In this document: piece by piece, positions 1-58,249 of the stretch
Numbering within the stretch: position 1 is the stretch's first letter
Layout: every line of letters starts with the position of its first letter
Source: Alphaproteobacteria bacterium
GTDB lineage: Bacteria > Pseudomonadota > Alphaproteobacteria > CAAGCB01 > CAG-977
Length of the DNA stretch: 58,249 nt
NCBI GenBank assembly: GCA_024407875.1
Contig: JAKSVT010000012.1
Span: 1-58,249, forward strand
Reading direction: 5' to 3'
Notes under the pieces: generated by a model
Database searches by the model: none
What the model was told of the DNA's origin: nothing
What the model saw: only the letters and a program-made list of their open reading frames with translations
Program-made: the position numbers and the translations under genes

Positions 1-2
1 CC

Positions 3-1271
3 CTGATTCTACAAAAGCTAATTTCATTACTTTTCATTAAAATTAGTAACTATATAAAAAGAGAAAGATATTTATCTAAAATCCGTCCCTTTTACGGAGT
101 TGATTTAATCAAAGTTTTGACTGGTGTCCGAAGATGTGGAAAATCTATTTTGCTCGAACAGATTGAGGAAGAGTTCGTTGCTAATGGATTTGAAAAGGAT
201 CATATAATTCGAATTAATTTTGAAGATTTGTCGTTCGAGAAGATTAGAACTGCAGATAAACTGAATAAATATGTACAAAAGAATATTAAAGATAAGGATA
301 AATATCTTATTTTCTTAGATGAAATTCAGCATGTTCCATGTTTTGAGAAAGTACTAGCATCGTTTAGAGCAACATTAAATTGTGATATTTTTATAACCGG
401 CAGTAATTCAAAACTACTGTCAGGTAAGATGGCAACATTGTTAGTTGGTAGATGTGTAGAATTTAAAATAATGCCATTTTCTTTTTCTGAAAGCTATGAA
501 TATGTTGGAACTAACGAAAAACAAATTTCGGCTGATGAATTTATGATTGATTATATTAATTGGGGAGGATTTCCGTTAAGATTTTCATTCAGTAAAGAAA
601 GTGATATTAAAAGATATTTGGAACAAACTTATAAGGGAATACTTGATAAGGACATAATCACAGAGAAATCTAGAATTAACAGACAGAATTTTGAAAAGAT
701 TGCTGGCTATGTTATGGCAAATGCAGGAAAAGAGTTTTCTTGTTCTAATGTTGAAACATTTTTTGAGAAGCAAAATGAAGAAATGTTAGATAAGAAGACT
801 ATCTATAGATATTTAGATAAGATGGAAAAGGCTTGCCTTATAGATAGAGTTAAAAGATTTAATATCGTTGGAAAACAAGCGTTGTCTTATATTGAAAAAC
901 AATATGCTGTTGATACAGGATTTAGGATGATTAACACGAATCTTGTGAACTTTGAGGACACGTTCTTTTTAGAAAATATTATATATAACGAATTGATTTC
1001 AAGAGATTATGAGGTGTTTACTGGGAAAACTTATAAAGGAGAAATTGATTTCGTTGTAATTAATGGTCGAAAAAAATGCTTTGTTCAAGTAGCATATTAT
1101 TTGGCTACAAAGGAGATCGTTGAAAGGGAGTTTGGGGCATTTAAGCCAATAAGTGATGCTGCTCCCAAATATGTGTTGTCTCTAGACCGTTTTGATTATT
1201 CACGGGATGGAATAGCTCATTTGAATATTGTTGATTTTCTTTTGGGAAAGGTCAATATCGTATTAAATTAG
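3..1271 (+). CDS. AAA ATPase with C-terminal DUF4143-like region, 5' end unresolved
   Basis: A P-loop ATPase of the widespread AAA plus DUF4143 family, whose cellular role is generally unknown. Walker A reads GVRRCGKS (codons from about 123), Walker B is YLIFLDEIQ, and a sensor-like TGSNSKLLSG follows. The C-terminal part carries GEIDFVV followed by CFVQVAY, a PD-(D/E)XK-like arrangement typical of DUF4143 proteins. The first usable start in frame is TTG at 117, but that would begin two residues before Walker A. The frame stays open to base 3, and the stretch just upstream (YIKRERYLSKIRPFYG) matches the usual family N-terminus. The true start therefore lies further left, possibly outside the window, or the 5' end is damaged. 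No upstream in-frame ATG is visible. An imperfect hairpin lies just after the stop. Confidence 0.75.
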   Translation: MILQKLISLLFIKISNYIKRERYLSKIRPFYGVDLIKVLTGVRRCGKSILLEQIEEEFVANGFEKDHIIRINFEDLSFEKIRTADKLNKYVQKNIKDKDKYLIFLDEIQHVPCFEKVLASFRATLNCDIFITGSNSKLLSGKMATLLVGRCVEFKIMPFSFSESYEYVGTNEKQISADEFMIDYINWGGFPLRFSFSKESDIKRYLEQTYKGILDKDIITEKSRINRQNFEKIAGYVMANAGKEFSCSNVETFFEKQNEEMLDKKTIYRYLDKMEKACLIDRVKRFNIVGKQALSYIEKQYAVDTGFRMINTNLVNFEDTFFLENIIYNELISRDYEVFTGKTYKGEIDFVVINGRKKCFVQVAYYLATKEIVEREFGAFKPISDAAPKYVLSLDRFDYSRDGIAHLNIVDFLLGKVNIVLN

Positions 1272-1306
1272 TGCCACAAATCAAGAAAAAATCTTGAATT
1301 GTGGCA
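1272..1306 (+). terminator. Hairpin after the AAA ATPase gene
   Basis: A 15-bp stem with one mismatch (arms 1272-1286 and 1292-1306, loop of 5) starts directly after the stop codon. The T-run after it is weak (ATTTG), so it could be a terminator or simply a stabilising 3' hairpin. Confidence 0.5.
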
Positions 1307-1375
1307 TTTGTTAGATATTAATTATGTTTATAATTTTAAAAAAATTCGCTTTATTTTAGTATTTGGCGGATTTCT

Positions 1376-1413
1376 ATTTCATGTTTTGGCTGAATTTCAT
1401 TTCATGTTTTGGC
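1376..1413. repeat. Short direct repeat, two copies of ATTTCATGTTTTGGC
   Basis: The 15-mer occurs at 1376-1390 and 1399-1413, 23 bases apart start to start, in the otherwise featureless spacer between the ATPase and the PAS-GGDEF gene. No function can be read from it. Confidence 0.6.
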
Positions 1414-1445
1414 AGATTTTTTGTTTAGATGTATGAATTTTTTTT

Positions 1446-1474
1446 ACAAAAAAATAGCCTTAAAAATAAGGCTA
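1446..1474 (-). terminator. Rho-independent terminator of the PAS-GGDEF gene
   Basis: An 8-bp perfect stem (TAGCCTTA, 1455-1462, with 1467-1474) has a 4-base loop and, on the minus strand, is followed by a run of seven T. It sits just downstream of the minus-strand gene ending at 1497. Confidence 0.85.
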
Positions 1475-1496
1475 CAATTTGAAAAAATTAGATAAT

Positions 1497-2558
1497 TTAA
1501 TCAGCTACAGATATTGTATTCTGTCTATCTTTGTTAGCTTTTAAAGCATTAAATGATCTGAATAATAAATCTTCAATTGTTTCATCAGAGTTCTGTCTAG
1601 ATGCGATACTTAAGCTTGTAGTTACTGTGATTTGAACATTATTTACATATAAGCCTGATTTCATTACTTCATTTTGAATGCGTTGAGCAACGATTTTTGC
1701 ACCATCAAGAGGTGTTTCTGGCAATAATATAGCAAATTCTATGTCAGCTAATCTTCCAATATAATCCGAGTCTCTAGTAGAATTACGACAAGCTTGTACA
1801 GCTGTCTTAATTGCTTGATCGCCAACAAATGAGCCATGTTCGTGATTTAATGTAGCAAACTTATCAATAGTCATCAAAATTACTGATAAATCACGTTTAT
1901 AACGTTTTGCACGTTTCATTTCTTTAATACCGTCTTCTACAAATTGACGACGGTTCAATGTTCCTGTTACAGGATCAACGATGGCCATATTACGAAGCTC
2001 TTCTTCCAATTCCTTTCTTGGAGTAATATCAAAACCTACAGAACGAATTTCAGATACTTCGTTGTTCTCATCGTAAATAATTCTGTTTGTCCATGAAATC
2101 CAAACAATTCTTCCATCTTTGCAAAGGTTTTCACACTCATTATCTAAATAAAGACGTGGATTTCTTTTAATTCTATCAATTAAATCAGAAGTGTTTTGTC
2201 CATGAGAATCTTTTAGAGGAACTAAATTTCCAATAACATTTTTTCCAACTAATTCTTCAGAAGAATATCCAAAAAATTCCAAAGCATAGTCATTTACTGA
2301 TTTTATAATACCATCTTTATCCATATCTAAAATCACACTTTTTGATGATTTTGATGAATAAGGATCAAACTTATGGTTGTGTTCTTTTGTTATATCTTCA
2401 AGGTCTTTTCTTGTAGCTAATAAGCTATTATTTAATTCAACAATTTTATTTTGAAGCTCTTTTTCTTCTTCTTTGTGCTTATTTGTTTTTAAAATGTACA
2501 AAGCAAAAACTAGCATAACAATAGCAAAATCAAAGCATCTAAACAATACTGAATCCAT
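1497..2558 (-). CDS. Membrane-anchored PAS-GGDEF protein with degenerate GGDEF motif
   Basis: Predicted c-di-GMP signalling protein of 353 residues. One transmembrane segment (about 9-23) is followed by a charged, probably coiled-coil linker (28-60), a PAS domain (about 72-185; the FDITPRKELEEEL end is typical of PAS/PAC) and a GGDEF domain (about 190-345). The GGDEF signature is degraded to ADIEF (271-275), and the metal/substrate region reads IDKFATLNHEHG instead of the usual DxDxFKxxND. A cyclase activity is therefore unlikely. The inhibitory-site motif RxxD is kept (RDSD, 262-265) exactly five residues before the degenerate motif. By analogy with other degenerate GGDEF proteins it may bind c-di-GMP as a receptor; that is inference. 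It stands alone, divergent from the suf operon, with its own terminator. Confidence 0.85.
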   Translation of the reverse strand: MDSVLFRCFDFAIVMLVFALYILKTNKHKEEEKELQNKIVELNNSLLATRKDLEDITKEHNHKFDPYSSKSSKSVILDMDKDGIIKSVNDYALEFFGYSSEELVGKNVIGNLVPLKDSHGQNTSDLIDRIKRNPRLYLDNECENLCKDGRIVWISWTNRIIYDENNEVSEIRSVGFDITPRKELEEELRNMAIVDPVTGTLNRRQFVEDGIKEMKRAKRYKRDLSVILMTIDKFATLNHEHGSFVGDQAIKTAVQACRNSTRDSDYIGRLADIEFAILLPETPLDGAKIVAQRIQNEVMKSGLYVNNVQITVTTSLSIASRQNSDETIEDLLFRSFNALKANKDRQNTISVAD

Positions 2559-2719
2559 CTAAAAAATTCCTTGTTAATAATTTTTTCACTTATTTTAAAA
2601 CAAGTAATTATATTTTTCCAATTTTTTTTGCATAAATCATTAAAAAAATTAAATTTTATTTCAAAAAAATGTCAATTAGTTGTATAAGTTTTTCTTGTTG
2701 AATTCAATCGGGTAAAATT

Positions 2720-4171
2720 ATGGACAAAGAAGATAATAAAAACGCTTTTGCTGCTGTTAGCGATGAGCCATATAAGTATGGATTCGTAACAGATATAGAA
2801 TCTGATGTCGCTCCTAAAGGTTTAAATGAGGACGTTATTAGGTTTATTTCTAAGAAAAAAGAAGAACCTGAGTGGTTGTTGGATCTTAGATTAAAAGCTT
2901 ATAGAAAATGGATACAAATGGAAGAGCCTACTTGGGCTATGGTTAAGTATCCCAAAATTGATTATCAGGATATATATTATTATGCTGCACCTAAATTAAA
3001 GAAAGGTCCTAATTCTTTAGATGAAGTTGATCCTGAATTATTAAAGACTTATGATAAATTAGGTGTTCCTATTCAAGAAAGAGCCGCTTTAGCAGGTGTT
3101 GCTGTTGATGCCGTTTTTGACAGTGTTTCTGTCGCTACAACATTTAGAGAAAAATTAGCTAAACAGGGCATTATCTTTTGTTCTATTTCTGAAGCTATTA
3201 AAAATTATCCGGATTTAGTTAAAGAAAATTTAGGAATTGTTGTTCCATACACCGATAATTATTTTGCATGCCTTAACACAGCTGTGTTTTCTGATGGAAC
3301 TTTTGTGTATATTCCAAAAGGCGTTAAATGCCCAATGGAATTATCAACGTATTTTAGAATTAATGCACAAAAATCAGGTCAGTTTGAAAGAACTTTGATT
3401 ATAGCTGATGATAATGCTTATGTAAGTTATTTAGAAGGTTGTACAGCTCCACAAAGAGATGAAAATCAACTTCATGCAGCTATTGTTGAAATTATTGTTC
3501 ATGATAATGCTGAAGTTAAATACTCTACTGTTCAAAACTGGTTTCCTGGAGATAAAGAAGGAAAAGGCGGTATTTATAATTTTGTTACTAAACGTGGTTT
3601 GTGTAAAGGCTATAAATCAAAGCTTTCTTGGACACAAGTTGAGACAGGCTCTGCGGTTACTTGGAAATATCCTTCTTGTGTCTTAAAAGGTGATGAATCT
3701 GTTGGCGAGTTTTATTCTGTTGCTATTACAAATAATTATCAACAGGCTGATACAGGAACAAAAATGATCCACCTTGGAAAAAATACCCGTTCAACAATTG
3801 TTTCAAAAGGTATTTCTGCAGGTAAATCTCAAAATACATATCGAGGTTTAGTTAAAATGGCACCTAATGCAGAAAATGCTAGAAATTTTTCTCAGTGTGA
3901 TAGCCTTTTAATTGGTGATAAATGTGGAGCTCATACTTTGCCTGTAATGGTTGATTCTAATCCTACGGCTTGTGTTGAACATGAAGCAACAACTTCAAAA
4001 ATTAGCGATGAACAGTTGTTTTATTGTCGCCAAAGAGGTTTAAGTGCAGAAGAAGCAGTTTCTTTAATTGTAAATGGTTTTTGTAAAGATGTTATGCAAA
4101 AATTGCCAATGGAGTTTGCTATTGAAGCGACAAGATTGGTAGCGGTAACATTAGAAGGTAGCGTCGGATAA
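2720..4171 (+). CDS. sufB: SUF scaffold protein SufB
   Basis: SufB, 483 residues (normal length), part of the SufBC2D complex that assembles Fe-S clusters in the cytoplasm. The sequence shows the EGCTAP motif near residue 240, the [10 protein letters not shown] block and the C-terminal FYCRQRGLS and VNGFCKDV motifs, all hallmarks of SufB as opposed to SufD. It is the first gene of sufB-C-D-S-sufT, with sufC 13 bases downstream. No strong Shine-Dalgarno precedes the ATG at 2720 (the preceding bases are CGGGTAAAATT), but the next Met lies deep in conserved sequence. No gene for an IscR-type regulator is adjacent. Confidence 0.97.
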
Positions 4172-4184
4172 CAGGAGTTTTTAA

Positions 4185-4949
4185 ATGTCCGCATTATTAG
4201 AAGTTAAAAATTTGTGTGTTAATGCTGAAGATAAGCAAATTTTAAATGGATTATCATTAAGTATTAATCCTGGTGAAATTCACGTTATTGTCGGTCCTAA
4301 TGGGGCTGGTAAAAGTACTTTGTCTAACGTTATTTGTGGTGATCCTAGATACCAAGTAACATCAGGTTCTATTACATTTAAAGGCGAAGATTTGTTAAAG
4401 CAAAATGTTGATGAACGTGCAAGAAATGGTATTTTCTTGTCATTCCAATCTCCTGTTGAAATTCCTGGAATTTCAATGTCAACATTGATGAAATATGCTT
4501 TAAATTCTCACAGAAAAGCTAAAGGTTTACCAGAATTAGATGCAGTTTCTTTTTCTAAATTAATTAGAGAATGTGCAAAAAAATTTGAAATTACAAATGA
4601 AATGCTAAAAAGACCTGTTAATGTAGGCTTTTCAGGTGGTGAAAAAAAGCGTTTAGAGTCTTTCCAAATGGCTGTTTTAGAACCTAGTTTTTGCATATTA
4701 GATGAAATGGATTCAGGTATGGATGTTGATGCTGTTAAAATTGCAGCTAATGGTGTTAATTTAATGAGATCTCCAGAACGTTCATTTTTAATTATTTCTC
4801 ATAATAATGATTTCTTGTATGAACAAATTAAACCTGATGTAGTTCATGTTCTTGTAAGTGGTAATATTGTTGAAACTTCTGATGCTAGTTTGTTAATTGA
4901 TATTAAAAATAATGGCTTCTCACGTTTTCTAAATAAGGGAATGAATTAG
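4185..4949 (+). CDS. sufC: SUF ATPase SufC
   Basis: ABC-type ATPase subunit (254 residues) that drives conformational change in the SufBC2D scaffold. It has Walker A GPNGAGKST (37-45), Q-loop SFQSP (86-90), a signature in the SufC form SGGEKKR (150-156) and Walker B CILDEMDSGMD (170-180). There is no membrane segment, as expected for this non-transport ABC protein. A GGAG-like ribosome site (ACAGGAG) precedes the ATG. The gene ends one base before sufD, implying translational coupling. Confidence 0.97.
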   Translation: MSALLEVKNLCVNAEDKQILNGLSLSINPGEIHVIVGPNGAGKSTLSNVICGDPRYQVTSGSITFKGEDLLKQNVDERARNGIFLSFQSPVEIPGISMSTLMKYALNSHRKAKGLPELDAVSFSKLIRECAKKFEITNEMLKRPVNVGFSGGEKKRLESFQMAVLEPSFCILDEMDSGMDVDAVKIAANGVNLMRSPERSFLIISHNNDFLYEQIKPDVVHVLVSGNIVETSDASLLIDIKNNGFSRFLNKGMN

Positions 4950-4950
4950 T

Positions 4951-5679
4951 ATGATAGAATTGGTGGAAAAACAATCATCAATTAAATTGCTAGAAGGCGA
5001 ACAACGTATAATTGTTGAAAATAGTTTAGCTAAGTCAACAAGTGTTGAAGTTATGCCTAATTCTTCTCTAGTCCATTATAGATTAAACAAAGGTAATGAT
5101 AATAAGTTAAGTGTTAAGGTGCATGAAAATGCTTCTTATAAATTGATTACATTGCAAATTGGTAATGGAACTTTGGATATTGATGTAAGTTTAGAAGGTG
5201 CAAAAGCTTATTGTCAAAGTGATATTGCTTATGCATTAAATAAAGAAGATAAAATGACAATTGTTTCAAATTTTGTGCATAATGCTAATGAAACAACGTC
5301 TAATCAATTAATAAAAGGTGTAGCTTCAGGAAATTCTTATGCAACATTTGAAGGAAAAATTCTAATTCCTTATGATAAAAAGAAAGTTGAAGGAAACCAA
5401 CAACATAGGGCTTTATTATTATCAAAATCAGCAACAGTTAAGGCTGTTCCTGCTTTGGAAATTTATGCCGATGATGTAAAATGTTCCCACGGTTCAGCTA
5501 TAGGTAATTTAAATCAAGAGCAAATTTATTATTTGCAAACAAGAGGAATTTCTAAAGAAGAAGCATATAAAATTCTAACCTCAGCATTTTTAAGAGAAGT
5601 AACTGATGGCATTGATGCTGAAGATTTAAGAACTTCTTTTGAAAAAGAAATAGCGGAGTGTTTATTGTTAAATGTATGA
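4951..5679 (+). CDS. sufD: SUF scaffold protein SufD, short form
   Basis: SufD subunit of the SufBC2D scaffold. The C-terminal half is diagnostic: KCSHGSAIGNL with the conserved His, then IYYLQTRGIS and the AF helix. At 242 residues it is much shorter than the roughly 400 residues of typical SufD proteins. Most of the N-terminal helical region and part of the beta-helix are absent, although the frame is clean and the gene is tightly coupled to its neighbours. The end overlaps sufS by 8 bases. Because the SufB/SufD interface residues and the SufC-binding C-terminus are retained, I expect it to be functional; that is inference. Confidence 0.9.
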   Translation: MIELVEKQSSIKLLEGEQRIIVENSLAKSTSVEVMPNSSLVHYRLNKGNDNKLSVKVHENASYKLITLQIGNGTLDIDVSLEGAKAYCQSDIAYALNKEDKMTIVSNFVHNANETTSNQLIKGVASGNSYATFEGKILIPYDKKKVEGNQQHRALLLSKSATVKAVPALEIYADDVKCSHGSAIGNLNQEQIYYLQTRGISKEEAYKILTSAFLREVTDGIDAEDLRTSFEKEIAECLLLNV

Positions 5680-6889
5680 TATAGAAAATATTAGAAATGA
5701 TTTTCATGCTTTGAGTTTAAAAACTCATAATAAACCTTTAGTTTATTTAGATACAGCTGCATCTGCACAAAAACCAAATTCTGTTATAGAAAAAATTAAG
5801 TACATATATGAAAATGAATATGCGAATGTTCATAGAGGTATGTATGAATTATCAGAAAAAGCTACTTTAAATTTTGAAGAAGCTAGATCAAAAGTTAGAT
5901 TGTTTATTAATGCTAAAAAGAATGAAGAAATTATATTTACAAAAGGAGCAACAAATTCAATTAATACGGTTGCTTATTCTTGGGGATTAAATAATCTATC
6001 TAAAAATGACGAAATTATTATTTGTGAATCTGAACATCACTCAAATATTGTTCCTTGGCAATTAATTCAAAGGTTAAAAGGCTTTACAATTAAAGTAGCT
6101 AAGGTTGACGATAATGGATGTTTAGATCTAGATTATTTTAAAAGCTTGTTAAACGATAAAGTAAAATTAGTGTGTCAAGCTCATGTTTCTAATGTTTTAG
6201 GAACTATATTTCCAATAAAAGAAGTTTGTGAGTTATCACATAAAGCAGGGGCTTTAGTTATGGTAGATGGTTGCCAAGCTATTCCTCATACAAAAGTTGA
6301 TGTTCAAGATTTAGATTGTGATTTTTATGCTTTTTCTGGACATAAACTTTATGGGCCAACAGGAGTTGGGGTATTATATGGTAAAAAAGAAATTTTAGAA
6401 AATATGGTTCCTTTCGAAGGCGGTGGCGATATGATTAAAACCGTTGCTTTTGAAGGAAGTTCTTGGGCTGATTTGCCAGCAAGATTTGAAGCAGGTACTC
6501 CAATGATTGTTCAAGCTATAGGTCTAGGTTATGCTATAGATTATGTAAATAGCTTAGGTATGGATAATATTACAAAACATGAAAAAGAATTGTCTGATCT
6601 TTTAGCTTTAGAATTAAATAAAATCGATGGAATAATTAATATAGGAACAGCTCCTAATAAGGCTGGTGTATTTAGTTTTGTTTCTAAATATGCTCATCCT
6701 CAAGATTATGCGATGGTTTTAGATCAACAAGGTATAGCTGTAAGAACAGGTCATCATTGTGCTCAGCCTTTACATAAAAGATTTAATCAAAGTGTTTCTG
6801 TTAGAGCTTCTTTAGGTTTATATACAAATCAAGAAGATATAGAGCGCTTTATTGCAGCAATTAAAAAAGCTAATCAATTTTTTGCATAG
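5672..6889 (+). CDS. sufS: Cysteine desulfurase SufS
   Basis: PLP-dependent group II cysteine desulfurase (405 residues) that removes sulfur from L-cysteine to feed the SUF scaffold. The PLP lysine is K225 in FSGHKLYGPTG. The catalytic cysteine is C363 in RTGHHCAQP, with the short loop typical of SufS rather than IscS. The ESEHHSN motif (120-125) is present. The ATG lies inside the end of sufD. No sufE or sufU partner is seen in the window, although SufS enzymes normally need a sulfur-acceptor partner, so one should lie elsewhere. Confidence 0.97.
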   Translation: MYDIENIRNDFHALSLKTHNKPLVYLDTAASAQKPNSVIEKIKYIYENEYANVHRGMYELSEKATLNFEEARSKVRLFINAKKNEEIIFTKGATNSINTVAYSWGLNNLSKNDEIIICESEHHSNIVPWQLIQRLKGFTIKVAKVDDNGCLDLDYFKSLLNDKVKLVCQAHVSNVLGTIFPIKEVCELSHKAGALVMVDGCQAIPHTKVDVQDLDCDFYAFSGHKLYGPTGVGVLYGKKEILENMVPFEGGGDMIKTVAFEGSSWADLPARFEAGTPMIVQAIGLGYAIDYVNSLGMDNITKHEKELSDLLALELNKIDGIINIGTAPNKAGVFSFVSKYAHPQDYAMVLDQQGIAVRTGHHCAQPLHKRFNQSVSVRASLGLYTNQEDIERFIAAIKKANQFFA

Positions 6890-6901
6890 GATTTTAATGT
6901 T

Positions 6902-7534
6902 ATGGATAATGAAAAATTGAATTTAGAAAATCAAAATAGTGAAGAAAAAAAAGAAGATAGCGTTGTAAACGTTAATTCTAATGTTCCTTCAATAATTGAA
7001 GAAGAACTAAAAAAGTTGCCTTCTGATTTTAGTGGTACTGTAGAAATCCCACTAAATTCGTCAAAACTAGAAGCTTTACAAAATATGCTTCCAGGAGCAA
7101 AGCCGTTGCCAGAAGAATTAAAAGATTTAGACAATCTTTTCTGGAATGGAGAAGGTGATACTCCAATGATTAATTACGGTGATGAATACGTTGTAGTTAA
7201 AGGAGAAACTTTGGAAGAGGGGCATAAATTAGCAAGTAATGATGATATTATAAATGCTATTAAAACTGTTTCTGATCCTGAAATCATGGTTAATGTCTTT
7301 GACTTAGGCTTGATTTATAGAATGGATCATTTAGTAAACGGTGATGTCGAAATTGATATGACTGTTACAGCTCCTTCTTGTCCTGTTGCAGGGGTTATGC
7401 CAAATCAAGTTGCTGAAGCAGTTTCAAAAGTTGATGGGGTTGGCAAAGTTACAGTAAAATTAGTTTGGGAACCTGCTTGGAGCATGGATCGTATGAGTGA
7501 AGACGCTAAGTTTTCTTTAGATTTGTTTGAATAG
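6902..7534 (+). CDS. sufT: SufT-like protein (MIP18/DUF59 domain) with long N-terminal region
   Basis: Last gene of the suf operon, 12 bases after sufS. Residues about 113-205 form a MIP18/DUF59 domain: SDPEIMVNVFDLGLIY followed by TVTAPSCPVAG with the conserved C160. Such proteins help mature Fe-S enzymes. The first 110 residues are unusual: a highly charged Glu/Lys/Asn-rich leader (1-45), then a region I do not recognise (45-110). The encoded chain is 210 residues, roughly twice the bare domain. Membership of the SUF machinery rests on domain and operon position; the symbol is the customary one for this slot. Confidence 0.85.
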   Translation: MDNEKLNLENQNSEEKKEDSVVNVNSNVPSIIEEELKKLPSDFSGTVEIPLNSSKLEALQNMLPGAKPLPEELKDLDNLFWNGEGDTPMINYGDEYVVVKGETLEEGHKLASNDDIINAIKTVSDPEIMVNVFDLGLIYRMDHLVNGDVEIDMTVTAPSCPVAGVMPNQVAEAVSKVDGVGKVTVKLVWEPAWSMDRMSEDAKFSLDLFE

Positions 7535-7634
7535 AGTAAATGAAAATTAACTTTTTTATGATATAAAAGCATAGAATTTTTATTTTCGATTTAATATACT
7601 TATAAAAATTATATTTTGTTTGAGGACTATTGTT

Positions 7635-9746
7635 ATGGGACGTGAAAGAAAAATTAAACCAAAAGCAACACCTGTTTTGACGGGGTCTGATGTTAAAGAT
7701 GTTAGTAAGCGTGGTTGGATTATTAAAGAAAAACATAATCATTTAATGGATTATTCTGCAAGCAGTCCTATAACAATTGAAAATGTATATCCTCAAATAG
7801 ATGAAGGTCGTTATGCTGTAAAAAGAGAAGTTGGCGACGTTATGGATGTTAGTGCCAATATCTTTAAGGATGGACACGATTTATTAAAAGCCGTTGTTCT
7901 TTGTAGATATGAAGATAGTGATGAATGGTGGGAAACACCAATGTATGAAACAAATCATGGCTTAGCTCAATGGGAAGGTCAATTGTGGTTTGGTTCAAAT
8001 AAACGCTATATCTATACTATCGAAGCATGGGTTGACGAATATGGTACATGGCTAGATGGAACAGGCAAGAAAATTGATGCTGGCCAAGATGTTTCATTAG
8101 AATTAATCGAAGGCGCTGATATGGTAAGAAAGAGCCTTGCTAGATTAAAAGGTATGAAAGATTCTAGAGATGAAGATCAAAGAGTTGCTGATATAGCATT
8201 GTTTGAAGAAGCTTTAGGTTATTTTGATAAATCAAATGACATGATGGATAAAGCAGGTTTGTTGTTCCATCAAGAAGTTATTGATGCTATGGATCGTTGG
8301 CCTGATAGAGAAAAAGCTACAAGATACGATAGAGAACTTGAGGTTTATGTAGATAGAGAACGTGCTCGTTTTGCTGCTTGGTATGAAATGAATGTTCGTT
8401 GCCAAAGTCCAATTCCAGGACAACATGGTACATTTAAAGATGCTGAAGCTCGTTTGCCTGATATTCAATCAATGGGTTTTGATGTTGTTTACTTGTTGCC
8501 AATTCATCCTATTGGCTATGCTCATCGTAAAGGTAAAAACAATTCATTAGTATGTGGACCTGATGATGTTGGTTCTCCATATGCTATTGGAAATTCAGAT
8601 GGTGGACATAGAGCTATTAATCCATTATTAGGTACAATGGATGATTTTAGATCTTTTGTTAATAAAACAAGAGAATTAGGAATGGAAGTAGCTATGGATT
8701 TTGCTATTCAATGTTCTCCTGATCATCCTTGGATTAAAGAACATCCTGAATGGTTTACATTTAGACCTGATGGCACAATTAAATATGCAGAAAATCCTCC
8801 TAAAAAATATCAAGACATTGTTAATGTAAATTTCTATGGAGAACATTCTGAAGCTTTATGGTATGAATTAAAAGATACTTTCTTATTCTGGGCAAATGAA
8901 GGAGTTCGTATTTTTAGAATTGATAATCCTCATACAAAATCTGTTCCTTTCTGGGAATGGGTAATAAGAGAAGTTCAAAATGTATATCCTGATACATTGT
9001 TCTTAGCTGAAGCATTCACAAGACCTCCAATGATGCAAATGTTGGCAAAGATTGGTTTCTCTCAATCTTATTCATATTTTGCTTGGAGAGAAACAAAACA
9101 TGAGATTGAAGAATACTTTAAAGAACTAACTCTTTCTCATGAAAAAGAATATTTCCGTCCAAATTTATTCCCAACAACACCTGATATTATGCCATTCTAT
9201 TTACATGATGCTCCACGTTCTGCATTCATTATTAGATATATTTTGGCAGCAACATTATCACCTGCGTATGGTATGTTGAATGGTTATGAACTTTGCGAAA
9301 ATGATGGTATTTATGGAAAAGAAGAATTTAATAATTCAGAAAAATACGAAATTAGAACAAGAGATTGGAACCAAGAAGGCAATATTAAAGATTTAATTGC
9401 AACAGTTAACTGGATTCGTGGTGAAAATCCTGCTTTGCAAGGATATGAGAACTTGCGTTTCTATACATCAGAAAACGATAATATTTTGTTCTATGGTAAA
9501 ATGAATTATGATCATAGTAATATGATATTTGTAGCTGTAAGTCTTGATCCTTATGATGGTCAAGCTGGTAGAGTATGGTTCCCAACAGAAGAAATGAATG
9601 TAGCATTTGGTGGCCGTTTCCATGTTGAAGAATTATTGAGTGGAAGAGAGTTTGATGTAAGAGGAAATGAATTATGGGTTAATTTGTATCCTGCTGGCAA
9701 TCAAGCTGAAATTTATCGTGTAACACCAATTGATCGTGCATGGTAG
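7635..9746 (+). CDS. glgE: Alpha-1,4-glucan:maltose-1-phosphate maltosyltransferase GlgE
   Basis: GH13 subfamily 3 enzyme that extends alpha-1,4-glucans using maltose-1-phosphate. From the ATG at 7635 (GAGGA eight bases upstream; an in-frame TTG at 7620 is rejected) the protein has 703 residues. An N-terminal beta domain (about 40-200) precedes the catalytic barrel. Diagnostic blocks are DFAIQCSPDHPW, GVRIFRIDNPHTK with nucleophile D430, and FLAEAFTRP with acid/base E459. The 29-residue spacing between the two equals that of the characterised Streptomyces enzyme as I remember it. It is the first gene of a five-gene plus-strand operon and ends 7 bases before the maltokinase start. Confidence 0.95.
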   Translation: MGRERKIKPKATPVLTGSDVKDVSKRGWIIKEKHNHLMDYSASSPITIENVYPQIDEGRYAVKREVGDVMDVSANIFKDGHDLLKAVVLCRYEDSDEWWETPMYETNHGLAQWEGQLWFGSNKRYIYTIEAWVDEYGTWLDGTGKKIDAGQDVSLELIEGADMVRKSLARLKGMKDSRDEDQRVADIALFEEALGYFDKSNDMMDKAGLLFHQEVIDAMDRWPDREKATRYDRELEVYVDRERARFAAWYEMNVRCQSPIPGQHGTFKDAEARLPDIQSMGFDVVYLLPIHPIGYAHRKGKNNSLVCGPDDVGSPYAIGNSDGGHRAINPLLGTMDDFRSFVNKTRELGMEVAMDFAIQCSPDHPWIKEHPEWFTFRPDGTIKYAENPPKKYQDIVNVNFYGEHSEALWYELKDTFLFWANEGVRIFRIDNPHTKSVPFWEWVIREVQNVYPDTLFLAEAFTRPPMMQMLAKIGFSQSYSYFAWRETKHEIEEYFKELTLSHEKEYFRPNLFPTTPDIMPFYLHDAPRSAFIIRYILAATLSPAYGMLNGYELCENDGIYGKEEFNNSEKYEIRTRDWNQEGNIKDLIATVNWIRGENPALQGYENLRFYTSENDNILFYGKMNYDHSNMIFVAVSLDPYDGQAGRVWFPTEEMNVAFGGRFHVEELLSGREFDVRGNELWVNLYPAGNQAEIYRVTPIDRAW

Positions 9747-9753
9747 GCTTATT

Positions 9754-11277
9754 ATGGAAATTAGTGTAAATCAAAATATGTTGGCTGAATTTTTAAAGAA
9801 TACAAGTTTTAAGAATGCTTTGTGTTCAGAATTAAAAAAATTCATTTTAAATAAACGTTGGTACAGTGCTAAGGATAGTGCTTTAAGACAAGTAAATATC
9901 GAATTAGATACTTGTGCAACAGCGAAAACAGTTTTCGTCGTTATTAAAGCTATTTTACAAGATGGCGCAAAGCCAATGTTTATTATTCCAATGCGTATGG
10001 CTTCAGCAAATTCTATTAAAAATTTAGAAGAAAATGATATCATTATGACTATGAATAATGGTGATAAAGATTTCATCATTTTTGATGCTTCTGGACAAGA
10101 AGATTTTGCAGCTGAATTTTTAGCTGTTATGAAAAAAGACGTTAAGTTGAAATTACAAGACGGTTCTGTATTTACAGCTACAGCAACAAAAAGAGGAAAA
10201 GAGCTCATAGATGCTGTTGAAGGCAAACCTCAAAAGAAAATGGGCGTAGAACAAAGTAATACATCAGTAATTGTCGATAAAAAGATTATGTTTAAGATGT
10301 ATCGTCGTGTTGAATATGGTAAAAATCCTGAAATAGTAACTTCTGAATTTTTAACAGAAGAAGCTGGGTTTAAAAATATGCCAGCTTTCTTAGGAAAAGT
10401 TGAATTGGAATTGGCTAATGGTAAGATATTAGGTTTAGCTGTTCTACAAGAATTCGTTCCTAATAAAGGTGATGGTTGGAACTATACATTAGAGTATTTA
10501 AAACGAGTTTATGCAGAAAATTTAACAGAACACTCTGAATATTTAAAAGTAGCTGAATTGTTAGGCAAAAGAACAGCTCAAATGCATTTATCTTTTGCAA
10601 AAGGTACAGACGAAATTTTTAAGCCTACAGCTGTTAAGAATATAGAATTAGCAGAGTGGAAACAAGGTGTAATTGATCAAGCTGATAAAACTATACAAGT
10701 AGCTAAGGCTAATGTAGCTGGTTTGTCAGGTGAAATGAAAACTTATGTTGAGCAATTAATTAATGGAAAAAGTATAATTGAAAAACGTGTAGCTGAGTTA
10801 TTACCTTCAGATGTTGTATTTAATAAAACACGTTTCCATGGGGATTATCATTTAGGTCAAGTTGTTATGACAGGTGATGATTTCTATTTGTTAGATTTCG
10901 AGGGTGAACCACTTCGTCCTATGAATGAAAGACAAAACAAGCATTCTGTTTTAAGAGATGTTGCTGGTATGGTTCGTTCATTTAATTATGCTGCTTTTGG
11001 TTCATTATTGATGTTCGTAAAAGAAAATGAACGTGCTGATAAATTAAAGCTTGCAAAGAAATGGCAAAAAGAAGCTGTTGAGATGTTCTTGAAAGGATAT
11101 TTCGATGAAATGGCAGACTGCGAATCTTTACCAAAAGATAAAGAAGTTATGAAAAAATTGTTAGATATGTTCATATTGGAAAAAGCGCTTTATGAAGTTA
11201 TCTACGAAGTAGCAAACCGTCCTGATTGGCTGTCAATTCCAATGAATGGATTAAGAGAATTAGTAAAATTTGATTAA
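9754..11277 (+). CDS. Maltokinase (Pep2/Mak-like)
   Basis: Phosphorylates maltose to maltose-1-phosphate, the GlgE substrate. The N-terminal cap has the KRWYSAKD signature of this family. The kinase core carries FHGDYHLGQV (catalytic loop) and YLLDFEGEPLRP (metal-binding Asp), as in aminoglycoside-phosphotransferase-like folds. The ATG at 9754 follows the glgE stop closely and starts the family N-terminus; an in-frame TTG at 9730 lies inside glgE and is not preferred. At 507 residues it is somewhat longer than typical stand-alone maltokinases. Trehalose synthase, often fused or adjacent in this pathway, is absent here. Confidence 0.9.
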   Translation: MEISVNQNMLAEFLKNTSFKNALCSELKKFILNKRWYSAKDSALRQVNIELDTCATAKTVFVVIKAILQDGAKPMFIIPMRMASANSIKNLEENDIIMTMNNGDKDFIIFDASGQEDFAAEFLAVMKKDVKLKLQDGSVFTATATKRGKELIDAVEGKPQKKMGVEQSNTSVIVDKKIMFKMYRRVEYGKNPEIVTSEFLTEEAGFKNMPAFLGKVELELANGKILGLAVLQEFVPNKGDGWNYTLEYLKRVYAENLTEHSEYLKVAELLGKRTAQMHLSFAKGTDEIFKPTAVKNIELAEWKQGVIDQADKTIQVAKANVAGLSGEMKTYVEQLINGKSIIEKRVAELLPSDVVFNKTRFHGDYHLGQVVMTGDDFYLLDFEGEPLRPMNERQNKHSVLRDVAGMVRSFNYAAFGSLLMFVKENERADKLKLAKKWQKEAVEMFLKGYFDEMADCESLPKDKEVMKKLLDMFILEKALYEVIYEVANRPDWLSIPMNGLRELVKFD

Positions 11278-11295
11278 TATTGAGGAGAGTATATT

Positions 11296-13500
11296 ATGAA
11301 GAATTATTTAGATGAAAGCATAGTAGAAGCATTAGTTACATCAGGATATGGAGATCCGTTCTCTATATTAGGTATGCATCGTGAAGGTCAAGATAATGAT
11401 TTGGTTGTAAGAACATTCCAACCTCAAGCACAAAATGTTTATATTTTAGAATATGAAACAGGTAATGTTATGGCACAAATGGAACGTGTTCATAGCGTTG
11501 GTTTGTTCCAATGGGAATTTCCTGCAGACTGGAACTTCTTTAAATACCGTTTACGTATAGATTTGTGGAATGGTGAATCTTACGATACAGAAGATGCTTA
11601 TCGCTTTACCCCATACTTAGGTGATATGGATTTGTACTATATGTCTGAAGGTACACACTTAGACGAATATGATCGTTTAGGCGCACATCCTGTAAAACAT
11701 GATGGTGTAGACGGTGTTGTATTTGCTGTTTGGGCTCCAAATGCAAAGAGAGTTTCTGTTGTTGGTCCATTTAATGAATGGGATGGTAGAAGACATATGA
11801 TGAGACCTCGTGGTTCTTCAGGTATTTGGGAAATTTTCGTTCCTCATATTAGTGCAGGTGTATTATATAAGTACGAATTGATTGGACCTGAAGGCAATAT
11901 TTTACCATTAAAAGCAGATCCTGTTGCTTTCTACGCAGAAAAAAGACCTTCTACAGCTTCCGTTGTATACGATTTGAATAAGTATGAATGGAAAGCTAAA
12001 GGTTGGGAAAAGAAACGTGAAAACGTTAATGCATTAAATGCCCCTGTTTCTATTTACGAAGTTCATTTAGGTTCTTGGAAACGTCATTATGAAGATAATA
12101 GTTATTTATCTTATACAGAAATGGCTGAAGACCTTGTTAATTACGTTAAAGAAATGGGATATACCCACGTAGAAATGCTCCCTGTAAATGAACACCCATT
12201 CGATGGTTCTTGGGGATATCAAGCTACAGGTCTTTATGCTCCAACAAGTCGTTTTGGTAATCCTGATGAATTCAAAGCATTAGTTGATGCTTTCCATAAA
12301 GCAGGTATAGCTGTAATTATGGACTGGGTTCCTGGTCATTTCCCTAAGGATTCATTTGGTTTAGCAAACTTCGATGGTACAGCTTTATATGAACATGCTG
12401 ATCCTCGTCGTGGCGAACATCGTGATTGGGGCACAAAGATTTATAACTACGATCGTAGAGAAGTAAATAACTTCCTTACATCAAATGCTTTGTTCTGGAC
12501 TAAAGAATATCAAGTTGATGGCTTGCGTGTTGATGCTGTTGCTTCAATGTTGTATTTGGATTACAGCCGTAAACAAGGTGAATGGGTACCTAATAAATTT
12601 GGCGGTCATGAAGATTTAGAAGCAGTAGATTTCTTAAGAAAAACAAATGAATTAGTTTATGCTAATGCTCCAGGTGCAGCAACATTTGCTGAAGAATCAA
12701 CAGCTTGGCCAATGGTATCTCGTCCAACATATATGGGTGGTTTAGGATTTGGTTATAAATGGAATATGGGTTGGATGCATGATACTCTTGACTATATGTC
12801 ATTAGATCCGATTTATCGTAGCTATAACCATAATAAGATGACATTTGGTATGTTATACGCATACAATGAAAACTTTGTATTACCATTAAGCCACGATGAA
12901 GTTGTTCATGGTAAATGCTCTCTTTTAAATAAGATGAGTGGTGATCGTTGGCAAAAATTTGCTAACTTGCGTGCTTACTATGGCTTTATGTACGGTTTCC
13001 CAGGCAAGAAATTGTTGTTTATGGGTGGTGAATTTGCTCAAGATAGAGAATGGGATTTCAATGGTTCTCTAAGTTGGCATTTGCTTAATGATCCAATGCA
13101 TAAAGGTGTTCAATTTGCTGTTAAAGAATTGAATAAGATTTATAAGGATCATTCAGCTTTATATGAAGTTGATTTCGATCCAGAAGGCTTTGAATGGATT
13201 GATCCAAATAACGGATATGAAAGTGTATTCAGCTTTATTCGTTATAACAAAGAAAGAAAAGAAATGGTTGTTGTCGTTTCTAACTTTACTCCAGTTCCAA
13301 GAGAAAACTTCAAAGTTGGAGTTCCTAAAGCTGGTAAGTATATCGAAATCTTCAACTCAGATGCTACAATTTATGGTGGTAGTGGTATGGGCAATATGGG
13401 TAGTATTGAAGCTACAGAAGAAGGTGCAAATGGTCGTCCATGCTCAATGACTATTACACTTCCTCCATTATCAACTGTAATGTTTGTTCCTCAATGCTAA
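11296..13500 (+). CDS. glgB: 1,4-alpha-glucan branching enzyme GlgB
   Basis: GH13 branching enzyme (734 residues, normal length) that introduces alpha-1,6 branches. It has an N-terminal CBM48-like region (GYGDPFSILGMH and later VFAVWAPNAKRVSVVG), then the barrel with nucleophile D413 (GLRVDAVAS), acid/base E466 (FAEESTAWP) and D534 (SHDEVVHG). A clear GAGGAG ribosome site precedes the ATG at 11296. It lies 18 bases after the maltokinase gene and 17 before glgX, in line with co-transcription. GlgE and GlgB together give a branched alpha-glucan. Confidence 0.97.
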   Translation: MKNYLDESIVEALVTSGYGDPFSILGMHREGQDNDLVVRTFQPQAQNVYILEYETGNVMAQMERVHSVGLFQWEFPADWNFFKYRLRIDLWNGESYDTEDAYRFTPYLGDMDLYYMSEGTHLDEYDRLGAHPVKHDGVDGVVFAVWAPNAKRVSVVGPFNEWDGRRHMMRPRGSSGIWEIFVPHISAGVLYKYELIGPEGNILPLKADPVAFYAEKRPSTASVVYDLNKYEWKAKGWEKKRENVNALNAPVSIYEVHLGSWKRHYEDNSYLSYTEMAEDLVNYVKEMGYTHVEMLPVNEHPFDGSWGYQATGLYAPTSRFGNPDEFKALVDAFHKAGIAVIMDWVPGHFPKDSFGLANFDGTALYEHADPRRGEHRDWGTKIYNYDRREVNNFLTSNALFWTKEYQVDGLRVDAVASMLYLDYSRKQGEWVPNKFGGHEDLEAVDFLRKTNELVYANAPGAATFAEESTAWPMVSRPTYMGGLGFGYKWNMGWMHDTLDYMSLDPIYRSYNHNKMTFGMLYAYNENFVLPLSHDEVVHGKCSLLNKMSGDRWQKFANLRAYYGFMYGFPGKKLLFMGGEFAQDREWDFNGSLSWHLLNDPMHKGVQFAVKELNKIYKDHSALYEVDFDPEGFEWIDPNNGYESVFSFIRYNKERKEMVVVVSNFTPVPRENFKVGVPKAGKYIEIFNSDATIYGGSGMGNMGSIEATEEGANGRPCSMTITLPPLSTVMFVPQC

Positions 13501-13517
13501 TCTAAAAGTAAGTAAAA

Positions 13518-15863
13518 ATGAACGAAGGAATTAAAGTTTTACCAGGTCGCCCCTATCCATTAGGGGCGAATTGGGACGGAAAAGGGGTCAATTTTGCATT
13601 ATTTTCTGCTAATGCAGAAAGAGTAATGCTTTGCCTTTTTGATGAAACAGGTACAAAGGAAATTGAAAGAATTACTATGCCAGAAAGAACTGATGAAGTT
13701 TGGCATGTATATCTTCCTAATATTAAACCTGGTCAATTGTACGGATATCGAGTATTTGGTCCTTACGAACCTGAAAAAGGATTAAGATTTAACCATAATA
13801 AGTTATTGTTAGATCCATATGCTAAGGCTTTAACAGGTCCCGCAATTTACCATCCTCATATGCAAGGATATAGAACTAACGCATCTAAAGAAGATTTGAC
13901 TTTAGATCGTTATAACAGTGCTCCTTATGTACCAAAATGTATTGTTGTTGATGATAATTATTCTTGGACTGGGGATAGAAAGTTAAATATTCCTTGGACA
14001 GAAACAGTTATTTACGAGACACATTTAAAAGGATTTACTTTTAAAAACCCAGAAATTGATAAAGAAGTTCGTGGAACTTTTAAAGCAATGGGATCTCCAG
14101 CTGCTGTAAATTATTTAAAAAGCTTAGGCGTTAGTGCTGTTGAGTTGCTACCTATTCAAGCATTCTTTACACCAGGACATTTGCTTCAAAAGAAATTATC
14201 TAATTATTGGGGATATGATCCTATTTCATATATGGCACCTCAGCCAACATATATGCACGGCAATAATTTAGATGAAATTAAAAATATGGTTAGAACATTC
14301 CATGAAGCTGGAATAGAAGTTATTATGGATGTTGTTTATAATCATACAGGCGAAGGCAATCAAATGGGGGTTACTTTATGTTATAGAGGTATTGATAATG
14401 CTTCTTATTATAGATTACATAAAGAAAATCCAAGATATTATGATGATTCTACAGGCTGTGGAGCATCATTAAATGTTGAACATCCTAGAGTTTTGCAATT
14501 AGTAATGGATTCATTAAGATATTGGGTAAACTCTATGCATGTTGATGGCTTTAGATTTGATTTAGCTCCAACATTATCTAGAACTGATACAGGATTTAAT
14601 CAAAAATCAGGTTTCTTATCAGCTGTTCAGCAAGATCCTGTTTTGCAACAAGTAAAAATGATTGCAGAACCTTGGGATATTGGTTTAGGTGGATATCAAT
14701 TAGGAGCGTTTCCTCCAGGTTGGTCTGAATGGAATGATAGATTTAGAGATACTATGAGATTGTTCTGGAAGGGAGATGAAGGCCAAATAGGAAATTTAGC
14801 TTGCAGAATGAGTGGATCTAGTGAAACTTTTGGATATCGTAGTCGTCATCCTTGGTCTAGTATTAATTTCATAACAGCTCATGATGGATTTACATTAAAA
14901 GATTTAGTTTCTTATAATGAAAAGCATAATATAGCTAACGGTGAAGATAATAGAGATGGTTCATGTGATAACAAATCATGGAACTGTGGTGTAGAAGGCG
15001 ATACAAACGATAAAGAAGTTTTAAATTTACGTGCTGTTAGAATGCGTAGTATGATGGCTTCTTTAATATTTGCATTAGGTGTTCCTATGATTACTGCTGG
15101 TGATGAAATTGGCAGAAGTCAAAAAGGCAATAATAATGCGTATTGTCAAGACAGTGATATCAGCTGGCTAGATTGGGAAAATATATCTCAAGAAGACAAA
15201 GATTTTAAAGACTTTGTAAAAGCTTTAATAAAGATTAGATTGGAACATACAGTATTTAGTCGTAAACGCTATTATACAGGTCAAAAATCAACAAATACTG
15301 CAGGACTAAGAGATATTACTTGGATAAAATCAACTGGTACAGCAATGAGTGATTTAGATTGGAATAAACCAGAGCTAAAATCTTTGGGAGCTATTATTTC
15401 AGGTCTTGTTGGAGATACATTCTGTAACGATAAAGGCCATTTCCATTCAGATAATCACTTTTTGATGATTTTAAACGCTAATAGTACAAGTATTGAATGG
15501 CATTTGCCAGAAGTACAAAAAGACGTTAAGTGGAATTTGATTGTTGATACGTCAAGAGAAGAACCTATTGTAGAAAACGAAAGCTATAAATCAGAAACTA
15601 AGTTTTCTGTACCAGCATGGTCATTTATATTGCTGGAATCTCCTACTCCAGATAAGAACTATGTTCACTTAAGTTCTGTAAGAGGAAATTTGGGATATTT
15701 AAGTGGTGTTCCTGTAGATATGAAGAGCAACAGATTAGTTGCTTCAATAGATGATTGGAATAGATTAGATTTCGTAACATATGGAGCTATGGGGCCAGTT
15801 GCAGTATTAGAAGATTTGATAGAAACAGAAGATAATAATGATGGATTTATCAGATTGTCATAA
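13518..15863 (+). CDS. glgX: Glycogen debranching enzyme GlgX with C-terminal extension
   Basis: GH13 isoamylase-type debranching enzyme that hydrolyses alpha-1,6 branches of partly degraded glycogen. It has the N-terminal CBM48 (GVNFALFSANAERVMLCLF), then the barrel with nucleophile D348 (GFRFDLAPT), acid/base E384 (IAEPWDIG) and D456 (AHDGFTLKD). The usual C-terminal beta domain ends near FSVPAWSFILLES (about 707). A further 74 residues of unrecognised sequence follow to the stop at 781, making it over 100 residues longer than E. coli GlgX. The ribosome site is weak. The next gene starts 11 bases downstream. Confidence 0.95.
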   Translation: MNEGIKVLPGRPYPLGANWDGKGVNFALFSANAERVMLCLFDETGTKEIERITMPERTDEVWHVYLPNIKPGQLYGYRVFGPYEPEKGLRFNHNKLLLDPYAKALTGPAIYHPHMQGYRTNASKEDLTLDRYNSAPYVPKCIVVDDNYSWTGDRKLNIPWTETVIYETHLKGFTFKNPEIDKEVRGTFKAMGSPAAVNYLKSLGVSAVELLPIQAFFTPGHLLQKKLSNYWGYDPISYMAPQPTYMHGNNLDEIKNMVRTFHEAGIEVIMDVVYNHTGEGNQMGVTLCYRGIDNASYYRLHKENPRYYDDSTGCGASLNVEHPRVLQLVMDSLRYWVNSMHVDGFRFDLAPTLSRTDTGFNQKSGFLSAVQQDPVLQQVKMIAEPWDIGLGGYQLGAFPPGWSEWNDRFRDTMRLFWKGDEGQIGNLACRMSGSSETFGYRSRHPWSSINFITAHDGFTLKDLVSYNEKHNIANGEDNRDGSCDNKSWNCGVEGDTNDKEVLNLRAVRMRSMMASLIFALGVPMITAGDEIGRSQKGNNNAYCQDSDISWLDWENISQEDKDFKDFVKALIKIRLEHTVFSRKRYYTGQKSTNTAGLRDITWIKSTGTAMSDLDWNKPELKSLGAIISGLVGDTFCNDKGHFHSDNHFLMILNANSTSIEWHLPEVQKDVKWNLIVDTSREEPIVENESYKSETKFSVPAWSFILLESPTPDKNYVHLSSVRGNLGYLSGVPVDMKSNRLVASIDDWNRLDFVTYGAMGPVAVLEDLIETEDNNDGFIRLS

Positions 15864-15874
15864 AAGAGGAAAAA

Positions 15875-18034
15875 ATGTTGAGTTATAATGAAATCATTGA
15901 TTTTTTAGCAGAAAAATTAGGCATTTTGCCTGAATTCTCTACAGAAGGAAAGATTTATGTAACATCTTTTGAAACTAAAGTTTCTTTATTGAAAAATTTA
16001 GGATATTTGGTTGATAATGAAAAAAATGCTAGGGCTTCTTATAAAAAATATTTAGAAAAAGCCTTTAAACGTTCTTTACCTCCTGTAATCGTTGCAAGAA
16101 TAGAAAATGAAACTATTTCTGTTCTTTTAAGTTTTAAAAATTCAAAAAAATCAAGTGAAACAAAACATGTAGACTATACAATAGAATTTGAAGATGGTGA
16201 GAAAATATCAGATTTTGTAGAATTTACAGATTTTGAAAAGCTAAATGAATATGAAGAAAAATTCTATCAAATCAAATGGGATTTAAATATTCCACAAAAA
16301 TTGGGATATCATAAAATTACGGTATCTGGAGATGATTTAGTTAACAAAAAAGATTCATCTTCTTTTATTGTTGTTCCTACAAAATGTTATGAACCAGAAA
16401 TTTTAAAAGAAAATAAATTACCTTGGGGCATGCCTTTACAATTATATGCTTTAAGAAGTGAAAATAACCAAGGCATAGGTGATTTTACAGATTTAAAGAA
16501 TTATTCAAGAATTGCTAAAAAATATGGGGCAGATATTGTTGGTATAAATCCTATCAATGTTGCATTTATGACAAATGTTGAAACTGCTAGCCCATATTAT
16601 TCTTCTTCGAGAATGTTTTTGAACCCATTATATATTGATATTTTCAATATTGAAAATCCTGGGGAAAAATTCGAAAAATTAGTAAAAAGCAAAACTTTTA
16701 AGGATGATTTAAAAAAAGCTAGAGAATCAAAAATTGTTGATTATACTTTGGTTGGAAAAATTAAATCTAAAGCTTTAGAAGCAATATATTCAGAATTTAA
16801 AGGTTCAAAAGATTTTGACAAATTCTGTAAAGAGGGTGGTAAAGAACTTGATAGCGTAGCTATTTATCAAGTTTTAGCAGAATATTTTGCATCTAAGAAA
16901 ATTTATTCAGGTTTTAAATCTTGGGGTAAAGAATATTCAAATCCTGATAATAAAGAAGTTAAAGAATTTGCTATTAAGCATGAAGATAGAATTAGATATT
17001 ATAAATTCTTATTTTGGATTGCTGATACACAATTTGAACAAGCTTCAAAGATGTGTGAAGATTGTGGTTTAGAAATTGGTATTTATCAAGATTTAGCTGT
17101 TGGTGTAGCATCTGAAAGTGCAGAAACATGGGGAGCTCAAGACTTGTTCATGTCTGATTTGAGTATCGGTTCTCCTCCAGATATGTTTAATGCTAATGGA
17201 CAAAGTTGGGGTGTTGCTCCAATGAACCCTGAACAAATGAAAGCTGAAGGATATGCTTCTTACAGGAAAATACTTTCAACTAACATGAAAAGAGCAGGGG
17301 CTGTCAGAATAGACCATGTTATGGGAATTGCTAGATTGTTCTGTATTCCAAGTGAAGCTCCTGGTGCATATATTTTATACCCATTCTCAGATATAGTTGG
17401 TATTATAGCTCTTGAAAGCCATAGAAATAAATGTTTAGTTATTGGCGAGGATTTAGGTGTAGTACCATCATTCTTCAGAGAAGCATTATCTCAAGCAGGT
17501 ATATTATCATTTAGAGTTTGTAGATATGAAAAAACTCCTGATGGAAGATATGTATCTCCTATGGATTATCCAAAATCAGCATTAGTTGCTGCAGGAACTC
17601 ATGATATGCCAACATTAGTGGGATATTGGTTAGCTGATGATATTAAGATTAGTGCTACATTTGGAACATTAACTGATGAAAAAATTCAAAATGCTTTACA
17701 TGACCGATTAAATGATAGAAAAGCTTTAGTCGAAGCTTTATCAAGACAAGGATTGTGGTTTGTAAATCAAAAGGATTTTGAAGAACAGATTAACGGAAAT
17801 AAACTTCCAAATAAGTTTATTGAAGCTGTATATACATATTTATCAAAAGCTCCAAGTCAAGTTTTCTTGGTACAATTAGAAGATATTTTAGGACAAAGAG
17901 AGCAGATGAATATGCCTGGTACAACATTAGAATATCCGAACTGGCGTTTTAAATTGCCTAAGACATTAGAAGAATTGGAAAATGATGAAAGTATGGAAAA
18001 AATTTGTTCTATATTGAAGTCATCAAGAATGTGA
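15875..18034 (+). CDS. malQ: 4-alpha-glucanotransferase MalQ (GH77)
   Basis: Amylomaltase of 719 residues that transfers alpha-1,4-glucan segments between chains, recycling short maltodextrins. An N-terminal beta-rich region (about 1-175) precedes the GH77 barrel, which begins PWGMPLQLYALRSENNQGIGD. Catalytic residues are all present: nucleophile D480 (VRIDHVMG), acid/base E525 (IGEDLG) and stabiliser D577 (GTHDMPT). AGAGGA lies just before the ATG. It is the last gene of the glgE operon. A second GH77 gene is encoded convergently at 18531-21164; the two share the same architecture but differ clearly in sequence. Confidence 0.95.
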   Translation: MLSYNEIIDFLAEKLGILPEFSTEGKIYVTSFETKVSLLKNLGYLVDNEKNARASYKKYLEKAFKRSLPPVIVARIENETISVLLSFKNSKKSSETKHVDYTIEFEDGEKISDFVEFTDFEKLNEYEEKFYQIKWDLNIPQKLGYHKITVSGDDLVNKKDSSSFIVVPTKCYEPEILKENKLPWGMPLQLYALRSENNQGIGDFTDLKNYSRIAKKYGADIVGINPINVAFMTNVETASPYYSSSRMFLNPLYIDIFNIENPGEKFEKLVKSKTFKDDLKKARESKIVDYTLVGKIKSKALEAIYSEFKGSKDFDKFCKEGGKELDSVAIYQVLAEYFASKKIYSGFKSWGKEYSNPDNKEVKEFAIKHEDRIRYYKFLFWIADTQFEQASKMCEDCGLEIGIYQDLAVGVASESAETWGAQDLFMSDLSIGSPPDMFNANGQSWGVAPMNPEQMKAEGYASYRKILSTNMKRAGAVRIDHVMGIARLFCIPSEAPGAYILYPFSDIVGIIALESHRNKCLVIGEDLGVVPSFFREALSQAGILSFRVCRYEKTPDGRYVSPMDYPKSALVAAGTHDMPTLVGYWLADDIKISATFGTLTDEKIQNALHDRLNDRKALVEALSRQGLWFVNQKDFEEQINGNKLPNKFIEAVYTYLSKAPSQVFLVQLEDILGQREQMNMPGTTLEYPNWRFKLPKTLEELENDESMEKICSILKSSRM

Positions 18035-18044
18035 TTAAAGAAAT

Positions 18045-18070
18045 AGGGCCGGATTAAAAAATTCGGCCCT
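18045..18070 (-). terminator. Strong GC hairpin between malQ and the DUF2934 gene
   Basis: A 7-bp GC-rich stem (AGGGCCG 18045-18051 with CGGCCCT 18064-18070) lies between the convergent genes. On the minus strand it is followed by ATTTCTTT; on the plus strand no T-run follows. It can stop minus-strand readthrough, and may also block plus-strand transcripts less efficiently. Confidence 0.55.
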
Positions 18071-18101
18071 AAAAAAACGACTTGATAATTTTACCAAGTC
18101 G
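18071..18101 (-). terminator. Rho-independent terminator of the DUF2934 gene
   Basis: Stem CGACTTG (18078-18084) pairs with CAAGTCG (18095-18101) and is followed on the minus strand by seven T. It is placed 28 bases after the minus-strand stop. Confidence 0.85.
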
Positions 18102-18128
18102 CTTTGAAAATTTATTTTGAAATAAAAA

Positions 18129-18404
18129 TTATTTCTTTGCTGCCTTTTTAGCTGGAGCTTTTTTAGCTGCTGCTTTTGGTTCTTTTGCAGCTGTAGCTTT
18201 TTTTGCACAAGCCTTTTTCTTTGTTGCTTTCTTTTCGCAGCCACATTCGCAATCAGGACCACATTCGCATTCTTTTTTGCCACAGCATGGGCAAACACCA
18301 GCATTTTCAGCTTCTAACCAGCAATCTACATCAGCATTTTCTGGGCAACCTTTGTTTAACCAGTTATAATATGCTGCTTCACGAAGTTCGTTTTCATCTG
18401 TCAT
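18129..18404 (-). CDS. Small DUF2934 protein with Cys-rich middle and Lys/Ala tail
   Basis: A 91-residue protein in three blocks. Residues 4-35 match the DUF2934 pattern (ELREAAYYNWLNKGCP, then a W and AE). Residues 37-58 hold a dense cysteine cluster (VCPCCGKKECEC, then GPDCECGC). The tail (about 59-91) is almost only Lys, Ala and Pro, resembling histone H1-like bacterial tails. Eleven of 91 residues are Cys, including CPCC and several CxC pairs, so metal binding is likely but is inference. AAGGAGAG lies six bases before the ATG. It is monocistronic with its own terminator, and no function is known to me. Confidence 0.85.
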   Translation of the reverse strand: MTDENELREAAYYNWLNKGCPENADVDCWLEAENAGVCPCCGKKECECGPDCECGCEKKATKKKACAKKATAAKEPKAAAKKAPAKKAAKK

Positions 18405-18491
18405 TTTTACTCTCCTTTAAATTGTAAAATATACATAATTTTACAATTATTTTATTAAAAATCAAGTTTTTATTTATAATCATAGTGTTAT

Positions 18492-18523
18492 GAAAAAAAG
18501 AAAGAGCCTTTTTAGGCTCTTTC
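18492..18523 (-). terminator. Rho-independent terminator of the second GH77 gene
   Basis: A 9-bp perfect stem (GAAAGAGCC 18500-18508 with GGCTCTTTC 18515-18523) is followed on the minus strand by seven T. It lies just after the stop at 18531. Confidence 0.9.
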
Positions 18524-18530
18524 ATATATT

Positions 18531-21164
18531 TTATCTAGATTGATGTCTTTGCATTTTTGCTCTAAATAGAGGAACTGATTTAGCGGAAGAACTATTATAA
18601 TTTGCTTTTTCTCTTTCAATAGCCTTACGACGTTCTTCATATTTTTTCTTGAATTCTTCAGTCTTTTGTAAATCACGTTCTTTACGTTTTTCACTAAACT
18701 TAGATGCAATAATATCATAAGCATGAGTTTTGAAGTAACCTGAACTTGCTAAAGAGTTATATAAAGATACAACACGTTTTGGATCACGTTGCTTTTCCTC
18801 TGTTCTTCCTGGACGTACGAAATCTTTTACTTCAGGATTCTTCTCTTTAGAATTTTCATTACCTGCTTGTCTATATCCATTTAATATTTCTGAAATGTCT
18901 TTAAATACAGGAATTTCCTTGATTTCATTTACTTTGATATGCATCTTTGGACGCCAGTTTTTCCAAGGAATTACACTAGCACCACCAGATTCAAATATCT
19001 TTGTATCCTTACCGCCAACTTTAGATTCAGAACGTTGACGTGTACCTGGAATATTGCCCATATAATTTGTTCTGAACATATCAGAGAATGGGAACAATAA
19101 CATAGCTGAATTAGATTGACCTAAATAATCAGCAACAGCTTGTTCATATTTTTCTGGGCAAGAACGTGTATCATGAGCAGGATCTTTTACAGGTTCTGCA
19201 CCTACACGATTCCAACAACCTTTTTCTGTTAAGGCCCAGTTTAATGCACAACGTTGTGATTCATATTGTCTAAATTCCATATCACGTTGAGCTGCAGATT
19301 CATAATATCCAAGGTGTTCCTTTAAATGAACATCTCTAGCTGTCCATTGACTTGCTAATGATGGAGTATCATGAGTAGAAGGAGCTGCTGTTGAATATAA
19401 AGGATATTCTTCAGGATGACGGAATGCATTATTGTTACCACCATTTTGGTAGCCCCACTCACGTTCAAATGGAAGAACACGATATGACAAAATACCATGA
19501 TCCATTAATTTATCTTGGAAGCCAGGAGGTAATTGTCCTAAATCTTCACCAATTAACATACATTTATTACGATTTGATTCTAAAGCTGCAACAGCCATTA
19601 AATCATCTACAGGATAATAAACGAATGCACCTTCTTTAGCAGATTTGCCTTGAGGAATCATATACAAACGGCATAATTGCAATACGTGGTCTAATCTTGT
19701 GCAACCAGCTGTTTTCATGTTGTTTCTTAACATGTTAATGAAAGGTTTGTAACCAGCTTCTTTTAAAGCTTTTGGTTTAAAGCCCATAACATCCCAATTT
19801 TGGCCATTAGGACTTAAAACATCAGCCGGAGCACCAGCGGAAGCCTTCATATAAAGATCTTTGCAACCCCAGCCTTCGAAACCAAATGCTGCAGAACCTA
19901 CGGCGATATCTGTATATAAACCAACTTTCATACCGCTTTCTTTACATGTCTTTTGAACATTTTCCATTTGTTTCAATGTTTCAAATTGTAAATATGTATA
20001 GAAACCAACACGGTCAGAATATTTTTCTGCAAAAGCTTTTACTGTATCAGTATTTGCATCTTGGTATTCTTTTGGCCAATCACGCCAATCTGTCATTTTT
20101 GGTTCTCTACCTGCAAATTTTTCTGATAATGTTTGGAATACAGCAAAATCTTGTAAGTTTTTTCCACCTTCAGCTTTGAATTTCTCAAATTCAGCTTTTC
20201 TTTCAGGAGAAGCGTTCTTTTTGAATTCTTCATAGCATTTTTCTAAAACAGGAGTCTTTAATTCAAATGCTGCTGTATAATCAACATCTGATGCATCTTG
20301 AGTTTTACGTCTTTTCTTTGTGTATTCTTCAGAGTCGTAAAGTTCATTTGCTTCTTTGCTTGTTTTGAATTCAGGAACAGCTGTTACGTCAACATATACG
20401 TGGTTAAAGTAAGTTCTACTTGCTGGTGCATATGGAGAAGCTTCTTCTGGAGCATTAGGGAACATAGCGTGTAATGGGTTAACACCTAAAATGCCAGCAC
20501 CATGTTTACCAATTGTATCAGCAATTTCAGCTAAGTCAGAAAAGTCACCAATACCTTGGTTTTCATCAGATCTTTGTTCATATAATTGAACAGGAACACC
20601 CCAAGCTTTGCCGCCATTTTTGATGTCAATCGGATCATAACATTTTGTTGGAGCATAAATCATTTCTGTTGATGCTTCTTTTTGACCAGGAATCTTAACT
20701 TTTAAATTGTGGTAACCAATGTCCATATCAGCATTTATTTCAAATGCGCGGCGTTCGTATGTGACACCATTAATTTCTCGTCTCATTGGTTGTCCATCAA
20801 CACCAATGCAGATTTGTGTGTCAGAAACTTTTACAGCTCCATCAGCTTTCCCACCGTTTTCTTGGTTTACGGTCCAATTTAATTCTTCATTTTCATGTCC
20901 AACAGGTACAACAAATTCTACTTTGTTTTCTCTATCTTTACGTAAAACGCATACAGGAGGAAGTGGCTCTTTGTATTGTTCGTCTAAAGCATTGTTTAAT
21001 GTGTTGCTAATTACAGCTGAATATGCTTGATCAGACATATCGCCTTGTGGTTGCAACATATCCATAGCTACCAACAAAGATTGTTTGTTTTCTATGGTTG
21101 CTGATTCTTCGATACCTGCCAATTTTGAAAGTAAATGTAATTCGTATTGGTTTAAGATAGCCAT
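18531..21164 (-). CDS. Second 4-alpha-glucanotransferase (GH77) with charged C-terminal extension
   Basis: GH77 enzyme of 877 residues, convergent to the glgE operon. An N-terminal beta region (1-180) precedes the barrel (AWGVPVQLYEQRSDENQGIGD). Catalytic residues are intact: D492 (TRLDHVLQ), E540 (IGEDLG) and D599 (STHDTPS). The GH77 fold appears to end around residue 720. About 150 further residues follow, rich in Lys, Glu and Arg and probably helical/coiled-coil (for example RKERDLQKTEEFKKKYEE), ending in a basic tail. It likely acts on the same glucan pool as MalQ; the extension might serve for anchoring or partner binding, which is inference. It is transcribed alone from the spacer at 21165-21273. 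Confidence 0.92.
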   Translation of the reverse strand: MAILNQYELHLLSKLAGIEESATIENKQSLLVAMDMLQPQGDMSDQAYSAVISNTLNNALDEQYKEPLPPVCVLRKDRENKVEFVVPVGHENEELNWTVNQENGGKADGAVKVSDTQICIGVDGQPMRREINGVTYERRAFEINADMDIGYHNLKVKIPGQKEASTEMIYAPTKCYDPIDIKNGGKAWGVPVQLYEQRSDENQGIGDFSDLAEIADTIGKHGAGILGVNPLHAMFPNAPEEASPYAPASRTYFNHVYVDVTAVPEFKTSKEANELYDSEEYTKKRRKTQDASDVDYTAAFELKTPVLEKCYEEFKKNASPERKAEFEKFKAEGGKNLQDFAVFQTLSEKFAGREPKMTDWRDWPKEYQDANTDTVKAFAEKYSDRVGFYTYLQFETLKQMENVQKTCKESGMKVGLYTDIAVGSAAFGFEGWGCKDLYMKASAGAPADVLSPNGQNWDVMGFKPKALKEAGYKPFINMLRNNMKTAGCTRLDHVLQLCRLYMIPQGKSAKEGAFVYYPVDDLMAVAALESNRNKCMLIGEDLGQLPPGFQDKLMDHGILSYRVLPFEREWGYQNGGNNNAFRHPEEYPLYSTAAPSTHDTPSLASQWTARDVHLKEHLGYYESAAQRDMEFRQYESQRCALNWALTEKGCWNRVGAEPVKDPAHDTRSCPEKYEQAVADYLGQSNSAMLLFPFSDMFRTNYMGNIPGTRQRSESKVGGKDTKIFESGGASVIPWKNWRPKMHIKVNEIKEIPVFKDISEILNGYRQAGNENSKEKNPEVKDFVRPGRTEEKQRDPKRVVSLYNSLASSGYFKTHAYDIIASKFSEKRKERDLQKTEEFKKKYEERRKAIEREKANYNSSSAKSVPLFRAKMQRHQSR

Positions 21165-21273
21165 TTTATTAAGTTCCCTTAAAATAATTATATCTGCTAA
21201 CTAAGTATAATATACTTTTTAGAAAAAAAATCTATAATTATTTTGCGAAAAAGATAAAAAAATAGACAAAAAA

Positions 21274-22563
21274 TTATTTTTCCGAGGAATTGTTAGGTTC
21301 TTCAGTTTGCGTTTCAACAGTTTCTGTATTATTAGTGTTAATATTTGTTTTAAAAACAGATTCTACAATTTCAACACGTTCTTTATCTTGTACTTTGTTT
21401 TCTGTTTCTAAAGAGGCTAAAGTTTCCAATAAGGAAATTTTTTCTTGAGATTGTGCTATATTTTTTTCAAAACGAGATCTGGATTGGATTAACATATAGA
21501 ATAATCCTCCAGAAGCTAATATAGGAAGCATCAAAATAATCATTGATATATATAGAGAGCCATTCATATATTTTTTAGCAACAATTCCCATTAGACACAT
21601 TAATATAATAGAGAATACACCAGAAATCACGTACCAAAGAGTAGCTTGGTTTGAAGATTTTTGATTAATAGCTAATTGGTTGTTCCAATAATCTAATGCT
21701 GTACCATATCTTATACGACTAGAAACACTTTGACGTAATGAAGCCAATTGACGTTCGTGGTCATTTTGAATCAAATTAAGTTGATTCCACATTTCTGTAA
21801 CCGCATTATCTGCAGTTTGTTTTAATTCATTAACTAATTTAGAAACGTATTCAGCAACATCGTTTCTATATGTCTGTAATTGTGTAGCTGCTTCCTCTAC
21901 GCTTCTTTGAAATGTTTCTTGTTCTTCTGTAATATGTGCAAGTTGACGATCAGCCATATCAACACAATGTACAATTCTGTTAATTTTACGTAATGTTTCA
22001 GATACACGATCATCTAACATTTCAGGTCTAAGGCTTGTACAATATTGCATTGTAAAAGCGTAACCAAATGTATAGCTTTCTCCTTCTGCTGATGAAGCAA
22101 ACTTTGCAGCATCTTCCATTTTTGCAGAACCTGATGCGCCAGCAACGATGCCTAACAACATAGGTTCATAATGGAACATTGTTTTTGCCATTTGACCTAG
22201 TGTACCTTCACTATGAATGCATTTGTAACAAAGATAATTGTTTAACTCGTTCCTAATAATGGAAGCGCCTTCAAGAACAGACATGTCGTTATTTAAAACA
22301 GCTTCAGCTGCTTCACAGACTGTAGTAGGAGTTTTTAATTGAGTATCAATAATTTGTTGAATAAAAGGAATGTCTGATTTTTCTTTTCCAAATAATTCTA
22401 CCCATTTTACTCTTTCATTATATGCGAAAGTTCCTACTTCATGAAATGATTTGAATTCATGAGTTCCACCATTTTCTTCTAATTTAAAGTAGAGTGGAAT
22501 ATTAAAATAAACATCTTTTGATTCAGGGAATGAATTATTTGGATCAAAAATACTATCGCTCAT
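21274..22563 (-). CDS. Two-TM coiled-coil membrane protein, possibly DUF6161-like
   Basis: A 429-residue protein with no recognised enzyme motif. Residues 1-180 are soluble and include an acidic N-terminus. Residues about 185-300 form a long helical, probably coiled-coil region rich in Glu and Gln. Two adjacent membrane segments follow (about 309-329 and 337-359), then a charged helix and a polar Thr/Asn/Glu tail. The arrangement of a coiled coil before a hairpin of two membrane helices and a C-terminal helix recalls DUF6161 proteins, a low-confidence impression. It is a single minus-strand gene between the GH77 gene and the divergent rplM operon. Confidence 0.75.
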   Translation of the reverse strand: MSDSIFDPNNSFPESKDVYFNIPLYFKLEENGGTHEFKSFHEVGTFAYNERVKWVELFGKEKSDIPFIQQIIDTQLKTPTTVCEAAEAVLNNDMSVLEGASIIRNELNNYLCYKCIHSEGTLGQMAKTMFHYEPMLLGIVAGASGSAKMEDAAKFASSAEGESYTFGYAFTMQYCTSLRPEMLDDRVSETLRKINRIVHCVDMADRQLAHITEEQETFQRSVEEAATQLQTYRNDVAEYVSKLVNELKQTADNAVTEMWNQLNLIQNDHERQLASLRQSVSSRIRYGTALDYWNNQLAINQKSSNQATLWYVISGVFSIILMCLMGIVAKKYMNGSLYISMIILMLPILASGGLFYMLIQSRSRFEKNIAQSQEKISLLETLASLETENKVQDKERVEIVESVFKTNINTNNTETVETQTEEPNNSSEK

Positions 22564-22685
22564 AATAAAACCTACTAACTAAACAAATTTTTAGACATAT
22601 CTATACAAATATATAATAAAATATGCTAACAAAAAGTTAAAATTTAAATTGATGCCTGAAATAGAGAAGAATCAATTGATTTAAA

Positions 22686-22705
22686 AACGGTAAAATAATA
22701 CCGTT
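22686..22705. other. Hairpin in the spacer upstream of the rplM promoter
   Basis: A 7-bp perfect inverted repeat (AACGGTA with TACCGTT) and 6-base loop lie 55 bases upstream of the rplM -35 element. No T-run follows on the plus strand. It could be an operator or a factor-dependent stop; nothing else is visible in the 261-base spacer apart from the promoter. Confidence 0.4.
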
Positions 22706-22760
22706 AAGTTAACATCTTGAATTTTAAAGAAAAAATGGTGTCGTTATTTAAAAATATTTG

Positions 22761-22788
22761 TTGACATAAAAAATAATTTATGTATATT
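22761..22788 (+). promoter_or_regulatory. Promoter of rplM-rpsI
   Basis: Consensus TTGACA (22761-22766), 16-base spacer, TATATT (22783-22788), ending 36 bases before the rplM ATG. This is one of the clearest sigma-70 type promoters in the window, fitting high ribosomal protein expression. Confidence 0.8.
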
Positions 22789-22824
22789 TATTCCAGTTTT
22801 TAACATTAACCATAGGAAAAAGCT

Positions 22825-23286
22825 ATGCAAACATTATCAGTAAAGCCAGCAAATATCCAAAAGAAATGGTATCTTATTGATGCTGAAGATTTGGTATTAG
22901 GTCGTTTGGCAAGTATCGTTGCAAAAATTTTGCGCGGTAAAAATAAAACATATTTCACACCAAACATGGATTGTGGAGATTATGTTGTTATCATTAATGC
23001 AGAAAAAGTTGCATTAACAGGTAGAAAATTAGAAGACAAAGTTTACTATCGTCATACAGGTCATCCAGGTGGAATTAAATCTGTAACAGCTGGTAAAGTA
23101 TTAGAAGGTGCTCATCCTGAAAGAGTTATCATTAAAGCTGTTGAACGTATGATTACACGTAACCCATTAGGTCGTAAACAAATGACAAATTTACGTGTAT
23201 ATGCTGGTAAAGATCATCCACATGCTGCACAAAATCCAGAATTTTTGGATGTTGCTGCAATGAACAAAAAGAATAAGAGAGGCTAA
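22825..23286 (+). CDS. rplM: 50S ribosomal protein L13
   Basis: Large-subunit ribosomal protein L13, 153 residues (usual length). The family pattern is clear: [17 protein letters not shown] near the start, the [19 protein letters not shown]-like block (here VVIINAEK), [10 protein letters not shown] and [12 protein letters not shown]. It sits directly before rpsI with two bases between them, the universal L13-S9 pair. Codon use is more regular than in neighbouring hypothetical genes, as expected for high expression. Confidence 0.99.
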
Positions 23287-23288
23287 TT

Positions 23289-23765
23289 ATGGCTGAAGTA
23301 AAATCTTTCGAAGAATTAAAAAATATTGCAACAGTTGCTGAAGCAACACCAGTAGTTCGTGAACCAAAGCGTGATAAATTTGGTCGTGCATATGCTACAG
23401 GTCGTCGTAAAGATGCTTCTGCTCGTGTATGGTTGAAAGCTGGTACAGGTAAAATCATTGTAAATGATAAAGATCAAACAGAATATTTCACACGTCCAGT
23501 ATTACGTATGTTGATTAATCAACCATTTGCTGTTACAAACCGTGAAGGTCAATTTGACGTTGTTGTAACTGTATGTGGTGGTGGTTTATCAGGTCAAGCT
23601 GGTGCTGTTCGTCATGGAATTAGCCGTTGCTTAGACAACTATGAACCAGAATTACACTCAGCATTAAAGCATGCAGGATTCTTAACACGTGATCCTCGTG
23701 TTGTTGAACGTAAAAAATACGGTAAAGCAAAAGCTCGTCGTAGCTACCAATTCAGCAAACGTTAA
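23289..23765 (+). CDS. rpsI: 30S ribosomal protein S9
   Basis: Small-subunit protein S9 (158 residues). The core runs from [16 protein letters not shown] to the C-terminal RRSYQFSKR, whose terminal Arg contacts the P-site tRNA. About 28 extra residues precede the core, a feature I associate with alphaproteobacterial S9 proteins. It is co-transcribed with rplM and followed by a strong terminator. Confidence 0.99.
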
Positions 23766-23790
23766 TTTGTTTTATCAGATTTACGAAAAA

Positions 23791-23821
23791 GGGGGTTGTC
23801 AATTGGCAACCTCTTTTTTTT
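23791..23821 (+). terminator. Rho-independent terminator of rplM-rpsI
   Basis: Stem GGTTGTC with GGCAACC (one G-T pair) flanks an AATT loop and is followed by CTC and eight T, 30 bases after the rpsI stop. Confidence 0.9.
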
Positions 23822-23823
23822 GC

Positions 23824-23860
23824 TTATAAAAAAGAAACAGCGGAAAAATTCCGCTGTTTC
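23824..23860 (-). terminator. Rho-independent terminator of the rubrerythrin operon
   Basis: A perfect 11-bp stem (23834-23844 with 23850-23860, loop of 5) is followed on the minus strand by a T-rich run. It ends the minus-strand operon whose last gene stops at 23877. Confidence 0.9.
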
Positions 23861-23876
23861 TGTGTTAAAAAATGTT

Positions 23877-25040
23877 TTATTTACATAAAGCTTCAACAAA
23901 TTTATTGAAAGTTTCTTCATTTTCTTTTTTATAGGCCGATTTGATAGTCAAAATAGGATCAATAAATGTGATATTTTTTAAAGATTCTAATTCGGCTTTC
24001 ATTTTTTTTGCAGCCATAGGAGCCCATGAACCATTTTCAATTAAAGCAATAGTTCTATTTTGATACGTTTTTGCTTTCAAATGAGAAATAAATGTTTCCA
24101 TTTGAGGAAAAATTCCTGCATCATATGTAGTTGTAGCAAGAACTAGTCTATCATAGCGGAAAGCATCTTCTAAAGCTTCAGCCATATCTTCTCTTGCTAA
24201 ATCTGTAATAGAAACTTTTTGTCCCTTTGCTTCTAAAGCAATTTTTAATTTTTCAGCAACAGCTTTTGTATGACCATAAACAGATGTATAGGCTATAAAT
24301 ATGCCTTTATCTTCAGGTGTATAACTACTCCAAATATCATATTTGTTGATATAATATCCAAGATTTTCAGTTAACATAGGCCCATGTAAAGGAAATATTT
24401 TTTGAATATCTAATGATGCTGCTTTCTTTAATAGCAATTGTACTTGTCCGCCGTATTTGCCAACGATGTTAATGTAATAACGTCTAGCTTCACAAGTCCA
24501 ATCTTCATCTGTATCCAAAGCTCCAAATTTTCCAAAACCATCAGCAGAAAACAAAACTTTATCTGTTTCTTCATATGCTACCATAACTTCTGGCCAATGT
24601 ACCATTGGAGCAAATACGAAATGTAAAGTGTGTTTACCTAAAGATAAAGTATCATTTTCTTTAACTTCAATTGTTTTGCCTTCTAAAGGAAGATCTTCGA
24701 AAAATTGTCCCATCATATTAAAAGCTTTAATGTTTGAAACAACTTTACAAGAAGGATATTTCTTTAAAAATGCATCTAAACTTCCGGCATGATCAGGTTC
24801 CATATGCAGAACTACTAAATAATCAGGATTTTTATTATTTAAAGTTTTTTCCAAATTAGCTAACCATTCTTTTGTCATTCTGCTGTCTACTGTATCCATA
24901 ATACAGATTTTATTATCCATTATGACATAAGAGTTGTAAGATACGCCGTTTGGAACGACATATTGACCTTCAAATAAATCAATGGTCTTATCATCAACGC
25001 CAATATAATAAATGTTGTTTGCTAATAAATTGTTTTCCAT
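23877..25040 (-). CDS. A-type flavodiiron protein (FprA/ROO-like)
   Basis: Reduces O2 (or NO) to water (or N2O) using electrons from rubredoxin. The N-terminal metallo-beta-lactamase-like domain keeps the full diiron ligand set: H79, E81, D83 and H84 in HMEPDH, H148, D167 and H219. A C-terminal flavodoxin domain (about 247-387) starts with FIAYTSVYGHTKA, the FMN loop. The ATG at 25040 gives 387 residues; an in-frame TTG at 25067 lies inside the upstream gene and is not preferred. The start overlaps the end of the rubredoxin fusion gene by nothing but sits 13 bases after it, so the two are co-translated or nearly so. This is typical of anaerobes meeting oxygen. Confidence 0.95.
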   Translation of the reverse strand: MENNLLANNIYYIGVDDKTIDLFEGQYVVPNGVSYNSYVIMDNKICIMDTVDSRMTKEWLANLEKTLNNKNPDYLVVLHMEPDHAGSLDAFLKKYPSCKVVSNIKAFNMMGQFFEDLPLEGKTIEVKENDTLSLGKHTLHFVFAPMVHWPEVMVAYEETDKVLFSADGFGKFGALDTDEDWTCEARRYYINIVGKYGGQVQLLLKKAASLDIQKIFPLHGPMLTENLGYYINKYDIWSSYTPEDKGIFIAYTSVYGHTKAVAEKLKIALEAKGQKVSITDLAREDMAEALEDAFRYDRLVLATTTYDAGIFPQMETFISHLKAKTYQNRTIALIENGSWAPMAAKKMKAELESLKNITFIDPILTIKSAYKKENEETFNKFVEALCK

Positions 25041-25053
25041 TTTGTTGTAAGCC

Positions 25054-25665
25054 TTATTGTTTAACAAATTCTGACTTTCCTACGCCACACAAAGGACATA
25101 CCCAGTCTTGAGGTAGTTCTTCAAAAGGAATTTCTCCATCATATATATAACCACAAACTCTGCAAACCCATTTCTCGTTTGATGACGTTGAAGGTTTGCT
25201 TTTTTGCTTTCGCTGTTGATAGTTTGCATAAATTAATGGAGCTTCAGTATTTTGTTTTTTTGCTTCATTTACATTACATATAAATAAGTAATGTGTTGCT
25301 GTTTCTTGAATGCTTGCAACATTTAATGTCATAACAGACACAGCTTCATCTAAAACAGGAAGATTTTCTTCTAAATGATATTTCATGTTAGACCATTTAT
25401 CTTCAGTTCTAGAGGATTTCATTCCAAATGTAGCAATAATTTCATCAGAAACTTTTTCTGATAATACAGAAAGAGTAAGTTTCTTTGATTTTAAAAGAGT
25501 TTCACATGTATATGATTGTTTGCCTAGAGAAATCATAATTTGAGCAGGTGATACTTCTAAAACCATAACAGCATCAATACAGCTGCCAACAAGACGATTA
25601 TTATCATCTTTGGCACCTGTAATGTAAACGCCATGAGATATTTTAAAAAGGGCGTCTAAATCCAT
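25054..25665 (-). CDS. High-molecular-weight rubredoxin (flavin reductase-rubredoxin fusion)
   Basis: A 203-residue fusion. Residues 1-155 form an FMN-binding flavin reductase-like domain ([18 protein letters not shown], later [17 protein letters not shown]). A short Ser/Lys-rich linker leads to a rubredoxin domain (about 166-203) with C168, C171, C190 and C193 in [12 protein letters not shown] and [14 protein letters not shown]. Proteins of this design pass electrons from NAD(P)H systems to flavodiiron proteins. It sits directly upstream of the flavodiiron gene and downstream of rubrerythrin, supporting that role. Confidence 0.94.
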
Positions 25666-25685
25666 ATATTTTACCTCGTTTAATC

Positions 25686-26231
25686 TTATTTAAAATAACG
25701 CTTTAATAAAGCTTCTAAGGCTTTGCCATGACGAGCTTCATCTCTGGCCATTTCATGTACAGAATCATGAATAGCATCCAAATTTAAAGCTTTTGCTTTT
25801 GTTGCAATTTCAGTCTTACTTTTGCAAGCACCATTTTCACCAGCTAACATTTTCTCTATGTTTGCTTTCGTTGATGTAGATACTAATTCACCTAACATTT
25901 CACAAAAACGAGCAGCATGTTCAGCTTCTTCATGAGCAATTTTATCTAAAGCTAATGAAATTTCTGGATAACCTTCACGTAAAGCTTGGCGTGACATAGC
26001 TAAATACATTCCAACTTCTGTGCATTCTCCATTGAAATGATTCTTTAAACCTTGTAGTATTTCTGCATCTACGCCTTTTGCTACACCAACTGTATGTTCA
26101 GATTCCCAAATTAATCCTGTTTCTTCATAAGGAACAATTTTTTCTCCAGTAGCCTTACATACAGGACATACTATAGGTTGACCTTCAGGAATATCAAAAA
26201 CTTGACCGCATACTAAACATTTATATTTCAT
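25686..26231 (-). CDS. Rubrerythrin with N-terminal rubredoxin domain (reverse rubrerythrin)
   Basis: A 181-residue peroxide reductase. The rubredoxin-type FeS4 site comes first (C5, C8, C22, C25: [10 protein letters not shown] and [12 protein letters not shown]). The four-helix diiron domain follows (about 55-180), with the Glu/His motifs [19 protein letters not shown] and [10 protein letters not shown]. This domain order is reversed relative to classical rubrerythrin. It is the first gene of the minus-strand operon with the rubredoxin fusion and the flavodiiron protein, 20 bases before the next gene. A strong AGGAGG ribosome site is present. Confidence 0.95.
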
Positions 26232-26584
26232 AATTTTCCTCCTAAAAAAATGTAATTAGATTAAGATCACGATATAATTATGGATATAATTTTTGTTCTA
26301 TTTCAAATTTTTTATTTTTTTTGAAAAAAATAATTTTATTGATTTTTTTCTTAATTTTATAGATGACTTTTTTGTTGTTTTTTATAAAAATTTTTTTGTT
26401 TTTCTTTTGAAAATATTTTTATTTTTTTTGTGTAATAAGTTTAGGATATTTAAGTTCTTCTACTATATTTGTTATTTGTTTCTTTTAAATAATTTTTAAC
26501 TAAAAAATTGACAAAAATTATTGACAAAAATATAAAAAGATACCATTATCAAGTAAAGATTTTTATTAGAAGGATTCTGTAACC
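26232..26584. other. 353-base divergent spacer, extremely AT-rich
   Basis: Lies between the divergent rubrerythrin operon and the HExxH gene cluster. The middle (about 26290-26500) is almost pure A/T with long T-runs. It holds the plus-strand promoter at 26509-26536. A plausible but weak minus-strand promoter lies upstream of rubrerythrin (AT-rich -10-like ATTATAT near 26265-26280). A 68-codon open frame here is Phe-rich and treated as chance. Confidence 0.6.
26509..26536 (+). promoter_or_regulatory. Promoter of the HExxH cluster, with duplicated TTGACA box
   Basis: TTGACA (26509-26514), 16-base spacer, TATAAA (26531-26536), 48 bases before the first ATG. A second copy of the box lies at 26521-26526, inside a tandem repeat ATTGACAAAAAT (12-base period), so alternative use or a factor site is possible. 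Confidence 0.65.
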
Positions 26585-27619
26585 ATGTCTAGTGAATTAA
26601 ATTCGATATTTGAAAAGAAACATAAACCGGGTAATAGAGGTAATAATCACGAAGAGATTAAAAAGGCTGATATTCCTTTTAAAATAAGAACAAAGAATCC
26701 TAAAAATGTAAATCGTATGGTAGGTATTATTAATACGATTGCTCAAAATTCCCCTTTTGGTAAAGCCGTTTTGCAAGAAGCTTGTGATAATGGTTATAGT
26801 TTAGCATTCGAAGCTCAAGAGGAATCGTGTGGTTTTTGTGATCCTGAAAATAAAGCTATTGTCTTAAATCCTAGTATGGATAATGATTTGTTAATAGCAA
26901 CGTTGGCTCATGAAGCAAGACATGCTCAACAATTCGTACGCGGTGCTACACAGGAATTTGGAAAATATAATTTAAAAAGTGAACTTATGTATACACGTGC
27001 TACAGAAGCTGATGCAGAAACAGCAGCTTGTGCGACATGTCATGAAATTCGTGTAAATTCAGGTATTGATGGCCCATGGAATGCTTTTGCTGAAGACTCT
27101 GAAGAGATAGCTATGGGATTCGTTAATGCTACAGAAGATGTAAATCAACCAGTTAATGATAATATGTTGCGTGCCGCTTTTAATGGTTGGTATAAAGCAA
27201 CAGATATGGTAGAAGCATACGAAGAAAGTTATATTCAAGATACGATGAAATCAGCAACTAAATATAAGGAAGAAGGTGAATATCCTTATAGTGATTCTAT
27301 TACTTCAGCTGAAATTGTAAAATGCTTCTGCTCAAATGCAAAAGGTGAATGCTTTTGGAATAATAATTTAAATGTTTTAGAAGAACCAGAAAAAGTTGCT
27401 ATGAGTGCAGCAACATTTGATGCTGCTGATAAATACAACAAGATTAGAGAAAATCGTTATGGAACACCAAAGGACGATTCTTATTTAGATTTGCCTGTTA
27501 GAGATCCTCAAAATTTATCTAAAGACTCAAGATATAAAGGAACTAAAACAGCTGGTAATGATAATAGTGCATTTAAGAAAAAACTTAATGCTATGATAGC
27601 TGCAAAGAAACAACGTTAA
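26585..27619 (+). CDS. Putative HExxH metallopeptidase, paralogue 1 of 3
   Basis: A 344-residue protein, first of three tandem paralogues. It contains HEARH (109-113), a zincin HExxH motif, in the context TLAHEARHAQQFVRGA, and EADAE (141-145) 27 residues later, a possible third metal ligand. A CxxC pair (CGFC, 82-85) precedes the motif. No signal peptide or membrane segment is visible, so it is probably cytosolic or exported by another route. The middle has a recurrent FNGWYKATDMVEAYEESY block and the C-terminus is short and basic. I believe this resembles a family described as a putative metallopeptidase of unknown function (DUF6782, from memory). AGAAGGA precedes the ATG. Confidence 0.8.
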   Translation: MSSELNSIFEKKHKPGNRGNNHEEIKKADIPFKIRTKNPKNVNRMVGIINTIAQNSPFGKAVLQEACDNGYSLAFEAQEESCGFCDPENKAIVLNPSMDNDLLIATLAHEARHAQQFVRGATQEFGKYNLKSELMYTRATEADAETAACATCHEIRVNSGIDGPWNAFAEDSEEIAMGFVNATEDVNQPVNDNMLRAAFNGWYKATDMVEAYEESYIQDTMKSATKYKEEGEYPYSDSITSAEIVKCFCSNAKGECFWNNNLNVLEEPEKVAMSAATFDAADKYNKIRENRYGTPKDDSYLDLPVRDPQNLSKDSRYKGTKTAGNDNSAFKKKLNAMIAAKKQR

Positions 27620-27636
27620 TTAATGGAAATAATAGA

Positions 27637-28665
27637 ATGAATATTTTAAATGAAGCTTTAAATACTAATAAAACAGCCTCTTATGATGCATCACAAAAGC
27701 CTGTTGTAGATATCAATATGACAGAGTGTAAAGAAGAAGATAAAGCAAGAATGATAGCTTTAGTAAATCGTTTGTCAAAAAGTCCATGTGGATTAGAAAC
27801 TTTGCAAATTGCTGCTGAAAATGATTTTAAGTTTAGTTTCTTTGAACCTGGTGTTCGTTGTTGCGGTGCTTGTGATGAAGCTGGCCATTGGGTTCGTTTA
27901 AATCCAAATGAATCTGATGATAAATTGGTTGGTACACTTTGTCATGAATGTCGTCATGCTGGACAATTTGTACGTGGTGCACATGAAGCTTTTGGTGTTT
28001 TAGATGTTCGTTCAGAATTGATTTCTTTTAGAGCAATGGAAGCTGATGCTCAAACTTACGCCGTAACTGCATGTAAAGAGTTACAACAATTAGGAGATAA
28101 AGGTCCTTATAGTATTTTCAAAGATCGTTATCCTGAAATTGAAGCTGCTTTTGATAAATCTTTCCAAAAAGAAGGCAAGATTAATCACCAAGTTATGACA
28201 GATACGTTTGAAGGTTGGTATGATCAAAAACGTACAAAGACTGTTTACGAAGAAGCTTATCAAATTGAACCTATGACAAAAGAAATCTATGATTTGATGC
28301 AAGGAAAAGAACCTACATTGTTCTACAATAAGCAAACAATGTCAGGAAAAGAAGCTATTGCTTTAGCTGGTTGGACAAAAGATGGAAATTACTATGTAAA
28401 TGATCCAGATCGTTTAGAAAGTGGTAAGTTCTTAGATGTTGCTGAACAAGCAATGAGTGATATGAAGGATTTCTTCAAATTGCGTAAGCAATTAACAGGA
28501 ATGGAAGCTGATCCAAGTTTGGATAAAATTCCGACTCGTCCAGATACAATGATACGTGAAAGACCAAAGATGGGCGAAAAGCCAATGGCAGGTATGTTCG
28601 AAAAGAAAGAGCAAAAATTAAATCCTGTTATGAATAAATTATTAGCAGCAAGAATGGGCCGTTAA
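27637..28665 (+). CDS. Putative HExxH metallopeptidase, paralogue 2 of 3
   Basis: A 342-residue paralogue of the genes on either side. It has HECRH (103-107) in TLCHECRHAGQFVRGA, EADAQ (135-139) at the same 27-residue spacing as in paralogue 1, and CCGAC (75-79) before the motif. The block FEGWYDQKRTKTVYEEAY matches the corresponding region of both other copies. The C-terminus ends in a basic LLAARMGR tail. It starts 17 bases after paralogue 1, consistent with one operon. No export signal is visible. Its substrate is unknown. Confidence 0.8.
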   Translation: MNILNEALNTNKTASYDASQKPVVDINMTECKEEDKARMIALVNRLSKSPCGLETLQIAAENDFKFSFFEPGVRCCGACDEAGHWVRLNPNESDDKLVGTLCHECRHAGQFVRGAHEAFGVLDVRSELISFRAMEADAQTYAVTACKELQQLGDKGPYSIFKDRYPEIEAAFDKSFQKEGKINHQVMTDTFEGWYDQKRTKTVYEEAYQIEPMTKEIYDLMQGKEPTLFYNKQTMSGKEAIALAGWTKDGNYYVNDPDRLESGKFLDVAEQAMSDMKDFFKLRKQLTGMEADPSLDKIPTRPDTMIRERPKMGEKPMAGMFEKKEQKLNPVMNKLLAARMGR

Positions 28666-28676
28666 GGATAAATATT

Positions 28677-29765
28677 ATGGAAATGTTAAATAAAAGTTTT
28701 TTGCAAGAAGCATTTAGTTCTTCAAATGAAGCAAAATATGATAAAGACGCTAAGTTAGCAATTGATATTGATATCTCTCTTTGTACAGAAGAAGAAACAC
28801 CAAGAATGATTAGTATTATTAATCGTTTATGTAAGTCTGAAGCTGGTAAAGAAACTTTAGAAATTGCTGCAAAATCTGGTTGTAAATTCGGTTTCTTAGA
28901 TACTGCAACAAACTGTTTTGGTTGTTGCTTTAGCGGTGATGATGGCCTTAATGCTATTGGTTTAGGCCCTAGAGCTTCTGATGATAAATTAGTAAGTACA
29001 TTATGCCATGAAGCTCGTCATGCTGGTCAAAATGTTCGTATGGCAGAATATCCTGAACGTGATAAATTAGATGTAGCTTCTATTATTCGTCAGTCAAGAG
29101 CTAAAGAAGCAGATGCTCAAGCATATGCTTTAAAAGCTTGTAAAGAATTAGAATTACAAGGAGATGCTGCTCCTTTAGCAACATTTGGTCAATTTTATCC
29201 ACCTATATATAAAGCTTATGAAAAAGCATGGGCACAAGAAGGCGAAATTAACAACAAATTTGTAGCTGAAGTATTTAAAGGTTGGTATGACCAAACAGGT
29301 ACAAAGCAGAATTACGAAGAAGGTTATATCGTTGAACCTATGCACGATACTCTTGATCAAATTAAAGCTTCAAAAAATGAAGGTAAACCAGTGGATATGA
29401 CTCAAGTGTTTACATTTGAAAACAATATGGATTCTAAGACTGTTGTTGAAAAGATAGGTTGGACTAAAGAAGGAAACTATTTAGCAGGTGAAAATCCTAA
29501 TTTCTTAAATGAAGATAGATTTTTATCAATTGGTGAAAGAACTAAAAAAGATGCTATTGATTTCTTTAATATTCGTAAGGAATTAACAGGTCAAGCAATT
29601 GATGAAACTCCAAAATCAATGCCTACACATGTTGATGCTTTTGCAAGAAGATTACCAGAAATGGGCAAGCCTAGAGATAATGTTGGAGAAACAATGTCTA
29701 TGGGTAATACAATTGAAAGATGGTCTGCTATTTTGGCAGCAAAAGGTAAATCTTTAACAAGATAA
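28677..29765 (+). CDS. Putative HExxH metallopeptidase, paralogue 3 of 3
   Basis: A 362-residue paralogue, closer to paralogue 2 than to paralogue 1 in the N-terminal and C-terminal halves (for example FNIRKELTGQ here and FKLRKQLTGM there). It has HEARH (111-115), EADAQ (144-148) and CFGCC (80-84). The VFKGWYDQTGTKQNYEEGY block is shared. It begins 11 bases after paralogue 2 and is followed by the operon terminator. No signal peptide, membrane segment or other known domain is visible. Confidence 0.8.
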   Translation: MEMLNKSFLQEAFSSSNEAKYDKDAKLAIDIDISLCTEEETPRMISIINRLCKSEAGKETLEIAAKSGCKFGFLDTATNCFGCCFSGDDGLNAIGLGPRASDDKLVSTLCHEARHAGQNVRMAEYPERDKLDVASIIRQSRAKEADAQAYALKACKELELQGDAAPLATFGQFYPPIYKAYEKAWAQEGEINNKFVAEVFKGWYDQTGTKQNYEEGYIVEPMHDTLDQIKASKNEGKPVDMTQVFTFENNMDSKTVVEKIGWTKEGNYLAGENPNFLNEDRFLSIGERTKKDAIDFFNIRKELTGQAIDETPKSMPTHVDAFARRLPEMGKPRDNVGETMSMGNTIERWSAILAAKGKSLTR

Positions 29766-29786
29766 TAGCCAAGAAATTTTATTAAG

Positions 29787-29820
29787 AAAAGCTCCATAAA
29801 AAAATGGGGCTTTTTTTTAA
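29787..29820 (+). terminator. Rho-independent terminator of the HExxH cluster
   Basis: Hairpin AAAAGCTCCAT / ATGGGGCTTTT with an A-rich loop, followed by eight T, about 20 bases after the stop of the third gene. Confidence 0.9.
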
Positions 29821-29855
29821 TTTATATTGTTTTAATAAGTAAAAAAGGGTAAAAC

Positions 29856-29870
29856 GTTCTCAAAATGTTT
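29856..29870 (+). promoter_or_regulatory. Putative LexA box upstream of metG-lexA
   Basis: GTTC-N7-GTTT (GTTC at 29856-29859, GTTT at 29867-29870) differs by one base from the alphaproteobacterial SOS box GTTC-N7-GTTC. It abuts a -10-like TATATT at 29871-29876, so a bound repressor would cover the promoter of the operon encoding LexA itself. Confidence 0.55.
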
Positions 29871-29896
29871 TATATTTTTTTAATGAGGATTTTTAG

Positions 29897-31597
29897 ATGA
29901 CAAAATATTTAGTAACAAGCGCTCTTCCTTATATTAATGGTATTAAACACTTGGGTAATTTAGTTGGTTCTATGTTGCCAGCTGATGTTTATAGTCGTTT
30001 CTTAAGACAAATTGGTGAAGATGTTTTGTTTATTTGTGCAACAGATGAACACGGAACACCAGCAGAATTAGCTGCTTTAGAAAAAAATCAAGATGTTGAA
30101 ACATTTTGTACAGAGCAACATGAAGTTCAAAAAGATATTTATACAAGATTTAATTTATCTTTTGACCATTTTGGCCGTTCGTCTTCAGATCATAACTTAG
30201 AATTAACTCAACATTTTTGCAAAAAATTGATGGAAAACGGCTTAATAGAAGAACGTGTAATTAAACAAGTTTATTCAGTTGATGATGGTCGTTTCTTGCC
30301 TGATAGATATATTGTTGGTACATGTCCTCATTGTGGTTATGAAGCTGCAAGAGGGGACCAATGTGAAAACTGCACAAGAGTGTTAGATCCTACCGATTTA
30401 ATTAAGCCTCGTTCTGCTGTTTCAGGTTCATCAAATTTGGAAATTAAAGACAGCAAACATTTGTTCTTAAAACTTCCTGCAATGGAAAAGGATTTAGCTA
30501 AATTTATTGATGAACATGAAGCTGAATGGCCTGTAGTTGTTACTTCAATTGCTAGAAAATGGTTGAAAGAAGGCTTGAGAGAGCGTTGCATTACAAGAGA
30601 CTTAAAATGGGGTATTCCAGTTCCTTGTGATGGTTTTGATGGTAAAGTTTTCTATGTTTGGTTTGATGCTCCTATTGAATATATTGGTGCAACAGCAGAA
30701 TGGGCTGATAAGGATAAAGAACACCGTAACTGGAAAGATTGGTGGTATGATGCTAAAGATGTAAAATATACAGAATTTATGGCAAAAGATAATATTCCTT
30801 TCCATACAATTATGTTCCCAGCTACATTGTTAGGATCAAAAGAACCTTGGAAGAAAGTTGATTATATTAAAGGATTTAACTGGTTAACATTCTACGGTGG
30901 TAAATTCTCTACATCTCAAAAAAGAGGTATCTTTACAAATCAAGCTTTAGATGAATTTGAACCAGATTATTGGAGATATTGGTTAATGGCTAACGCTCCA
31001 GAAAATTCTGATTCAAGTTTTACATTCTCTGGTTTTGCTTCAACAATCAACAAAGACTTGAATGATGTACTTGGAAACTTCGTTAACAGAGTTTTGAAAA
31101 TGACTGCTTCTAAATTAGGTCCAGAAGTTCCAAATAAAGCTGAATTTACACAAATGGATAAGGATTTCTTTAAAGTATTAGGTGAACATATTGATGCTTA
31201 TACAAAATACTTAAAAGAATTAGAATTTAGAAAAGCATTAGTTGAATTAAGAGCTATTTGGGTAGAAGGAAACAACTACTTAACAGCGGCAGCTCCATGG
31301 ACAGTAATTAAAGAAGATAAAGAAAGAGCTTCTACAATTTTAAATATTGCAATTAACGTTATTCGTTTATATGGCGTTTTGTCTGCTCCTGTAATTCCAT
31401 CAACTTGTGCAAGAATTATGGATTTGTTGAATATTGAAAATGCAAGTTATGCTTGGCCAGAAAAAGATTTAGAAAAAGAATTGTCTAAAGTTGAAGTTGG
31501 TCATAAATTCAATGTTCCAGAAGCTCCTTTATTCCAAAAAGTTATGGATGAAAGAGTTGCTGAATTGTGCGAAAAATATGGCGCTGATCCAGAATAA
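29897..31597 (+). CDS. metG: Methionyl-tRNA synthetase
   Basis: Class I aminoacyl-tRNA synthetase charging tRNA-Met, including the initiator tRNA encoded at 33.7 kb. The HIGH-like motif is HLGN in YINGIKHLGNLVGS. A four-Cys zinc knuckle is present (CPHCGYEAARGDQCENC). The KMSKS-like signature is the variant KFSTS. At 566 residues it ends after the anticodon-binding helical domain and lacks the C-terminal tRNA-binding (EMAP-like) domain of E. coli MetG. GAGG lies 10 bases before the ATG. lexA follows 14 bases downstream, an unusual pairing. Confidence 0.97.
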   Translation: MTKYLVTSALPYINGIKHLGNLVGSMLPADVYSRFLRQIGEDVLFICATDEHGTPAELAALEKNQDVETFCTEQHEVQKDIYTRFNLSFDHFGRSSSDHNLELTQHFCKKLMENGLIEERVIKQVYSVDDGRFLPDRYIVGTCPHCGYEAARGDQCENCTRVLDPTDLIKPRSAVSGSSNLEIKDSKHLFLKLPAMEKDLAKFIDEHEAEWPVVVTSIARKWLKEGLRERCITRDLKWGIPVPCDGFDGKVFYVWFDAPIEYIGATAEWADKDKEHRNWKDWWYDAKDVKYTEFMAKDNIPFHTIMFPATLLGSKEPWKKVDYIKGFNWLTFYGGKFSTSQKRGIFTNQALDEFEPDYWRYWLMANAPENSDSSFTFSGFASTINKDLNDVLGNFVNRVLKMTASKLGPEVPNKAEFTQMDKDFFKVLGEHIDAYTKYLKELEFRKALVELRAIWVEGNNYLTAAAPWTVIKEDKERASTILNIAINVIRLYGVLSAPVIPSTCARIMDLLNIENASYAWPEKDLEKELSKVEVGHKFNVPEAPLFQKVMDERVAELCEKYGADPE

Positions 31598-31611
31598 TTT
31601 CAAGGTGAATA

Positions 31612-32247
31612 ATGTTAACAAGAAAGCAATATGAAACTTTAATAACATTAAATCGCCATTTATTAAAAGATGGAGTTGTTCCTAGCTATTTTGATTTAGC
31701 AAAAGAGCTAGGACTTTCATCAAAGTCTTCTGTTTTTAGATTGATTTCTTCATTAGAAGAACGAGGCTTTATTCGTAAAATCCCTCATAAAGCTAGAGCT
31801 TTAGAAATTTTAAAGTTGCCAGAAAACGTGCCTCAAGATAATTTGCCTGTAAGTAATGATTATTTGGTTCGTATACCAAAATATGGAAAAATTGCTGCAG
31901 GTTCTCCAATTGAGGCTTTGACAGGTAATGATAAAATTTGTGTTCCTTCTGATATGGTTGGAAACAATCAATGCTATGCGTTGACTGTGTCAGGCGATTC
32001 TATGATTGAAGCAGGTATTAATGATGGCGATATTGTTATTATTAAGCGTTGTGATATTGTTGAAAATGGGGAAATTGCAGTAGCTTTGGTTGATGATAAC
32101 GAAGCTACTTTAAAAAGAGTTTATTTCGATAATTCTAAGCAAATATGCCTAAAACCTGCGAATAAACAATATAGAGATTTTATTTATTCTAAGGATCGTG
32201 TAAAGATCCAAGGAAAGCTTGTTGGATTATTAAGATATTGCAGATAA
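31612..32247 (+). CDS. lexA: LexA repressor
   Basis: SOS repressor and self-cleaving serine peptidase (211 residues). The N-terminal winged helix (1-70) reads LTRKQYETL to SSKSSVFRLISSLEERGFI. The cleavage site is A96-G97 (IAAGSP), and the catalytic dyad is S130 (SGDSMIEAG) with K168 (ATLKRVY). All elements for RecA-stimulated autocleavage are present. It lies in an operon with metG, whose promoter carries a likely LexA box, so autoregulation is inferred. Its DNA-binding helix differs from E. coli LexA, as in other alphaproteobacteria. Confidence 0.94.
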   Translation: MLTRKQYETLITLNRHLLKDGVVPSYFDLAKELGLSSKSSVFRLISSLEERGFIRKIPHKARALEILKLPENVPQDNLPVSNDYLVRIPKYGKIAAGSPIEALTGNDKICVPSDMVGNNQCYALTVSGDSMIEAGINDGDIVIIKRCDIVENGEIAVALVDDNEATLKRVYFDNSKQICLKPANKQYRDFIYSKDRVKIQGKLVGLLRYCR

Positions 32248-32276
32248 TTTTTTTTTCAAAAAAATGAAAAAAAGTA

Positions 32277-32305
32277 TTGACTAAGTATTTTAATCCGTAT
32301 ATATA
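32277..32305 (+). promoter_or_regulatory. Promoter of tRNA-Glu
   Basis: TTGACT (32277-32282), 17-base spacer, TATATA (32300-32305), ending 15 bases before the mature tRNA 5' end. Confidence 0.75.
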
Positions 32306-32320
32306 TACGCTCATGAAAAT

Positions 32321-32396
32321 GATCCCATCGTCTAGAGGCCTAGGACATCGCCCTTTCACGGCGGTAACATGAGTTCGAATCTCATTGGGATCGCCA
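32321..32396 (+). tRNA. tRNA-Glu (anticodon UUC)
   Basis: Cloverleaf with acceptor GATCCCA/TGGGATC, discriminator G and encoded CCA (76 bases). The anticodon loop is CTTTCAC with UUC at 32355-32357. The D-arm (TCTAGAGGCCTAGGACA) and T-loop (GTTCGAATC) are nearly identical to E. coli tRNA-Glu. Monocistronic between a good promoter and terminator. Confidence 0.97.
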
Positions 32397-32400
32397 AATA

Positions 32401-32429
32401 AATCTCCTTGTTAAAAGGAGATTTTTTTT
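32401..32429 (+). terminator. Terminator of tRNA-Glu
   Basis: Stem AATCTCCTT (32401-32409) with AAGGAGATT (32415-32423), loop of 5, then six more T. Confidence 0.9.
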
Positions 32430-32442
32430 GTGCTAATTTTAA

Positions 32443-32796
32443 TTATTGTAATTCAGCTTCGTTATTAAGAATAGTAGGGTAGTTTGCATTATTTTGCATA
32501 TATTCTTTTAAACGTTTATCAAAATTAGCATCTTTTAGTATTTTTTCAGCACATTCTTTTTCTGATAAACCTTGTGGTTTACAATATTTTTCTAACAGCT
32601 CATTTTCTAAAGCTTTATATTTTTCTAGGTGCTTGCTTATAATTTTTTGGCAAACTTCCATTGAATCTACATCTGCACATTCATTTATCATTTTATACAT
32701 CTTTAAATTTTCATAATTTGAAGGCATCCTTGTTTGTGCAAATGAAGGTAATGATAAAAACGAGGTTGTTAAAAATATAAATAAATTAAATTTCAT
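32443..32796 (-). CDS. Small secreted protein, function unknown
   Basis: A 117-residue protein with a clear signal peptide (MKFNLFIFLTTSFLSLPSFA, cleavage near residue 20). The mature part of about 97 residues is helical and highly charged, with four Cys (two near CADVDSMEVC, and two in YCKPQGLSEKEC) that could form disulfides in the periplasm. I recognise no family. It starts 18 bases after the esterase gene on the same strand and is probably co-transcribed with it. Confidence 0.75.
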   Translation of the reverse strand: MKFNLFIFLTTSFLSLPSFAQTRMPSNYENLKMYKMINECADVDSMEVCQKIISKHLEKYKALENELLEKYCKPQGLSEKECAEKILKDANFDKRLKEYMQNNANYPTILNNEAELQ

Positions 32797-32814
32797 TAGT
32801 TTTTCTCTTTAAAT

Positions 32815-33591
32815 TTATGAACACCATAACCAATTCATATAGATAGCATTTTGTTTTTCCCAATCAGCTTCACAATGATGTCCATTTGGTTGTTTATATA
32901 AAAATGTAGATATGTTATTGCTTAAAAGAGCTTTATTTATTGAATTGTGGCAAGAATTCATTATAGCTCTTCCTTTTGCGCCAAAACCTTCTGTAGACCC
33001 CCAAGATAAATATACTCTTGTATCTTCATTAAAGGAGTTCTCTTTAATGAGTGTTTTTAAATCTTTTGAACAAAACGTTATTGCCGATGATAAACATGCT
33101 GCTTTAGAAAAAATATGATTATATTTAATTACAGCATATAAGCTCATTAAACCACCCATAGAACTTCCTGCAATGCCAGTTGCTTCTCTATGAGACCAAG
33201 TTCTAAAATGAGTATCTGTCCAAGGTTTTAGCTCATTTACCATCCATTCCATGGTTTTGTCGCCAGTTCCATAAATATCACCGAAAAAATCACTTCCCCA
33301 AAAATAAGGAGAAAATTCTCTTAAGCGATTGTTTCCTTCATGAGAGCATTCTAAACCAACAACTATTATTTGCTTTCCCCAATTTTCTAGGTACTCTTTT
33401 AATCCCCAACATTTCCCATAAGTTGCATCACTATCAAAAAAAAGATTGTGCCCATCAAACATATATAAAACCGGATATTTTTCATCTGTTTCATAATAAT
33501 TATTAGGGAGCCAAATATGTAAACATCTATTGTCTATTTCAATAGGGGTATGGGTATATAAAGGAAAAGGAATATATTCTTTAATAATCAT
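32815..33591 (-). CDS. Alpha/beta-hydrolase fold esterase (putative esterase family)
   Basis: A 258-residue serine hydrolase of the esterase D/Fes-like putative esterase group. The fold markers are YPVLYMFDGHNLF (strand and oxyanion region), the nucleophile elbow GSSMGG with S144, and a C-terminal His in PNGHHCEADW. No signal peptide is visible, so it is likely cytosolic. The substrate cannot be told from sequence; relatives hydrolyse acyl esters, S-formylglutathione or siderophore esters. It is followed by a small secreted protein gene. Confidence 0.85.
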   Translation of the reverse strand: MIIKEYIPFPLYTHTPIEIDNRCLHIWLPNNYYETDEKYPVLYMFDGHNLFFDSDATYGKCWGLKEYLENWGKQIIVVGLECSHEGNNRLREFSPYFWGSDFFGDIYGTGDKTMEWMVNELKPWTDTHFRTWSHREATGIAGSSMGGLMSLYAVIKYNHIFSKAACLSSAITFCSKDLKTLIKENSFNEDTRVYLSWGSTEGFGAKGRAIMNSCHNSINKALLSNNISTFLYKQPNGHHCEADWEKQNAIYMNWLWCS

Positions 33592-33684
33592 TTTGTTGGC
33601 CTTTTTACTACCATTTTCTTCATTATATCACTAAAAAGGCTATATGTTAATTATTTAAGCTTTATCAAAAACTCTTTGTAAATA

Positions 33685-33720
33685 GAATAAAAAAATCCTG
33701 TAAATTAAATTACAGGATTT
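33685..33720 (-). terminator. Terminator of initiator tRNA
   Basis: An 11-bp perfect stem (AAATCCTGTAA 33693-33703 with TTACAGGATTT 33710-33720) is followed on the minus strand by a T-run. Confidence 0.88.
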
Positions 33721-33729
33721 GCTTTTATT

Positions 33730-33806
33730 TGGGTGCGGGGGCCGGATTTGAACCAACGACCTCCAGGTTATGAGCCTGACGAGCTACCGGACTGCTCTAC
33801 CCCGCG
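33730..33806 (-). tRNA. Initiator tRNA-fMet (anticodon CAU)
   Basis: A 77-base tRNA with encoded CCA. The acceptor stem starts with the initiator-specific C1/A72 mismatch (CGCGGGG opposite CCCCGCA). The loop is CTCATAA. The anticodon stem shows the A29-G30-G31 / C39-C40-U41 variant rather than three G-C pairs, and the discriminator base is C rather than the usual A. Otherwise it closely follows E. coli tRNA-fMet. Confidence 0.95.
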
Positions 33807-33820
33807 ATAACAAGAAGCTT

Positions 33821-33848
33821 TATATAATAAAAAGACTTGTTTTGTCAA
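33821..33848 (-). promoter_or_regulatory. Promoter of initiator tRNA
   Basis: On the minus strand TTGACA (33848-33843), 16-base spacer, TATATA (33826-33821), ending 14 bases before the mature tRNA. It lies just after the nusB stop. Confidence 0.8.
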
Positions 33849-33853
33849 GCTTT

Positions 33854-34336
33854 TTATGAATTTTTTTTCAAAGCTTTGCTAATTTTTTTAGAAACTTGAT
33901 CTAAAAGAGCATTTACCATTTTTATTTCAATGCCATCATAGAAACAAGATGTAATATCAACATATTCTTTAATTACAATTGCTACAGGGGTTTCTGGAAA
34001 TGCTAATAATTCAGCAACACCAGCTTGTAAAATTGCTTTAAGAAGCTGTTCTGTTCTATCTTTTGACCAATCTTTTGAATAGCAAGCATCAATAATAGAA
34101 TTAATTTCATCTTCACTTTTACCAAAAGCTTCAATAATTCCATTAAACAAAGAAAAATCTGCAGATATAACAGGTACTGTTACTTCTTTTCCTTCTTCTT
34201 CGATGATAACTTCATTTCCAGCTTCTTTATTGTTGAAAGCTGTAGCTATATTTTTTAAAGAAGCTTCTTTAAAAGAATAAGCATATAAAGCTTGAACAGC
34301 ACATAATCTTGAGGTGCTACGATTTGTTTTACTCAT
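33854..34336 (-). CDS. nusB: Transcription antitermination factor NusB
   Basis: NusB (160 residues) binds boxA RNA with S10 for rRNA antitermination. It starts [20 protein letters not shown] and has the [14 protein letters not shown] and INEYVDI-like (here [14 protein letters not shown]) helices. The ATG at 34336 overlaps the nrdR stop (ATGAGTAA), the typical coupled arrangement; in-frame upstream starts inside nrdR (34345, 34354) would add only a few residues. An insertion of acidic residues ([15 protein letters not shown], about 45-60) is unusual but in frame. Confidence 0.93.
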
Positions 34337-34820
34337 TATCGTCATCCTTATCAAAAGAGTTTTTTCTAGGAGCGTTATCTAAATTTGAAATAAATGCTTT
34401 AAAATCAGAAGCGTTTTTAAAATCACAATAAACTGAAGCAAATCTTACATAAGCTACTTGATCTAATGAATATAAAGCTTCCATAACTAATTCGCCAATT
34501 TTTACAGAAGGAACTTCATCTTCTCCCGATACTTCTAATTTTCTTTGAATGCTATTTACAATATTCTCTACTTGTTCTTGTGTAATAGGGCGTTTTCTAA
34601 CAGCGACAGCTATAGAACTATACAATTTATCCCTATCAAAAGAAGTTCTTGTTAAATCTTTTTTTATAACAATAACGTCTCTTAATTGAACGTGTTCAAA
34701 TGTTGTAAATCTAGACCCACAATCTGGGCAATAACGTCTTCTTCTAATTATTGTTTGATCGTCATTAGGTCTAGAATCTTTAACTTGCGAATTAGTATGT
34801 CCACAAAAAGGGCAACGCAT
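34329..34820 (-). CDS. nrdR: Transcriptional repressor NrdR
   Basis: Regulator of ribonucleotide reductase genes (163 residues). An N-terminal zinc ribbon (C3, C6, C31, C34: [17 protein letters not shown] and [14 protein letters not shown]) precedes an ATP-cone (about 49-139: [18 protein letters not shown]). It lies between glyA (6 bases away) and nusB (8-base overlap). In many alphaproteobacteria riboflavin genes separate nrdR and nusB; here they are absent. Confidence 0.97.
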
Positions 34821-34826
34821 TAATTA

Positions 34827-36107
34827 TTACTCCATTAATCCATCATAAATAGGATATTGGTTGCATAATTCAATAACTTTTTTAGCTGTTGAATTTTCTA
34901 TTGCTGTATTATTTTCAGGATTCTTTTCTAAACCATCAAGAACGTCACCAATTAAATTTGCAACTAATTCAAATTCTTTTTCTTTAAATCCGCGTGTTGT
35001 TCCAGCAGGGGTGCCTAAACGAATTCCTGATGTTACTGTTGGCTTTTCTGGGTCAAAAGGAATACCATTTTTGTTGCATGTCATATGAGCAGCTTCTAAG
35101 CTCTTTTCTGCAATTTTACCAGTTAAGTGTTTAGGACGCAAATCAACTAAAACTAAATGAGTATCTGTACCACCTGATACTAAGTTTACACCACGTTTGA
35201 TAAGTGTTTCTCCTAAAACTTTTGCATTAGCAACAACTTGTTTTGCATAATCTTTAAATTCTGGTTTTAAAGCTTCACCAAAGGCAACAGCTTTAGCTGC
35301 AATAACGTGCATCAATGGTCCACCTTGTAATCCAGGGAATACTGCAGAATTAATTTTCTTTGCTAAATCTTCACGATTTGTCAAAATCATACCACCACGA
35401 GGACCACGTAAAGTTTTATGAGTTGTTGTTGTAACAATGTCTGCATATTTTAAAGGATTTTCATGAACTTTACCTGCTACTAACCCCGCAAAGTGTGCCA
35501 TATCAACCATTAAAATAGCTCCAACTTCATCAGCTATTTCTCTAAATTTCTTAAAATCAATGGCTCGAGGATAAGCAGAACCTCCAGCGATGATCAATTT
35601 AGGCTTGTTTTCTTTTGCTAATTGTTCAACTTGTTCAAAATCAATTCTTCCATCTTCAGCTCTTACACCATATTGAACGGAATGAAAATATTTACCAGAT
35701 AAAGCAGGAGCAGCACCATGTGTTAAATGTCCACCAGCTGATAAAGACATACCCATTAATGTATCACCAGGTTGTAATAAAGCTAATTGAACAGCTCCGT
35801 TTGCTTGAGCTCCAGAATGAGGTTGAACGTTTACAAATTCAGCATCAAATAATTTCTTAGCTCTTTCAATAGCTAAGCTTTCAGCTATATCAACAAATTC
35901 GCATCCACCATAATAGCGTTTGCCACAATATCCTTCAGCATATTTGTTTGTTAATATTGTCCCTTGTGCTTGTAAAACAGCCTTAGAAACGATGTTTTCT
36001 GAAGCAATCAATTCAATTTGATTTTGTTGACGATTTAATTCTTTTAAAACACCAGAATATAAATCAGGATCGCTATCTTTTAAGTTCTTTGAAAAAAAAT
36101 CTGACAT
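34827..36107 (-). CDS. glyA: Serine hydroxymethyltransferase
   Basis: PLP enzyme (426 residues) interconverting serine and glycine with tetrahydrofolate, the main one-carbon source. The PLP lysine is K231 in [14 protein letters not shown]. Other blocks are LIASENIVS, the [15 protein letters not shown] substrate region and [12 protein letters not shown]. It sits in the conserved order rpiB-glyA-nrdR-nusB, 14 bases after rpiB. Confidence 0.98.
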
Positions 36108-36121
36108 TGTTTTATTGTTCC

Positions 36122-36562
36122 TTATTCCATGTGTGATAATTTTTCAACTCTGCGTTGATGTCTATCACCAGCAAATTGTGTTTTTAAGAAAATTTCCAAG
36201 CATTCATAAGCTACTTCAATACCAATTGTTCTTCCACCAAATACGATAACATTAGCATTGTTATGTTCTCTGCATAATCTTGCTCCAAAAGCATCATGAA
36301 TTAATGCTGCTCGAATAAAATCGTATCTGTTAGCAGCTATGCTAATACCGATTCCTGTTCCACAACATAAAATTCCTCTTGAAGCTTTACCATCTTTGAT
36401 TGCATGAGCTAATTTAGCAGCCATATCAGGATAGTCTACGCTATCTGGAGTATTAACACCAAGGTCTAAAGCCTCATATCCTAAACTTTTTAATTTTTCT
36501 GCTAATTTGTTTTTTAATTCAAAACCACCATGATCGGCAGCAAGTGCGATAACTTCAGACAT
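36122..36562 (-). CDS. rpiB: Ribose-5-phosphate isomerase B
   Basis: RpiB/LacAB-family isomerase (146 residues) converting ribose-5-phosphate and ribulose-5-phosphate. It has the start [16 protein letters not shown], the active-site cysteine region [18 protein letters not shown] (C66/C67) and the [12 protein letters not shown] block. It leads the minus-strand operon with glyA, nrdR and nusB, a typical alphaproteobacterial order. Confidence 0.96.
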
Positions 36563-36628
36563 CTTATAACTCCATATTTTTAAATATAATAACTTTGCGT
36601 TGTTTTTATCATAAACTAAAATTTTTTT

Positions 36629-36808
36629 CTAGCTTTGATTTTTGTTTAAAACATATTCTATTTTCTTTTGAGCCATCATTTTAAGAGATAAGGCAGGGGT
36701 GTTTCTAGGGGCTATAAATGAAATTTCTTTCCCTGTTTCTTCATCAATAGCAATAACACTTACCATATTTCCAATAGGCTTTACTTCAATAAAAATATTT
36801 CTTTCCAT
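36629..36808 (-). CDS. 59-residue protein, DUF6898-like
   Basis: A short minus-strand gene whose ATG overlaps the stop of the M16 peptidase gene (TAATG), indicating translational coupling. The product starts MERNIFIEVKPIGNMVSVIA, then has IDEETGKEISFIAPRN and a helical C-terminal half ending in KNQS. In other alphaproteobacteria I recall a small protein of the same pattern (GN.V.VSAID..TG.E..I.GP) next to thrC/M16, listed as DUF6898; that link is from memory. Function unknown. Confidence 0.8.
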   Translation of the reverse strand: MERNIFIEVKPIGNMVSVIAIDEETGKEISFIAPRNTPALSLKMMAQKKIEYVLNKNQS

Positions 36809-38067
36809 TACTTCGTGCCTAATCTATTGCAGAGTTCGTCATAACTCATTACGTTTTTAATAGGGCCTAAAGCTGCAATTGTTGGCTTGCTTGTAAAAAT
36901 TTGTCGAGCTAATTTTTGCAATCTATCAATGTTTACACTGTTAATCTTTTCAATAATTTCTTCTTTTGTAATTAAACGATTAAACATAAGCATTTGAGAA
37001 GCATCTTGCTCGCATCTTGAGCTTGTATGCTCTAGAGCCATTAAAATGCCAGCTTTAAGTTGAGATTTTGCTCTAGTTAATTCCTTTTCCGTTATGTTTT
37101 CTTGTACTTTTAATAGTTCATCGCATAAAACAGGCAATAATTCTTTTGTTTCTTCTTCACCAGTTCCAGCATATACGCAGAATTGACCAATATTTAATCC
37201 GCTTGAAATATATGAATAAACTGAATATACAAGGCCACGTTTTTCTCTAATTTCTTGGAATAAACGAGATGACATACCTCCACCTAATATTGTAGATAGT
37301 ACATGTGATGTGTAATATTCATTATCTAATACACTAACGCCTTTAAAACCTACGATTATATTGGCTTGTTCAATATCTTTTTCTCTATAGTCAAATCCTC
37401 CAACATAATTAGGAATAGGAGCTATTAAAGAATTGTTTGGTTTTAAATCTGAAAAAGCTTTATCTACTAATTTAACTAGTTCATCATGATTTAAATTGCC
37501 ACTAGCAGCAACAACCATTCTTTCAGGAGTATAATTAGTCTTTAAGTAGTTATGTAAAGTTTCTCTACTTATTGCTGTTACCTTTTCAACAGTTCCTAAA
37601 ATAGGTCTTCCTAAAGGTTGGTTAGGAAAAGCTTTTTCTGCATAATAATCTCCAATAATGTCATCTGGAGTATCTATAGATTGTTTAATTTCTTGTAAAA
37701 CAACAGACTTTTCTCGTTCAAATTCGCTTGGTTCAAATGTAGAATTAATTAAAACATCTGATAATACATCAACAGCTAATGGTAAGTCTTCTTTTAAAAC
37801 TTTAATGTAAAAGCATGTGGTTTCTTTAGATGTAGCAGCATTAAAATATCCACCAACATTTTCAATTTCTTCAGCAATTTGAAGAGCTGTTCTTTTCTTT
37901 GTACCTTTAAATACCATATGCTCTAATAAGTGAGAAATACCATTAATCTCTTCAGGTTCATACATTGATCCAATATTTACCCAAGCTCCAATAGTAACAG
38001 TATCTAGGTCCGGTATTGAATCTGATATTATACGTAATCCATAAGATGATGTTGTAATTTGTTTCAT
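36808..38067 (-). CDS. M16 family zinc peptidase (processing peptidase-like)
   Basis: A 419-residue peptidase of the insulinase/mitochondrial processing peptidase beta type. The inverted zinc motif HLLEH (46-50) is followed by the distal ligand E126 (SVVLQEI), at the 75-residue spacing of the family. The R/Y pair region GLVYSVYSYIS of the C-terminal half is present. There is no signal peptide, so it probably acts in the cytoplasm. It follows thrC by 15 bases and overlaps the 59-residue gene, matching the order thrC-M16-small protein of many alphaproteobacteria. Confidence 0.95.
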   Translation of the reverse strand: MKQITTSSYGLRIISDSIPDLDTVTIGAWVNIGSMYEPEEINGISHLLEHMVFKGTKKRTALQIAEEIENVGGYFNAATSKETTCFYIKVLKEDLPLAVDVLSDVLINSTFEPSEFEREKSVVLQEIKQSIDTPDDIIGDYYAEKAFPNQPLGRPILGTVEKVTAISRETLHNYLKTNYTPERMVVAASGNLNHDELVKLVDKAFSDLKPNNSLIAPIPNYVGGFDYREKDIEQANIIVGFKGVSVLDNEYYTSHVLSTILGGGMSSRLFQEIREKRGLVYSVYSYISSGLNIGQFCVYAGTGEEETKELLPVLCDELLKVQENITEKELTRAKSQLKAGILMALEHTSSRCEQDASQMLMFNRLITKEEIIEKINSVNIDRLQKLARQIFTSKPTIAALGPIKNVMSYDELCNRLGTK

Positions 38068-38082
38068 TGTTTTTTATCTTTC

Positions 38083-39474
38083 TTATTTTGATTGTTCTGT
38101 TTCAATAAAATCAATAACTTTACTAATGTTATTTTCTAATACTGTAAATTCTTCTTTTTTAGATAAAAGATCAGATAAGTAATTAGGAAGTTCAGGATAA
38201 ACGCCTGTTGCTTCTTTTACAGGAATTGGAAATTTTGAAGGATGTGCAGTTGCTAAAATAATCATAGGAATGTCTTTTTTAGCATAATGTTGTCCAGCTT
38301 TAAATCCTATAGCTGAATGAGGATCGAAAATTTCACTAGTGTTTTTGTAGATTTCACTAATAGTTTGTTTCGTTTCCGAATCATTTAAGGCTAGTCCTTT
38401 TATTTCATAAGATATCTTAGAAATTTCTTCTTTTGAAACTTGAAATTTACATTCAGCTTTAAAAGTTTTCATTAATTCATTGATTTTATTGGAATCTCTG
38501 TCGAGTGTTTCAAATAAAAATCTCTCGAAATTAGAAGAAATTTGAATATCCATAGAAGGACTAATAGAAGGTACAACCTTTTTTTGTTCCATAATACCAG
38601 AATTTAAAAATCTAGGTAAGATATCATTTGAATTTGATCCAATAACTAATTGATCTATAGGTAATCCCATTTTCTTTGCAACAAAGCCAGCAAAAACATT
38701 TCCAAAGTTACCTGTAGGAACGGCAAAAGATACTTTTTTGTGAGGAGCTCCTAGATTCAAAGCTGCATAGAAATAATATACAACTTGAGCCATAATTCTT
38801 GCCCAGTTAATAGAATTAATAGCAGACAGTGAATGCTTCTCTCTAAAGTTTTTATTGTTGAATAAGTCTTTTACTAAAGATTGGCAATCATCAAAAGTTC
38901 CTTCTAAAGCTATATTATGGACATTCTTATCTAATACTGTTGTCATTTGATGTCTTTGAACATCTGATACTCTATTGTGAGGATGCAAAATAAAAATATC
39001 TAAGTTTTTACAGCCTTTACAACCATGAATAGCAGCGGATCCTGTATCTCCAGATGTTGCGCCTACAATTGTAATATGTTTGTTTGTTTTCTTTAAAACT
39101 GTATCAAACAATTGGCCAACAACTTGTAAGGCATAATCCTTAAATGCAAGAGTAGGGCCTTGAAATAATTGCATAACCCATAAATTGCTATCTAATTGTT
39201 TTAAAGGAGCTACAGCTTTATGAGCAAAATTCTTATAAACTTTTGTCGTAATTTCTAAAAGCTCATTTTCATCTAAGCATCCCTGTGTAAATTTACTCAT
39301 TATTTTTGCAGCTAATTCAGCATAGTTCAAATTAGCCATGTTTGAGATTTCTTCTTTTGTGAAAGAAGGGTATACTTCAGGAACATAAAGCCCTCCATCA
39401 GGAGCTAATCCTGCTAATAAAACTTGTTCAAAATTAAGGGCTGGACTGTTTCCGCGAGTACTGATGTATTTCAA
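38083..39474 (-). CDS. thrC: Threonine synthase
   Basis: PLP enzyme (463 residues) that makes threonine from O-phosphohomoserine. The N-terminal KYISTRGNSPALNFEQVLL and the PLP lysine K112 in GPTLAFKDYALQ mark the longer (E. coli/yeast-like) class. Other blocks are VGATSGDTGSAA and VPTGNFGNVFAG. It is the first gene of the minus-strand thrC-M16-small protein operon. The divergent spacer to elbB is 169 bases and holds an inverted repeat. Confidence 0.96.
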   Translation of the reverse strand: MKYISTRGNSPALNFEQVLLAGLAPDGGLYVPEVYPSFTKEEISNMANLNYAELAAKIMSKFTQGCLDENELLEITTKVYKNFAHKAVAPLKQLDSNLWVMQLFQGPTLAFKDYALQVVGQLFDTVLKKTNKHITIVGATSGDTGSAAIHGCKGCKNLDIFILHPHNRVSDVQRHQMTTVLDKNVHNIALEGTFDDCQSLVKDLFNNKNFREKHSLSAINSINWARIMAQVVYYFYAALNLGAPHKKVSFAVPTGNFGNVFAGFVAKKMGLPIDQLVIGSNSNDILPRFLNSGIMEQKKVVPSISPSMDIQISSNFERFLFETLDRDSNKINELMKTFKAECKFQVSKEEISKISYEIKGLALNDSETKQTISEIYKNTSEIFDPHSAIGFKAGQHYAKKDIPMIILATAHPSKFPIPVKEATGVYPELPNYLSDLLSKKEEFTVLENNISKVIDFIETEQSK

Positions 39475-39552
39475 AATAATGACTCCTGAAAAAATGAGTA
39501 AATACTGCCTAATTTATAAATAATCTTTTGTATAAATACAACACAGAAATTA

Positions 39553-39577
39553 AATATTTTCAAAATGAGAAAATATT
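39553..39577. promoter_or_regulatory. Inverted repeat between thrC and elbB
   Basis: Perfect 9-bp arms AATATTTTC and GAAAATATT with a 7-base centre lie in the divergent spacer. It could be an operator for either gene; with such A/T content a chance origin cannot be excluded. Confidence 0.35.
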
Positions 39578-39643
39578 GTTGATAATACAATTTTTTTTGA
39601 TAAAAGTATGTTTAAAATTTGTTGCTAAAAGGAGTAATTTGTT

Positions 39644-40291
39644 ATGAAAAAAATAGCTGTTTTGTTGTCAGGTTGTGGCGTTTTAGATGGTTCTGAAATC
39701 CACGAAGCTGTAACTGCTATGTTAGCTATTCAACAACATGGTATGGAATACCAATGCTTTGCTCCAGAAGGCAATGTTTCTAGAGTTATGAACCATATAT
39801 TAAAGAAGCCTATGGATGAAACTCGTCGTATGCCAGTTGAAGCTGCTCGTATCGCTAGAGGAGATATTTCTGTATTATCAAGTTTTAATCCTGATAATTA
39901 TGATGCTTTAGTTATTCCTGGTGGTTTAGGAGCAATTACAAATTTATGTGATTTTGCTATGTATGGTCCAGAATGTAATGTTCATCCAGATGTTGAAAAA
40001 GCAATTGTTGCAATGCATGATGCCAAAAAGCCAATAGTTGGATTATGTATTGCTCCTGTCTTAATTACACGTGTTTTGCATAATATAACAGTTACAATTG
40101 GAAATGATCCTGAAACTATTTGTTCAATTAAATTAATGGGTGGCAATCATCAGATATGTTCAGCTGCTGAAGTTTGTATTGATAAAGCAAATAAAATTGT
40201 AACTACACCTTGTTATATGCTTGATAAAACATTAAAAGACGTTGCTATTAGTACATCTAATGCAATTAAGGATTTAAAAACTTTATTGTAG
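39644..40291 (+). CDS. elbB: ElbB-like glyoxalase (DJ-1/PfpI superfamily)
   Basis: A 215-residue member of the DJ-1/PfpI superfamily matching ElbB (isoprenoid biosynthesis glyoxalase). It has IAVLLSGCGVLDGSEIHEAV at the start, the VIPGGLGAITNLCDFA block and the nucleophile elbow GLCIAPVL. The AARIARGDI segment is also typical. AAGGAG precedes the ATG. The precise role of ElbB is debated, with weak glyoxalase activity reported for the E. coli protein. The CYTH gene follows 11 bases downstream. Confidence 0.92.
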   Translation: MKKIAVLLSGCGVLDGSEIHEAVTAMLAIQQHGMEYQCFAPEGNVSRVMNHILKKPMDETRRMPVEAARIARGDISVLSSFNPDNYDALVIPGGLGAITNLCDFAMYGPECNVHPDVEKAIVAMHDAKKPIVGLCIAPVLITRVLHNITVTIGNDPETICSIKLMGGNHQICSAAEVCIDKANKIVTTPCYMLDKTLKDVAISTSNAIKDLKTLL

Positions 40292-40302
40292 GGAGAAGTT
40301 AA

Positions 40303-40794
40303 ATGGAAATCGAACGTAAATTCATACCTAGTAAATCTTTTTTAGAAGAATTAACGACAGAGGGCAGATATCAATGTCACTTATATTATTTATCTAAAAC
40401 AGGTGATTATGAAATACGTTTACGTGACGATAAATTCAAAAATTGGTGGATGACGATAAAGTCGAAATCTCAAGATGTTAAAAGTAGGGGATTGTGCCGT
40501 AGTGAAATAGAAATACCTGTAAATGAAAATACAGATATGGTTATTAATGATTTTAAGCAAAATTCTTTAGGAGAGCTTGTTTATTACAAGCAAAATATCT
40601 TTGAACAAGGAAAACGCTTTGAATTTAGATTTGTTCCTCAATTGGATATAACTTATTTTGAGATAGAATTTCAGTCTTTAGAAGAATGTGAAAAATTTGT
40701 AATAAATCCTCATTTGATTGAAAAAGAAGTAACAAATGATCCTAATTTTTCAATGAAAGCTATTTATAATAAAATTTTGGCAAAAAAGAAATAA
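40303..40794 (+). CDS. CYTH domain protein (triphosphate tunnel metalloenzyme-like)
   Basis: A 163-residue CYTH-fold protein. The ExExK signature lies at the very start (MEIERKF: E2, E4, K6), with charged strands following (YEIRLRDDK, WWMTIKSK, RSEIEIPV and FEIEFQSLEE). These line the tunnel that binds triphosphates and metal. Family members include tripolyphosphatases, thiamine triphosphatases and class IV adenylate cyclases; which activity applies cannot be told here. It is co-directional with elbB, with a GGGAGA ribosome site. Confidence 0.85.
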   Translation: MEIERKFIPSKSFLEELTTEGRYQCHLYYLSKTGDYEIRLRDDKFKNWWMTIKSKSQDVKSRGLCRSEIEIPVNENTDMVINDFKQNSLGELVYYKQNIFEQGKRFEFRFVPQLDITYFEIEFQSLEECEKFVINPHLIEKEVTNDPNFSMKAIYNKILAKKK

Positions 40795-40818
40795 ATTTGA
40801 TTGCTTTCACTCTTAGAT

Positions 40819-40827
40819 TGCTATAAT
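40819..40827 (+). promoter_or_regulatory. Extended -10 promoter before the small RNA candidate
   Basis: TGCTATAAT is a perfect extended -10 element (TGnTATAAT). Weak -35-like hexamers lie upstream (TTGATT at 40797, TTGCTT at 40801). Predicted transcription would start near 40834. Confidence 0.65.
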
Positions 40828-40833
40828 TATTTT

Positions 40834-40998
40834 CTTAGGCGATTAAATGAACAAGGATAGTTAATAGTAGTTTATTCTAATTAAAAGCAAACGAGTAACC
40901 CTGCGGCTTAACAGCCAACACCCAAAGATGTAATGTCAAGTACGCTCTTAGGCTTTTAACCTACAAAAAAAACGGCCCTTTTTAGGAGCCGTTTTTAT
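40834..40998 (+). ncRNA. Candidate small RNA of about 165 nt, family unknown
   Basis: A non-coding interval between elbB-CYTH and a convergent gene, starting after an extended -10 promoter and ending in a hairpin terminator. It has no credible open frame. The central part (about 40888-40955) is visibly richer in G+C than neighbouring spacers and holds small hairpins, such as TTAATAG with CTAATTAA and GGCTTAACAGCC. The 8-mer TCTTAGGC occurs near both ends. The size is that of 6S RNA, but I cannot match it to 6S, SRP RNA or tmRNA from memory. Confidence 0.5.
40966..40998. terminator. Bidirectional terminator
   Basis: Stem AAAAACGGC (40968-40976) with GCCGTTTTT (40988-40996). A-runs on one side and T-runs on the other allow use by the plus-strand RNA and by the minus-strand gene ending at 41016. 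Confidence 0.85.
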
Positions 40999-41015
40999 AT
41001 AAAATTTTTAAAAAA

Positions 41016-41663
41016 TTATCTTGCGTTTCCTGCTTTTAACATAGCTCCTTGGATTAATCCACCACTTGGTTGACCATATCCTTGAGCCATTAATTTCTCA
41101 ACTTCTGTAGCAGGCTTTGTTAAATCTCTCTTTAAGCATTTTAAAGCAAATTGAGCATGTTTCAAATCAGCATATTGTTCAGCCGCTGATTTTTTTTCTT
41201 CAGTTTTTGAAGCACTCATTGAAACTAAAGCTGTTTTTGAAGCATAGTTTAATGTTGAAGCAACACCGATTGCTAATAAACCTAAAGATAATCTATTAGG
41301 ATCTTGAGCTGCAATAGGCATTAAAGCAGACATTGCAACAGTTGCAACGCATGTGTTTGTTAAAAGTTCTGTTGAATATCCTTGGCCTTTTACATCAGCA
41401 TCTACAGCGTAATTTACTCTTTCACGCAAGCCAAATTCTTTTGAAGCTTTCTTTAAATCTTTTTCAGCATTAGAAGCAACTTCCCAAGCATTATCTGATT
41501 TAATAAAAGCATCTTTATCTTTAGAAGATTTGTATAATGCTTCAATTTTTTCTTGAGCTTCCTTTTTTGGTAAGCCTTTAGAAATCATTTTTGCACCAGC
41601 TAAATAATCTTGCAATAAATCAACATTAGTTTTAGCTTTAGTATTTTTTGTTTCTAATTCCAT
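41016..41663 (-). CDS. Hypothetical protein with central hydrophobic hairpin
   Basis: A 215-residue protein not recognised. The first 95 residues are charged and helical (Lys/Glu/Ala-rich). Two moderately hydrophobic, small-residue segments (about 101-120 and 126-147) could form a membrane hairpin. A helical region with Lys follows, and the last residues are Gly/Ala-rich and basic (GAMLKAGNAR). It is monocistronic and ends in a bidirectional terminator. The spacer at 41664-41798 holds no gene and includes the nifJ terminator. Confidence 0.7.
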   Translation of the reverse strand: MELETKNTKAKTNVDLLQDYLAGAKMISKGLPKKEAQEKIEALYKSSKDKDAFIKSDNAWEVASNAEKDLKKASKEFGLRERVNYAVDADVKGQGYSTELLTNTCVATVAMSALMPIAAQDPNRLSLGLLAIGVASTLNYASKTALVSMSASKTEEKKSAAEQYADLKHAQFALKCLKRDLTKPATEVEKLMAQGYGQPSGGLIQGAMLKAGNAR

Positions 41664-41746
41664 CTTCTTTCTCCATTTTAAGAAATTTTCGAAAATTTTA
41701 ACACTTTTTTTCTAAATATGCAACTTCTTTTGAAAACTTTAGAGGA

Positions 41747-41777
41747 TAAAAAAAAGAGCCCACATTTTGCGGGCTCT
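41747..41777 (-). terminator. Rho-independent terminator of nifJ
   Basis: Stem AGAGCCC (41755-41761) with GGGCTCT (41771-41777), followed on the minus strand by seven T, 22 bases after the nifJ stop. Confidence 0.92.
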
Positions 41778-41798
41778 AATTCTAAAAATTACTTAAAA

Positions 41799-44700
41799 TT
41801 ATTCAGCTTTTCCTGCTGCTAAGTGTTCATACAATTTACGACGAACTTCAACTTGTTCTTGAGCGTATTGTACTAAACGTTCATAACGTTCTGGATCAGC
41901 TTTCTTAACTTGTAAGAAACGACCTTCATTAGCCATAAAGTCAGCAATTGGTTTTGTAGCTGCTTTAGAGTCTAATTGTAAGCCAGGTTTACCAGCTTCA
42001 ACCAAACGTGGGTCGAAACGGTATAATGGCCAGAAGCCTGTTTCAACAGCTGCTTTTTGATGATCTAAACCACCTTTATCGATTTCGTATGTGTGGTTGA
42101 TGCAGTGTGCATAAGCGATAATCAAAGATGGACCATTGAATGATTCTGCTTCAACGAAAGCTTTGATTGTTTGTGCATCGTTAGCACCTAAAGCAACTTG
42201 AGCAACGTAAACGTTTTCTGATGCCATAGCAATCATTCCTAAATCCTTACGAGGAATTGCTTTACCAGCAACAGCAAACTTAGCACTAGCACCGATAGGT
42301 GTAGCTTTTGATTGTTGACCACCTGTATTAGAATATACGTTTGTATCTAATACTAAGATATTGATATTCTTACCTGAATATAATACGTGGTCTAAACCGC
42401 CGTAACCAATATCATATGCCCAACCATCGCCACCGATTGTCCAAACTGATTTTTCTACGAAGTAATCAGCCAATTGTGTCAAAGCAACAGCTTCTTTAGA
42501 CTTGTTACCAGCTAATTTTGCTTTCAAAGCAGCTACGCGTTCACGTTGAGCTTTGATTGCAGCTTCATCAGCTTGAGATGCTGTCAAGATGCTGTTTACT
42601 AAGTCGCCACCAACTTCGCTTTCCAATCCTTTAATTAATTGTTCAGCATAGTGTTTTTGGAAGTCAACTGATAAACGCATACCTAAACCAAATTCAGCAG
42701 CATCTTCGAACAATGAGTTAGACCAAGCTGGACCACGACCATTTACGTCAACTGCATATGGTGTTGTAGGTAAGTTACCACCATAAATTGATGAACAACC
42801 TGTTGCGTTAGAGATCAATAAACGATCACCAAACAATTGTGTCAACAATTTAACGTATGGTGTTTCACCACAACCTGCACAAGCGCCAGAGAATTCGAAT
42901 AAAGGACGTAACAATTGAACGTTCTTAACGAGTTTCTTTTCTACCTTTGTTCTGTCAACATCTGGTAATTCCATAAAGAACTTGAAGTTTGCTTTTTCTT
43001 GTTCCAAATGAGCAGCAATAGGTTCCATATTGATTGCATGTTTTGTTTCGTCTTCTTTGTCCTTAACTGGGCAAGCATGAGTACACAATGAACATCCTGT
43101 GCAATCTTCTGGAGCTACTTGAATGATAAATGCAGAATCTGTGAATTCTTTACCCTTGAATGCTGCAGACTTAAATCCAGCTGGAGCTTTTGCTAAATCA
43201 GCGTTTGTAGCTACTTTAGCACGGATTGCAGCATGAGGACATACCATTGCGCATTTGCCGCATTGGATACATTTATCAGGATTCCATGTTGGAATATCAC
43301 TTGCAATACAACGTTTTTCGTATTGTGTTGTTGCTGTTGGCCATGTACCATCAGCTGTCCACTTCAAGTCAGATACTTTCAATTCTTCACCACGACCTTC
43401 GAGAATTGTTCCTTCGATCTTACGAACGATTTCTGGAGCGAATTCAGGAACACCTGGTAAACGGTGTAACTTAGATGTTGGCTTTTCAGAAACTTTGATT
43501 TCGTGTAAGTGAGCTAAAGAAGCGTCAATAGCTGCCCAGTTCTTTTCAACAACAGCTTGACCTTTCTTTGCATATGTCTTTGCAGCATAATCTTTAATCT
43601 TTTGAATAGCTTCATCTTTAGGAAGAACGCCAGATAATGCAAAGTAACATGTTTGCATAATTGTATTAATACGACGGCCCATTCCTGTTGCTTTAGCAAC
43701 TTCAACAGCGTCAATAGAATACAATCTAATGTGTTTCTTAATAATTTCTTCTTGAACTTCTACAGGTAATTTATCCCATACTTCTTCAGGTTTGAAAGGA
43801 GCGTTCAATAAGAATACTGCATTTTCGTCAGCTTGAGCCAACATATCAATCTTTTCCAAGAATGGGAAGTGGTGGCAAGCAACGAATGATGCTTTGTTAA
43901 TTAAATATGGAGCGTTGATAACGTGATCAGCAAAACGTAAGTGAGATGTTGTCATAGCACCTGACTTCTTTGAGTCATATACGAAGTATGCTTGACCATA
44001 TGTTCCATCACGACCAGCAATGATCTTAATTGAGTTCTTGTTAGCACCAACTGTACCATCAGCACCTAAACCAAAGAAGATAGCACGTTTTACGTCTGCA
44101 TCTTCAATATCATAGCTGTAGTCAACGTCTAATGATAAGTTTGTTACGTCATCTGTGATACCAACTGTGAAGCGTGTCTTTGGTTGAGCTTTTTCAGCAT
44201 TTTCAAATACAGCTTTAGCCATAGCTGGAGTATATTCTTTTGAAGATAAACCATAACGACCACCGATTACGCGTGGCATGTTTTTAATCTTACCAGCACT
44301 GAATGCATCAGCAATAGCTGACATAACATCCAAGTACAAAGGTTCACCTTGAGAACCAGCTTCTTTTGTTCTATCCATAACAACAACAGTTTTTACTGAA
44401 GCAGGTAATGCTTTTACTAATTCTTCAGCTGGGAATGGACGATACAAGTGAATCTTTACTACGCCGTATTTCTTGTCTTTTAAGTGTTTTACAGTTGATT
44501 CTGTTGTATCAGAACCTGAACCCATAATTACAACTACTTGTTCAGCGTCTTTAGCACCAACATATTCAACTAAGTGATATTGACGGCCTGTAATTTTTGC
44601 ATAATTGTCCATAGCTTCTTGTACGATGCCTGGAACTTTATTGTAGTATTCGTTTGCAGATTCACGAATTTGGAAGAAAACATCTGCGTTTTGAGCTGTA

Positions 44701-45353
44701 CCACGTACTTTTGGTGAGTCTGGTGTTAAAGCGTTTGTTCTGTTGAATGATGTTGGTAAACCTTCAACAAACTTAGCTAAATCAGCATCATCAATTGTTT
44801 CAATCTTATTAATTTCGTGAGATGTACGGAAACCATCAAAGAAGTGCATGAAAGATACGCGTGATTTTAATGTTGCGTATTGAGCAATAGCAGCCATATC
44901 TTGAGCTTCTTGAACGTTGTTTGAGCACAACATAGCTAAACCTGTTTGACGGCAAGCCATTACGTCAGAGTGATCACCAAAGATTGATAAAGCATGTGTT
45001 GCAACAGCACGAGCAGCTACGTGAATTACGAATGGTGTTAATTCGCCAGCAATCTTATATAAGTTAGGGATCATTAATAACAATCCTTGAGATGCTGTGA
45101 ATGTTGTTGTTAAAGAACCTGCTTGTAAAGCACCATGAACTGCACCGATAGCACCAGCTTCTGATTGCATTTCAAATACTTCAGGTACTTTTCCCCAAAT
45201 GTTTTTAACGCCTTGAGCTGCCCAAGCATCTGTCCATTCACCCATAGGTGAAGATGGTGTAATTGGGTAAATCACGGCAACTTCATTTAAACGATGTGCT
45301 ACTGAAGCTGCAGCTTCGTTAGCGTCCATCATCTTCATTTTCTTATCCGCCAT
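41799..45353 (-). CDS. nifJ: Pyruvate:ferredoxin (flavodoxin) oxidoreductase
   Basis: A single-chain PFOR of about 1184 residues that oxidises pyruvate to acetyl-CoA and CO2, giving low-potential electrons. Domain I begins MDANEAAASVAHRLNEVAVIYPITPSS-like (here the core IYPITPSSPMGEW). A two-cluster ferredoxin domain lies near 690-755 (CIQCGKCAMVCPH and CTGCSLCTHACPV). The proximal-cluster/TPP domain holds ACAGCGETPY and GDGWAYDIGYGGLDH (near 980), then DTNVYSNTGGQ. The ATG at 45353 has GGAG nine bases upstream; an in-frame TTG at 45368 is rejected. It is monocistronic, with an operator-like palindrome about 45 bases upstream. It depends on Fe-S assembly and is oxygen sensitive. Confidence 0.98.
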   Translation of the reverse strand: MADKKMKMMDANEAAASVAHRLNEVAVIYPITPSSPMGEWTDAWAAQGVKNIWGKVPEVFEMQSEAGAIGAVHGALQAGSLTTTFTASQGLLLMIPNLYKIAGELTPFVIHVAARAVATHALSIFGDHSDVMACRQTGLAMLCSNNVQEAQDMAAIAQYATLKSRVSFMHFFDGFRTSHEINKIETIDDADLAKFVEGLPTSFNRTNALTPDSPKVRGTAQNADVFFQIRESANEYYNKVPGIVQEAMDNYAKITGRQYHLVEYVGAKDAEQVVVIMGSGSDTTESTVKHLKDKKYGVVKIHLYRPFPAEELVKALPASVKTVVVMDRTKEAGSQGEPLYLDVMSAIADAFSAGKIKNMPRVIGGRYGLSSKEYTPAMAKAVFENAEKAQPKTRFTVGITDDVTNLSLDVDYSYDIEDADVKRAIFFGLGADGTVGANKNSIKIIAGRDGTYGQAYFVYDSKKSGAMTTSHLRFADHVINAPYLINKASFVACHHFPFLEKIDMLAQADENAVFLLNAPFKPEEVWDKLPVEVQEEIIKKHIRLYSIDAVEVAKATGMGRRINTIMQTCYFALSGVLPKDEAIQKIKDYAAKTYAKKGQAVVEKNWAAIDASLAHLHEIKVSEKPTSKLHRLPGVPEFAPEIVRKIEGTILEGRGEELKVSDLKWTADGTWPTATTQYEKRCIASDIPTWNPDKCIQCGKCAMVCPHAAIRAKVATNADLAKAPAGFKSAAFKGKEFTDSAFIIQVAPEDCTGCSLCTHACPVKDKEDETKHAINMEPIAAHLEQEKANFKFFMELPDVDRTKVEKKLVKNVQLLRPLFEFSGACAGCGETPYVKLLTQLFGDRLLISNATGCSSIYGGNLPTTPYAVDVNGRGPAWSNSLFEDAAEFGLGMRLSVDFQKHYAEQLIKGLESEVGGDLVNSILTASQADEAAIKAQRERVAALKAKLAGNKSKEAVALTQLADYFVEKSVWTIGGDGWAYDIGYGGLDHVLYSGKNINILVLDTNVYSNTGGQQSKATPIGASAKFAVAGKAIPRKDLGMIAMASENVYVAQVALGANDAQTIKAFVEAESFNGPSLIIAYAHCINHTYEIDKGGLDHQKAAVETGFWPLYRFDPRLVEAGKPGLQLDSKAATKPIADFMANEGRFLQVKKADPERYERLVQYAQEQVEVRRKLYEHLAAGKAE

Positions 45354-45396
45354 GGATATTTTCTCCAAATTAAATTTTATTTTACAGTAAAAAATA

Positions 45397-45413
45397 TTAG
45401 GAAAATTTCCTAA
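45397..45413. promoter_or_regulatory. Perfect palindrome in the nifJ promoter region
   Basis: TTAGGAAAATTTCCTAA (8-bp arms around one base) lies 44-60 bases upstream of the nifJ ATG. Its size and position suggest a dimeric regulator site overlapping the promoter. Confidence 0.5.
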
Positions 45414-45563
45414 AACTATCTTTTTAGCGAAAAGAGATTTTTTTGTTGTTCTCGAATCACTACGGGGATGAGTTTAACGCACTATCATTTTCTATTCAAC
45501 TTTTTTTTGTTTTTTATATATATTATTTATAGAATCTTTTTTGTATTTTTTATGGGAGCTTTT

Positions 45564-46211
45564 ATGCCAGATTTCTTTTATGAAAAAAACTCGTTTGATT
45601 TGTTCGCTGATAACTCGATAGTTGCTGGTGTTGATGAGGCAGGAAGAGGACCTTTAGCTGGGCCTGTTGTGGCCGGCGCTGTAATATTTCCTAATTTTGA
45701 AATTACAGACTATTTAAAAGAAAATTTGGACGATTCTAAGAAATTAAAACCTAAAATTAGAGAAGAAATTTATGAAAAGCTTATAGAATCTAACGCTATA
45801 ATTGGATGCGGACAGGCAAGTGTTGAAGAAATAGATAAATTGAATATTTTACAAGCTACTTTTTTAGCAATGAAGAGAGCTGTTAGTCAGTTGTCAACTA
45901 AACCTACATATATACTGATTGATGGCAATTTGGTTCCGCCTGGTTTGCCTTGTGCGGGAAAATCTTTAGTAAAAGGGGATGCTAAATCATTAAGTATTTC
46001 TGCAGCCTCTATAATAGCAAAAGTTTCTCGTGATAGATTAATGAAAGGGCTGTCTATAGATTTTCCTAATTATGGTTGGGATAAAAATGCTGGTTATGGA
46101 ACAAAAGATCATTTAAAGGCTATAGATGAGTTTGGGATTACTATTCATCATAGAAGAAGCTTTGCTCCAATAAAACAAATTGTTGAAAAATCTTTAGGTG
46201 ACGCCAAATAA
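45564..46211 (+). CDS. rnhB: Ribonuclease HII
   Basis: Cleaves RNA of RNA-DNA hybrids and single ribonucleotides in DNA. It has VAGVDEAGRGPLAGPVV near the start (D24, E25), the LIDGN strand and GDAKSLSISAASIIAKVSRD with the remaining catalytic Asp residues. GGGAG five bases before the ATG at 45564 decides the start and gives 215 residues. Longer in-frame starts (45468 or 45552) would add a Phe-rich leader with no counterpart in the family. It is followed, after a 356-base spacer, by ccrM, a conserved alphaproteobacterial neighbourhood. Confidence 0.96.
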   Translation: MPDFFYEKNSFDLFADNSIVAGVDEAGRGPLAGPVVAGAVIFPNFEITDYLKENLDDSKKLKPKIREEIYEKLIESNAIIGCGQASVEEIDKLNILQATFLAMKRAVSQLSTKPTYILIDGNLVPPGLPCAGKSLVKGDAKSLSISAASIIAKVSRDRLMKGLSIDFPNYGWDKNAGYGTKDHLKAIDEFGITIHHRRSFAPIKQIVEKSLGDAK

Positions 46212-47650
<1,439 letters not shown>

Positions 47651-47661
47651 TTTTGTTGTTA

Positions 47662-47680
47662 GGAGCCTATTTTAGGCTCT
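47662..47680 (+). terminator. Hairpin after ccrM
   Basis: A 7-bp stem (GAGCCTA with TAGGCTC) with a 3-base loop, followed by TTAATTGTTTG. The T-run is weak, so termination may be partial and the next gene could be read through. Confidence 0.55.
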
Positions 47681-47704
47681 TAATTGTTTGATTTAGAATA
47701 TTTT

Positions 47705-48331
47705 ATGAAGAAGTTTTTAATTTTCTTTGTTGTTTTGTTTCAGGTTTCTGTTTTGAATGCAGAAACTGTTTTGGAACAAGGAAAAACTTATCATAATTAT
47801 AAAAAAAATTTTCAAAATAATAAAAAACAATTCCTTGAGTATGATTTTAGAACCGCAGATCATTCTTTATCTGGAAGGAAACCTAAAATTTCAATTATTG
47901 TATCAAAATCAAATTATAAAACAGAATATATGGATATTTTGCCAAAAGGTGTAGAACTAAATTACGATTTTGAAATATCAAATGTTTTAGACTGCAGATA
48001 TCCAAAATTAGATTTTTACGTTTCAATACGTGAGAAAAAATGTATTATGGAATATCGTTTAAAGGCTAGTGAGTATTGTTTTAATAAAGTAAAAGAATTT
48101 TGCTCAAAACAATTTGATACTACAGATGAATATATAAAGTCTACTATGAATGGATATTTACCATATTTTGAAGATACAATTAAATCTAATCAACGTAAGC
48201 ATTTTTCTTGTGATAGATTAGATAATGATTTGACAAATTTGAAAGAATATGTAGAAAAAGGACTAAAAGCTCATATAGAAGATGCCATTAATAATCCAGA
48301 TTTTACCGAATTAAAAGATTGCGGATTCTAA
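47705..48331 (+). CDS. Secreted protein, function unknown
   Basis: A protein of 208 residues starting at the ATG at 47705, which gives a proper signal peptide (MKKFLIFFVVLFQVSVLNA, cleavage near 19). An upstream in-frame start at 47684 would spoil it. The mature protein is Lys-rich, with several Cys (for example LDCRYPK, KKCIMEY and FCSKQF) that could form disulfides. No family is recognised. It precedes another secreted protein by 39 bases and may share its transcript. Confidence 0.75.
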   Translation: MKKFLIFFVVLFQVSVLNAETVLEQGKTYHNYKKNFQNNKKQFLEYDFRTADHSLSGRKPKISIIVSKSNYKTEYMDILPKGVELNYDFEISNVLDCRYPKLDFYVSIREKKCIMEYRLKASEYCFNKVKEFCSKQFDTTDEYIKSTMNGYLPYFEDTIKSNQRKHFSCDRLDNDLTNLKEYVEKGLKAHIEDAINNPDFTELKDCGF

Positions 48332-48370
48332 AAAAATATAAATAATAATAAAAAAAAGGCTTATTTTTTT

Positions 48371-49009
48371 ATGAAATATATAAAAATTATTTTGATAGTT
48401 ATTTTTTTTATAGTTTCTGATAATTCTTTTGCAAAGGATTTGTCAGAGTTGGAATATTATAATTTAGTTCATGAATTTTTTAATAAAAAAGCTAAAACTG
48501 AATTTAATTTAGATAAATCTATTCGTCCTACAGCTGAAGTTAAATTTGATTTTAGTGTTCCTACATATGAACAAGTGCCTGTGGTAAATTGTGGTCATGT
48601 TAACGCAGGAGGGTGTACACATTGGAAACACGCTTATCAACTCATGGTTAATTGTTTAGAAAATAAAATTTATATTAGGTATTTTAATTTACCTAATTTT
48701 CCAAAAGTAACTATTTTAGATAGATATGAAATGGGAACTAAAATATTTGATATGACTATTAAACATGAAATGACACATGTTCAGCTTTTTAGAAAGACTT
48801 ATAAAAAGTTAGTTCCAAAGATGGCTGCATTTGCTGTAAAGGAATATGAAGATATGCTAATGAGTGGCAAAAGTTGCAGTGAAATAACTTCAAGTATTAG
48901 TAATTTAATTTCATCATATAGCAAAGAAATAGATTATTATTCAAAACAGCAACAAGATTTAATAGATGGAACGGAACATTATAATTATCAAGCTTTACAA
49001 AATTTATAA
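48371..49009 (+). CDS. Secreted putative zinc protease (DUF922-like)
   Basis: A 212-residue protein with a signal peptide (MKYIKIILIVIFFIVSDNSFA, cleavage near 21). The mature part has a zinc motif HEMTH (132-136) in the context DMTIKHEMTHVQLFRK. The C-terminal block ending DLIDGTEHYNYQ resembles the end of DUF922 predicted secreted Zn-proteases. Four Cys lie in the middle (NCGHVNAGGCTHWK among them). The family call is moderate. It pairs with the upstream secreted protein; together they may act in the periplasm or outside the cell. Confidence 0.75.
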   Translation: MKYIKIILIVIFFIVSDNSFAKDLSELEYYNLVHEFFNKKAKTEFNLDKSIRPTAEVKFDFSVPTYEQVPVVNCGHVNAGGCTHWKHAYQLMVNCLENKIYIRYFNLPNFPKVTILDRYEMGTKIFDMTIKHEMTHVQLFRKTYKKLVPKMAAFAVKEYEDMLMSGKSCSEITSSISNLISSYSKEIDYYSKQQQDLIDGTEHYNYQALQNL

Positions 49010-49181
49010 TTTTTTTATTAAATTATATAGGTTTTGTCTTTATTGATACGATTTCGAAACGAATTATATTTATTAAATGAAAATGTGGTTTTTTTTATTC
49101 TTTTTTTATAAGATTAATACTTTATTTAATAAAGAACTGTAAATTCTAATAAAACTGCAATTATAACTAAGGTAATATACT

Positions 49182-50360
49182 ATGAGTTTAGCAAAATACG
49201 CAACGAATTTTGAAAAAACCAGGGGAAGATTATATCCAGAAAAAGAAGCTCCGTATAGAACATGTTTTCAAAGAGATAGAGATAGAATTATTCATTCCGA
49301 AGCTTTCCGTAAATTAGAATCAAAAACTCAAGTTTTTGTTTATCATGAAGGCTCAGGTTTGCGTACTAGACTTACACATTCATTAGAAGTTTCTCAAATT
49401 ACTAAATCTATTTGTAGAATGCTTTCTCTAGATGAAGATTTAGGTGAAGCTATTGCTTTAGCTCATGATTTAGGTCATACTCCTTTTGGCCATGCTGGTG
49501 AAATGGCGTTAAATGAATGTATGAAAAACTATGGTGGTTTTGACCATAATGCTAACTCTTTAAAAATTGTAACCTTTTTGGAACAAAGATATCCTAAATT
49601 TGACGGTATAAATTTATCTTGGGAGACTTTAGAAGGGCTAATTAAACATAATGGGCCTATAAATACTAGTGCTCCTAATGTTTCAGAAGCATTAATAGAA
49701 TTTAATAAACGTTTTGATTTAGAACTTGATACATATTCAGGTCTAGAAGCTCAAATAGCCTCTTTGGCTGATGATATTGCTTATTCAAATCATGATGCTG
49801 ACGATGGCTTAAAGACAGGATTAACCAGAGTTTCTGATATTATGCAAATAGATTTCTTTGCAAATCACTATATTAAAGTTCAAAGTGAATATTGTGGTGT
49901 AGATCCTTCAAGACTTGAAGCTGAAACTGTTCGACGTATGATAAATGATATGATTTTAGATGTTGCAGAGGCTTCAAGAAAGAATTTAGAAAAATATAAG
50001 CCAAAATCTGTAGAAGAAGTACGTCATATGGGTACGAAACTTATATGTTTTTCTGATGATATGAAATTGCAAATGAAAGAATTAAAAGAATTCTTATTCC
50101 ATAATATGTATAGACATTATGAAATTAATCAAATGACAAGTAAGGGAAAACGTATTGTAAAAGATTTATTCAATTTATTGTTTAGTGAAAATAATATATT
50201 ACCACCAAATTGGCAAAAACGTATTAGACAATTAGATGAGAATAGTGTATCTTTTGAAAAACAAAAAGCTATTGTAATTGCAGACTTTATTGCAAGCTTG
50301 ACAGATTCTACTGCTATAAATCTGCATATGAAACTATTTGATCCACAAGTAAGAATTTAA
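49182..50360 (+). CDS. dgt: Deoxyguanosinetriphosphate triphosphohydrolase-like protein
   Basis: HD-domain dNTPase (392 residues) that hydrolyses dGTP or other dNTPs to the nucleoside and triphosphate. The metal-binding HD motifs are TRLTHSLEVSQI and LAHDLGHTPFGHAGE, followed by FDHNANSLKIV. The N-terminal RDRDRIIHSEAFRKLESKTQV is typical of the Dgt type 2 subfamily. It heads the dgt-argS-SPOR-nagZ order shared by many alphaproteobacteria and stops 11 bases before argS. The 172-base spacer upstream is AT-rich and holds no gene. Confidence 0.95.
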   Translation: MSLAKYATNFEKTRGRLYPEKEAPYRTCFQRDRDRIIHSEAFRKLESKTQVFVYHEGSGLRTRLTHSLEVSQITKSICRMLSLDEDLGEAIALAHDLGHTPFGHAGEMALNECMKNYGGFDHNANSLKIVTFLEQRYPKFDGINLSWETLEGLIKHNGPINTSAPNVSEALIEFNKRFDLELDTYSGLEAQIASLADDIAYSNHDADDGLKTGLTRVSDIMQIDFFANHYIKVQSEYCGVDPSRLEAETVRRMINDMILDVAEASRKNLEKYKPKSVEEVRHMGTKLICFSDDMKLQMKELKEFLFHNMYRHYEINQMTSKGKRIVKDLFNLLFSENNILPPNWQKRIRQLDENSVSFEKQKAIVIADFIASLTDSTAINLHMKLFDPQVRI

Positions 50361-50371
50361 AGTAGGACGCT

Positions 50372-52120
50372 ATGAATATATATAATGAAGTAAAAAAACA
50401 AGTATTAAATTGTTTAGATGAGCTCGTAAAAGAAAATGTTTTAAGTGGAGATTTTACAACAGATAAAGTTGTTGCTGAACCACCAAAAGATGAAAAACAT
50501 GGTGATGTTGCAACAAATATTGCCTTGGTTTTATCCAAACAAGCAAAAATGTCTCCTAGAGATTTTGCTAATGTTTTGGTAAAGAGATTGGAAACATTAG
50601 AAACTGTTGAAAGCGTTGAGGTTGCAGGTCCTGGCTTCATTAATGTCACTTTGTCTGAAAATTTTTGGACTAATTCTTTAAAAGAAATCTTAGATGACGA
50701 AGATTTTGGTAAGTCCAATATGGGCAAGGGAATTAAGAAAAATATTGAATTCGTTTCAGCTAATCCTACAGGCCCAATGCACATTGGTCATAGTAGAGGT
50801 GCTGTATTTGGAGATGCTCTTGCTACATTGTTGCAAAAAGCAGGCTATGATGTAACTCGTGAATATTATGTAAATGATGCTGGTGCACAGGTTGATGTAT
50901 TAGCAAGATCAGCTTATTTAAGATATTTACAAGCTTTAGGAAAAGAAATTGAAGAAATTCCAGAAGGCTTATATCCAGGAGAATACTTAATTCCTGTTGG
51001 CAAGGCTTTAGCTGAAAAGTTCGGCACAGAATTTGTTGATAAAGATGAAACTGTATGGCTTAAGACTATTAGAGATTTTGCTATTAATAAAATGCTAGAT
51101 GTAATTAAAGACGATTTAGCAGCTTTAGGTATAAAATTTGATATTTTCTCTTCTGAAAGAAAATTTGTTGAAGGCGGTAAAGTTGAAGCTGTCATTGATT
51201 TCTTAAGAGAAAAAGGCTTGGTATATGAAGGAACATTACCTCCACCAAAAGGTAAAGAAATTGATGACTATGAACCACATAATCAAACTTTGTTTAAATC
51301 TACTTTGTTTGGTGATGACGTTGATAGAGCTTTGAAAAAGTCAAATGGTTTCCAAACATATTTTGCTTCTGATATGGCTTATCATTTAGATAAATACCAA
51401 AGAGGTTTCTCTGATATGATTAATGTTTGGGGAGCAGATCATGGTGGCTATGTAAGAAGAATGCAAGCTGCTATAAAAGCTTTAACAGATAATAAAGGAA
51501 AAATGGATGTTAAATTATGTCAAATGGTAAATTTGATGGATAATGGAACTCCTATTAAAATGTCTAAGAGAGCAGGAAAGTTTGTAACTTTAAGAGATAT
51601 GGTTGATGCTGTCGGAAAAGACGTAATTAGATTTATTATGTTAACTCGTAAAAATGATGCTCAATTAGATTTCGATGTTGAAAAAGTAAAGGAACAATCT
51701 AAAGATAATCCTGTATTCTATGTATGTTATGCATACGCAAGATCTATGTCTGTAATTAGAAAAGCTCAAGAAATGTTCAAAGGAAAAGATTTAACGAATG
51801 CTTCTTTAGCTAAAAAGAATTTAAGCCTCCTTAAAGATAAAGATGAAGTTGCTTTAATTCGTTTGTTAATGCAGTTGCCAAGACAGCTCGAAAATGCTGC
51901 AAGTGCTCATGAACCTCATAGAATAGCTTATTATTTAAATGATGTTGCTGCAGCATTCCATTCATTGTGGAATAAAGGCAGAGATAATGTAACATTAAGA
52001 TTTTTAGATGAAGAAAATGAAGAATTATCTATGGCAAGACTTGCTTTAGTATCTGCTACTGCAAAAATAATTAAATTTGGTTTGGATATTTTTGGAGTAA
52101 ATCCTCCTCAAGAAATGTAA
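50372..52120 (+). CDS. argS: Arginyl-tRNA synthetase
   Basis: Class I synthetase (582 residues, usual length). The N-terminal Add-1 domain (1-105) precedes the HIGH motif in [25 protein letters not shown]-type signature is present ([14 protein letters not shown]), and the DALR anticodon-binding domain closes the protein. It is 11 bases after dgt, and the SPOR gene follows at once. Confidence 0.98.
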
Positions 52121-52135
52121 TTGGTAGATACGAAT

Positions 52136-52753
52136 ATGAAAGATAGTTTATTAGCATATTCTTTAGAAGAACGTTTAAATAGAAGAAAAAGAAAACCTAT
52201 TATTTTTATAAGTATTGGTGTTGGCATAGTTTTAGCTTTAGTGCCATTAATCATATTTTTAAGTAAATACATTTCTTTCTCTTCTATAGAAGAAAAAAAT
52301 TTACCTGTTATTGAAGCTGATCTTTCTCCTGATGGCTATGAGCCAAAAGAAGTTGGTGGAATTGAAATACCTGATTTAGATAAAAATATTTATTCTAAAC
52401 TCAAAGAAGATGATGGTATTCCTAAAGAAAAAGCTGTTATAAAAAAGGTTGAGGTTCCAAAATTACCTAAAAAAAGCACAGATGGATTTGAAGAAGAGGA
52501 TGAAGATGATGATAAAGTTTATTATTATGTTCAAGTGGCTTCTACAAAAACTAAAGAAAGTGCAGAAAATGAATGGAAGCGTATTTCTAAGAAGAATTCT
52601 GAACTTTTGAAAAATGTTAAACATAGAATTAATCAAAGTTCTGGAAATAACTTATTTAGATTACATTTAGGAAAATTTGAAGATAAAAACAAAGCTAAAG
52701 AGCTTTGTGATAAATTAAAAGAAAATAAACAGGAGTGTTTCGTTGCAAAATAA
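52136..52753 (+). CDS. SPOR domain membrane protein
   Basis: A cell-division/septum-related protein of 205 residues from the ATG at 52136 (a TTG at 52121 is possible but adds only five residues). It has a short basic cytoplasmic part, one membrane helix (about 24-44), an acidic and Pro-rich periplasmic linker, and a C-terminal SPOR domain (about 130-205) with YYYVQVASTKTKESAENEW and RLHLGKFEDK. SPOR domains bind denuded peptidoglycan at division sites. Its place between argS and nagZ is conserved in alphaproteobacteria. The stop overlaps the nagZ start. Confidence 0.88.
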   Translation: MKDSLLAYSLEERLNRRKRKPIIFISIGVGIVLALVPLIIFLSKYISFSSIEEKNLPVIEADLSPDGYEPKEVGGIEIPDLDKNIYSKLKEDDGIPKEKAVIKKVEVPKLPKKSTDGFEEEDEDDDKVYYYVQVASTKTKESAENEWKRISKKNSELLKNVKHRINQSSGNNLFRLHLGKFEDKNKAKELCDKLKENKQECFVAK

Positions 52754-53705
52754 CATTTCAGCTGCAATTTTTGGTTGTGCAGGAAAAGAATTAACCGAAG
52801 AAGAAAAAGCCTTTTTCAAAAAAATAAACCCAGTTGGTTTTATTATATTTTCTAGAAATATTGATAATCCTGATCAGGTAAGAGAACTTTGTGCTTCAAT
52901 GCGTGCATGTACAGATCGAGAAGATGCCCCTATATTAATTGATCAAGAAGGGGGAAGAGTTGCAAGATTACAACCACCTCACTGGCCTGTATTTCCTCCA
53001 GCAAAGAAATTTGGTGATGAATATTGCGAAAATTGTAGTGATGCTCGTAAAGATTGTTATGACAATTTTAAAAAAATTGGAGAAGAATTAGCAAAAATAG
53101 GCGTAAATGTTGATTGCGCTCCTATCTTAGATGTCCCTGTTGTAGGTGCTAATGAAAAGATTATTGGTGATAGACCATTTTCTAAAGATGTAGATGTTAT
53201 TATTGACTTAGGCAAAAAAGCTTGTGAAGCTTTATTAGATGCTGGTGTTTTGCCAATTGTTAAACATATCCCAGGCCATGGAAGAGCAAAAACAGATAGT
53301 CATTTTGAGTTGCCTATTGTTGATACAAAATATGAAGAATTAAAAGCTACAGATTTTAAGACATTTAAAGGATTATCCGATGCTCCTTGGGCTATGACAG
53401 CTCATGTTTTATACACAGATATTGATGCAAATTTACCAGGATCTTTATCAAAGAAAGTTATCAACGATATTATTCGTAAAGAAATTGGATTTGATGGCTT
53501 TTTAATTTGTGATGATCTTTCAATGAAAGCTTTAAATGGTGATTTTGAAAATTTAACAAGAGATGTATTAGAAGCAGGGTGTGATGCTGTATTGCATTGT
53601 AATGGAGATATGGAAGAAATGAAAAGAATAGCTTCTGCGCTTCCAAAATTATCTTCGAAGGCTTATGAGAGATATATTAGAGCTCAGAATTTGTTGAAAA
53701 AGTAA
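52743..53705 (+). CDS. nagZ: Beta-N-acetylhexosaminidase NagZ
   Basis: GH3 enzyme (320 residues) that removes GlcNAc from cell-wall muropeptides in recycling. It shows KHIPGHGRA (174-182) with the conserved H187 region, the ILIDQEGGRVARL block and the nucleophile region LICDDLSMKAL (D257/D258). The start is TTG at 52743: AGGAG lies eight bases upstream and the frame overlaps the SPOR gene stop by 11 bases, while no ATG is near. It is a single-domain cytosolic NagZ. Confidence 0.94.
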   Translation: MQNNISAAIFGCAGKELTEEEKAFFKKINPVGFIIFSRNIDNPDQVRELCASMRACTDREDAPILIDQEGGRVARLQPPHWPVFPPAKKFGDEYCENCSDARKDCYDNFKKIGEELAKIGVNVDCAPILDVPVVGANEKIIGDRPFSKDVDVIIDLGKKACEALLDAGVLPIVKHIPGHGRAKTDSHFELPIVDTKYEELKATDFKTFKGLSDAPWAMTAHVLYTDIDANLPGSLSKKVINDIIRKEIGFDGFLICDDLSMKALNGDFENLTRDVLEAGCDAVLHCNGDMEEMKRIASALPKLSSKAYERYIRAQNLLKK

Positions 53706-53806
53706 TAATATAATTTTTTAGCAATTAATATTATTCATTTTCTTGAAAAGAAAAAGAAGTAGCGCTATAACACGTATAAATTTATTTTTATTTTAGGGAG
53801 TTATTT

Positions 53807-55093
53807 ATGTACGATATTAAATGGATCCGTGAAAATCCAGCCGAATTTGATGCTGGCTTGAAACGTAGAGGCTTTGAACCTCATTCTGAAAAAGTATTAG
53901 CTTTAGATAAGAAATATCGTTCATTCCAAACAGATTTGCAAGATATGCAATCTAGAAGAAATGAATTATCTAAGAAAATTGGTGAATTAAAGAGAAATGG
54001 TGAAGATGCTGAAGTTTTAATGCACGAAGTTGATGCTTTAAAAAGAAGCATGGCTGAAACTGAAGATGAAGTTCGTAAAGTTTGTGAAAATATTGATCAC
54101 GTTTTGGAAGCTTTACCAAATAGACCTGCAGATGATATTCCTGATGGCTTAGATGATAAGACAAATAAAGAAATTCGTAGATGGGGAACTCCTCGTGAAT
54201 TTGACTTTAAGCCTTTGGAACATGATGAATTAGGCGAAAAGCTAGGCTTGATTGATTTTGAACAAGCTGCAAAAGTTTCTGGCGCAAGATTCGTATATTT
54301 AAAGGGCGATTTATCAAGATTAGAAAGAGCTTTAGCTCAATATATGCTTGATATGCATACAACCGAACATGGCTATATGGAAATGGAAGTTCCTTTAATG
54401 GTAAAGAGCAATGCTGTATATGGAACAGCTCAATTACCTAAATTTGCTGAAGATTTATATAAAACAGCAGGAACTGATGAATTTTGGTGGTTAATTCCTA
54501 CAGCTGAAGTTTCTTTAACAAACTATGTTGCAGGTAAAGTTTTAGATGAAGAAAAATTACCATTAAGAATTACTTCTTTAACACCATGCTTCAGATCAGA
54601 AGCTGGTGCTGCAGGACGTGATACTAAAGGTATGATTCGTCAACACCAATTCTATAAAGTAGAAATGGTTTCTATTACAACTCCTGAAAAATCTTGGGAA
54701 GAACATGAACATATGACAAATTGTGCAGAAAATATTCTTAAAGGTTTGAATTTGCCTTATAGAGTTATGTGCTTATCTGCAGGAGATATGGGATTTAGCT
54801 CAAGAAAAACACATGATTTGGAAGTATGGCTACCTGGTCAAAACAAGTATCGTGAAATTTCTAGCGTATCTAACTGTTGGGATTTCCAAGCTCGTCGTAT
54901 GGATGCTCGTTGCAAGAATAAAAACCAAAAAGGAACAAGATATGTTCATACATTAAACGGTTCAGGTTTAGCTGTTGGAAGAACTTTAGTAGCAGTTATG
55001 GAAAATTACCAACAAAAAGATGGTTCAATTTTAATTCCTGAAGCATTACGTAAATATATGAACGGAAAAGAAGTTATTACTTCAATTCGTTAA
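53807..55093 (+). CDS. serS: Seryl-tRNA synthetase
   Basis: Class II synthetase (428 residues). The N-terminal coiled-coil arm (about 30-105) binds the long variable arm of tRNA-Ser. Motif 2 is [25 protein letters not shown], here read as PCFRSEAG and GMIRQHQF, and motif 3 is [26 protein letters not shown] precedes the ATG. In many relatives scpA-scpB-tatABC lie between nagZ and serS; here only 101 bases do. Confidence 0.98.
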
Positions 55094-55111
55094 TTTTAGA
55101 AAAATTATTAA

Positions 55112-55147
55112 AAAACAAAGCCTTTTTTGAGGCTTTGTTTTTTTTGT
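55112..55147 (+). terminator. Rho-independent terminator of serS
   Basis: Stem AAAACAAAGCC (55112-55122) with GGCTTTGTTTT (55131-55141), then a long T-run. Confidence 0.92.
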
Positions 55148-55202
55148 TTATACTTTTTTAGTTATTTTAGTGCATTATAATATAAAGACTGGAGATGTTT
55201 AA

Positions 55203-56183
55203 GTGCACTTTAAAAGTAGTTTTGTATTAACGCCAATCATATTAGGAATGCTTTTTTCTAGCGTTCCTGGTTATTCTTTTGCAAAAGAAGATGCAAAAAA
55301 TGTTGAAATGAATAAACAAAAAACTACGAAAAATAAAACATGGTTTTATACGCCAGAGCTTTTTAAAAAATTTGGTTCTTACACAAATAAGCGCGACGAA
55401 ATGATTGAAAAACTTAAAAAATATTCTTTGCCTGTTAATGTTGAAGAATATAGACTAAATACATTATTTTGGAATGATGATGTCGCTGCTGACGAATTTA
55501 GTTGGAAAGAACAAAATGATGAAAATGTTAAAGATATCGAATTTATGTCTGATTTTGCTATGATTGCTATTCCAGATCCAGGCAAAGTTTCGGGTAATTT
55601 CGTAAAAGAAATTGATGAAGCTGATTTGATGGCGACAAACCTGTTTGTAACTTATGAAAGTACAAAATCGATACAAAAAGATTTAGAAGAGTTATCAGAT
55701 TTCTTTACAAATATTGAAGGTAATGGTGTTATTAATTTCTATTATGATCAAATAGGAAGATTTAATAAAAGGATTGATGCTAAAACTGAAAATATTGTTT
55801 TAACATCACCTAAAGATTTACAAGTGTTTGATAATAATACACAAACAGAATCAGCTTTCGTTAAAAACATTGAAACTACAGAAAAACAAGCTATTATATC
55901 TTTTGATGATGCAATCTATTCATTTTTGTTAGATGATGTATCAGATTTAGCTTATAGTCTTGATATCTCATCCAATGATTTAGCTTTATGGGAAAAAGAT
56001 AATCTATTAGTAGATAAAAAGCTTGATTTTTATAATTATAAAAAGGAAATATCTGGCAATTTCAATAGGTTAAAAACAATTCTTAACAATTACTCTAAAT
56101 ATTTGTATGATAATGAAAAGCAACATCAAGAAGATAAAATTGGTATAGAATGGTTCTTTAGACAGGGAAAAAATGATGAATAG
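55203..56183 (+). CDS. Secreted/periplasmic protein, function unknown, coupled to a TolC-like gene
   Basis: A 326-residue protein that begins with GTG at 55203, supported by GGAG eight bases upstream; the nearby ATG at 55196 is in another frame and stops quickly. A signal peptide (about 1-27, ending GYSFA) is followed by a soluble, acidic, helix-rich mature part with no Cys-rich or enzyme motifs. No family is recognised. Its end overlaps the start of the outer membrane lipoprotein gene by 11 bases, so the two are translated together and may form one envelope complex; the latter is inference. Confidence 0.75.
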   Translation: MHFKSSFVLTPIILGMLFSSVPGYSFAKEDAKNVEMNKQKTTKNKTWFYTPELFKKFGSYTNKRDEMIEKLKKYSLPVNVEEYRLNTLFWNDDVAADEFSWKEQNDENVKDIEFMSDFAMIAIPDPGKVSGNFVKEIDEADLMATNLFVTYESTKSIQKDLEELSDFFTNIEGNGVINFYYDQIGRFNKRIDAKTENIVLTSPKDLQVFDNNTQTESAFVKNIETTEKQAIISFDDAIYSFLLDDVSDLAYSLDISSNDLALWEKDNLLVDKKLDFYNYKKEISGNFNRLKTILNNYSKYLYDNEKQHQEDKIGIEWFFRQGKNDE

Positions 56184-58191
56184 TTATAAGTCTTTATTGA
56201 AAAAAACTACAGCATTAACAGCTGTTATATTGTTAGCGTCATGTTCTATTGAGCCAGCTCCTATAACTGACTGGGAAGTTGCTAATCGTGTTGATAATGA
56301 TATCAAAGAAATGTTTGGTAATCAAAGAACAGACATTATTGCTAAACCTTTAACTATGTATGATGCTATGGCAAGAGCCGTTAAGTTTAATTTAAATTCA
56401 AGATTAAAGATGATGGAATCTGTTCTTGCCGCTAAAAAATTAGATGTTACCTCATTAGATATGCTTCCTCAAATTACAGCAAGTGCTGGTTATGTTGGAA
56501 GAAATGAGTATGAAGCTATTGTTTCAAAACAGATGAAGTCAGGTGTTAAATCTCCAGCTACAGCTTATAGTTCAAAATCTCATGGTATAGGCAGTCTTCA
56601 AGCATCATGGAATTTGTTGGATTTTGGTGTTGGGTATTATAGAGCAAAACAAAATGCAAATGATATCTTAATAGCTCAAGAAAATAATAGAAAACTTACA
56701 CAAGTTTTATTACAAGATGTTCGTTATGCTTTCTGGAGAGCCATAACAGCGGAAAGATTGGTTCCTGAGATTGACGATTTAACAGAAGAAGCTACATATG
56801 TATTAGAAGAATTAAAGACAATTGATAATATTAACTCAGATAATGTTCTTTTAGGATATCAAATGTCTTTAATGGAAGCCTTACACGATTTAAGTGAAAT
56901 GAAAACTGAATTGCTAAGAGCTAAAGATGAATTATCAGCTTTAATGAATATAAAGCCTGGTACAAGATACAGATTGGTCGGTCCAGAAGAGGGTAATTTT
57001 ACTTTGCCAGATATCCATTATAATTTGGATAAATTAGAATGGTTAGCTTTAATGAATCGTCCAGAACTTCGCAAGAAAGACTATGATTTACAAAATGTAA
57101 GATTAGAGGCTAAGAAAAATTTATTAAGATTATTCCCAAGTTTAAATTTATCAGTATCAGGAAATCATAGTACAGATTCTTATTTAGATCATAAATCTTG
57201 GGTAGAAGCTGCAGCTCAATTAGGATTTAACTTAATTAATATTGCAGGATTATCAAAGACATCTACACAAAATGAAGTTGCTGAAGCTACAGAAAACCTT
57301 GAAAGACAAAATATAGCTATGTCTATTTTGACTCAAACTCATTTAGGATGGAATCAATATCAAGGTTTAAAAGAAACTTATTTGTTAAGTGCTGAAATTT
57401 CAAAAGTTGCAGAAGAGATAGCATTGCGTTCATCAGAAGAAAATTCTAAAGAACAAAATATTTCTTCTAAGTCAATTATGGTTTTAGATGCAAGTAGGGC
57501 TCTTTTTGCAAAATTAAGAATGATGATGAATTTTGCTAAATTGCAAGATGCAACAGGAAATGTTTTTGTAACTTTAGGCTTAGATCCTATTCCTCAAGAT
57601 GCTAAATTTAAAGATGTTAACACAATTTCTAAAATGTTAGAAAGAGTAATGGCAAATTGGGATTTGGGTAAATTAACTGGAGCTGATTTTAATAAGCTTC
57701 CTCCTGTTCCTACAAGACGCCCTCCAATTTATTTAAATGTTGAAATACCATTAAAGACAGTAATTGAAGATAGTAGATTTATTTTAACTGTTCCTCCTAC
57801 AGCATTCAATAGAGCTAAACTTGGTAAAGATGTTGTATATACTGCGTCAATGTTTAATGGAAAACCATTACCTTCTTGGATGTATTTTGATGGAAAAACC
57901 ATTACATTATCTGGTAGACCTCCAGCAATGTCTGAAGGGGTATATGAAGTTAAAATCTTAGCTAAAAATAAGAAAAAACTTTCAGCATATATATTGTTGA
58001 CAATAAGAGTTGTCAGAGGATATCAAACAGTTCTCGATGTAAGAGGAGCTGAAAAAGATTCAAGAGTGACTGTAATTCAAAAATGTCAAATGGATGAATC
58101 TTGTGAAGACAACAAAAATGTAAGACAAATAGATGCTTTCCCTGAAAAAATAAAGGTTATGCCATTAGTTAATACTAAGAAAAAAGAATAA
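56173..58191 (+). CDS. TolC-like outer membrane lipoprotein with C-terminal Ig/cadherin-like domain
   Basis: A 672-residue protein. A lipoprotein signal peptide ends in LLASC with lipid-bearing C24. Residues about 55-470 are helical with TolC/outer membrane efflux protein features (QASWNLLDFGVGYYRAKQ, RAKDELSALMNI, LNRPELR-like MNRPELRKKDY). A region of about 530-615 reads as a dystroglycan-type cadherin/putative Ig domain (PLPSWMYFDGKTITLSGRPP, then EGVYEVKILAKN). A short tail with two Cys closes it. Two adjacent ATGs (56173, 56176) are possible starts. An efflux or secretion channel role is inferred; no inner membrane partners are in the window. Confidence 0.85.
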   Translation: MMNSYKSLLKKTTALTAVILLASCSIEPAPITDWEVANRVDNDIKEMFGNQRTDIIAKPLTMYDAMARAVKFNLNSRLKMMESVLAAKKLDVTSLDMLPQITASAGYVGRNEYEAIVSKQMKSGVKSPATAYSSKSHGIGSLQASWNLLDFGVGYYRAKQNANDILIAQENNRKLTQVLLQDVRYAFWRAITAERLVPEIDDLTEEATYVLEELKTIDNINSDNVLLGYQMSLMEALHDLSEMKTELLRAKDELSALMNIKPGTRYRLVGPEEGNFTLPDIHYNLDKLEWLALMNRPELRKKDYDLQNVRLEAKKNLLRLFPSLNLSVSGNHSTDSYLDHKSWVEAAAQLGFNLINIAGLSKTSTQNEVAEATENLERQNIAMSILTQTHLGWNQYQGLKETYLLSAEISKVAEEIALRSSEENSKEQNISSKSIMVLDASRALFAKLRMMMNFAKLQDATGNVFVTLGLDPIPQDAKFKDVNTISKMLERVMANWDLGKLTGADFNKLPPVPTRRPPIYLNVEIPLKTVIEDSRFILTVPPTAFNRAKLGKDVVYTASMFNGKPLPSWMYFDGKTITLSGRPPAMSEGVYEVKILAKNKKKLSAYILLTIRVVRGYQTVLDVRGAEKDSRVTVIQKCQMDESCEDNKNVRQIDAFPEKIKVMPLVNTKKKE

Positions 58192-58249
58192 TTAGAATTA
58201 ATTACGAAGTCTAGACACTAAGAGAATCAAGGAAAAGAAGATTTAACTA

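What the first reader, a model, noticed from the sequence alone, without database searches (positions are those of the whole stretch)
26585..29765. Three tandem paralogous HExxH proteins in one operon
Three adjacent genes encode proteins of 344, 342 and 362 residues that share an HExxH motif (HEARH, HECRH, HEARH), a conserved EAD motif 27-28 residues later, a Cys pair about 25 residues before the zinc motif and a GWY...YEE block. None shows a signal peptide. A tandem triplication with conserved catalytic-looking residues but a diverged rest suggests a peptidase family with different substrates or a heteromeric assembly. I know of no described role.
Basis: partly seen in the sequence, partly recalled or inferred. 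Interest (0 to 1): 0.75.

Follow-up and report, generated by a model that had tools for sequence, protein, structure and literature searches.

The report
Zinc-protease family with export-like tails
Three neighbouring genes belong to a little-studied family of probable zinc proteases that this gut or rumen bacterium carries in 24 copies, and almost every copy ends in the same kind of arginine-ending tail, which is also found on unrelated enzymes and looks like an address label for a type IV secretion machine that injects proteins into other cells.

Summary
The three genes are Pfam DUF6782 ("putative metallopeptidase", E 8e-41 to 2e-51). They are not a recent triplication: each has its own orthologues, often in the same array, in related genera. 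The genome (1.77 Mb) has 24 DUF6782 genes; all 12 genomes of its family have 17-34 matches. HExxH and the EAD glutamate are invariant in 66/66 sequences. Two confident AlphaFold models (pLDDT 92) give a zincin-like core. A tail profile finds unrelated proteins with the same ending: LRR, RelA/SpoT-like and HNH-like proteins, adenosine deaminase, one aminopeptidase N paralogue. The last two carry 60-70 extra residues that tail-less relatives lack. Tailed genes lie 3-5 kb from T4SS genes (VirD4-like in 8/8 assessable genomes, giant VirB10 in 3/3). VirD4 and giant VirB10 occur in 12/12 genomes, VirB4 in 11/12. Best explanation: an expanded family of zinc-metallopeptidase effectors exported by a conserved T4SS through a portable C-terminal signal. 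Export, proteolysis, substrates and target cell are inferred; related MAGs come from rumen and horse faeces, so ciliates are one possible target.

The parts
26585..27619 (+). DUF6782 gene 1, 344 aa
   Evidence: PF20573, E 2e-51; AF2 pLDDT 92.3
26585..26626 (+). gene 1 N-terminal low-confidence helix (MSSELNSIFEKK), a weakly shared feature
   Evidence: LxxxF-type motif 67/111 versus 107/524 other ORFs
26909..26923 (+). gene 1 HEARH (residues 109-113)
   Evidence: H, E, H invariant 66/66
27005..27013 (+). gene 1 EAD (141-143), E141 = third zinc-ligand candidate
   Evidence: IrrE spacing for comparison
27563..27616 (+). gene 1 C-terminal tail helix, ...AFKKKLNAMIAAKKQR
   Evidence: low-confidence linker 316-326, helix 327-343
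27637..28665 (+). DUF6782 gene 2, 342 aa
   Evidence: E 8e-49; AF2 pLDDT 92.0
27943..27957 (+). gene 2 HECRH (103-107)
28039..28047 (+). gene 2 EAD (135-137)
28618..28662 (+). gene 2 C-terminal tail, ...PVMNKLLAARMGR
   Evidence: helix 330-341 after a disordered linker
28677..29765 (+). DUF6782 gene 3, 362 aa
   Evidence: E 8e-41
29007..29021 (+). gene 3 HEARH (111-115)
29106..29114 (+). gene 3 EAD (144-146)
29709..29762 (+). gene 3 C-terminal tail, ...WSAILAAKGKSLTR

Best explanation
The three proteins are cytosol-made zinc metallopeptidases of the DUF6782 family (zincin fold, HExxH plus the EAD glutamate) that are exported as effectors by the lineage's conserved VirB/VirD4-type type IV secretion system. 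Each is read as a catalytic core, a short disordered linker, and a basic amphipathic C-terminal tail that ends in Arg; the tail would be the signal recognised by a VirD4-like coupling ATPase. The family has been expanded to about two dozen diverged paralogues per genome so that different substrates in a recipient cell can be cut. Shown by computation: family membership, invariant catalytic residues, zincin-like predicted fold, the expansion, the shared tail, its presence on unrelated proteins, the conserved T4SS and the conserved gene linkage. Inferred: zinc binding and proteolysis, export by this T4SS, and the recipient (rumen or hindgut ciliates or other bacteria).
For: Family: PF20573 E 2e-51, 8e-49, 8e-41. 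Catalysis: H109, E110, H113, E141 invariant in 66/66; H-to-E spacing 28, as in IrrE, whose zinc ligands are His82, His86, Glu113; profile match to IrrE in PDB, E 2e-4; VIA-align best Z 9.2 to Wss1 over 110 residues, and most rows of the list are HExxH enzymes. Expansion: 24 genes here, 17-34 matches in 12/12 family genomes. Tail: R or RG end in 21/24 versus 23/270, net charge of the last 20 residues +4.0 versus +0.5; 93 of 111 lineage proteins have R in the last tail position. Portability: adenosine deaminase has an extra ~65 aa ending in R, or R plus one residue, in 13/13 genomes of this and one related family, while complete deaminases of other alphaproteobacteria end at the domain; aminopeptidase N exists as tailed (~945-969 aa) and tail-less (~890-905 aa) paralogues in the same genomes. 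A profile built only from DUF6782 tails picks LRR, RelA/SpoT-like, HNH-like, HAD and deaminase proteins out of 630 ORFs and HNH/colicin-DNase-like proteins in a relative. T4SS: VirB4 11/12, VirD4 12/12, giant VirB10 (1975-2684 aa) 12/12, with VirB9, VirB11 and VirB2 neighbours. Linkage: tailed PepN 3.0-3.2 kb from a VirD4-like gene in 8/8 genomes where both lie on one contig; deaminase 3.6-5.3 kb from giant VirB10 in 3/3 such genomes. Co-occurrence in the class: DUF6782 with VirB10/TrbI 19/23 versus 101/362; with giant VirB10 9/15 versus 14/370. Arg-rich C-terminal signals are known for Agrobacterium VirB/D4 substrates, 19 residues of VirF being enough (PMC10025392).
Against: No experiment: neither export nor cleavage is shown. 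The tail is a composition and terminal-residue signature, not a sharp motif, and some basic C-termini (a TopA-like protein, an LptF fragment) score by chance. Three of the 24 proteins here lack the terminal Arg. The three window genes are not themselves next to T4SS genes. VirB3, VirB6 and VirB8 were not identified. Foldseek gave no hit at E <= 0.001, and middling Z values are common. An HExxH fold also occurs in an alpha-ketoglutarate-dependent oxygenase (8s5f, Z 7.8). Co-occurrence counts are not corrected for shared ancestry at the genome level.
Confidence: 0.63

Rival explanations
1. The tail targets proteins to some other place or machine (another secretion route, a membrane, an internal shell or the pole) and the T4SS is a coincidence of this lineage.
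For: The tail helix is amphipathic and basic and could bind membranes. Most substrates are not linked to T4SS genes. A weak N-terminal motif is also shared (67/111 versus 107/524).
Against: Tailed PepN and deaminase genes are repeatedly next to T4SS genes. Tails are absent from DUF6782 homologues of several genomes outside the lineage that have only a short, weak VirB10 match. T6SS is present in only 5/12 genomes. The composition fits known T4SS signals.
Confidence: 0.2
2. DUF6782 proteins are internal regulatory or quality-control proteases like IrrE/ImmA or SprT, not effectors.
For: Sequence-level likeness to IrrE and weak SprT-like scores. No signal peptide in genes 1-3.
Against: 24 diverged copies in a 1.77 Mb genome, no HTH domain in the Pfam scan of the three proteins, a tail that is also added to unrelated enzymes, and a distribution that follows giant VirB10.
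Confidence: 0.1
3. Exported, but not peptidases: HExxH serves another metal-dependent reaction such as alpha-ketoglutarate-dependent oxygenation.
For: The HExxH domain of ChlB, an oxygenase, aligns over 158 residues, Z 7.8.
Against: The IrrE-like beta-hairpin plus HExxH and glutamate spacing, and the top match to the Wss1 protease with nearly all other rows peptidases.
Confidence: 0.12
4. The three genes form one heteromeric complex.
For: Operon-like spacing and arrays conserved across genera.
Against: Array size varies from two to four, and many paralogues stand alone.
Confidence: 0.08

Closest known systems
Pfam PF20573 DUF6782, putative metallopeptidase family
   Same: All three proteins match over most of the model, far above the cut-off.
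   Different: No role is attached to the family. The C-terminal tail lies outside the model and is missing in several outgroup members.
Agrobacterium VirB/D4 effectors (VirF, VirE2, VirE3, VirD5)
   Same: Short, basic, Arg-containing C-terminal signal without an N-terminal signal peptide (PMC10025392).
   Different: Here Arg is at the very end, the preceding stretch is Ala/Leu/Lys-rich and helical, and the signal sits on a large paralogous protease family and on copies of housekeeping enzymes.
IrrE/PprI (peptidase family M78)
   Same: Beta-hairpin followed by HExxH and a glutamate about 27-28 residues on.
   Different: No HTH or GAF part; the rest of the fold is a different, mostly helical extension; 24 paralogues with tails.
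SprT/Wss1 minimal zincins
   Same: Best structural match, Z 9.2 over 110 residues.
   Different: Pfam SprT-like score is below cut-off (12 versus 25.6 bits); a larger C-terminal part.
Helicobacter Cag T4SS with its giant VirB10 (CagY)
   Same: A VirB10-domain protein enlarged by repeats; the CagY comparison is from general knowledge.
   Different: The repeats are beta-flower domains (17 stretches); VirB4 sits beside PilO, secretin and TcpQ-like genes.

Membership tests
DUF6782 (PF20573) | score above the curated cut-off of 27 bits | tested here: met
   175, 166.5 and 140.4 bits
Zincin metallopeptidase | zincin-like fold carrying HExxH | tested here: met
   confident AF2 models; VIA matches are mostly zincins, best Z 9.2; Foldseek alone is weak
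Zincin metallopeptidase | conserved third ligand | tested here: met
Zincin metallopeptidase | zinc-dependent proteolysis | not testable with these tools
   needs purified protein
M78 (IrrE/ImmA) | sequence match to the family | tested here: inconclusive
   46-residue profile match to IrrE, E 2e-4; no M78 Pfam hit listed
SprT-like (PF10263) | score above cut-off | tested here: not met
   12 bits versus 25.6
T4SS (VirB/VirD4) effector | genome encodes a T4SS with a coupling protein | tested here: met
   VirB2, B4, B9, B10, B11 and VirD4 found
T4SS (VirB/VirD4) effector | basic C-terminal signal | tested here: met
   21/24 versus 23/270, Fisher 5e-17; portable to PepN and deaminase
T4SS (VirB/VirD4) effector | VirD4-dependent translocation | not testable with these tools
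   needs experiment
BID- or XVIPCD-type effector | BID or XVIPCD domain | tested here: inconclusive
   no such Pfam hit in the three proteins; the tail (~20 residues) is far shorter than XVIPCD (~120)

The most novel reading that the evidence does not exclude
An uncultured rumen/hindgut alphaproteobacterial lineage injects a large effector set (about two dozen zincins plus LRR, RelA/SpoT-like and nuclease-like proteins, and tailed copies of its own aminopeptidase N and adenosine deaminase) into ciliates or other microbes through a T4SS with a giant beta-flower VirB10, using one portable Arg-ending tail.
Probability: 0.4. Interest if true: 0.8.

Novelty: new variant of a known kind. Interest (0 to 1): 0.62.

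Why it matters
It turns a family of unknown role (DUF6782, no paper found in the library by that name) into a testable effector family, gives a simple tail rule for finding the rest of the repertoire, and offers a natural experiment (tailed versus tail-less aminopeptidase N in the same genomes) on how a T4SS signal is acquired. If the target is rumen ciliates, it bears on how bacteria live with or inside them: protozoa-associated communities are enriched in alphaproteobacteria (0.03% to 0.42%, PMC11222294; also PMC6217230).

Tried and rejected
NCBIfam gave nothing; PHROGs gave only weak hits. T6SS as carrier rejected: VipB in 5/12 genomes. Recent triplication rejected by the tree. Cys-pair motif rejected as a family feature. 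The N-terminal motif is enriched but weak. No library paper on DUF6782 or on this lineage's T4SS. Tail-profile hits judged false: TopA-like L248, LptF fragment L131; uncertain: RNase J-like L243:13880-15550 and T4SS-locus gene L156:7847-9091. Foldseek found no hit at E <= 0.001. Genus or species of the window was not established.

Full report
OBSERVATION. The three ORFs are as described: 344, 342 and 362 aa, gaps of 17 and 11 bases, HEARH/HECRH/HEARH, EAD 28, 28 and 29 residues after the second His, GWY...YEE. Identity to gene 1 is 27-28%. The Cys pair is not conserved in the family (C82 20/66, C85 49/66).

FAMILY AND FOLD. All three are Pfam PF20573, DUF6782, 'putative metallopeptidase'. In an alignment of 66 homologues H109, E110, H113, Q116, E141, D143, A144, W202 and Y212 are invariant. 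AlphaFold2 gives confident models of gene 1 (pLDDT 92.3) and gene 2 (92.0): an N-terminal low-confidence helix, a compact core (residues ~30-315 of gene 1), a disordered linker (316-326), and a separate C-terminal helix (327-343). VIA-align ranks Wss1 first (Z 9.2, 110 residues) and most rows are HExxH enzymes, nearly all of them peptidases; Foldseek alone is weak. A profile search of PDB sequences finds IrrE (E 2e-4) across the beta-hairpin and HExxH. IrrE binds zinc by His82, His86 and Glu113 (PMC5552922), a 27-residue spacing against 28 here. One structural match is an HExxH oxygenase, so peptidase chemistry is likely but not certain.

EXPANSION. The genome has 24 DUF6782 genes (26 matches; one gene has two domains and another a degenerate second one) on 14 contigs. 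All 12 genomes of the taxonomic family have 17-34 matches; in the class 23 of 385 have any. A tree puts genes 1, 2 and 3 in three separate, well-supported clades, each with members from several genomes of two or more genera, often in the same array, so the array predates the split of the genera. Related MAGs come from horse faeces and ruminant rumen.

THE TAIL. Of the 24 proteins 21 end in R or RG, against 23 of 270 other ORFs of at least 100 aa from the same stretches (Fisher 5e-17); net charge of the last 20 residues is +4.0 against +0.5. In 111 lineage proteins 93 have R at the last tail position. Shared ancestry could explain this within DUF6782, so unrelated proteins are the real test. 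A tail profile built only from DUF6782 was run over 630 other ORFs from 47% of the genome: 12 reach the 25th percentile of DUF6782 tails. They include adenosine deaminase, two LRR proteins, a RelA/SpoT-domain protein and a HAD hydrolase, and an unassigned protein whose YHHLFPR stretch looks HNH-like to the eye; MalQ in the window is weaker. In a relative, one 9-kb locus with a DUF6782 gene has three further tailed proteins with weak colicin-DNase/HNH matches or an HNH-like stretch. False positives occur and are named under Tried and rejected.

NATURAL EXPERIMENT. Adenosine deaminase carries about 65 extra residues ending in R (once R plus one residue) in all 12 family genomes and in G013 of another family; complete deaminases of other alphaproteobacteria end at the catalytic domain. 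Aminopeptidase N exists as a tailed paralogue (about 945-969 aa, ending GR/ER/DR) and as tail-less paralogues (about 890-905 aa) in the same genomes. The tail is therefore a portable module, not part of the DUF6782 fold. DUF6782 homologues from several genomes outside the lineage with only a short, weak VirB10 match (G227, G246, G146, G327, G110) lack it.

THE MACHINE. VirB4 is found in 11/12 genomes, VirD4-like ATPases in 12/12, and a VirB10 of 1975-2684 aa in 12/12, which in this genome has 17 beta-flower stretches and lies beside VirB9 (CagX plus SPOR) and a VirB11-type ATPase. The VirB4 locus has a VirB2-like pilin and PilO, secretin and TcpQ-like genes. T6SS is in only 5/12. The tailed PepN gene lies 3.0-3.2 kb from a VirD4-like gene in all 8 genomes where both are on one contig, and the deaminase 3.6-5.3 kb from giant VirB10 in all 3 such genomes. 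In the class sample DUF6782 and TrbI/VirB10 co-occur (19/23 versus 101/362), and giant VirB10 even more so (9/15 versus 14/370); these counts ignore shared ancestry, though a rough tally by family (5/6 versus 10/165) keeps the trend.

INTERPRETATION. Arg-rich, positively charged C-terminal signals are known for Agrobacterium VirB/D4 substrates, 19 residues of VirF being enough (PMC10025392). The simplest account is that DUF6782 proteins are T4SS effectors with zincin activity. Steps shown by computation: family, motifs, fold, expansion, tail, portability, T4SS, linkage. Steps inferred: metal binding, cleavage, export, recipient. The recipient could be ciliates (protozoa-associated rumen communities are enriched in alphaproteobacteria; LRR proteins fit a eukaryote) or bacteria (nuclease-like and RelA/SpoT-like proteins fit competitors); the data do not decide.

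Noticed in passing
window 18531-21164 (-): MalQ-like 4-alpha-glucanotransferase (PF02446 match ends at residue 710 of 877) with a long basic C-terminal extension ending ...RAKMQRHQSR: a possible further tailed protein.
   Followed up: partly
L155:9423-16346: Giant VirB10-domain protein of 2307 aa with 17 beta-flower (PF21785) stretches, conserved in all 12 family genomes.
   Followed up: partly
L144:1435-11201: VirB4/VirB2-like genes beside PilO, secretin and TcpQ-like genes, an unusual mix of T4SS and type IVb pilus parts.
   Followed up: no
L127:6168-8093 (-): Three adjacent HNH-like genes, all with the tail, in a DUF6782 locus of the horse-faeces relative.
   Followed up: partly
L238:18048-19487 and L239:66-812: Leucine-rich-repeat proteins with the tail.
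   Followed up: no
L018, L020, L025, L026, L016, L021: A DUF6782 subfamily with a hydrophobic, membrane-spanning-like stretch near the N-terminus; several end in RG rather than R.
   Followed up: no
L126:3911-4912: A DUF6782 gene on a contig filed as Bacteroidales UBA3843: transfer, or a mis-binned contig.
   Followed up: no
window 48371-49009 (+): 212-aa ORF with a hydrophobic N-terminus and an HExxH motif, no Pfam match; not related to DUF6782 as far as tested.
   Followed up: no
window 22825-29765; L172; L092: The DUF6782 array lies a few kb from rplM-rpsI here and in two relatives.
   Followed up: partly
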